Source of the DNA: Acidobacteriota bacterium
GTDB taxonomy: Bacteria; Acidobacteriota; Terriglobia; Versatilivoradales; Versatilivoraceae
DNA: 34,643 nucleotides
NCBI GenBank assembly: GCA_028875575.1
Contig: JAPPDF010000077.1
Location: 1 to 34,643, forward strand
Reading direction: 5' to 3'
Every line of letters begins with the position of its first letter. Positions within the stretch are counted from its first letter, which is position 1. Positions 1-34,643 of this stretch are shown here, piece by piece. A program made the translations under genes and the position numbers. The notes under the pieces are model-generated. The model searched no databases. It saw only the letters and a list, made by a program, of their open reading frames with translations, and was not told the origin of the DNA.

Positions 1-435
1 GCAGCGGCCGCTGTCGGAGGTGCAGACGCGTTTCCCGGAGCCTGCTACCCGTCCCGGATGGGCAACCTGTCACCTGTCAGTGGAACGAACACTCCGGCAG
101 GGGGGCCAACGAACTGGCTCAGGATGCCGGCTGAGCGCAACCAGGATTTCAGGTCAGTCCGGCCCCAGCCCTGCCGGGCGGATCGTTCGAGAGTGAAACA
201 ACGGACCCATATGGCCTTGTGAACAGGACGAGAAGCGGTTGGGCAGCAAGCGGAGCACGCCGGCCGGATACTCAGAGGCCGGCCGTAGAGATGCCCCCAC
301 AGATGCCCCTCAATTGTGTTGAAACGATCCATTCCCAAACGACAGACTCCTGGAATCATTGAGCAGAAACAACGAACTGGATGCCGTTCCCTCGTGGTCA
401 ACTCGCATTCCTCTGAGAGTTTACTGTTCAAGAGT
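1..435. other. Non-coding leader region, no gene recognised
   Basis: I see no gene here. Open frames exist on both strands (for example 45-521 minus), but their translations show no domain, signal peptide or ribosome binding site and overlap one another. The regulatory elements of the following operon begin at 436. Confidence 0.5.
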
Positions 436-471
436 GTCCGGAATTGGGACGTGCGGGTCCCGGATGCGGAC
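436..471 (+). promoter_or_regulatory. Tandem enhancer dyads for a sigma-54 activator
   Basis: Two copies of GTYC-N7-GGAC are visible: GTCC at 436-439 with GGAC at 447-450, and GTCC at 457-460 with GGAC at 468-471. Their starts are 21 bp apart, about two helical turns. The same pair with the same offset occurs at 6144-6179 ahead of the other sigma-54 promoter. The likely ligand is the NtrC-type regulator encoded at 3323-4693. That assignment is inference from position and from recurrence at both promoters. Confidence 0.75.
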
Positions 472-528
472 AGGGATGGGTCCAGGCAGTTGGTCTTGAA
501 TCCCGTATTCCTCTGTTTCACAAAGAGT

Positions 529-541
529 TAATACATTGATA
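529..541 (-). promoter_or_regulatory. Candidate IHF/HU bending site
   Basis: Read on the minus strand, TATCAATGTATTA fits the enterobacterial IHF consensus WATCAA-N4-TTR at every defined position. It lies between the enhancer dyads and the -24 element, the usual place for DNA bending at sigma-54 promoters. It is only about 5 bp from the -24 box, and the consensus may not hold in this phylum. Confidence 0.35.
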
Positions 542-545
542 CCGA

Positions 546-561
546 TGGCAATGCGATTGCA
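546..561 (+). promoter_or_regulatory. Sigma-54 (-24/-12) promoter of the first ABC transporter
   Basis: TGGCAATGCGATTGCA matches TGGCAC-N5-TTGCA with one mismatch, and the GG and GC dinucleotides are separated by the required 10 nt. Transcription should begin near 572. The box starts 67 nt before the GTG at 613, exactly the distance seen at the second promoter (6365 to 6432). Confidence 0.85.
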
Positions 562-612
562 GTAAGTCATCTGAGCCGAACTGCATAGCCTGACCCCATA
601 ACCTTAAGGGAA

Positions 613-1383
613 GTGACCGTGCTTAGAGCGGAAAGACTCACCAAGCGATACCGCGGCATCCCGGTAGTTGACCAGGTCACATTTGAGGTGAAGCCCGGGG
701 AAGTCGTTGGGTATTTGGGACCGAACGGCTCGGGCAAAAGCACTACGGTGAAGATGCTGACCACTCTGCTGGAACCGTCTCAAGGACAGATCTTTTTCAA
801 TGGCCAGCCAATCCAAGTTGACCTTCACGGATTCAAGAAACGCTTGGGCTATGTTCCCGAGGAGTCCCATCTCTATCCCTATTTGACGGGAACTGAATAC
901 TTGCAGTTGGTCGGTCGACTGCGCTCCATACCGGAAAGGTTGCTAAACGAAAAAATCGACGCATTTCTACGGTTGTTTTTGCTCCACCCCTTCCGCCACT
1001 CTGCTATTTCGGCTTACTCCAATGGAATGCGACGAAAGATCTTGATCTCTGCTGCTTTGCTCCACAACCCTGACATTGTCATATTCGATGAGCCGGATTC
1101 CGGGCTGGACATCGGGTCGGGTTTAGTTCTGAGGAGCCTTGTCCAGACGTTGGCTGAGGAAAACAAGATCGTCCTTTACTGTTCTCATCTCCTCGATGTC
1201 GTCGAGAAGCTTTGCTCGAAAGTCGCGATTCTCTACCGGGGAAGGATTGTTGCGAATGACTCGATCGACCACTTGAGAACCTTGATGCGAAGACCCTCAC
1301 TCGAGGACGTGTTCACCGAGCTGGTGCGCCAAGAGGACCCATGCCATGTGGCGCGCGACATTGTGAACGTCATGAAATACTGA
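613..1383 (+). CDS. ABC transporter ATP-binding protein
   Basis: This 256-residue ATPase should power the permease that follows. Walker A is GPNGSGKST at residues 36-44. The signature region reads YSNGM rather than the usual LSGGQ, Walker B is IVIFDEP, and an H-loop histidine lies in LYCSHLL. The order and spacing fit the ABC-2 (CcmA-like) class. The start is GTG at 613 with AAGGGA just upstream; its distance from the sigma-54 promoter matches the second operon. The gene ends 7 bp before the permease, so the two are probably co-transcribed and translationally linked. The substrate is unknown. The degenerate signature motif is odd but seen in ABC-2 ATPases. Confidence 0.9.
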   Translation: MTVLRAERLTKRYRGIPVVDQVTFEVKPGEVVGYLGPNGSGKSTTVKMLTTLLEPSQGQIFFNGQPIQVDLHGFKKRLGYVPEESHLYPYLTGTEYLQLVGRLRSIPERLLNEKIDAFLRLFLLHPFRHSAISAYSNGMRRKILISAALLHNPDIVIFDEPDSGLDIGSGLVLRSLVQTLAEENKIVLYCSHLLDVVEKLCSKVAILYRGRIVANDSIDHLRTLMRRPSLEDVFTELVRQEDPCHVARDIVNVMKY

Positions 1384-1390
1384 TGCGATC

Positions 1391-3184
1391 ATGGGCTCTT
1401 CTGGAAATTTACGGGGTCCGGAAAGACGGGGGCCCGTTTTTCTACTCACCCGCCACTTCTTCAGACAGTTTTTTCATAATGACCTGCTCGCTCCACAAAC
1501 CGGGACGGAAATAACTCTGACGCATGTCCTGGCTCTCCTGATGGTGCCAGGGATCTTCATCTCGGTTAGCCTGGCTCGCAAGTATGCCTTTCTCCTGGCC
1601 CACTTCCCTCTGTCTGTTCATCAGGAAGCCACCTTGGAGGACAAGTTTTTCTTTCTCTTTTTCTCCATGCTTGTGATCGCGTTTGTGGCGGTGCTCAACT
1701 GGGATACTCTGTTCCCCACTCGCAAAGACTACAATATTCTTACTCCACTCCCCGTCCGGATGAGAACGTTGCTCGCATGCAAGGGGCTGGCTCTCGTTCT
1801 CTTGCTTCTCCTGTTCACACTGACAGTCAACGCCATTCCGACGGTGCTGTTTCCTCTGGTTGTCAATGCCAACATGGGTTCACTGCTTCATGAAGGACGG
1901 TTCATTCTGGAGTCCGGTGAGCGTGAACAGATTCAGGAGCAAGCCAGGCTGGTCTTTGCAGGCTGGTTTGTTTTGGCGCACGCTTTGAGCGTTACGGCCG
2001 GCAGTGCTTTTGCTTTCTTATCGGTGGTCTCGATCCAGGGAATTCTGATTACTCTGTTCAGAAGCGAGATGCTTCGCCGTGTTTCTCGTGCTGTACAGTT
2101 GCTGCTGATGATGAGTCTGCTTTCGGTGTTCTTCCTTTTCCCCAAGTTGATCTTCAGTTTTGAGAGTCTGCAGCATAACGAACTCTTTCAGACCCTATTC
2201 CCCCCCATGTGGTACCTCGGTCTCTATCAAATGCTTCTTGGCAGTGGAGAGTTTCGGCTTGAATCTCGAATTGGTCTAACAGCACTGACGATGACGGCCC
2301 TTTGCTGTCTCCTGACATACCTGGTTACCTACAAGAGGAAGGTTCAGGAGTCGTGGGAGTCCGTGGAGACAGTACGCCGGCCTGCGAGGGGTTTTCGTTT
2401 ATTAGCCGCCACCTTTGAACGCTTGGTGTTGAGGAACGAAAGAGAGCGGGCCACATTCTACTTTGTTGCAAGAACGCTCCTGAGAAGCCAGAAGCACCGT
2501 GTTTTTCTGGCTGGGTATTTCAGTGTGGGAATGGCGTTGGTATTTGTTGTGCTGATGGATGCACTCTCGATGAGTGGAACTGAGGATTGGAATCCACAAA
2601 GCGTACCGCTGCTATCCGTGCCGCTGATCCTGTCCTTTTTTATCCTGGCTGGAATGCGATACGCCTTCACGGTTCCGTCAGAACTGGAAGCCAACTGGAT
2701 CTTCAGGTTGGCTGAAAATAAAGGGAACGCCAGCGCGATTTCAGGAGTCCATAAAGCCATGCTGGTTCTGGGCATCATGCCTCTATTCATGATGTTGTTT
2801 CCTTCCTATTTGGTGGTGTGGGATGCGACTACCGCTCTACTTCACCTTGCTTACGGGTTTACCCTCGCACTGACTCTCATCGAGATCCTCCTCTTCAAGT
2901 TCCCGAAGATCCCGTTCACCTGCTCCTACTTGCCCGGGAGAGCAAACCTCAAGGGTTTATGGTTCCCCTATTTTCTCTTCTTTGTGACTTACGCCCACGC
3001 CATGGCAAAGCTCGAGGCGTGGCTGTTCGGAAACCCACTCTATTTCATCCTGTTTTATGCCTTCGCAATTCCTGCATTGCTTGTAGCCGTGATGTACAGG
3101 AACCGTCTATGGAACAGCGATCTGGCAATTGTCTATCTTGAAACTGCCGAACCAACTGTCAGAACTCTGAAACTAGGTGGATAG
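1391..3184 (+). CDS. Large multi-spanning ABC transporter permease
   Basis: This 597-residue protein has many hydrophobic stretches, for example around residues 45-70, 85-105, 125-160, 190-225, 235-255 and 385-430, with another group in the last 150 residues. That is the pattern of a polytopic inner-membrane permease, and its place 7 bp after the ATPase gene makes it the likely partner. I do not recognise a named family; it resembles large ABC-2-type permeases, perhaps two half-permeases in one chain. No signal peptide or periplasmic domain stands out. Substrate and direction are unknown, with export more likely given the ABC-2-type ATPase. There is no clear ribosome binding site, which fits translational coupling. 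Confidence 0.8.
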   Translation: MGSSGNLRGPERRGPVFLLTRHFFRQFFHNDLLAPQTGTEITLTHVLALLMVPGIFISVSLARKYAFLLAHFPLSVHQEATLEDKFFFLFFSMLVIAFVAVLNWDTLFPTRKDYNILTPLPVRMRTLLACKGLALVLLLLLFTLTVNAIPTVLFPLVVNANMGSLLHEGRFILESGEREQIQEQARLVFAGWFVLAHALSVTAGSAFAFLSVVSIQGILITLFRSEMLRRVSRAVQLLLMMSLLSVFFLFPKLIFSFESLQHNELFQTLFPPMWYLGLYQMLLGSGEFRLESRIGLTALTMTALCCLLTYLVTYKRKVQESWESVETVRRPARGFRLLAATFERLVLRNERERATFYFVARTLLRSQKHRVFLAGYFSVGMALVFVVLMDALSMSGTEDWNPQSVPLLSVPLILSFFILAGMRYAFTVPSELEANWIFRLAENKGNASAISGVHKAMLVLGIMPLFMMLFPSYLVVWDATTALLHLAYGFTLALTLIEILLFKFPKIPFTCSYLPGRANLKGLWFPYFLFFVTYAHAMAKLEAWLFGNPLYFILFYAFAIPALLVAVMYRNRLWNSDLAIVYLETAEPTVRTLKLGG

Positions 3185-3219
3185 CCCACAGAGGGCCGAC
3201 GACGAGTGTTTCACCGTTG

Positions 3220-3234
3220 GTCCGAATCGAGAAC
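3220..3234 (+). promoter_or_regulatory. Possible regulator site before the response regulator gene
   Basis: GTCC-N7-GAAC is a symmetric variant of the dyads at the two sigma-54 promoters (GTYC-N7-GRAC). It is a single copy and I see no GG-N10-GC promoter after it. It may mark autoregulation or be chance; about two such matches are expected in a window this size. Confidence 0.3.
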
Positions 3235-3322
3235 ACGGAGAGGTACCTCTTTCAGGGCATTGAGATGATCCAAGTGCTCAGGGAGTCATTTTGGACGAAG
3301 TACCGACAGGAGAGAGTCCACA

Positions 3323-4693
3323 GTGAGTGCAAACGAGAAGCCATCAGCGAGAATCCTGGTCGCTGACGATCAATCCGACGTGTTGGAAGCTGTTCGATTA
3401 TTGCTCAAGCGAGAAGCTTTCCAGGTAGAGACCGCCCGTAGCCCACGGCAAGTCCTCGGTCTTCTGAGGACCCGAGAGTTTGATGTCCTGCTTATCGACC
3501 TGAACTACACGCGGGACACTACATCCGGTCAGGAAGGGCTGAACTTGCTCACCGAAATTCGCGAGCTTGACGGCACGCTGCCCGTGGTGGTGATGACGGC
3601 TTGGGGAAGTATAGAGCTCGCGGTAGAGGCCATGAGACGGGGCGCTCGTGATTTCATTCAGAAACCCTGGGAAAATCAGCGTCTGAAAGCGATTTTGCGG
3701 ACCCAAACCGAGCTCGGTCGTGCGCTCCGTCAGAGCCGCCGTCTCGAGGCCGAGAACCAGGTATTACGGGGTCAGAAGTTTCCCAGGCTGATCGCGAACT
3801 CCGAAGCCATGAAGCCCGTCCTGGAGATGATTGAACGTGTGGGGCCATCGGATACGAATATCCTGATCACCGGAAACAACGGTACGGGGAAAGGGGTGGT
3901 GGCTCACCATTTGCACGCGGTTTCGCGAAGAGCTGCGAAGCCGCTGGTGACCGTCAATACAGGCGGGCTTCCGGAAGGCGTGTTCGAAAGCGAGGTGTTC
4001 GGCCACGTCAAGGGCGCTTACACCGATGCGAAAGCCAATCGTATTGGACGCTTTGAGATGGCCGATGGGGGTACGCTCTTTCTTGACGAGATTTCCAATA
4101 TTTCCCTCAATGAGCAAGCCAAACTCTTGCGGGTGCTGGAGAGTGGAGAGTTCGAACCCGTAGGTTCTTCCAAGACTCGCATCGTCGATGTCAGAGTCTT
4201 CTCTGCCACCAACGCTGATCTCAAGAAAGCCGTTGGCGAAGGCCGGTTCAGGCAGGATCTGTATTTCCGGCTGAATACCATCGAGATCCCCCTACCGCCC
4301 TTGAACCAGCGACAGCAAGACATACCGTTGCTGGCAGAGTACTTTCTCCAGCGGCATGTGCGGCACTACGGCAAAAGGTTGGTCGGATTCAATGACGCCG
4401 CCTTGCAAGCCATGCGGGACTATCCCTGGCCGGGAAACGTTCGCGAGCTCGACCATGCCGTAGAAAGAGCAGTCCTCATGGCAAAGGGTACCACGGTGCA
4501 CGTTGCTGACCTCGGCCTCGGTTTTCCGCGCGACGGAGCCAATCCTCCGGAAGACCTCAGCCTGGAAGAAGTCGAGCGACTGTTAATCCAAAAGGCACTG
4601 GTTCGGTGTGAAGGCAATGTCCGCAGAGCGGCAGAGGTCTTGGGTTTGAGCAGGAGCGCACTCTACAGGAGGCTGCAACGACACGGTCTGTAA
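3323..4693 (+). CDS. Sigma-54-dependent response regulator, NtrC family
   Basis: A full-length 456-residue bacterial enhancer-binding protein. Residues 8-125 are a receiver domain with phospho-acceptor Asp59 (LLIDL), Thr92 and Lys114 (QKPW). Residues 155-385 are the AAA+ domain with Walker A GNNGTGKG (184-191), Walker B GTLFLDE (250-256) and the RFRQDLYFRL region near 308. The sigma-54 contact loop reads GAYTDA (231-236) instead of GAFTGA. Residues 428-455 are a Fis-type helix-turn-helix (NVRRAAEVLGLSRSALYRRL). The start is GTG at 3323 behind a GGAGAG stretch. The kinase gene follows at once. It is the obvious candidate to act at the sigma-54 promoters at 546 and 6365 that flank it. Confidence 0.96.
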   Translation: MSANEKPSARILVADDQSDVLEAVRLLLKREAFQVETARSPRQVLGLLRTREFDVLLIDLNYTRDTTSGQEGLNLLTEIRELDGTLPVVVMTAWGSIELAVEAMRRGARDFIQKPWENQRLKAILRTQTELGRALRQSRRLEAENQVLRGQKFPRLIANSEAMKPVLEMIERVGPSDTNILITGNNGTGKGVVAHHLHAVSRRAAKPLVTVNTGGLPEGVFESEVFGHVKGAYTDAKANRIGRFEMADGGTLFLDEISNISLNEQAKLLRVLESGEFEPVGSSKTRIVDVRVFSATNADLKKAVGEGRFRQDLYFRLNTIEIPLPPLNQRQQDIPLLAEYFLQRHVRHYGKRLVGFNDAALQAMRDYPWPGNVRELDHAVERAVLMAKGTTVHVADLGLGFPRDGANPPEDLSLEEVERLLIQKALVRCEGNVRRAAEVLGLSRSALYRRLQRHGL

Positions 4694-4703
4694 GCCTGTC
4701 CGG

Positions 4704-4763
4704 ATGGAAAAACAAGGCAGCAGCCTGTTTTGGGTCTTCTTGACCGTAGGACAGATCTTATGA
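4704..4763 (+). CDS. Possible 19-codon upstream ORF overlapping the kinase start
   Basis: An ATG at 4704 opens 19 hydrophobic-leaning codons. The frame stops with a TGA that overlaps the kinase ATG as ATGA at 4760-4763. Such overlaps can couple translation. There is no convincing ribosome binding site before 4704, so this may be chance. Confidence 0.2.
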   Translation: MEKQGSSLFWVFLTVGQIL

Positions 4764-6124
4764 CGGAGCGAACACCCATCACAAAACGAAGACTCACTCA
4801 TGAAGGGCGGATCACACTTCTGGCGGTTGGTGCGGGAGTGCCTGCGACGGCTGTGGCCCTGGTCCTGCTTTGGACCGGAGAATTCAGTTTCAGGACGCAG
4901 TGGACGTTGACGCTGTTTCTTGGCCTGCTCTGGTGGGGGTTTTCTTTTGCTGTGCGCGGGTGGGTGGTTTCCCGGCTCCGGACTCTGTCCAATCTTCTTG
5001 CTGCACTGCGGCAAGGAGACTACTCATTTCGGGCAAGAGATGCACGGAGAAATGACCCCTTGGGTGAGGTGATGTTGGAAGTCAACACGCTTGGCGAGAC
5101 ACTCCGAGAGCAGCGCCTGGAAACACTGGAAGCCACCAATCTTCTCCATCGTGTGATGGCGGAAATCGAGGTGGCTATCTTTGCCTTCGATGACGGACAC
5201 CGGTTGCGGCTTGTGAATAGAGCTGGAGAACGGTTGCTCGGGCAAGCTTCAGAGAGGATTCTGGGCAGTCGAGCCGAGAAACTTGGCTTGGCCGATTGTC
5301 TGCGAGGTGAGTCTGTGGCGATCCTGAATAAGACCTTTGCCGGACAGTCGGGCAGATGGGGTGTACGGCGCAGTACCTTTCGATCCCAGGGGTTGCCCCA
5401 TCAGCTTCTGGTTCTGTCAGATTTAAGTCGTACCCTGAGAGAGGAGGAACGATTCGCCTGGCAGCGTCTGGTAAGGGTATTAGGCCATGAGCTCAACAAT
5501 TCCCTGGCACCCATCCAGTCCATTACCGGGAGCCTCGGGCACTTGATGCTCAGGAAGCCTCGGCCAACAGACTGGGAGGAAGATCTTCATCGGGGTTTGG
5601 AAGTCATTCGGTCTCGCTGTGATTCGCTCAACCGTTTCATGCGGGCCTATACGAGGCTGGCGCGGCTGCCACAGCCAAAGATTGGCTCGGTGGAACTGGG
5701 GGGCTTGATCCATCGCGTCAAGGGTCTGGAAACGCGTCTTCCGATCATCCTCTCGGAGGGTCCGAATTTCACGATCCAGGCCGACGGGGATCAGTTGGAA
5801 CAACTACTGATCAACCTGGTGAAAAATGCCGTCGATGCCGCCCTGGAAACACAAGGGGACGTAAGAATGGGATGGATCAAGAAGAGGGATCGGTTCGAGG
5901 TCTGGGTGGAAGACGAAGGTCCAGGGATTTCGGACACAGCCAACCTGTTTGTGCCCTTCTATACAACGAAACCCAATGGACTAGGGATCGGATTGGTCCT
6001 GAGTCGCCAGATCGCCGAGGCTCACGGCGGACGGCTCTCGCTGGAAAATCGAAAAACCGGTCAGGGTTGCGAAGCGCGCCTCTATCTCCCGCTGGATCAC
6101 CAACACCGAGCGTTTGGAAGCTGA
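4760..6124 (+). CDS. Sensor histidine kinase, NtrY-like
   Basis: A 454-residue inner-membrane kinase. Two transmembrane segments lie near residues 18-40 and 47-67 with almost no periplasmic loop between them, so the signal may be sensed in the membrane or cytoplasm. A HAMP-like linker (about 68-125) and a PAS-like domain (about 130-225) follow. The H-box is LGHELNNSLAPIQS with phospho-acceptor His243. The ATPase domain shows the N-box LLINLVKNAVDAA, the G1 box VEDEGPGIS and a G2 box NGLGIGLVLS. An in-frame TTG at 4730 would add 10 residues; I chose the ATG at 4760. It should phosphorylate the response regulator encoded 66 bp upstream. Confidence 0.94.
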   Translation: MTERTPITKRRLTHEGRITLLAVGAGVPATAVALVLLWTGEFSFRTQWTLTLFLGLLWWGFSFAVRGWVVSRLRTLSNLLAALRQGDYSFRARDARRNDPLGEVMLEVNTLGETLREQRLETLEATNLLHRVMAEIEVAIFAFDDGHRLRLVNRAGERLLGQASERILGSRAEKLGLADCLRGESVAILNKTFAGQSGRWGVRRSTFRSQGLPHQLLVLSDLSRTLREEERFAWQRLVRVLGHELNNSLAPIQSITGSLGHLMLRKPRPTDWEEDLHRGLEVIRSRCDSLNRFMRAYTRLARLPQPKIGSVELGGLIHRVKGLETRLPIILSEGPNFTIQADGDQLEQLLINLVKNAVDAALETQGDVRMGWIKKRDRFEVWVEDEGPGISDTANLFVPFYTTKPNGLGIGLVLSRQIAEAHGGRLSLENRKTGQGCEARLYLPLDHQHRAFGS

Positions 6125-6143
6125 CCGTGAACTGAGACGTAGT

Positions 6144-6179
6144 GTTCAATTCCGGGACTCATTCGTTCCAGAAACGGAC
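6144..6179 (+). promoter_or_regulatory. Tandem enhancer dyads, second promoter
   Basis: GTTC at 6144-6147 pairs with GGAC at 6155-6158, and GTTC at 6165-6168 with GGAC at 6176-6179. Both have a 7-nt spacer and their starts are 21 bp apart, the same geometry as at 436-471. They end about 186 bp before the -24 box, compared with about 75 bp at the first promoter. Such variable distance is typical of enhancers that act by DNA looping. Confidence 0.75.
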
Positions 6180-6364
6180 ACTTCCTCTGTTTCGAGCGCC
6201 TTTCTGTCGTAAGGATCCCTTGTCATCTCTGACTGACACCGCCTGGCGGAAGCGTGGTGACAAAGCCTATCCGTTGAAGAATCAGCAACTAAAGGGTGAA
6301 GCGGGAGAGTACGGCGGTCGCGGCTGCCATTTTTTGGGCCCCAATCCGGAAAGAGGTGGTTCGA

Positions 6365-6380
6365 TGGCAATCACCTTGCA
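6365..6380 (+). promoter_or_regulatory. Sigma-54 (-24/-12) promoter of the MacAB-like operon
   Basis: TGGCAATCACCTTGCA has GG and GC separated by 10 nt and differs from TGGCAC-N5-TTGCA at one position, the same one as in the 546 promoter. Both boxes are preceded by GA, giving a shared GATGGCAAT. The box starts 67 nt before the ATG at 6432. The predicted transcription start is near 6391. Confidence 0.87.
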
Positions 6381-6431
6381 ATCCGATAAGGGAGGGCAGG
6401 GCCCCCTGCCCAAAGGCTCTACCTGGTCGTC

Positions 6432-7736
6432 ATGCCTATGAACAGTCTCTCTTCGAGTTCCCTAGTTGGCAAGGGCAGCGGCCTGGATATTCCACGCAAT
6501 GACGCTGCCTTCAAACGTCGTCTGCGACGCATCCTATACCCTGTAGTCATTATCGTTTCTTTAGTTGTGATCCGCGTTGGCGTGTCACGTCTGGAGCCTG
6601 CTGCACCCACAGTTGCCCGAGGGACGGTATGGACGGATACCGTCAAGCGTGGTTCGATGCTGAGGCGAGTCCGTGGTCTCGGTTTCTTGATGCCCGAAGA
6701 AATTCGCTGGATCCCGGCGGTGACTGACGGCCGAGTAGAACGGATTCTTGTGCTGCCCGGGGCTGCGGTCAAAAAAGACGCCGTCTTGGTGGAGTTGAGC
6801 AATCCCAAGCTGAATCTGGCTGCCTTGGAGGCAGAGTTCCGATTGAAGGCCGCTGAAGCCGAATATAAGGATCTCAAGGTAACGCTCGAGAGCGAACGCC
6901 TGGATCAACTAGCCGCGACCGTGCGGCTGAATGCTGAATATCGACAGGCCCGACTAAAGGCGGACCGGGATGAGATGCTCGCCGAAGAGGGTCTGGCGCC
7001 TGACCTGACAGTTCAGCTCTCCAGGGTCACAGCGGATGAATTGGCCAATCGAGTTGTCCTTGAGGAGAAGAGGCTGGAAATCAGCGATGAATCCGTAGAG
7101 GCGCGACTGGCGGCTCAGCTTGTAAAGGTAGAGGAGCTTCGAGCGGTGCACCGATTGAAGCTGCGTCAGTTGGCCTCTCTGAAAGTGCGAGCCGACATGG
7201 AAGGGGTACTACAGGAGCTTCCGATAGAGGTCGGTCAGCAGGTGACCCCCGGTACCAACCTGGCTCGCGTATCAGATCCGTCGCGGTTGAAAGCCGAAAT
7301 CAAGATCTCAGAGACACGAGCCAAGGATATTCAGTTCGGTATGCCCGCAAGCATAGATACTCGAAATGGCGTGATACGCGGAAGCGTGGCGAGGATTGAT
7401 CCCGCCGCACAGAACGGGACGGTAGCGGTGGATGTCAAGCTCAAAGGACCGTTGCCGAGAGGAGCGCGCCCGGACTTGAGTGTGGAGGGAATCATTGAGC
7501 TGGAACGGCTCGAGAACGTGCTGTACCTTGATCGCCCTGCCATTGGACACGAGAAGAGTCTCGTAACGCTCTTCAAGCTTGTAAGGGAGACCGGCGAAGC
7601 GATTCGAATCCCAGTCAAGCTGGGCCGAAGCTCGGTGGATAAGATCGAGATACAGGAAGGCCTGGACATCGAGGATGAAGTCATACTGTCGGACATGTCG
7701 GCCTGGGACGGTTACGACCGCATTCGGCTGGATTGA
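6432..7736 (+). CDS. HlyD/MacA-type periplasmic adaptor of an efflux pump
   Basis: A 434-residue membrane-fusion protein linking an inner-membrane ABC exporter to an outer-membrane channel. An N-terminal anchor lies at about residues 33-52. A biotinyl-lipoyl half follows (DGRVERILVLPGAAVKKDAVL), then a long charged alpha-helical hairpin at about 135-250, the second lipoyl half (about 255-285, with IEVGQQVTPGTNLARV) and beta-barrel and membrane-proximal domains to the end. The start is ATG at 6432, placed 67 nt after the sigma-54 box; no strong ribosome binding site is visible, and ATG at 6438 is an alternative. The ATPase and permease follow in the same direction. No TolC-like gene is present in the window. 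Confidence 0.9.
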   Translation: MPMNSLSSSSLVGKGSGLDIPRNDAAFKRRLRRILYPVVIIVSLVVIRVGVSRLEPAAPTVARGTVWTDTVKRGSMLRRVRGLGFLMPEEIRWIPAVTDGRVERILVLPGAAVKKDAVLVELSNPKLNLAALEAEFRLKAAEAEYKDLKVTLESERLDQLAATVRLNAEYRQARLKADRDEMLAEEGLAPDLTVQLSRVTADELANRVVLEEKRLEISDESVEARLAAQLVKVEELRAVHRLKLRQLASLKVRADMEGVLQELPIEVGQQVTPGTNLARVSDPSRLKAEIKISETRAKDIQFGMPASIDTRNGVIRGSVARIDPAAQNGTVAVDVKLKGPLPRGARPDLSVEGIIELERLENVLYLDRPAIGHEKSLVTLFKLVRETGEAIRIPVKLGRSSVDKIEIQEGLDIEDEVILSDMSAWDGYDRIRLD

Positions 7737-7745
7737 GAAAGATCC

Positions 7746-8453
7746 ATGAGCTCCAATAATCCGTTGATTCAGTTGGACGACGTGACCAAGGTCTTTATGA
7801 CTGAAGAGATCGAGACTCACGCGCTCTCAAGAATCCACCTGAAAATCAGTAGGGGCGAGTATGTTTCCATCGCGGGTCCATCCGGTTGTGGCAAGTCGAC
7901 GATGCTGTCGATTCTGGGTTTATTGGACTCGCCCACGGAAGGGAGCTACATCTTCAACAGCAGACCGGTGGAGAGCCTTTCCCACTCACAAAGAGCGCGC
8001 ATTCGCAACCGGGAAATAGGCTTCATCTTCCAGAGCTTCAACCTCATTGGCGATCTCTCTGTCTTCGAGAACGTGGAACTGCCACTGGCCTATCGCGGGA
8101 TCAGGTCTTCCGAGCGACGTGACCGCGTTGGCCAGGCTCTCGAAAGGGTCGAAATGGAGCATCGTTCCAAACACCTGCCCAGCCAGTTGTCCGGAGGCCA
8201 GCAGCAGCGTGTAGCCGTGGCAAGAGCCTTGGCCGGTCGACCTCTCATTCTTCTCGCCGATGAACCGACGGGAAACCTGGACTCAAGGAACGGGGAGGCT
8301 GTTATGGAATTGCTTGACGACCTCCACCAGGAAGGGACGACTATCTGCATGGTGACTCATGACCCTCGCTACTCGCGGCACGCCGAACGAACCGTCAACC
8401 TCTTTGACGGACGGGTTGTGGAAGAACAACTGGCGGAAGACTATCAAGTGTAG
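7746..8453 (+). CDS. ABC transporter ATP-binding protein, MacB/LolD type
   Basis: This 235-residue ATPase has Walker A GPSGCGKST, a Q-loop in FIFQSFNLIGDLSVFENV, signature LSGGQQQRVAVARALA, Walker B LILLADEPTG with the following NLDS, and an H-loop in CMVTHDPRY. The combination with the FQSFNL Q-loop is typical of the MacB/LolD/FtsE group, which drives mechanotransmission exporters rather than classical substrate channels. It starts 9 bp after the adaptor gene and precedes the matching permease, so the three form one operon under the promoter at 6365. Confidence 0.95.
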   Translation: MSSNNPLIQLDDVTKVFMTEEIETHALSRIHLKISRGEYVSIAGPSGCGKSTMLSILGLLDSPTEGSYIFNSRPVESLSHSQRARIRNREIGFIFQSFNLIGDLSVFENVELPLAYRGIRSSERRDRVGQALERVEMEHRSKHLPSQLSGGQQQRVAVARALAGRPLILLADEPTGNLDSRNGEAVMELLDDLHQEGTTICMVTHDPRYSRHAERTVNLFDGRVVEEQLAEDYQV

Positions 8454-8499
8454 GTGGCCAACCCTGGCTGGCACATGAGTATTGCCGAGCCTGACTTCC

Positions 8500-11022
8500 A
8501 TGAAAGCTGACAAACCGCTAGTTCCAAGGCAGCCGCAAACGGTGAATCCCAACAAAAAACACCCTGAATTGCTGTCGCTGCTCTCAGACCTGCTTGACCG
8601 TGTCGGCCCAGAATTTCGGATGGCTCTCCGGTCAACATGGAAACACCGCCTGCATTCACTCACGGTGATCACAACAATAGCGCTGGTAATTGCTTCAGGA
8701 AGTGTGATCTTCAGCGTCGTTGATCGAATCCTGTTTCGTGCAACTCCCTATTCCCAAGAGGACACGCTTGTTTCAGTCGGTGTTGTCGCTCCAATCGAGT
8801 CGGTCGAGTTCCTGATGAGCGGCACCTACTTTCAATGGAAAAACAGCGGTGCGTTTAACGCAATGACGTCTTGGAGTGGAGTTACGGATTGCGCCTTTGT
8901 AAACGAAGTCCCCGTGGGTCTCGTTTGCGCGAGGGTCGAGTGGGATTTTTTGCAGGTCCTCGGTGTACCCCTTCAATTGGGAAGAGATTTCGACTGGACA
9001 GAGGATCGCCCCGGGGCGCCGAGAGTGGCGATATTGTCCCATGATCTTTGGAGCAGCCGTTTTGGTCGGAGCCGTGAGGTTATCGGCACGGAATTCTCTT
9101 CTGAAGGAGGACATGTAAGAGTTGTAGGGGTTCTTCCGCGCGACTTTGAATTACCAAACCTGCAGCCTTTTGACATGCTCGTGCCACAGTCTCTCCCTGA
9201 AAGGGCGTATAACCCTGAGGCAGCAACACACATTCTCAGGGCTTTTGCGAGACTTCAATCCGATACGACATTGCAACAAGCGCACGCAAGGCTGCAATCT
9301 CGGTTCCTGGAGATGCTTCAATGGGTGCCGCCAATTCTCCGAAACGAAATAAGTCTTCTCTTACGCCCGATCAGGGAATATCAGCTCGGCAGCGCTCGGC
9401 TGGCTTCCTGGCTTCTCCTCGCCGGCATCATAGCGGTGATACTCGTCGCGTGTGCGAATGTTGCAGGCCTGCTGTACGCTCGCGATGCGGGCCGGAAACA
9501 GGAGCGAGCCATACGGCATGCTCTTGGAGCAACCACGGCAAGGTCGCTCGCCGAAAGCACCGCACAAAATCTGATGCTTGGGTTTGCCGGGGGAATCGCG
9601 GGACTGGGATTGGCAAGCATTCTCTTAGAGGCTCTCATCAGGCTCGCCCCGGATGGAATTCCTTACTTGGATCAGGCCAGTATCAACTGGCGCGTTCTGG
9701 TGTTTGCGATTGGAGCGTCCGTTCTCGCAACGATTCTTCCCAGTGTGTCCATCGCCCTGCAGCGACCACAACTTGGCACGTTGACGGGGGTTCGCACGAC
9801 TCGTTCCGGTCTGGTCCTCCGTCAGTTACTGATTATTGCCCAAGTATCGCTTTCCATGTTTCTGCTGTCGCTGGCCGGGCTCTTGATACGAAGTTTTCTG
9901 AACATACAGACTGAGCAGATTGGAATACGCTCGGAAAAAGTCTTCACTGCAGAAATTCTTTTGGGTTCCCGCTACCCTCTCGCGGAACAACGGCACAGAA
10001 TCTTCGAGACGTTGGAATCTCGAATTCTCCGGCTTCCGGGGGTTGAAGCTGTCGGCGTCAGTGATACGTTGCCGCCAGTCGGCCCTGTTCGCAAAAAGCC
10101 ACTCTCCATCGTTCAGATTTACGGTCGCCCTTTAGCAGAAGAAGGCCAAATCGGATCAGTCAACTGGCGAGCCGTGACTCCCGGGTATTTTCAGGCCCTG
10201 GGCATACCCATCCTGCAGGGCCGAGGGTTTGTGGACGACGACAGGAAGAACAGCGACAAGGTAGTCATCCTCAGCGAGCGTCTTGCCGGAGTTCTCTTTC
10301 CAGGCGAGGAGTCGCTTTCGCAGCATGTGCGTTTTGGTCCTGATGAGCCATGGTGGACAGTCGTTGGGGTGGCTGGAGACGTCAAGAATGAGGGTCTGAC
10401 AGCCTTGCCCGAACCCGAGTTCTACCTCGTGCGCAAGGACGCCGCGGACTTGGGCCTTGGAAATCTTCAGACTGAGGGCACGAGCCGTCGAGCTGTTCTC
10501 GTGGTCCGGAGTGATTCAGCCGTCGAGGCGATGGGGAGGTCGATTCAGTTTGAAGTCGCTAAACTCGATCCAACGCTGCCAGTCAATGTCGAGGCTTTGG
10601 AAGAGAGTATTGCGCAATTGAGGACTCCCTCGCGTTTCAATGCAACTGTACTCGGGTACTTTTCCGTCCTGTCATTGCTGATGGCGTCGGTAGGAATTTA
10701 CGGACTGATCTCGTTCGTTGTAGAAGAGCGGAATCGCGAGCTCGGGATAAGAATGGCGCTTGGAGCGACACGCTGGCACATCGCGAGACTCATCTTGTCG
10801 CATGTGTTGGCCTGGACCGCTACGGGAGCTGTCATCGGGCTGTTCTGTGCTTTCCTGGCCGGAGATCTGGTGGAATCGTTACTGTATCGTGTGAAGGGAA
10901 TCGACTTGTTCACGCAGTTGGTGACGATCGGTGTATTGCTGCTAACAGCTCTTATTGCGGCCACAAGGCCGATTGTCCGCGCCAGTCGGGTCGACCCTGC
11001 AACAGTCTTGCGATACGAATGA
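8500..11022 (+). CDS. MacB/FtsX-family exporter permease, long form
   Basis: An 840-residue permease with duplicated FtsX architecture. TM1 lies near residues 51-76 and is followed by a periplasmic MacB-core domain (about 77-290). The first FtsX block contains LLLAGIIAVILVACANVAGL and RKQERAIRHALGATTAR. A second periplasmic MacB-core domain follows, and the C-terminal FtsX block contains ASVGIYGLISFVVEERNRELGIRMALGAT. The repeated RALGAT-like coupling motif confirms the two halves. The form resembles the long permeases common in Acidobacteria. I chose ATG at 8500; an in-frame TTG at 8482 would add six residues. The likely role is export of a peptide, lipid or small molecule with the adaptor and ATPase upstream. 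The substrate is unknown. Confidence 0.93.
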   Translation: MKADKPLVPRQPQTVNPNKKHPELLSLLSDLLDRVGPEFRMALRSTWKHRLHSLTVITTIALVIASGSVIFSVVDRILFRATPYSQEDTLVSVGVVAPIESVEFLMSGTYFQWKNSGAFNAMTSWSGVTDCAFVNEVPVGLVCARVEWDFLQVLGVPLQLGRDFDWTEDRPGAPRVAILSHDLWSSRFGRSREVIGTEFSSEGGHVRVVGVLPRDFELPNLQPFDMLVPQSLPERAYNPEAATHILRAFARLQSDTTLQQAHARLQSRFLEMLQWVPPILRNEISLLLRPIREYQLGSARLASWLLLAGIIAVILVACANVAGLLYARDAGRKQERAIRHALGATTARSLAESTAQNLMLGFAGGIAGLGLASILLEALIRLAPDGIPYLDQASINWRVLVFAIGASVLATILPSVSIALQRPQLGTLTGVRTTRSGLVLRQLLIIAQVSLSMFLLSLAGLLIRSFLNIQTEQIGIRSEKVFTAEILLGSRYPLAEQRHRIFETLESRILRLPGVEAVGVSDTLPPVGPVRKKPLSIVQIYGRPLAEEGQIGSVNWRAVTPGYFQALGIPILQGRGFVDDDRKNSDKVVILSERLAGVLFPGEESLSQHVRFGPDEPWWTVVGVAGDVKNEGLTALPEPEFYLVRKDAADLGLGNLQTEGTSRRAVLVVRSDSAVEAMGRSIQFEVAKLDPTLPVNVEALEESIAQLRTPSRFNATVLGYFSVLSLLMASVGIYGLISFVVEERNRELGIRMALGATRWHIARLILSHVLAWTATGAVIGLFCAFLAGDLVESLLYRVKGIDLFTQLVTIGVLLLTALIAATRPIVRASRVDPATVLRYE

Positions 11023-11199
11023 TCGGGTCTCCACCACTGTTACCACATATTCCTCGGCCAAGTTCCAGGGCCGAACAAGTTGAAGTCGTTCCGCTGTCTC
11101 TGCCTTGGTTGATGCAGGGGACCGCAACAAGGGAAGCCCTGGCGGGAACGGGTTACCCACCAAGAGGGACCTCGCGATGGGCTAGCCGAGCCATTGGAG

Positions 11200-11272
11200 T
11201 AGCGGGGGGGGGACTCGAACCCCCGACCTAAGGATTATGAGACCTTCGCTCTAACCACTGAGCTACCCCGCC
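11200..11272 (-). tRNA. tRNA with CAU anticodon (Met or Ile2)
   Basis: The 73-nt gene folds as a cloverleaf: acceptor GGCGGGG/CCCCGCT, D-arm GCTC/GAGC, anticodon loop CTCATAA (CAU) and T-arm GGGGG/CCCCC with TTCGAGT. The T-stem and acceptor strand form a run of nine C residues (nine G on the plus strand, 11204-11212). The discriminator is A and no CCA is encoded. CAU can be elongator Met or lysidine-modified Ile2. The D-arm and anticodon loop resemble both, so I leave it open. The anticodon stem has one T-T mismatch next to the loop. Confidence 0.93.
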
Positions 11273-11428
11273 ACAGAGGATTCAGAGTATACCACCTCTT
11301 GCAGGTTGGGGGCGGGGAGGCGGGCGGGTTCGTTGCCGCCTGTCCTTGAATAGCCCATGGGAAGCGTCGGGCAAGGGTTGAGCCGCGAAGGTGGCGGCGG
11401 TGGGTGATGGTGGCGCGGGGTGGCGTTG

Positions 11429-11642
11429 CTTTGGAGAGGCGATGCGTTTCCGAACGGGTGCTTCCTATTCGCCGCATTCGCGGCTGGGTTGACGCAGAAC
11501 CGATACGACCCCGGGTTGCCACCTCCGTCGCCCAGAGGACTCTGCCTTCGCTGCCAAACGCGACTCCTCCCGGGCTCCTCCTGGCTCACCCCGCAGGCGA
11601 CACTGAGTCGCAGCTTCGCAGCTCTATAAGGATGGCCTGTAG
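11429..11642 (+). repeat. Dispersed repeat A, copy 1
   Basis: This stretch shares long blocks with the reverse complement of 17776-17924, including GAACGGGTGCTT, GCCGCATTCGCGGCTGGGT, ATACGACCCCGGGTTG, and CGCAGCT with GCAGCTCTATA. The 14-nt palindrome-like core GCCGCATTCGCGGC lies at 11471-11484 and recurs at 17612, 17869 and 17958. This copy is interrupted by sequence absent from the other. Repeats of this look are common in metagenomic genomes. Confidence 0.7.
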
Positions 11643-11753
11643 GAGACGTTTCCGTGCGTAACCACGTCAACCGCAGCTTCGCAGCTCTCCTCTAACCGAC
11701 AACACTGCCGCGGGATAGGAATTTTCGAAATATTCCCTCGTGTGCCGGCCAAC

Positions 11754-11957
11754 CGGGAGCGCGGGCGTCCCGCCCGCATCCCTTTGCCCATTGCGGTCGC
11801 TGAGCATCAGCACAACTTTGCAGGCAGCCGCCGCGTCGGCAGAAACCGAAACGGCCAGGCCGAAGGAGAGCCAGGGCGCCGTTGCCGGCTGATACAAGTG
11901 GGGGAGATGGCTGAGGCTGTGCCAAGCATTGTGCGGGCGAGACGCCCGCGCTCCCGG
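11754..11957. repeat. Inverted pair of GC-rich hairpins (repeat B)
   Basis: GCGGGCG-TCC-CGCCCGC at 11761-11777 and GCGGGCG-AGA-CGCCCGC at 11933-11949 are perfect 7-bp hairpins with 3-nt loops. Their flanks (CCGGGAGC and GCTCCCGG) are also inverted, so the block is bounded by about 25-bp inverted repeats around 150 bp of unique sequence. A third copy lies at 22845. The arrangement resembles a REP/MITE-like element; no transposase is seen. Confidence 0.65.
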
Positions 11958-12007
11958 GGGGCAGACGCCCCGCACCGTGAGCGCATGTCAACAAAGCATA
12001 GCCGGCC

Positions 12008-14296
<2,289 letters not shown>

Positions 14297-14435
14297 GTCG
14301 GGATTCTCGAACAATGTGGCTATCAGGCCCCCGGATGACTCCAAGCGGCGGGCGGTTCTTGTCGGCTGAAAGCTTGCGTTGGCGGCCTCTTTACAAGGGC
14401 CGGACGGCGTGCTAACGTTCAAAACGCCTACCCGA

Positions 14436-14522
14436 GCGGAAGTGGCGGAATTGGCAGACGCGCTAGATTCAGGTTCTAGTGGCCGCAAGGTCGTGGGGGT
14501 TCAAGTCCCCCCTTCCGCACCA
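14436..14522 (+). tRNA. tRNA-Leu (CAG)
   Basis: The 87-nt class II tRNA has acceptor GCGGAAG/CTTCCGC, anticodon stem CTAGA/TCTAG with loop TTCAGGT (CAG, reading CUG), a variable arm, T-arm GGGGG/CCCCC with TTCAAGT, discriminator A and an encoded CCA at 14520-14522. It lies in the gap between the divergent RNase R and Tat-protein genes. Confidence 0.97.
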
Positions 14523-14567
14523 CCTGTTGCACACGCCTTACACGATACCATCAACCGGGAGAAGGAC

Positions 14568-15938
14568 ATGGAGAAGAGGATGCAGAGCCGAAGACAGTTC
14601 CTGGCCACCGGCGCCGGAGGGCTATTGGGCATGGCGGCTCTCCAACAGCCCTGGCTGGCGCTGGCGGCAAAGAAGACCGCCGATTCGGTCCACGGTCCGA
14701 TCAGGATCACCGACATCGAGAAACACGAAATCCATCCCGACTACGTGGACTGGCTCCACTACGAGCTGAATCACTTCTACGGTCCCACCAAGCGCAGCGT
14801 CTACGTGGTTCACACCAACAAGGGCCTGCAGGGGCTGGGCGAAGGGAGGGACGAGCCGGACGAGGTGCTCGAGAAATACATCGGCACCAGCCCCTTCGAC
14901 TGGGTCGGGGACGAGACCTCCATTCCCATGGCCAAGGCCACCTACGACCTGATGGGCAAGGCGGCCGGAGTCCCGGTCTACAAGCTCTTCGGCCAGCGCT
15001 ACCGGCGCTGGGTGCCCTTCTCCTCCTGGACGGTCTCCACCCATCCGCCCCTCATGGTGGAAGCCGTACAGAAATACTCGGCCATGGGCTACAACTGGAT
15101 GAAGTATCACCTCTCGCCCTTCGAGAACGTCTTCGATCAGCTCGAGGCCATGGAGCAGGTGGCCCCCAAGGGATTCAAGCTGCACTTCGACCTCACCCGC
15201 TTCCACCACTACGGGCACAACCCCGACCTGGTGGAGCGAGTGGCTCGCTCTCCCATTGCCGGCTGCTTCGAGGACCCGCTGGAAACCACCGACATCGACG
15301 CCTACATCGATCTGCGCAAGCGAATCCGGCTGCCCATCCTCATCCACGGCAGCAGGATCCAGCACAGCTTCGAGGTGCTGCGGCGGGCTGCCGACGGCTA
15401 CATCATCGGACACAGCAAGCTGGGCCTGGTCATGCAGCGAGCCGGACTGTTCGCGGCCGCGGGCGTGCCCTTTACCGTCCAATGGGTCGGCGGTGGCATC
15501 ACCCAGGCCATGTTGGTCCACATGCAGGCCGCCTTCAAGACCGCCGACTTCCATATCACCACCGCGGCCGAGACCCTGGCCGGTGACGTGACCAACGAGC
15601 GGTTCAGGCCGACCAACGGCTTCGTGCGTGTCTCGGAGAGCCCCGGCCTGGGAGTGACCCTGAACCGGGAAGCCCTGGAAGAGCTCACCCGGAACCGGCC
15701 TCCCCAGCAGCCGCCCTTCATCCTGAGGACCCGCTTCAAGAACGGGTCCGTGATGTACAACCTGATGAAGCCTCCCGAGACTCGGCATCTGATGGTCCTG
15801 CCCCACCGATGGCGGCTGATTCCCATGGCCTTCGATGCACCGCTTTCGACCGACTACTGGGACAACGACGGGTCCCCCGAGTTCCAGTCCATGATGAAGC
15901 GCCTGGAATCCGAAGCCATGGTGCTGCAGAACGAGTAG
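14568..15938 (+). CDS. Tat-exported enolase-superfamily-like protein
   Basis: A 456-residue protein with a Tat signal (SRRQFLATGAGGLLGMAAL, residues 7-25), so probably folded before export. The body resembles mandelate racemase/muconate-lactonising enzymes: a capping region (about 45-145), then a barrel with Lys179 (MKYH), Asp208 (LHFDLT), Glu235 (CFEDPLE) and a LPILIHGS strand where the third metal carboxylate would be expected. There the sequence has His-Gly-Ser (260-262), so the canonical Mg site may be incomplete. The start is ATG at 14568 behind GGGAGAAGG. In-frame codons upstream run through the Leu tRNA and are not coding. Substrate unknown, perhaps a sugar acid. Confidence 0.75.
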   Translation: MEKRMQSRRQFLATGAGGLLGMAALQQPWLALAAKKTADSVHGPIRITDIEKHEIHPDYVDWLHYELNHFYGPTKRSVYVVHTNKGLQGLGEGRDEPDEVLEKYIGTSPFDWVGDETSIPMAKATYDLMGKAAGVPVYKLFGQRYRRWVPFSSWTVSTHPPLMVEAVQKYSAMGYNWMKYHLSPFENVFDQLEAMEQVAPKGFKLHFDLTRFHHYGHNPDLVERVARSPIAGCFEDPLETTDIDAYIDLRKRIRLPILIHGSRIQHSFEVLRRAADGYIIGHSKLGLVMQRAGLFAAAGVPFTVQWVGGGITQAMLVHMQAAFKTADFHITTAAETLAGDVTNERFRPTNGFVRVSESPGLGVTLNREALEELTRNRPPQQPPFILRTRFKNGSVMYNLMKPPETRHLMVLPHRWRLIPMAFDAPLSTDYWDNDGSPEFQSMMKRLESEAMVLQNE

Positions 15939-16006
15939 GGGAAATTTCGATCGGCCCGGCAGGCCCCGCGAAACCGAAGCTGTCCCAAAGGAGATGACGG
16001 TCACCC

Positions 16007-17578
16007 TTGAGTCCATCCGCAACCGATTCAAACAAGACTGAGAGGCGGCGCCGGCTCCGCTGGTGGCCGGCAGCGGCCATCGGAATTGCCGCCCTGGTCG
16101 CCTTGACCTGGATCTGGTCCGCCGAGGTGAGCCACGAGGCAGTCCGAACCGTCCGGACGGCCATGGTCGTGATCGTTTCCCTGCTGCTGCTCCTCCTGTG
16201 GTGGATGCTGGCCTCGGGCCTGAGATGGAGAGCCAGGTGGTTGGGATTGGCGGCTGTCGTCCTGGTCGGGTTCCTGCTGCGCAGCCTGGTGGCCTATGAG
16301 GGAGTGGACGGCAACCTGGTCCCCATTCTGCGCTGGAGCTGGACCTCCCGGACCGTCCCCGAGATCTCCGGCTCGGGTTCCGGCCTGCACACGGTTACGG
16401 TAGCCGGCGCGGAGACCGACTTTCCCCAGTTTCTGGGCCCCAACCGGGATGCGCGGCTGCCCGGACCCAGGCTGTCCACCGACTGGACCCAACATCCTCC
16501 CAAGGAGCTCTGGAAGCAGCCGATCGGCTTGGGATGGTCCTCCTTCGCCATTGCCGGCGAGCTGGCCGTCACCCAGGAACAGCGCGGCTCACGGCAACTG
16601 GTGGTCGCCTACCAACTGCGCAGCGGCGAGGTCGTCTGGGTCCGCACCGACCAGGGCTCGTTCCAAAGCGCCCTGGGAGGAGACGGCCCGCGGGCCACGC
16701 CCACCATTTCGCGGGAGGGCAGAGTCTACACCCTGAGCCCCAGGGGCCTGCTCAACTGCCTGGAGCTCGAAACCGGCAAGCTGCTCTGGCAACGCAACAT
16801 CGAGACCGAAAACGCGGCCGGCGGCATGCGGTGGGGGCGCAGCTCTTCCCCGCTGCTGGTCGACGACCTGGTGGTGGTCAATCCGGGAGGATCCCCCCAT
16901 CGTTCCCTGGCCGCCTACCGCCAACTCAGCGGCGAGCTGGTCTGGACCTCCGGAAACGCCGTCACTTCCTACGCCTCACCAACCCTGCTCACCCTGCTGG
17001 GCCGGCCTCAGATCGTCATGGTGAATCAGCAGATGGTTACCGCCCATTCGCCCGAGGACGGTCGCATCCTCTGGGAGCAGGCCTTCCCCAGCGGTCAGCC
17101 TCACTGCTCCCAACCGGTGGCCGTAGCCGACGACCTGGTGTTCGTCTCCAGCGGCTATGGAATCGGCAGCAGGCTGTTCCGGATCAGCCCCGGCGAGGAT
17201 GGCAAATACCGTTCGGAAACCGTTTGGGAAAGCCGGGGACTCAAAACCAAGTTCACCAACACCGTCCTGCACAAGGGCTCGATCTACGGCCTGGACGAGG
17301 GGATCCTGGTCTGCCTGGACCCGGAGACGGGCCGGCGGCGATGGAAGCGGGGCCGCTACGGCCACGGCCAGCTCATTCTGGTGGGGGACCTGCTGCTCAT
17401 CACCTCGGAGCAGGGCGAGGTGGCGCTGGTGGAGGCCAATCCCGAGCGGTACCAGGAAGTCGCCCGCTTTCCGGCCCTCGACGGAATCACCTGGAACACG
17501 CCGGCCCTCAGCGGTGACCTTCTGCTGGTCAGGAATCACCAGGAAGCCGCCGCCTACAAACTTCCCGTGGCGCAGTAG
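16007..17578 (+). CDS. Membrane-anchored PQQ-like beta-propeller protein
   Basis: A 523-residue protein with three hydrophobic segments near the N-terminus (about 20-37, 48-65 and 75-92) and then a long propeller domain. The first blade begins with FPQFLGPNRDARLPG, a typical opening of PQQ-like WD proteins in Planctomycetes and Acidobacteria. Blade repeats such as LETGKLLWQRN, PEDGRILWEQ and PETGRRRWKRG follow. The blades lack clear PQQ-binding and catalytic residues, so it is more likely a BamB-like scaffold or a non-enzymatic propeller. The start is TTG at 16007; AAGGAG lies 13 nt upstream, a long spacing, and an ATG at 15994 in another frame gives only 15 codons. It may be co-transcribed with the preceding gene. 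Confidence 0.8.
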   Translation: MSPSATDSNKTERRRRLRWWPAAAIGIAALVALTWIWSAEVSHEAVRTVRTAMVVIVSLLLLLLWWMLASGLRWRARWLGLAAVVLVGFLLRSLVAYEGVDGNLVPILRWSWTSRTVPEISGSGSGLHTVTVAGAETDFPQFLGPNRDARLPGPRLSTDWTQHPPKELWKQPIGLGWSSFAIAGELAVTQEQRGSRQLVVAYQLRSGEVVWVRTDQGSFQSALGGDGPRATPTISREGRVYTLSPRGLLNCLELETGKLLWQRNIETENAAGGMRWGRSSSPLLVDDLVVVNPGGSPHRSLAAYRQLSGELVWTSGNAVTSYASPTLLTLLGRPQIVMVNQQMVTAHSPEDGRILWEQAFPSGQPHCSQPVAVADDLVFVSSGYGIGSRLFRISPGEDGKYRSETVWESRGLKTKFTNTVLHKGSIYGLDEGILVCLDPETGRRRWKRGRYGHGQLILVGDLLLITSEQGEVALVEANPERYQEVARFPALDGITWNTPALSGDLLLVRNHQEAAAYKLPVAQ

Positions 17579-17775
17579 TCCATGGGCTCACGCCCACGGC
17601 AAAGCGCCGCCGCCGCATTCGCGGCTCAACTCCCCTACGCGACGTTTCCCGATGGCTCCCCCCGGGCCCTTGCCCGGGGCATATTCTAAATAGAAAAGCA
17701 CGTTTCCTCTTGCAGCGTTGTGGGTTCGGGGATAGCTGCGAATGCTGCGGTTGACGTGGGTTGCCCGGCGATACG
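17579..17775. other. Repeat-bearing spacer
   Basis: Non-coding. It carries another copy of the 14-nt repeat-A core GCCGCATTCGCGGC at 17612-17625 in the same orientation as copy 1, and a CCCCGGGCCCTTGCCCGGGG-like hairpin near 17659-17679. The repeat-A block follows directly. Confidence 0.5.
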
Positions 17776-17924
17776 CCACCTACGGGCCATCCCTATAGAG
17801 CTGCGTAGCTGCGGCTCAGGGTAGCCCCGGGTGTCAACCCGGGGTCGTATGGGTTCAGCACCCACCCAGCCGCGAATGCGGCGCATAAAAAGCACCCGTT
17901 CACGAACGCACTGCTTCCCCAAAG
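17776..17924 (-). repeat. Dispersed repeat A, copy 2
   Basis: Reverse-orientation copy of the block at 11429-11642, sharing its core and flanks in the same order. It contains a perfect 8-bp hairpin, CCCCGGGT/ACCCGGGG with a 4-nt loop, at 17825-17844. The 14-nt core is at 17869-17882. Confidence 0.7.
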
Positions 17925-17956
17925 AAACACCCCCCCACGCCACGGACACCCACTGG

Positions 17957-18003
17957 CGCCGCGAATGCGGCGCATAAAAAGCACCCTTCCGGAACGCAAT
18001 GCT
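17957..18003 (-). repeat. Dispersed repeat A, partial copy 3
   Basis: It repeats the end of copy 2: the core at 17958-17971, then GCATAAAAAGCACCC and a diverged GGAACGCAATGCTT. It stops a few bases before the end of the Nramp-like gene at 18011. Confidence 0.65.
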
Positions 18004-18010
18004 TTACCAA

Positions 18011-19702
18011 TTACCCGCTTGGCGAATCCGCCTGACCGGAGGTTACGGGTTTCCGGCGCCGCCGCAAATGAAACCAAAGCGCCGCAACCGCCACCAGCCC
18101 CACCGCCGCCATCCCCCAGGGCCCGCCCTTCTTCCACACCATGATGAGGCTGCCGCAGCCGGCGACCGCGGTGGCCAGCGTCATCAGGCTGTTCCAGGTC
18201 CAGCGGCTCGCGCCCCGGGGCATCTCCGGACCCAGCACCTTGCGCTGGTTCATCAGCAGCAGGAAGGTTAGGTAGGCCAGCGGCAGCAGGATAAAGCCGA
18301 AGACCGAGGTGGGGATGGCCAGCCAGAAGGCGGCCTTGCTCCAGACGAAGGGTCCCAGGGCCCCGGTGGCCGCGGTCAGGGTGGCCAGCCGATAGGTCCA
18401 GCCGGTGGCGGGCAGGTTGAACATCTCGCAGATCACCAGCCCGGAGGCCAGCATCAGCAGCGTGATGGTCGACAGGGCCATCCCCAGCACGCCGAGACCG
18501 AAGACCAGGTTGGCGAAGGATCGACCGCTCAGCGGCTGCAGCGAGTCGGCCAGGTCGAAGGCGTCCCGGGTCACCAGCGTCGCCGCCAGCTTTTTCTCGG
18601 CCGGGGAGAAAGACATGGTTTCCGCAGGCGCCACAGATTGGCCCGCTGCCACTCGACCCTTCAACAACTGCTGGAACTCCCTTTGCTGAATGGGCGAGGC
18701 GGCGGCCATCTGTTGCTCGGCCGTCTCCGGCCCCAGGCCCGGCTGCGGTTGGACGTGGAACTGGGTTGCAGCGGCGATGACCACGCAACTGGTGGCAATC
18801 ATGAAGGGAATCAGCATGCCGCTGCCCAGATCGAAGATCACGAAGCCGCGAAAGGCCTTGCCCCACTTGCGCCGGAGCAGCGTGTAGGGAAAGAGGAAGG
18901 TCATGTTGATGCCCACGGCCGTGGCCGCGGCGCTGACCAGCACGTCGGTCTGCTTCTGCACGATGAGGTCGCTCCAGTAGGAACGATGGGCCTCCGCCAC
19001 GGACTGAAGCAGCGGGAGATATTGTTCCGAGGGAGTGAGCAGCGATTGCGGATTGGGGATGAACCCCTTCCACAGAGACTGCCAGGGCAATCCCTGGGGA
19101 GACAGGCTCAGGGTAATCACCACCGCGATGAAGCAGGCCACGATCAGGGCCACCGCGATCTTGAGAATGACCTCGTACAGCTTGACTCCCATGCGGCCGC
19201 GCCCGTAGCTCCAGGTGGCAGCCGTCGAAATCCCCAGGAGCAGGAGCACCACCAGGATCTTGCCCGGCCATCCTTCGACTACCCCCGGAAGCAGGTTCTG
19301 CTGTATTACGGCCGTCGCCAGGGAATATTGGGGCATCGACCACACCAGGCTGGCCAGCAGCGAGGCCAGCGCCCAGCCCCACCCCAGCACGGGGTTGACC
19401 TGCCGATTGACGGCCTGAAAGGGGGAAGCGCCGGTGGAGGTGGTGACATATCCGATGGCGCTCAGCATCACGATGCCCAGCACCATGGCCACGGGCTGCA
19501 GCCAGAGCAGCGAGTAGCCGGCCAGCACGCCCAGGTAGAGGCTGCTGCTCAAGGAGCCGCCGCCCAGGGTCAGGGCGCTCTGCAGCCAACCCGGCCCCGA
19601 CAGCTTGAAGTAGGCCAGCACCAGCGCAAGCCCACCTTTTCTTTGGGCCTCCAGGAGGGTCTGCTCTTCCGGGTGTGGGGCAGGCGGGGCGGCGGTATTC
19701 AT
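18011..19702 (-). CDS. Nramp-like membrane transporter
   Basis: A 563-residue polytopic protein whose first helix reads SGPGWLQSALTLGGGSL, aligning with the GPGFL...DPGN segment of Nramp metal transporters. About eleven hydrophobic segments follow, with a long hydrophilic insert near residues 310-380 (rich in Gln, Ala and Pro). The canonical metal motif DPGN is replaced by GGGS and the TM6 MPHN motif by MTFLFPYT, so classic Mn/Fe coordination is unlikely to be conserved. Similar Nramp-like proteins occur in Planctomycetes and Acidobacteria. The start is ATG at 19702 with GAGGA 9 nt upstream. It is divergent from the aldo-keto reductases. Confidence 0.7.
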   Translation of the reverse strand: MNTAAPPAPHPEEQTLLEAQRKGGLALVLAYFKLSGPGWLQSALTLGGGSLSSSLYLGVLAGYSLLWLQPVAMVLGIVMLSAIGYVTTSTGASPFQAVNRQVNPVLGWGWALASLLASLVWSMPQYSLATAVIQQNLLPGVVEGWPGKILVVLLLLGISTAATWSYGRGRMGVKLYEVILKIAVALIVACFIAVVITLSLSPQGLPWQSLWKGFIPNPQSLLTPSEQYLPLLQSVAEAHRSYWSDLIVQKQTDVLVSAAATAVGINMTFLFPYTLLRRKWGKAFRGFVIFDLGSGMLIPFMIATSCVVIAAATQFHVQPQPGLGPETAEQQMAAASPIQQREFQQLLKGRVAAGQSVAPAETMSFSPAEKKLAATLVTRDAFDLADSLQPLSGRSFANLVFGLGVLGMALSTITLLMLASGLVICEMFNLPATGWTYRLATLTAATGALGPFVWSKAAFWLAIPTSVFGFILLPLAYLTFLLLMNQRKVLGPEMPRGASRWTWNSLMTLATAVAGCGSLIMVWKKGGPWGMAAVGLVAVAALWFHLRRRRKPVTSGQADSPSG

Positions 19703-20117
19703 CGCGGAGTCCTCGCAGAAAGGGAATCAGAAGTGGGGGGAAGATCGCTGAACAAGACCCGGAGAATATCGGGGGGCCATTCACCTGTCAAGCGTTTGGC
19801 CTCCAGGTCCGAGGACCCGACCGGCGCCCGGACGGCGGGGGGCGGCAGGTTCGGCGTCCCCCGGAAGCGGACACTTCGCCTGCTATCGACACCGGACAGT
19901 TCACATACTACCGGCAGCGCCCCTGAAAAGACTTGACAAGCCACCCCGCCTGAAGGATTTTAGGGGCTCCCGGCAAGGCGGTCATCCACCGTCCGGGCAG
20001 CCCAAAGCCCGCCTGTCCAGGGTGTTCCCATTCAACGGCCGGTTGACGTTTTCCCGCCGGCCACGGTCTCGGCTTCACCGCAACCGCAATAACACCAATC
20101 CAGAAAGGTAACCCTCA
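19703..20117. other. Divergent intergenic region
   Basis: The gap between the divergent transporter and aldo-keto reductase genes. Apart from the candidate promoter at 19933-19961 I see nothing specific in it. Confidence 0.5.
19933..19961 (+). promoter_or_regulatory. Candidate sigma-70 promoter for the aldo-keto reductases
   Basis: A perfect -35 TTGACA (19933-19938) is followed after 17 bp by GATTTT (19956-19961), a weak -10. It would leave a leader of about 150 nt before the ATG at 20118. Confidence 0.35.
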
Positions 20118-21266
20118 ATGCCCCAACGTCCCTTGTCTTCGCATCAGGTCGACCGTCCCACCGACCGCAGGACCTTCCTCAAGGCTTGTGGAGCGGCCGC
20201 GGGCTCGATGGTGCTGGCCCCGCTGTCCGGTTGCCAGCAGGCCCCACCGCCGTCCGAGCCTGCCGGCCGTCCCTCTCACCTGGTGCAGTTCGGCCACACC
20301 GACCTCTACGTTTCCAGGCACTGCCAGGGCACGGCCTTCCGGCGCCATCTCAGCCGCGAGGGCGGGGATGCCGAGGCCCACAAGCTGATAGGGCACTGTA
20401 TCGACCTCGGCATCAATTTCTTCGACTCCTCCGAAGCCTACGGGCACGGAGGATCCGAGACCGCATTGGGGCACGGAATCGCCGGACGGCGCAGCGAGGT
20501 GGTGATCGCCACCAAGGCCGCTGCAAGCGGCGCCGACGGAAAGCCCCTGGTCTTCACCCGGGAGATCCTGACCCGGAAGTGCGAAGCCAGCCTCAATCGC
20601 CTGCAAACCGACTACATCGATATCTACCTGTTGCACGGCGCCGACAAGCTCACTCCCTCCAGCGAACAATACTCGCCGCCTCACGACACCCCGACTCTGG
20701 AACACATGGAGGAGATTGCCGACGCCCTGGACAGCCTGGTTCAGGCCGGCAAGATCCGCTACTGGGGAGTTTCCAACCACCTGGCCAAGCAGGTGGACGA
20801 GTTGATCGAGATCGGAATGAGGGCCGACAGGTCCGGCAAGTCACGCCTCGCCGGCCTGCAGGACTACTACAACATCGTGTCCGGCGCCCGCCGGGACTTC
20901 ATGAGCCAGGAGTTGTTCCCGCTGATTCGCAAGGGCAACCTGGGGCTGATGGCCTTCAGCCCTCTGGGCGAAGGCAGACTGGTGCCGGGTCGAGAGCCCG
21001 AGGAGGGATCTCCCCTAGTCGGCGTGATCGAGGAACTGGACCGGGTCGCCGAAGAACTGGGGGTCAGCCGCCCCCAGGTGTGCGTGGCCTGGGTGCTTTC
21101 TCACCCCGAGGTGACCAGCGCCCTCTCTGGAGGGGAAAAGCCCGAGCACGTGGAGGACAACTTCAAGGGCACAAAGCTCACCCTGCCGGCAGAGGCTCTG
21201 ACGCGGCTCAAGGCCGCCTCCGACACCTACAACGAGCTGATGGCCAAAGCGAAAGCCGAGGGTTGA
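20118..21266 (+). CDS. Tat/lipoprotein aldo-keto reductase, copy 1
   Basis: A 382-residue aldo-keto reductase with an exported N-terminus: a twin-arginine motif DRRTFLKACG (Arg17-Arg18), a hydrophobic stretch and a lipobox LSGC ending at Cys39. The usual catalytic tetrad is visible as Asp103 and Tyr108 (NFFDSSEAYG), Lys133 (IATKAA) and His173 (YLLHG). The C-terminal cofactor region reads SALSGGEKPEHVEDN. Exported members of this normally NAD(P)H-dependent family must load cofactor in the cytosol, which fits Tat export. The start is ATG at 20118 with AAAGG 9 nt upstream. A near-identical gene follows at 21634. The substrate is unknown, perhaps a sugar or other carbonyl compound. Confidence 0.92.
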   Translation: MPQRPLSSHQVDRPTDRRTFLKACGAAAGSMVLAPLSGCQQAPPPSEPAGRPSHLVQFGHTDLYVSRHCQGTAFRRHLSREGGDAEAHKLIGHCIDLGINFFDSSEAYGHGGSETALGHGIAGRRSEVVIATKAAASGADGKPLVFTREILTRKCEASLNRLQTDYIDIYLLHGADKLTPSSEQYSPPHDTPTLEHMEEIADALDSLVQAGKIRYWGVSNHLAKQVDELIEIGMRADRSGKSRLAGLQDYYNIVSGARRDFMSQELFPLIRKGNLGLMAFSPLGEGRLVPGREPEEGSPLVGVIEELDRVAEELGVSRPQVCVAWVLSHPEVTSALSGGEKPEHVEDNFKGTKLTLPAEALTRLKAASDTYNELMAKAKAEG

Positions 21267-21633
21267 GAGGAAAAGGACAAGCCAAGGCGCGCCCGGCACA
21301 GAGCGTAACCGCAAGGCAGAACAATAGGACCAGCACCGTACTGATGTCTATTGCAAAATTCGGCATCGGGTCGTTTGCCGGGAATGGCCACAAAAGGCAC
21401 AAAAACACAATTTGTGACTTTTGTGCTTTTTGTGGTTAAACAGCATTTTTCACCCGGGCGCACCCGATAATGAAAATGGCAGAACCTCGGGATTGACGGC
21501 ACAATGACCTGCCCCGCTGCGAATTTTGCAAAAGGCTCTACTGAAAAAAGTTCTCAAATTAGGTCGAACATCCCGTTTAGAAATGCGGGTTAATCGCAAT
21601 CGCAATACAACCGTTCCTGCGAGGTAAACCACC
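21267..21633. other. Spacer between the tandem aldo-keto reductases
   Basis: Non-coding. It contains the long AT-rich palindrome at 21388-21435 (separate entry) and a generally more AT-rich stretch at 21520-21610. The last 30 bases before copy 2 (AATCGCAATCGCAATACAACC, then GAGGT) resemble the leader of copy 1 (AACCGCAATAACACC, then AAAGGT). Confidence 0.5.
21388..21435. repeat. Long AT-rich imperfect palindrome
   Basis: CCACAAAAGGCACAAAA (21388-21404) pairs with TTTTGTGCTTTTTGTGG (21419-21435) with one mismatch, and the loop CACAA...TTGTG can extend the stem. Similar CCACAAAAGGCACAAAA stretches occur as dispersed repeats in many metagenomic genomes. It could also act as a bidirectional transcription terminator after copy 1. 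Confidence 0.65.
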
Positions 21634-22776
21634 ATGCCCCTACGTCCCCTGTCTTCCCGTGCCGTCGACAGTCCGACCGATCGCAGGACCTTCCTCAAGG
21701 CTTGCGGAGCGGCTGCCGGCTCGGTGGTACTGGCTCCGCTGTCCGGTTGCCAACAGGCGCCACCGCCGCCCGAACCCACCAGCCGTCCCTCTCACCTGGT
21801 GCAGTTCGGCCACACCGACCTCTGGGTCTCCAGGCACTGCCAGGGCACGGCCTTCCGGCGCCACCTCAGCCGCGAGGGCGGGGACGTGGAGGCTCACAAG
21901 CTGATCCGGCACTGCATCGACATCGGCATCAACTTCTTCGACTCCGCCGAAGGCTACGGGATGGGAGGATCCGAAACCGCACTGGGGCACGGAGTCGCCG
22001 GACGGCGCAACGAGGTGGTGATCGCCACCAAAGGCTCGCCGCATCCCGCCGGCGAGAAACCCTTGGTCTTCACCAAGGAGATCCTGACCCGGAAGTGCGA
22101 AGCCAGCCTCAAACGCCTGAACACCGACTACATCGATATCTACCTGCTGCACGCCCCCGACGCGATTACTCCGTCCAGCCAACGTCCGGAGCCGCCCGCC
22201 GGCACCGCGACCCTGGAGCACATGGAGATGATCGCCGACACCATGGACAGCCTGGTTCAGTCCGGCAAGATCCGTTACTGGGGAGTTTCCAGCCACCTGG
22301 CCAAACAGGTGGACGAGCTGATCGAGATCGGAATGAGGCCGGACAGGTCGGGAAAATCACGCCTCGCCGGCCTGCAGGACTACTACAACATCGTGTCCGG
22401 CGCCCGCCGCGACTTCATGAGCGAGGAGCTGTTCCCGCTGATTCGCAAGGGCAACCTGGGACTGATGGCCTTCAGCCCGCTGGGAGAAGGCAGGCTGGTG
22501 CCGGGCCGGGAGCCCGAGGAGGGATCTCCCCTGACAGGCGTGATCCAGGAACTGGACCGGGTCGCCGAAGAACTGGGCGTCAGCCGCCCCCAGGTGTGCG
22601 TGGCCTGGGTGCTCTCTCATCCCGAGGTGACCAGCGCCCTCTCCGGAGGAGAAAAGCCCGAGCACGTGGAGGACAACTTCAAGGGCACCCAGCTCACCCT
22701 CCCCGACGAGGCCCTGACGCGACTCAAGGCCGCCTCCGACACCTACAACGAACTGATGGCGAAAGCGGAGGGTTGA
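21634..22776 (+). CDS. Tat/lipoprotein aldo-keto reductase, copy 2
   Basis: A 380-residue tandem paralogue of the gene at 20118, identical over long stretches in both protein and DNA. It has the same twin-arginine motif (Arg17-Arg18), the lipobox ending at Cys39 and the tetrad Asp103, Tyr108, Lys133, His173. Differences cluster in the active-site loops: FFDSAEGYGMGG for FFDSSEAYGHGG, TKGSPHPAGEK after the catalytic Lys, and LLHAPDAITPSSQRPEPPAG after the catalytic His. That pattern suggests a changed substrate preference rather than a spare copy. GAGGT at 21621-21625 is the ribosome binding site. Confidence 0.93.
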   Translation: MPLRPLSSRAVDSPTDRRTFLKACGAAAGSVVLAPLSGCQQAPPPPEPTSRPSHLVQFGHTDLWVSRHCQGTAFRRHLSREGGDVEAHKLIRHCIDIGINFFDSAEGYGMGGSETALGHGVAGRRNEVVIATKGSPHPAGEKPLVFTKEILTRKCEASLKRLNTDYIDIYLLHAPDAITPSSQRPEPPAGTATLEHMEMIADTMDSLVQSGKIRYWGVSSHLAKQVDELIEIGMRPDRSGKSRLAGLQDYYNIVSGARRDFMSEELFPLIRKGNLGLMAFSPLGEGRLVPGREPEEGSPLTGVIQELDRVAEELGVSRPQVCVAWVLSHPEVTSALSGGEKPEHVEDNFKGTQLTLPDEALTRLKAASDTYNELMAKAEG

Positions 22777-23154
22777 GGGGCGAGTAGCCGTTTGCGCAGC
22801 CCCGGTTAGATGGCGCGGGGCAAAACCCAGGCAGAAACAAGGATGCGGGCGGGACGCCCGCGCTCCCGGGTGGGCATCATCCAATGACAGCAGTGAGGTA
22901 GTTAGGGGCGGGTTATGTTCGGGCGGGAGGCCCGCACCTTGTTCCTGCAAACAGCCTCCGACCCACGCATCTGCATTGCTTCCACCGACTCCTTGAATGT
23001 AGGCTTAAGCGCCGGCGAGAACGCGATCTCCCGTCAAAAGGCACGGACCACATTGTGCGCTCGAGGTCGGGAGGCATGGATGAGCCGGTCTGACATGTCG
23101 CGGTTGCGCGTATGCCTTCTTTACCATTTTCCCTGTTTCCCAAAACATAAAGCC
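22777..23154. other. Spacer with GC hairpins before the Cache-SBP gene
   Basis: The open frame of the next gene extends back to 22915, but its extra codons have no signal peptide or ribosome binding site and cross the hairpin at 22923-22935. I treat it as non-coding. The hairpins are listed separately. Confidence 0.5.
22845..22861. repeat. GC-rich hairpin, repeat B copy
   Basis: GCGGGCG-GGA-CGCCCGC followed by GCTCCCGGG, the same unit as at 11933-11957. There is no T-run after it, so it is not a standard terminator. A shorter relative, GCGGG-AGG-CCCGC, follows at 22923-22935. Confidence 0.65.
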
Positions 23155-25857
23155 ATGCGAGACCCATTGTATTGTTTGCCTTTGTTCTTGATCCTTGTGG
23201 TCGCCGCGCCGGCTGTCGGCGCCGAGGTTGGCAGCGATGCGCCGACCTGCGCGGACAGCTCTGTCGTAGCCGGTGCCGTGCGCACAGAGGAAGACGTTCG
23301 AGTATTCGTTCAATGCGCCTACGAGCTGGTTCAGGAAGTGGGCCCCGAGGCGGCCCGGCGGGCCTTCCACGAGGAAGAGCGATGGAGGAGTGGTTCGATC
23401 TATGTTGTCGTCGTCGAACAGACGCCGGCCCAAGGGGCAGCTCGGTATTTCGTCTTCCCACCCGACCCTTCGAGGGAGGGGAGGCCGCACGGACCTCTGA
23501 TCGACAATTACGGCGGCGACTTCGCCGTGGAAGGGAACCGTGTCATCAGTCAATTCGGCGAAGGTTGGGTCTACTATGCGTTCGCCAATCCTGTGACCGG
23601 CCGGGAAGAGCCGAAGTCTTCCTACTTCAAGGCCATCGACTGGAACGGAGTGCCCTCCATGATCGGCGCCGGGATATACCGCCGGGATATTCCGGGCACC
23701 TGCCATGGGGACGAGGTCAACGCCGCCATGCTGGACGCCGACCCTTCCCGGGCAAGGTTGCAGGAGTTTGTCCGTTGCGCCGCCATGGATCTGGAATCGA
23801 GGGGATATTTCTCCACCGTCGCCCTGTCGTTCGATCCCCGTTGGAGAAGCGGTTCGGTCTACCTGTTCGGCCTGGACACTTTCGGCAACGCGCTCTTCAC
23901 CGGCGATCCCTACAGTCACCCCTTCGGCACCGGCATATCCGAACTGGATCCGAGCTTTGTCGGAACCTTCGGCGACCGGGACATCGTGAGCGTCGCCAAT
24001 ACCTTCGGAGAGTCGTTTCTCTACTACTCGACGCGCAATCCCTTTACCGGACTGCAGGCCCGCAAGGTGACTTTCGTCAAGAGGATCATGGTCTTCGATA
24101 TGCCGATCCTGCTCGCCGCCGGCTACTATCCGGAAGACATTCCATCGGGATCGGGCAATGAAGATGACGGAGGCTCCGGTTCTCCACCAGGCGACGACAC
24201 TCAGGGTGCGGGCCAGGGGGGCAGCGCCACCCTTCTCTACTGGCAGGCGCCGACCATTCTCAACCCCTACCTGTCCCGTGGCACCAAGGATGTCGAAGCG
24301 GCATCGCTGGTCATCGAGCCGCTGGCCGAGTACACTCCGGACGGGGAGATCGTCCCCGTACTCGCCACACAATTGCCGACCTCCGAGAACGGCGGCTTCT
24401 CCGCCGACCGGACCAGCATCACCTGGAAAATCCGGGATGATGCGCTCTGGTCAGACGGCACCTCTGTGACCGCCGACGACGTCGTCTTTACCTGGCGCTA
24501 CTGCACCGCTCCGGGAGGTGGCTGCTCCCGGGCTCGGGCCTTCGAAAACGTGGCCTCTGTCGACGCCGTCGACGAGCGAACCGTCACCATCACCTTCGTT
24601 GAACCGACGTCATTCCCCTATGACCCGTTCGTGTCCAGCGTCAGCCCGATCCTGCAAGCCGCGCAGTTCGCCGACTGCCTGGGCGAGGCGGCGGCCGGCT
24701 GCACCGACGAGAACCTGGGACCCATCGGCACGGGTCCCTATCTCGTGTCAGACTTCGGCTCAGACGGCACCATCCACTACCGGTTCAATCCCCGCTACCG
24801 GGGCGTAGAGTCGGGTCTTCCCTATTTCGGTGAAGTGATCCTGAAGGGCGGCGGTTCGGCCGAGGCCGCGGCACGATCGGTTCTTGAGCTCAACCAGGCC
24901 GACTATGCCTGGAACCTCCAGGTTGAACCCGAAGTCCTGGCTTCGATCTCAGAGGGCGGCGGTGGAACCATCGTCTCTGCTTTCGGCACGACAGTCGAGC
25001 GCCTGCTGATGAACCAGACCAACCCGGACCCGAGCCTGGGCGATCTACGTTCGGAGTACGCCGACGGCGCCAACCCGCACCCATTCCTGACCGATCCGGT
25101 GGTGGGGCGGGCCCTCTCACTGGCAATCGACCGCGACACCCTGGGCAGGACCGGTTACGGCGAGCAGGCCGGGCGTCCGACCTGCAATGTCTGGCCTGCG
25201 CCGCCCTCCCAGGCATCCACCAACAACGACGAATGCCTGGTTCAGAACATGGATCTGGCCAAGAAGATTCTGGACGATGCCGGGATCGTGGATTCCGATG
25301 GCGACGGCGTGCGGGAGCGGGAAGGGGTTCCCCTCAGGATCCTCTACCAGACTTCGACCAATTCGGTGCGCCAGACCACCCAGGAACTGATCAAGGGCTG
25401 GTGGACGGAACTCGGCATCGAGACCAGGCTGAAGCATGTCAATCCCGGCGTGTTCTTCGGTGGTGACATCACCAGTCCGGACACCGTGGGCAAGTTTTAC
25501 GCCGACGTTCAGATGTACGCCAACAGCGGAATCAGCCCGGATCCGGAGAGTTACCTGGGGTCCTGGGTCACCACCGAGATCGCCCGGGCGGCCAACTCCT
25601 ATCGCGGCTCGAACGTCCCGCGCTTCCAGTCAGACGAATACGATCGGCTCTTCGCCGAGCTCCAGAACACGGTTGACATGGAACGGCGCAACCGGATCAC
25701 CATTGCGCTCAACGACCTGCTGGTCGGCAGCTACGCGATCGTCCCTCTGGTTCACCGGGGATCGGTATCGGCTCACTCCAATGACATCGAGGGTGTCTGG
25801 ATGAACGCCTGGGATTCGGAGCTGTGGAACTTCGAAACCTGGAAGCGACGCGAGTAG
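23155..25857 (+). CDS. Secreted tandem-Cache / family-5 solute-binding fusion protein
   Basis: A 900-residue exported protein. The signal peptide is residues 1-23. Residues about 47-180 and 203-330 are two Cache-like sensor units; each has W-R-S-G-S-[IV]-Y (77-83 and 230-236), a later [VL]YY...NP.TG (139-149 and 289-299) and a closing AG[IY]Y (172-175 and 321-325). After an acidic Gly/Ser linker (331-356), residues 357-900 form a family-5 (oligopeptide/nickel) substrate-binding domain, with ATILNPYLSRGT-like opening, WSDGTSVTADDVVFTWRYC and a NDLLVGSYAIVPLVHRG end. No permease or ATPase gene is adjacent. The start is ATG at 23155; the longer frame to 22915 lacks a signal. The fusion suggests sensing and capture of a small ligand. 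Confidence 0.85.
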   Translation: MRDPLYCLPLFLILVVAAPAVGAEVGSDAPTCADSSVVAGAVRTEEDVRVFVQCAYELVQEVGPEAARRAFHEEERWRSGSIYVVVVEQTPAQGAARYFVFPPDPSREGRPHGPLIDNYGGDFAVEGNRVISQFGEGWVYYAFANPVTGREEPKSSYFKAIDWNGVPSMIGAGIYRRDIPGTCHGDEVNAAMLDADPSRARLQEFVRCAAMDLESRGYFSTVALSFDPRWRSGSVYLFGLDTFGNALFTGDPYSHPFGTGISELDPSFVGTFGDRDIVSVANTFGESFLYYSTRNPFTGLQARKVTFVKRIMVFDMPILLAAGYYPEDIPSGSGNEDDGGSGSPPGDDTQGAGQGGSATLLYWQAPTILNPYLSRGTKDVEAASLVIEPLAEYTPDGEIVPVLATQLPTSENGGFSADRTSITWKIRDDALWSDGTSVTADDVVFTWRYCTAPGGGCSRARAFENVASVDAVDERTVTITFVEPTSFPYDPFVSSVSPILQAAQFADCLGEAAAGCTDENLGPIGTGPYLVSDFGSDGTIHYRFNPRYRGVESGLPYFGEVILKGGGSAEAAARSVLELNQADYAWNLQVEPEVLASISEGGGGTIVSAFGTTVERLLMNQTNPDPSLGDLRSEYADGANPHPFLTDPVVGRALSLAIDRDTLGRTGYGEQAGRPTCNVWPAPPSQASTNNDECLVQNMDLAKKILDDAGIVDSDGDGVREREGVPLRILYQTSTNSVRQTTQELIKGWWTELGIETRLKHVNPGVFFGGDITSPDTVGKFYADVQMYANSGISPDPESYLGSWVTTEIARAANSYRGSNVPRFQSDEYDRLFAELQNTVDMERRNRITIALNDLLVGSYAIVPLVHRGSVSAHSNDIEGVWMNAWDSELWNFETWKRRE

Positions 25858-25869
25858 ATCAACCCAATC

Positions 25870-27483
25870 TCAGGGCGACAGGCTGAAGGTGAAGAGATTG
25901 CTGCCGGCGGCCACGGCCACGATCTGCTTGCCGTCCAGCATGTAGGTGATGGGGTGGGTGGTGATGGGCGACCCGGTCTGGAACTGCCACAGGCTCTTGC
26001 CGGTGTGGGCATCCAGCGCGGTGAGATAGCCGTCCATGTCGCCCACGAACACCAGCCCTCCCGCGGTGGAGAGCGTCCCTGCCCAGGTCGGGGTGTGGAA
26101 CTTGAACTCCCACTTGACCTCCCCGGTGGTGGGCACCAGGGCCTTGACCACGCCCCAGGTATCTTCGTCCGGCTTAACCTGAGGAAAGCTCCCCAGCCAG
26201 AAGTGGCCCGGCTCCAATTCCTGCTCGCTGCTGAAGTAGTCGGTGCACTCCTCGCGGACCACCACGTAGAGCAGACCGGCATCGGGATTGTAGGATGGCG
26301 CCATCCAGTTGGACCCTCCTCCCATTCCCGGGCACTGGCGGTTTCCCTCCGGAGTGGGGGCGGTGTTGGGAAGCACCATGGGCCGCCCGTTGGCGTCGAT
26401 TCCTGAGGCCCAGGTGACCCGAGCCACCGCGTTTGCGTGGAGGAACTCTCCGGTTTCCCTGTCCAGGACGTAGTAGAAACCGTTGCGATTGGACTGGACC
26501 ATCAGCTTTCTGGCCTTGCCGTCCATTTCGAGATCCAGCAGCACCGGGACCTCGTTGGCGTCCCAGTCGTGGACGTCGTGAGGCGTGAATTGAAAGTACC
26601 ACTGCATCTTGCCGGTGTCGGGGTCCAGCGCCACCACTGAGGCAGAGTAGAGGTTGTCGCCCAGGCGGGTCTCCCCGTTGAGATCGGGGGCCGGATTCCC
26701 GGTGCACCAGTAGAGCAGGTCCAGCTCAGGATCGTAGGTTCCCGTCATCCAGGTCGGCGCCCCGCCCGTCTTCCAGGAATCTCCCAACCAGGTTTCCGAG
26801 CCGGGCTCTCCGGCCGCCGGAATGGTCCAGAACCGCCACAGCCGCTTTCCTGTATCGGGGTCGTAGGCGTCCAGGAAACCGCGGACTCCATATTCGCCGC
26901 CTCCGGTTCCGATGATGACCTTGTCCTTGACGATGAGAGGAGCCCCGGTGGAGCTGTAGCCGATTCGGTAGTCGGCCCGCTCGATGTCCCAGAGGACGTT
27001 TCCGGTCTTGGTGTCCAGGGCCACCAGGTGGGAGTCGAGGGTGGCCATGAACAGCTTGTCCCGCAGCAGGGCGAATCCCCGATTGATGGGCCCGCAGCAG
27101 AGGCTCTGGTCGGGCAGGCTGCGCTGGTATCTCCAGAGCCTCCGACCCGTTCGAGCGTCCAGGGCATAGCCGTTGTTGTAGGGAGCCGTGATGTACATCA
27201 TCCCGTCTACCACCAGGGGTACGGTCTGGAACTTGGCGGCAGCCCCCACGCCGGTCTGAAACACCCAGTCGACCCGCAGGTCGTTCACGTTGCCCTTGTG
27301 AATCTGCTTGAGCGGACGGTAGTTCCGGCCGCTGTAATCCCCGCGGTAGGTGAGCCAGTTCTCCGGCTCATCCATTGCCCGCACCAATCGTTCGCTGGTT
27401 ACCTCTCCGGCCCGGGACAAGCCGGTCAAGCCGGGAAACATCAGCGACAGGCACATTGCCGGCACAAACCATGATCGAGTCAT
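25870..27483 (-). CDS. PQQ-dependent alcohol dehydrogenase, periplasmic
   Basis: A 537-residue quinoprotein with a signal peptide (residues 1-26). It shows the vicinal Cys129-Cys130 pair that packs on PQQ, Glu197 in GGEYGVRG, Asn263 in TGNPAPD, and catalytic Asp306 in PHDVHDWDAN. Asp308, two residues after the catalytic Asp, is the extra acid that marks lanthanide-dependent (XoxF-type) enzymes; calcium enzymes usually have Ala there. Propeller motifs such as DPDTGKRLWRF and DPDTGKMQWYF recur. It lies 106 bp after the diheme cytochrome c gene on the same strand, its likely electron acceptor. GAGGAG precedes the ATG at 27483. It oxidises an alcohol or aldehyde, substrate unknown. Confidence 0.92.
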   Translation of the reverse strand: MTRSWFVPAMCLSLMFPGLTGLSRAGEVTSERLVRAMDEPENWLTYRGDYSGRNYRPLKQIHKGNVNDLRVDWVFQTGVGAAAKFQTVPLVVDGMMYITAPYNNGYALDARTGRRLWRYQRSLPDQSLCCGPINRGFALLRDKLFMATLDSHLVALDTKTGNVLWDIERADYRIGYSSTGAPLIVKDKVIIGTGGGEYGVRGFLDAYDPDTGKRLWRFWTIPAAGEPGSETWLGDSWKTGGAPTWMTGTYDPELDLLYWCTGNPAPDLNGETRLGDNLYSASVVALDPDTGKMQWYFQFTPHDVHDWDANEVPVLLDLEMDGKARKLMVQSNRNGFYYVLDRETGEFLHANAVARVTWASGIDANGRPMVLPNTAPTPEGNRQCPGMGGGSNWMAPSYNPDAGLLYVVVREECTDYFSSEQELEPGHFWLGSFPQVKPDEDTWGVVKALVPTTGEVKWEFKFHTPTWAGTLSTAGGLVFVGDMDGYLTALDAHTGKSLWQFQTGSPITTHPITYMLDGKQIVAVAAGSNLFTFSLSP

Positions 27484-27589
27484 TGGCTCTCCTCTTCGGA
27501 CAGGATGCCTCCGCCAGCCGGCCGGCCCGGGAAGAAACCGCCCGCATCGGGTCTGTCCGGATAGCTGGAACTCACCTGATTCTACGCTT

Positions 27590-28432
27590 TCAATCCGCGG
27601 TCGGCCGAGTGAGGAATACCAGAAGATCCATCAATTCCTGGTCGGAAAGCGCGCTTTCCGAATAGGCCGGCATCAGCGAATGGTCCAGGTGGGTGAGTTC
27701 CCGCAGCTCGCTCTTGCGGTAGCTGTGGTAGTTCTCCTCCCGATCCAGCACCTGGATGGTATAGGTGTCCTCGTTGCGGACGACACCGGTGATCTCCTTT
27801 CCCGAGGAGGTCACCAGGCGGACCGACTCGTAGCCGCCCGCCATCCGTCCGTCCGCTTGTAGGACATTCTTGAACTGAGCGCTGGGGTCCCGCATGGCTT
27901 CCAGGAACGACTCCCAGGGGCGAGAATTTCCGATGCCTGTCAGGTCGGGACCCAAGCGCCCTCCTTCTCCCCGAACCATGTGGCAGCCGGAGCAAAAGCC
28001 CTTGCCGCTGAAGATCTCACGCCCCGATTTCCAGTTTCCGCTCAAATCCTGAGGCTGAGCCTTGGACCGGAGATCGGTGATAAAGGCGATCATGCGCCAC
28101 AGATTGCTGTCGGGTAGCGTTTGGCCGGGCATCTGGGTTCCCTGGATTCCGTTCCTCACCACCTCGAGCATGTCGTGATCGTCTACAACATGGGTGAGCT
28201 GCCCTCGAACCAGGTCGGGCCCGCGGAATCCCCCGCCGCCCTCCATTCCGTGGCAGCCGGCGCAGTAATAGCGGAAGAGGCCTTTTCCGACCAGAATGTC
28301 GTCCGGGTTCCCCTTGTAGGGGTTCTGCTTCCTCTCTTCTTCCTCCGCCACCGCCGGGGCTGCGAAGATTGAGCCCAGGACGACGGCAAGGATGGCCGGG
28401 ACAAGAGGCCTCGCCAGAATTTGCATAATCAT
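27590..28432 (-). CDS. Diheme cytochrome c
   Basis: A 280-residue exported cytochrome with a signal peptide (residues about 1-29) and two heme c sites: CAGCH (57-61) and CSGCH (147-151). Candidate axial Met residues are Met101 (TQMPGQ) and Met254 (SLMPAY). The region between about 205 and 250 (SGKEITGVVRNEDTYTIQV) is common in cytochromes next to PQQ dehydrogenases in soil bacteria. It is upstream of, and on the same strand as, the PQQ dehydrogenase and probably takes electrons from it. The start is ATG at 28432 (ATG 28426 is possible); GGGTGA lies just upstream. Confidence 0.93.
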   Translation of the reverse strand: MIMQILARPLVPAILAVVLGSIFAAPAVAEEEERKQNPYKGNPDDILVGKGLFRYYCAGCHGMEGGGGFRGPDLVRGQLTHVVDDHDMLEVVRNGIQGTQMPGQTLPDSNLWRMIAFITDLRSKAQPQDLSGNWKSGREIFSGKGFCSGCHMVRGEGGRLGPDLTGIGNSRPWESFLEAMRDPSAQFKNVLQADGRMAGGYESVRLVTSSGKEITGVVRNEDTYTIQVLDREENYHSYRKSELRELTHLDHSLMPAYSESALSDQELMDLLVFLTRPTAD

Positions 28433-28696
28433 GTCACCCGGCTGGAGAATGGCTTGGACAAAGCCGCGTTCGGTCGATTTTAGGGCAAGGTCTTGCTGAA
28501 GTCAAAAGCCGGACGGCGCCTCTTTCGTCGAGGTTTCTCTGGCGCCCGGGGGCGGGAAACTGGTACAAACGGCATGGCGCTGTTTGGCCTGAAGCAGGAT
28601 CGGAGTTCCACCATTGGTTGAGCCTTTTGTAAGATTCCGCAGGTACGGGACGTCAGGCAAAGGGCTCGGTCGGTTAATTTCGGAAAGGGCACCATC

Positions 28697-30028
28697 ATGA
28701 CGGAGCAAGTAATCTCGGTGGAAGAAGAATACAGGAGGCGCACACCCAATTCAGCCGATGCCTTTCGACGGGGTGTGCCGGTGACGGCCGGTCCCGCCAA
28801 GGGCGCCTACTTCTTTCAGCCCTACCCCCTGACCATGTCCAGAGCCCGGGGGTGCTTCCTGCAAGACATCGACGGGCACCGCTATGTGGACTTCGCCAAC
28901 CACCACTCCACCCAGATCCTGGGCCACAACCACCCCAAGGTCATAGAGGCCATTCGCTCCCAGTTGGACCAGGGAACCGCCCTGGGCGCCCCGACGGGCA
29001 TCGAGACCGACATGGCCGCCGAAATGTGCCGCCGGGTCGCCAGCCTGGACCGGGTGCGGTTCGTGAACTCCGGCACCGAAGCCACCCTGCACGCGGTCCG
29101 GCTGGCCCGGGGATTCAGCCGCAAGTCCAGGATCGCCAAGTTCGAAGGCGGCTACCACGGCAGCCACGACGCGGTGGAAGTCAGCGTGTTCCCGCCGTTG
29201 GACCGGGCCGGACCGGTCCAGGCACCCCATTCCGTGCCAGGCGCCGGAGGGATGTCGCCCCACGCGGCCGGCGAGGTGCTGGTGCTCCCCTACAACGACG
29301 AGGCCGCCGTCGCCAGCCTGATCGACGAACACGCCCGGGACCTGGCCTGCGTCATCTTCGACCCCAAGGCGGGGATGCTCCCGGTTCGGCCGGAATTCGC
29401 CCGCGCCGTGAGAGAGATCACCCGCAGGCACGGGCTCCTGCTGATTTTCGACGAAATTGTCGGCTTTCGCGCCGGCAGAGGGGGTCTGCAGGAACAATTC
29501 GGAATCGATCCGGACCTGACCTGCTTCGGGAAGATCGTGGGGGGAGGGTTTCCGGTGGGGGCTTTCGGAGGCAGGGCCGACCTGATGGACCTGCTGGATC
29601 CGAACCGGGGGCCGACAGGCTTTTCCCAGAGCGGAAGCTTCAGCGCCAACCCCATGACCATGGCTGCCGGCCTGGCCACCCTGCGAGAACTGACGCCTTC
29701 GGCCTTCGACCACCTCAACGGCCTGGCGGACCGATTGACCGCCGGGTTGAACGACCTCTTCGCCCGCCGGAGCGTGCACGCCCAGGCCATCAATACGGGC
29801 TCGGTCTTCAGCATCTACTTCGTCGAGGGCAAGCTGGAGACCTATCGCGACCTGGCCCGAGCCGACCGGGCCTTGAGCCACCAGGTCTTTCTGGCCTTGC
29901 TGAGGGAAGGTTACTTCCTGAGCCACACCCTCAGCATGTGCGCCTTGTCGCTGCCCATGGGGAACGAGCACATCAGCGGGCTGATCGCCGCCATGGACAA
30001 GGCGCTGGACCGAGTCCTGGGCGCCTGA
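28697..30028 (+). CDS. Class III aminotransferase, glutamate-1-semialdehyde aminomutase-like
   Basis: A 443-residue PLP enzyme of the HemL-like branch. It has QILGHNHP (73-80), VNSGTEATLHAVRLARG (123-139), FEGGYHGSHD (149-158), FDEIVGFR (251-258) with PLP-binding Asp252, and the Schiff-base lysine Lys279 in CFGKIVGGGFPVGAFGG. In HemL the middle motif is EPVAGN; here it is DPKAGM, so the true reaction may be amine transfer or an aminomutase other than heme synthesis. GGAAAGG lies before the ATG at 28697. Divergent from the cytochrome gene. No heme genes surround it. Confidence 0.85.
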   Translation: MTEQVISVEEEYRRRTPNSADAFRRGVPVTAGPAKGAYFFQPYPLTMSRARGCFLQDIDGHRYVDFANHHSTQILGHNHPKVIEAIRSQLDQGTALGAPTGIETDMAAEMCRRVASLDRVRFVNSGTEATLHAVRLARGFSRKSRIAKFEGGYHGSHDAVEVSVFPPLDRAGPVQAPHSVPGAGGMSPHAAGEVLVLPYNDEAAVASLIDEHARDLACVIFDPKAGMLPVRPEFARAVREITRRHGLLLIFDEIVGFRAGRGGLQEQFGIDPDLTCFGKIVGGGFPVGAFGGRADLMDLLDPNRGPTGFSQSGSFSANPMTMAAGLATLRELTPSAFDHLNGLADRLTAGLNDLFARRSVHAQAINTGSVFSIYFVEGKLETYRDLARADRALSHQVFLALLREGYFLSHTLSMCALSLPMGNEHISGLIAAMDKALDRVLGA

Positions 30029-30043
30029 GATAGCGGGCAAAGG

Positions 30044-31087
30044 CTAGCCGCTGTTCAGCAGTCGGTTTCGGTCCTCTCCCTGAAGCGGCAGTTGGGTCCA
30101 GGCGCCCGAGCGGTCGTGGGAGACGTGGAAAGCCACGATGCTTTCCAGGACGTGCAGGGCTTCTCCGGCGTCGTAGGCAAAGGCCCCGCGGCCGTCCAGC
30201 CAGGCCACGATCTCCTGCACGGCCCGGTCCATCCCGGTGGCCTGACCGCGCAGGCTGGGCCACTGTTCCTGCCGGCCATCCCAGAACTCCAGACACACTT
30301 CGTCCCCTCCGGTCAGGGCCCGCCCCCTGCTTCCGTTGATGCTCAGGCTCATGGGGACCCTGGCGTAGTCGGAGGCATCCACGGTGACCATCACACCGCC
30401 CTCCAGGCGCATCAAGCCCCATCCGCCGGGGTCCTGAAAGGCCGGACCGCGGCAATCGGGCTTCCCCGCCAGATCCAGGGTTCCCGAGACGGCTTCCACC
30501 TGCCGCCCGGTCACCATGCGGAGGGCGTCGAACAGGTGGGTGCCGACATTGCCCAGGCGCCCGCTGCTCCACTGCAGGTTGACCGAGGTCAGCTCACCCA
30601 ATTCCCCTTCGCCGATCAGATCGCGCAGGCGGCGATAGTTGGGATGAAAGCGCCGGTTGTGGTTGATTGCCAGGAGAGATCCCGACTCCCGGCAGGCCCG
30701 CAGCATCCGATCTCCCTCGGAAACGCGGGAGGCCATGGGTTTTTCGCAGTAGATGGCCCGGATTCCGGCGCGGGCGCAGGCCACGGTGATTTCCTCGTGC
30801 ACCGGTGTGTAGGTGGCCACGCTCACCAGGTCGAGGGTTTGGGCGGCAATCATCTCCCGCCAGTCGGCGTAGCTGCCAACCCCGGCGCGCTCTTCGAAGC
30901 GGGCCCGGCGTCCCGCATCGCGGCTGCTTCCCGCCACCAGTTGGATTCTCGGGTTTCCCGCAAGCGCCCCAAGGTGGGTGCCGTCCAGGTTCTCCACCTG
31001 TTGCCCCAGGGCATCGCCGGAGGTCTGGTCGGCGGCACCGATAAACCCCAGACCGATGATTCCCGCCCGGTAGGTTGTCTGGTTCAC
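30044..31087 (-). CDS. Gfo/Idh/MocA-family oxidoreductase
   Basis: A 347-residue NAD(P)-dependent dehydrogenase. It has the Rossmann motif IGLGFIG (11-17), the family's EKPMA with the conserved Glu115-Lys116-Pro117, and a following NHNRRFHPNYRRLRDL segment typical of the catalytic half, which normally oxidises sugars or inositols. I start at GTG 31087 behind GAGGAG; the open frame to 31285 runs into the 3D-domain gene and lacks homology. The preceding gene on this strand ends 16 bp upstream, so they are probably co-transcribed. An insert at residues 18-40 (AADQTSGDALGQQVENLDGT) between the Rossmann motif and the next strand is somewhat unusual. Confidence 0.88.
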   Translation of the reverse strand: MNQTTYRAGIIGLGFIGAADQTSGDALGQQVENLDGTHLGALAGNPRIQLVAGSSRDAGRRARFEERAGVGSYADWREMIAAQTLDLVSVATYTPVHEEITVACARAGIRAIYCEKPMASRVSEGDRMLRACRESGSLLAINHNRRFHPNYRRLRDLIGEGELGELTSVNLQWSSGRLGNVGTHLFDALRMVTGRQVEAVSGTLDLAGKPDCRGPAFQDPGGWGLMRLEGGVMVTVDASDYARVPMSLSINGSRGRALTGGDEVCLEFWDGRQEQWPSLRGQATGMDRAVQEIVAWLDGRGAFAYDAGEALHVLESIVAFHVSHDRSGAWTQLPLQGEDRNRLLNSG

Positions 31088-31103
31088 GCTTCCCCACTCC
31101 TCT

Positions 31104-31544
31104 TCAGCGCTTGTCGGGCCTGGCGCTTTTCCGTATCCAACTGGAGAAATAGTGAACTCGGAGCCTGCGCCTTCCCCACTTCCGCGCCGCCTCGAGGTCG
31201 TCACCCATGTAGATGTCGATGCGCCGGCGCCAGCGGCGGTGCATCTTGTCCAGCACGACGAAGCGCCGGCCGGGGAACCCCTCAATCCTCACCCTTGCTC
31301 CGCGAACGAACCCCAGCGGAATCAGGTCCCGGGAGACGGCGATGGACCTCATGCCCGGTTTCAGCCGGTCTCCCCAAGCGGCTACGTAGGGAGTTTCATC
31401 GGTCTGGTTGGGGTGGGAATTGTAGGCCGAGGCCGTGACTTCTATGGTGTCCTCTCCCACCGGAATGCAGGCGGCGTACAGCAACAGCACCGCCAGCGCC
31501 GCCACAGCCGACCACCCAACGGGCCTCCTGGGTCCTGAAGTCAC
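31104..31544 (-). CDS. 3D-domain lipoprotein-like protein
   Basis: A 146-residue protein with a hydrophobic N-terminal segment (11-25) ending at Cys26 (LLYAAC, a weak lipobox), then a 3D domain: VTASAYNSHPNQTDETPYVAAW, DRLKPGMRSIAVSRDLIP and VVLDKMHRRWRRRIDIYMGD with Asp99, Asp110 and Asp115. This fold occurs in MltA and Rpf-like cell-wall hydrolases, often as an accessory. The start is GTG 31544 with a strong GGAGGG 5 nt upstream; the frame runs further to 31694 but without support. Probably a small peptidoglycan-related periplasmic protein. It sits directly upstream of the Gfo/Idh/MocA gene. Confidence 0.8.
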   Translation of the reverse strand: MTSGPRRPVGWSAVAALAVLLLYAACIPVGEDTIEVTASAYNSHPNQTDETPYVAAWGDRLKPGMRSIAVSRDLIPLGFVRGARVRIEGFPGRRFVVLDKMHRRWRRRIDIYMGDDLEAARKWGRRRLRVHYFSSWIRKSARPDKR

Positions 31545-31833
31545 ACGGTCCCTCCATACGGCTTGCGTTCGGTCGAGCCGCCCGGAGGTTGCGCGGCCGG
31601 CAGGAAGACGACTTCCGAGAAACACTGTATACGGCCGTGGGTTCAGACGCAAGCCGACACGCGCGGTGCCGCGGAGGACAGCGGGAGCTCCCACCGGAGT
31701 CGCGCGGTGGGTGGGCCGATGTCATCCGGTCCGCCTGGAATTATTTTTTCGGGGTGATGATCCTCGAGAGATTGAGCGGTACTATTTCATAGGTGCCGGT
31801 CATTATATTGAGCAAGCCACCCGGAATCGACCC

Positions 31834-32052
31834 ATGAACAGACCCGCAGCACGCCTTCACCTGGTGGAACAATCGGATCCAAAGGAACCGGAGCAACCGC
31901 CTGAACTGGAGACCGATCTGTTGGATTTCCCGGCATTTCGGTTCCTGGAAACCTTCTTTCGTATCCTTTCACTGGCGATCACCACCGTCTGCATTCTGCT
32001 GATCATCTCCTCGGGCCTGGTGCTTTGGATTCTGCTGGCGTTCTTCTCCTGA
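31834..32052 (+). CDS. Small single-pass membrane protein, hypothetical
   Basis: A 72-residue frame with an acidic, Pro-rich N-terminal half (VEQSDPKEPEQPPELETD) and one strongly hydrophobic C-terminal helix (about 45-71, ILSLAITTVCILLIISSG). The cytoplasmic/TM pattern is protein-like, but there is no clear ribosome binding site before the ATG at 31834 and the frame stays open upstream. I recognise no family. It is divergent from the 3D-domain gene. Confidence 0.45.
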   Translation: MNRPAARLHLVEQSDPKEPEQPPELETDLLDFPAFRFLETFFRILSLAITTVCILLIISSGLVLWILLAFFS

Positions 32053-33370
32053 ACGGGGCCGAGCACACCCTTGCCTGAAACAACCGAAAAAGAGTAGTCC
32101 ACGGAGTGACACGAAGAACGACGAAGGGCCACCAAGCGTGACGGCTCTGCCACATCGGCAGGGCTACGATCCGGCAACCCAGCCCGCGCCCCGGGTGGGC
32201 GTTCGTACCATGACTTCTGTTGGCTGCAAGCAGTTCAAAATCCAGCCTGAACAGATGGTTTATTTACATCGATGCGCAGGATGCACAGGATTATTCCCGG
32301 AGACGGCTGGCTTGCAGTCCTGAACATCCGCAAATCCGCACGTTGTCATCGCTGGAGTCAGCCTCTCGTACATCGGCAAGGTGCCGGTCTTCGAGGTCAC
32401 GAGCGCCGATCTACTTGAGATCCTCACGCCCCTCTGGCACCGCAAGGTAGCCACCGGCAAGCGGGTGGCTCCCGCGCCTGGGGGCGGTCCTGGAATGGGC
32501 GCGTTGCCTGGCCCAGGGGATCGGTTGCCCGCGCCAAGTCCAGCAAGGCGACCTCGCCTGGGGCAGGCCAGGTTGAGCAGGACAACCCGGGTCCGGGTTT
32601 TCATCATTTCGGCCTTTCCGCAGGAATTGTTGGGACGGTAGCGACTTCCGGGAGAGGGACGGCAAACACCTGTTACCCGCCCTCTCCTCTGTGCCGAACG
32701 AGGCGGGATTTCAGGCGGGTCGCTCCAGTCACTGCCACTGGTCCGTCCATCCGCATGCCGGAGGCAGGATGTTTCTTGCAGCCTCTTGAGGCCGAAGGAG
32801 TTCAGGGAAACCTTCTGTGTTACCCGCTCCCCCCAGATGGCGCAAATTGTCCTTCTTGTCCCGGTATCACCCTTCTATCGGCACACAGTGACCCTTTCCG
32901 AATTCCATAGGATATCCAGCCCCGAGCCCGTTCCAGTCGTCGCTTGGAGCCGGTCTCTGTCCTCCTCCAGGACTGCAGAATTCACCGGGGTGTTCCGGCG
33001 CTCGACGTGGTGATCGATGGATCGAGATTGGCTGCGGTCAAGGGCTGTCTATCCCGATCACAGTCCGGAACGGCGCCAGACCTGGAACCGGAGGCAGCCA
33101 CGATGGCGGTCACGGTCACCACCGCGAGAGGTTCGCTGTGGCGTTCCCGTGCAGCGTTTGGATCCAATGGTGCACCGCGCCAGCATTCACGCCTGACTGG
33201 CTCACTCCTGGTCGGATTCGGGTGGTGGCGACACAAGAAAGTAGAAGCACACTTAATTTACACCCATTCAGATATAAGGTTCACTTTTTACTCATACTTA
33301 GTTGTTATTATCTTCTGCCCGTGGTCGCCGTGCGGGGTCACATCTTGGAAGTGTCAATAGGGAGGTAGTC
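32053..33370. other. Long spacer with decayed repeats and an integrase remnant
   Basis: No intact gene is supported in these 1.3 kb. It contains a degraded CCACGGAGTGACACGAAG-type repeat (about 32099-32136), a hairpin GCTCTGCC/GGCAGGGC (32144-32164), a TTTACATCGATGCGCAGGAT repeat-like block (32263-32292), the integrase remnant (32342-32519) and, at the end, an AT-rich stretch (33241-33315) before the next gene. The rest is unassigned. Confidence 0.5.
32342..32519 (+). pseudogene. P4-type tyrosine recombinase (integrase) remnant
   Basis: The frame beginning at 32342 reads SLSYIGKVPVFEVTSADLLE, then ILTPLWHRKVATGKRV, which resembles the N-terminal (SAM-like) region of P4-family integrases (IGxxPVxEVTxADVLxVLxPIW). 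It breaks near 32474; one base later the continuation RLGAVLEWARCLAQG follows, matching the usual RQRIGAVLEWA step. A single extra base thus splits the alignment. No catalytic domain follows and the start is missing, so only about 55 codons survive. It marks an old integrated element. Confidence 0.65.
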
Positions 33371-34643
33371 ATGACGGGAAGGCGATCGTCCTGGATGGTT
33401 CGTTTGGGGTGCAGTCTAGTTCTGGCTGGTCTCTTCACCGAGGCGCCCCCCGCCGTAGCCCAGCCGCAGGTGGAGTGCCATCGCCAGGAAGGGATCGATG
33501 AGGCGCCGACCCCCAGCATCACCGCCAGTGAGGTGGAAGCGAACCCGAACCCGGCCAACCTGAAGAGCTTCGCGCTGGAAGCCAGAGACTACAGGCAGGA
33601 CTTGAGCCGAGACGAGTTAGCGTATGCGTCGTGTGTTTTCAGGCTTGAGGGAGATTGGAAGTCCGGTTCCATCTACGTTGTTACCCTGGATGTCCATGGA
33701 ACCGTTTTGCGTCATCACGGCAATATGGCTCTTTCCGGCAGGGAACTCCGTGAGGAAGTCTTCATGGCAATCGTCGCTGCGGCCGGCTTTGATACAGACA
33801 CTCAATCGTTCACAAACCCTGACGGTGGAGTCTTGGATATGCCGTTGAGCGGTTACGCTGTCGGATTCCATAGTATTTTTAACGCCCCGTCAATCCTGAC
33901 CGCCGGCTTCGACATACAGGAGTCTCACCTGAAGCCGGTCGTTTTCGATCCTGCCGACACCCCGGCGGTCACCGCCAGTGACGTGACGGATCGGGAATCC
34001 CTCAAGGCCTTCGTGAACGGGGCGATTGAGTTCGTAAGTAACGTTTACGCGAGGGAAGGCACTAGAGCTGTTACAAGAATGAAGAGCGCCTTCAGGCAGG
34101 AGGAGGGACCCTGGAGAGACGGTTCCGTCTACCTCTATGTGCTGGATACCACCGGATACGTCTGGTTTCACGCGGCATTTCCGCAACAGTTCGAGTTGGT
34201 AGTGGCCACCGGTAGATACATCGATGCCGTTACCGGAAAACCCATTTTCCTCAAGATCATCGAGGCGGTCCAATCGAGCCCGGACGGCGCCTTCGTCGAG
34301 TATCACTTCGACGATCCCGCCGATGACTCCGACAGCGCCGAGATTCCCAAGACCGCCTTCGTACGCATGTATAGCTTCCCCGGACTTGAAAATATACTCC
34401 CGCCCTTTATCTTTGGCTCCGGCTTTTATGGGCCGGCGACCGGCACGGACGCCATGACCCAGTTCGTCCCGGTGGTGCTGGACTCGAGGGGGAAGAGCAA
34501 CTCCCACTTCACCTCGGAGCTGGCTCTGACCAACCGTGGTTCCGAGCCGGCCATTCTCAACTACACCTACACGCCTCATCAGGGAGGGGGCAGCGGCACC
34601 GCCACCGACATGCTGGGTCCCCACCAGCAGAAGATCGAGGCCA
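33371..34643 (+). CDS. Secreted Cache-repeat protein, 3' end outside the window
   Basis: The frame opens at ATG 33371 behind GGGAGGTAG and is still open at the window end (424 codons seen). A signal peptide covers residues 1-30 (cleavage after AVA). Two Cache-like units follow: about 63-187 with GDWKSGSIYVVTLDVHG (94-110) and 208-355 with GPWRDGSVYLYVLDTTG (246-262). Each is introduced by a linker of the form TPxxTASxV (48-55 and 197-205). From about 365 a different domain begins, FVPVVLDSRGKSNSHFTSEL, like the FTTELTLTNRG-type modules of large acidobacterial surface proteins. Probably an extracellular or cell-surface sensor/adhesin; the ligand is unknown. Confidence 0.85.
   Translation, partial: MTGRRSSWMVRLGCSLVLAGLFTEAPPAVAQPQVECHRQEGIDEAPTPSITASEVEANPNPANLKSFALEARDYRQDLSRDELAYASCVFRLEGDWKSGSIYVVTLDVHGTVLRHHGNMALSGRELREEVFMAIVAAAGFDTDTQSFTNPDGGVLDMPLSGYAVGFHSIFNAPSILTAGFDIQESHLKPVVFDPADTPAVTASDVTDRESLKAFVNGAIEFVSNVYAREGTRAVTRMKSAFRQEEGPWRDGSVYLYVLDTTGYVWFHAAFPQQFELVVATGRYIDAVTGKPIFLKIIEAVQSSPDGAFVEYHFDDPADDSDSAEIPKTAFVRMYSFPGLENILPPFIFGSGFYGPATGTDAMTQFVPVVLDSRGKSNSHFTSELALTNRGSEPAILNYTYTPHQGGGSGTATDMLGPHQQKIEA

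Follow-up and report, generated by a model that had tools for sequence, protein, structure and literature searches.

Why a binding domain of the kind that feeds ABC importers should stand behind two Cache units, which usually sense ligands in receptors, on a single exported chain is the question raised by a gene of an Acidobacteriota bacterium. The gene lies in a contig of 34,643 nucleotides (JAPPDF010000077.1, assembly GCA_028875575.1) that was analysed over its whole length and is referred to here as the window. A first-pass annotation had described it as a secreted fusion with no transmembrane segment after the signal and no importer genes nearby, and had proposed a ligand-scavenging or signalling protein of a new type.

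Architecture and surroundings of the fusion gene

The fusion gene and its parts are the following.

23155..25857, + strand: complete fusion gene, an open frame of 900 amino acids with the same length and order in orthologues
23155..23223, + strand: Sec signal peptide without lipobox, about residues 1-23, read from the sequence (APAVGA-EVG)
23275..23694, + strand: Cache unit 1 of the sCache_2 type, residues 41-180, from profile and fold matches
23737..24138, + strand: Cache unit 2, residues 195-328, from the module model and Cache/PAS fold matches
24139..24225, + strand: Gly/Ser/Asp-rich linker, residues 329-357, with low model confidence and low identity among orthologues
24226..25854, + strand: SBP_bac_5 domain, residues 358-900, from Pfam

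This architecture of a signal, two Cache units and an SBP_bac_5 domain is near certain. Pfam places SBP_bac_5 (PF00496) at residues 398-807 with an E-value of 1.9e-55 (188.9 bits for a cut-off of 32.4) and dCache_2 (PF08269) on two stretches (31.7 bits, cut-off 26.5). The sCache_2 profile (PF17200, cut-off 25) reaches 27.8 bits with the N-terminal module alone and 24.0 bits on the full protein. The start at 23155 agrees with the orthologues, the frame being open upstream to 22915, and the length and domain order recur in L014-L016, L136, L027, L064, L062 and others. The signal, through which the protein would be exported via Sec, is its sole strongly hydrophobic segment (KD 2.3 at residue 5). 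No transmembrane segment is seen after it in a hydrophobicity scan of the full 900 residues, the second-highest value (KD 1.74 at residue 848) falling inside the conserved SBP core, and a Pfam scan finds no cytoplasmic output domain on the chain. Cache chemoreceptors and sensor kinases, in contrast, combine a transmembrane helix and a cytoplasmic output domain in one polypeptide.

In the AlphaFold2 model of the N-terminal module (pLDDT 84, pTM 0.75) two Cache folds are visible. Unit 1 superposes on 5g4y with a Z-score of 16.0 (125 residues, rmsd 2.2 Å), followed by 4k08 (Z 15.9) and 2qhk (Z 15.3), while unit 2, modelled with a pLDDT mostly between 85 and 94 except at residues 250-280, matches other Cache/PAS sensor domains with Z-scores of about 10-11. 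Phmmer searches of the PDB with the window's module or unit 2 alone give weak matches only, some of them spurious (myelin P0, viral fusion proteins). In the full-length model, derived from a 61-row alignment, the SBP half has a pLDDT mostly below 50; the nearest solved structures of this domain are 4pft and 1vr5, annotated as sugar/oligopeptide SBPs.

Comparison with the chemoreceptor domains of known structure gives indications on the ligands. The sCache_2 domains of PscD (5g4y), Adeh_3718 (4k08) and a V. parahaemolyticus MCP (2qhk/4exo) have the same fold, with Z-scores of 15-16, and share with the Cache units of the fusion the Tyr/Tyr/Lys positions that contact carboxylates; the fusion differs from them by its tandem units, by an invariant Cys pair in each, and by its export as a chain that has no transmembrane helix and neither a HAMP nor a signalling domain. 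The carboxylate contacts of PscD are Tyr90, His103, Tyr143 and Lys156 (PMC5062169). Counterparts of Tyr90, Tyr143 and Lys156, located in unit 1 by visual reading of a profile alignment and in unit 2 by its internal correspondence with unit 1, are Y83 (43 of 44 modules), Y141 (43 of 44) and K154 (all 44) in the former and Y236 (41/44), Y291 (43/44) and K304 (41/44) in the latter. The conservation of these positions makes small carboxylate-like ligands plausible for the Cache units. The position of His103 is occupied by Phe or Tyr and two Trp of PscD by Phe or small residues, so that the ligand may differ from that of PscD. The Cys pairs, C32/C54 and C183/C208, are invariant in 44 of 44 modules and would be consistent with disulfides formed outside the cytoplasm.

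No importer genes for the SBP domain are present in the window, whose ABC genes (613-3184 and 7746-11022) encode an ATPase accompanied by an unrecognised membrane protein, and a system of the MacB/FtsX type. On the minus strand, convergent with the fusion gene, 25870-28432 holds genes for a PQQ-dependent dehydrogenase and a c-type cytochrome. This pair adjoins the fusion in common only in L015, L016 and L136, and comparison of the fusion neighbourhoods reveals no neighbour gene common beyond close relatives, and thus no candidate for a partner gene. Elsewhere on the plus strand, 20118-21266 and 21634-22776 are adjacent and very similar aldo/keto reductase genes, a tandem duplication. Another exported protein of the Cache type is encoded at 33371-34643 (+), truncated by the end of the contig; it is 45% identical to a 946-residue protein of the same genome (L209) that has C-terminal beta repeats, and it also resembles the N-terminal third of six-unit proteins of Bryobacterales.

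Recurrence of the fusion and separate histories of its two halves

Relatives were confirmed by tblastn in public genomes and in samples of the same family, class and phylum. The module and SBP5 share one frame at 20 loci besides the window, 18 of them distinct (L015/L190 and L062/L188 are identical pairs), in Acidobacteriota of two classes and in unrelated gene neighbourhoods. Twelve loci of this set have two Cache units (L014, L015, L016, L136, L190, L027, L064, L062, L186-L189) and the others have four (L061, L067, L069, L070, L072, L077, L078, L192). L136 sits in a single-contig chromosome of 5.1 Mb (OX638355.1; G022, evidently identical with G010). The gene is under purifying selection, as judged from dN/dS values of 0.14-0.21 for the SBP region and of about 0.2-0.46 for the Cache region, and synonymous divergence is similar along its whole length, on both sides of the junction. 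A second copy of the fusion at L199/L200 (G432:C127) is seemingly broken, its SBP part being split between frames.

The fusion is part of a larger family, of which the window's genome encodes seven tandem-Cache members: four that stand alone with two units (L003-L006) and three that are fused, to SBP5 (the present gene), to SBP_bac_3 (L002) and to a 216-residue beta domain without Pfam match (L007). Chains of four and six units occur elsewhere, and most members have no C-terminal cargo domain. Strong matches in the class sample are found in 21 of 399 genomes, all of them in the window's family (one genus), in f3 (one genus) or in f12 (three genera), and the phylum sample adds a genus from another class (f33). 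Exported Cache proteins of more distant kinship, with one or four units, occur in other Acidobacteriota, and the tandem-Cache module was not found in plasmid records. Among named organisms the nearest is Candidatus Versatilivorator vitaminiformans (Terriglobia), with a module identity of 97%. Among other arrangements, a tandem-Cache module is fused to Cu/Zn superoxide dismutase at L057:5989-7413 (Sod_Cu E 3e-30), and L063 and L065 (OY282420.1) hold arrays of five consecutive two-unit Cache genes, the last of which in L065 is fused to SBP_bac_3.

The SBP5 domains of Acidobacteriota form one clade (support 100/100) nested among alphaproteobacterial SBPs, which points to a transfer that probably went from Alphaproteobacteria to Acidobacteriota. 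Outside the phylum, the nearest SBPs are unfused alphaproteobacterial peptide-SBPs with 46-52% identity (plasmid records searched), from Rhizobium, Sulfitobacter and Ponticoccus. DppB/C-like genes adjoin or lie near these SBP genes in Rhizobium lusitanum and Neorhizobium, and no ABC permease is annotated nearby in the incomplete gene table of Sulfitobacter and Ponticoccus. The best SBP5 matches in phage records have 23-24% identity.

The Cache modules have a different history. Modules fused to SBP5 do not form one clade, each group sitting with the stand-alone modules of its own lineage; a tree constrained to unite the two-unit SBP5 modules, 13 in number, is worse by 142.8 log-likelihood units (AU p 5.6e-70), for a group defined by architecture and a test chosen after the tree was seen. 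Given a single SBP5 clade joined to modules of several clades, the modules have been swapped or re-fused, which may reflect either repeated SBP fusion or replacement of the module by recombination with local paralogues. It suggests domain exchange within an uncultured group.

Importers, chemoreceptors and the role of the fusion

Importers of the Opp/Dpp/Nik type were sought through the Pfam markers PF12911 (OppC_N) and PF08352 (oligo_HPY). Both are absent from the window's genome (G000), rated 100% complete, and from the single-contig G010/G022; among control genomes, 11 of 14 are positive in each search. The window's genome has ten PF00528 stretches, of which nine were scanned, the tenth being the other half of a double permease. 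They correspond to PstC, PstA, ProW/ChoW, ModB, PotC, PotB, UgpE, UgpA and a CysT-like double permease. No HisMQ-type permease (TIGR01726) is found in G000, G010 or G316; of these three genomes, G000 and G316 contain SBP3 fusions. In four genomes the fusion is the sole SBP_bac_5 found. Three of the 13 fusion-bearing genomes (G014, G015, G023) possess Opp/Dpp genes, located on different contigs or at a distance of about 17 kb. In addition, a single OppC_N match is seen in each of G009 and G011, which are fragmented genomes belonging to the genus of the window. The window's genome also has an unfused second SBP_bac_5 (G000:C90:13998-15107, L129; see also L135), again in a genome without Opp/Dpp importer genes. 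The MCPsignal domain is absent from five genomes that carry the tandem-Cache family.

With no importer for it in the genome, the SBP domain was probably turned to another use, the sensing or holding of a ligand outside the cell. That the fusion is an exported ligand-binding protein devoted to sensing, buffering or presenting ligands, and not to their uptake, is given roughly even chances. An importer-type SBP would have been acquired and joined to a tandem-Cache module already common in exported proteins of these bacteria. The product would leave via Sec and remain soluble in the periplasm or outside, where the two Cache units would bind small molecules, probably small carboxylate-like ones, and the family-5 domain would capture a larger solute such as a peptide or an oligosaccharide. 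As no matching ABC importer is encoded by the cell, this solute would not be handed on to one, and the loaded state of the protein would instead be presented to another envelope component.

The main rival of this sensing or holding role is that the Cache module anchors, dimerises or targets the protein and carries the C-terminal domain as cargo, with avidity for a surface or host matrix gained by repeating the units. In favour of this rather unlikely function, the same module precedes domains as unrelated as SBP5, SBP3, Cu/Zn superoxide dismutase and an unassigned beta domain, its units are multiplied to four and six, and its Cys pairs never vary. It accounts poorly for ligand-pocket positions that are near-invariant in both Cache units, which a pure anchor would not need, and for the lack of cargo in most family members. 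Less probable still is that the SBP is a conventional one feeding an importer encoded elsewhere in the genome, with a Cache regulator added to it. The identity of the domain with alphaproteobacterial SBPs, some of them beside DppB/C genes, and the Opp genes of three fusion-bearing genomes speak for it; the window's genome and its single-contig relative, however, have neither Opp/Dpp permease nor ATPase, and the permeases that remain are those of other importer families.

Chemoreceptors of other bacteria make use of both Cache and SBP domains, and the fusion could be conceived as a soluble periplasmic protein presenting ligands to a chemotaxis receptor, in the manner of DppA and Tap. The absence of MCPsignal from the five genomes indicates that chemotaxis is not its outlet and renders this reading very improbable. 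An assembly or frameshift artefact joining two genes is practically dismissed by the selection and synonymous divergence noted above, and a junction identical across many independent assemblies, including a single-contig chromosome.

A relative of the SBP5 domain with 39% identity lies on an Ensifer adhaerens plasmid (L206:5926-10352), directly before the gene of a CHASE3-HAMP-GAF-adenylate/guanylate cyclase receptor. The pair hints at an SBP-fed cyclase and may serve as a precedent for an SBP5 coupled to signalling, as one case in a distant relative.

The first-pass annotation is borne out on structure and context: Pfam, the module model and the signal agree on two true Cache folds and a family-5 domain on one exported chain, no transmembrane segment follows the signal, importer genes are missing from the neighbourhood and from the genome, and the domain order recurs with neighbours common to close relatives only. 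A ligand-scavenging or signalling role fits the importer absence, the export signal and the conserved Cache pocket positions, as a probable function.

Relation to known systems and significance

The qualification of a new type stands only in part. Exported Cache proteins are already known, unanchored ones being common in Acidobacteriota: L158, L159 and L171-L180 have tandem or single Cache units without receptor parts like those of the fusion, of which they are only distant kin, and no fused binding protein or enzyme is seen in them. An extracellular ligand receptor with a dCache has also been deposited, Dret_0059 of Desulfohalobium retbaense (PDB 5ERE), whose residues 322-562 form a cytosine-binding dCache (PMC8694187). 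It was deposited as an 'extracellular ligand binding receptor', and the part preceding the dCache is long enough for a binding domain. Its dCache is a true one and C-terminal, whereas the fusion has N-terminal single-Cache units; Foldseek aligns the module with 5ere (E 3.4e-5, TM 0.25/0.17), the two proteins differing in domain order and Cache type. With family-5 SBPs of the OppA, DppA and NikA type the fusion shares a whole SBP_bac_5 domain, but it carries this domain behind Cache units and in a genome without Opp/Dpp permease or ATPase. In the incomplete literature covered, neither Cache-module exchange nor a fusion of tandem single-Cache units to an SBP5 or SBP3 lacking its importer was found described, which weakly favours novelty on these two points; searches on orphan SBPs, on sponges and Cache, and on the genus found nothing.

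The names of genomes and contigs suggest sponge hosts for this group. The sponges studied in PMC8163846 are R. odorabile, Coscinoderma, Ircinia and Aplysina. It is tentatively proposed, as a possibility less likely than not, that the fusions belong to a lineage-specific extracytoplasmic system for sensing or capture that works without importers or chemoreceptors. In it, binding domains captured from importers, and enzymes, would be attached to an interchangeable tandem-Cache module that is exchanged among sponge-living Acidobacteriota. The fusions of SBP families 5 and 3 to the same Cache module provide a natural case of importer-type binding domains maintained under selection without an importer, in which non-transport roles of binding proteins can be tested directly.
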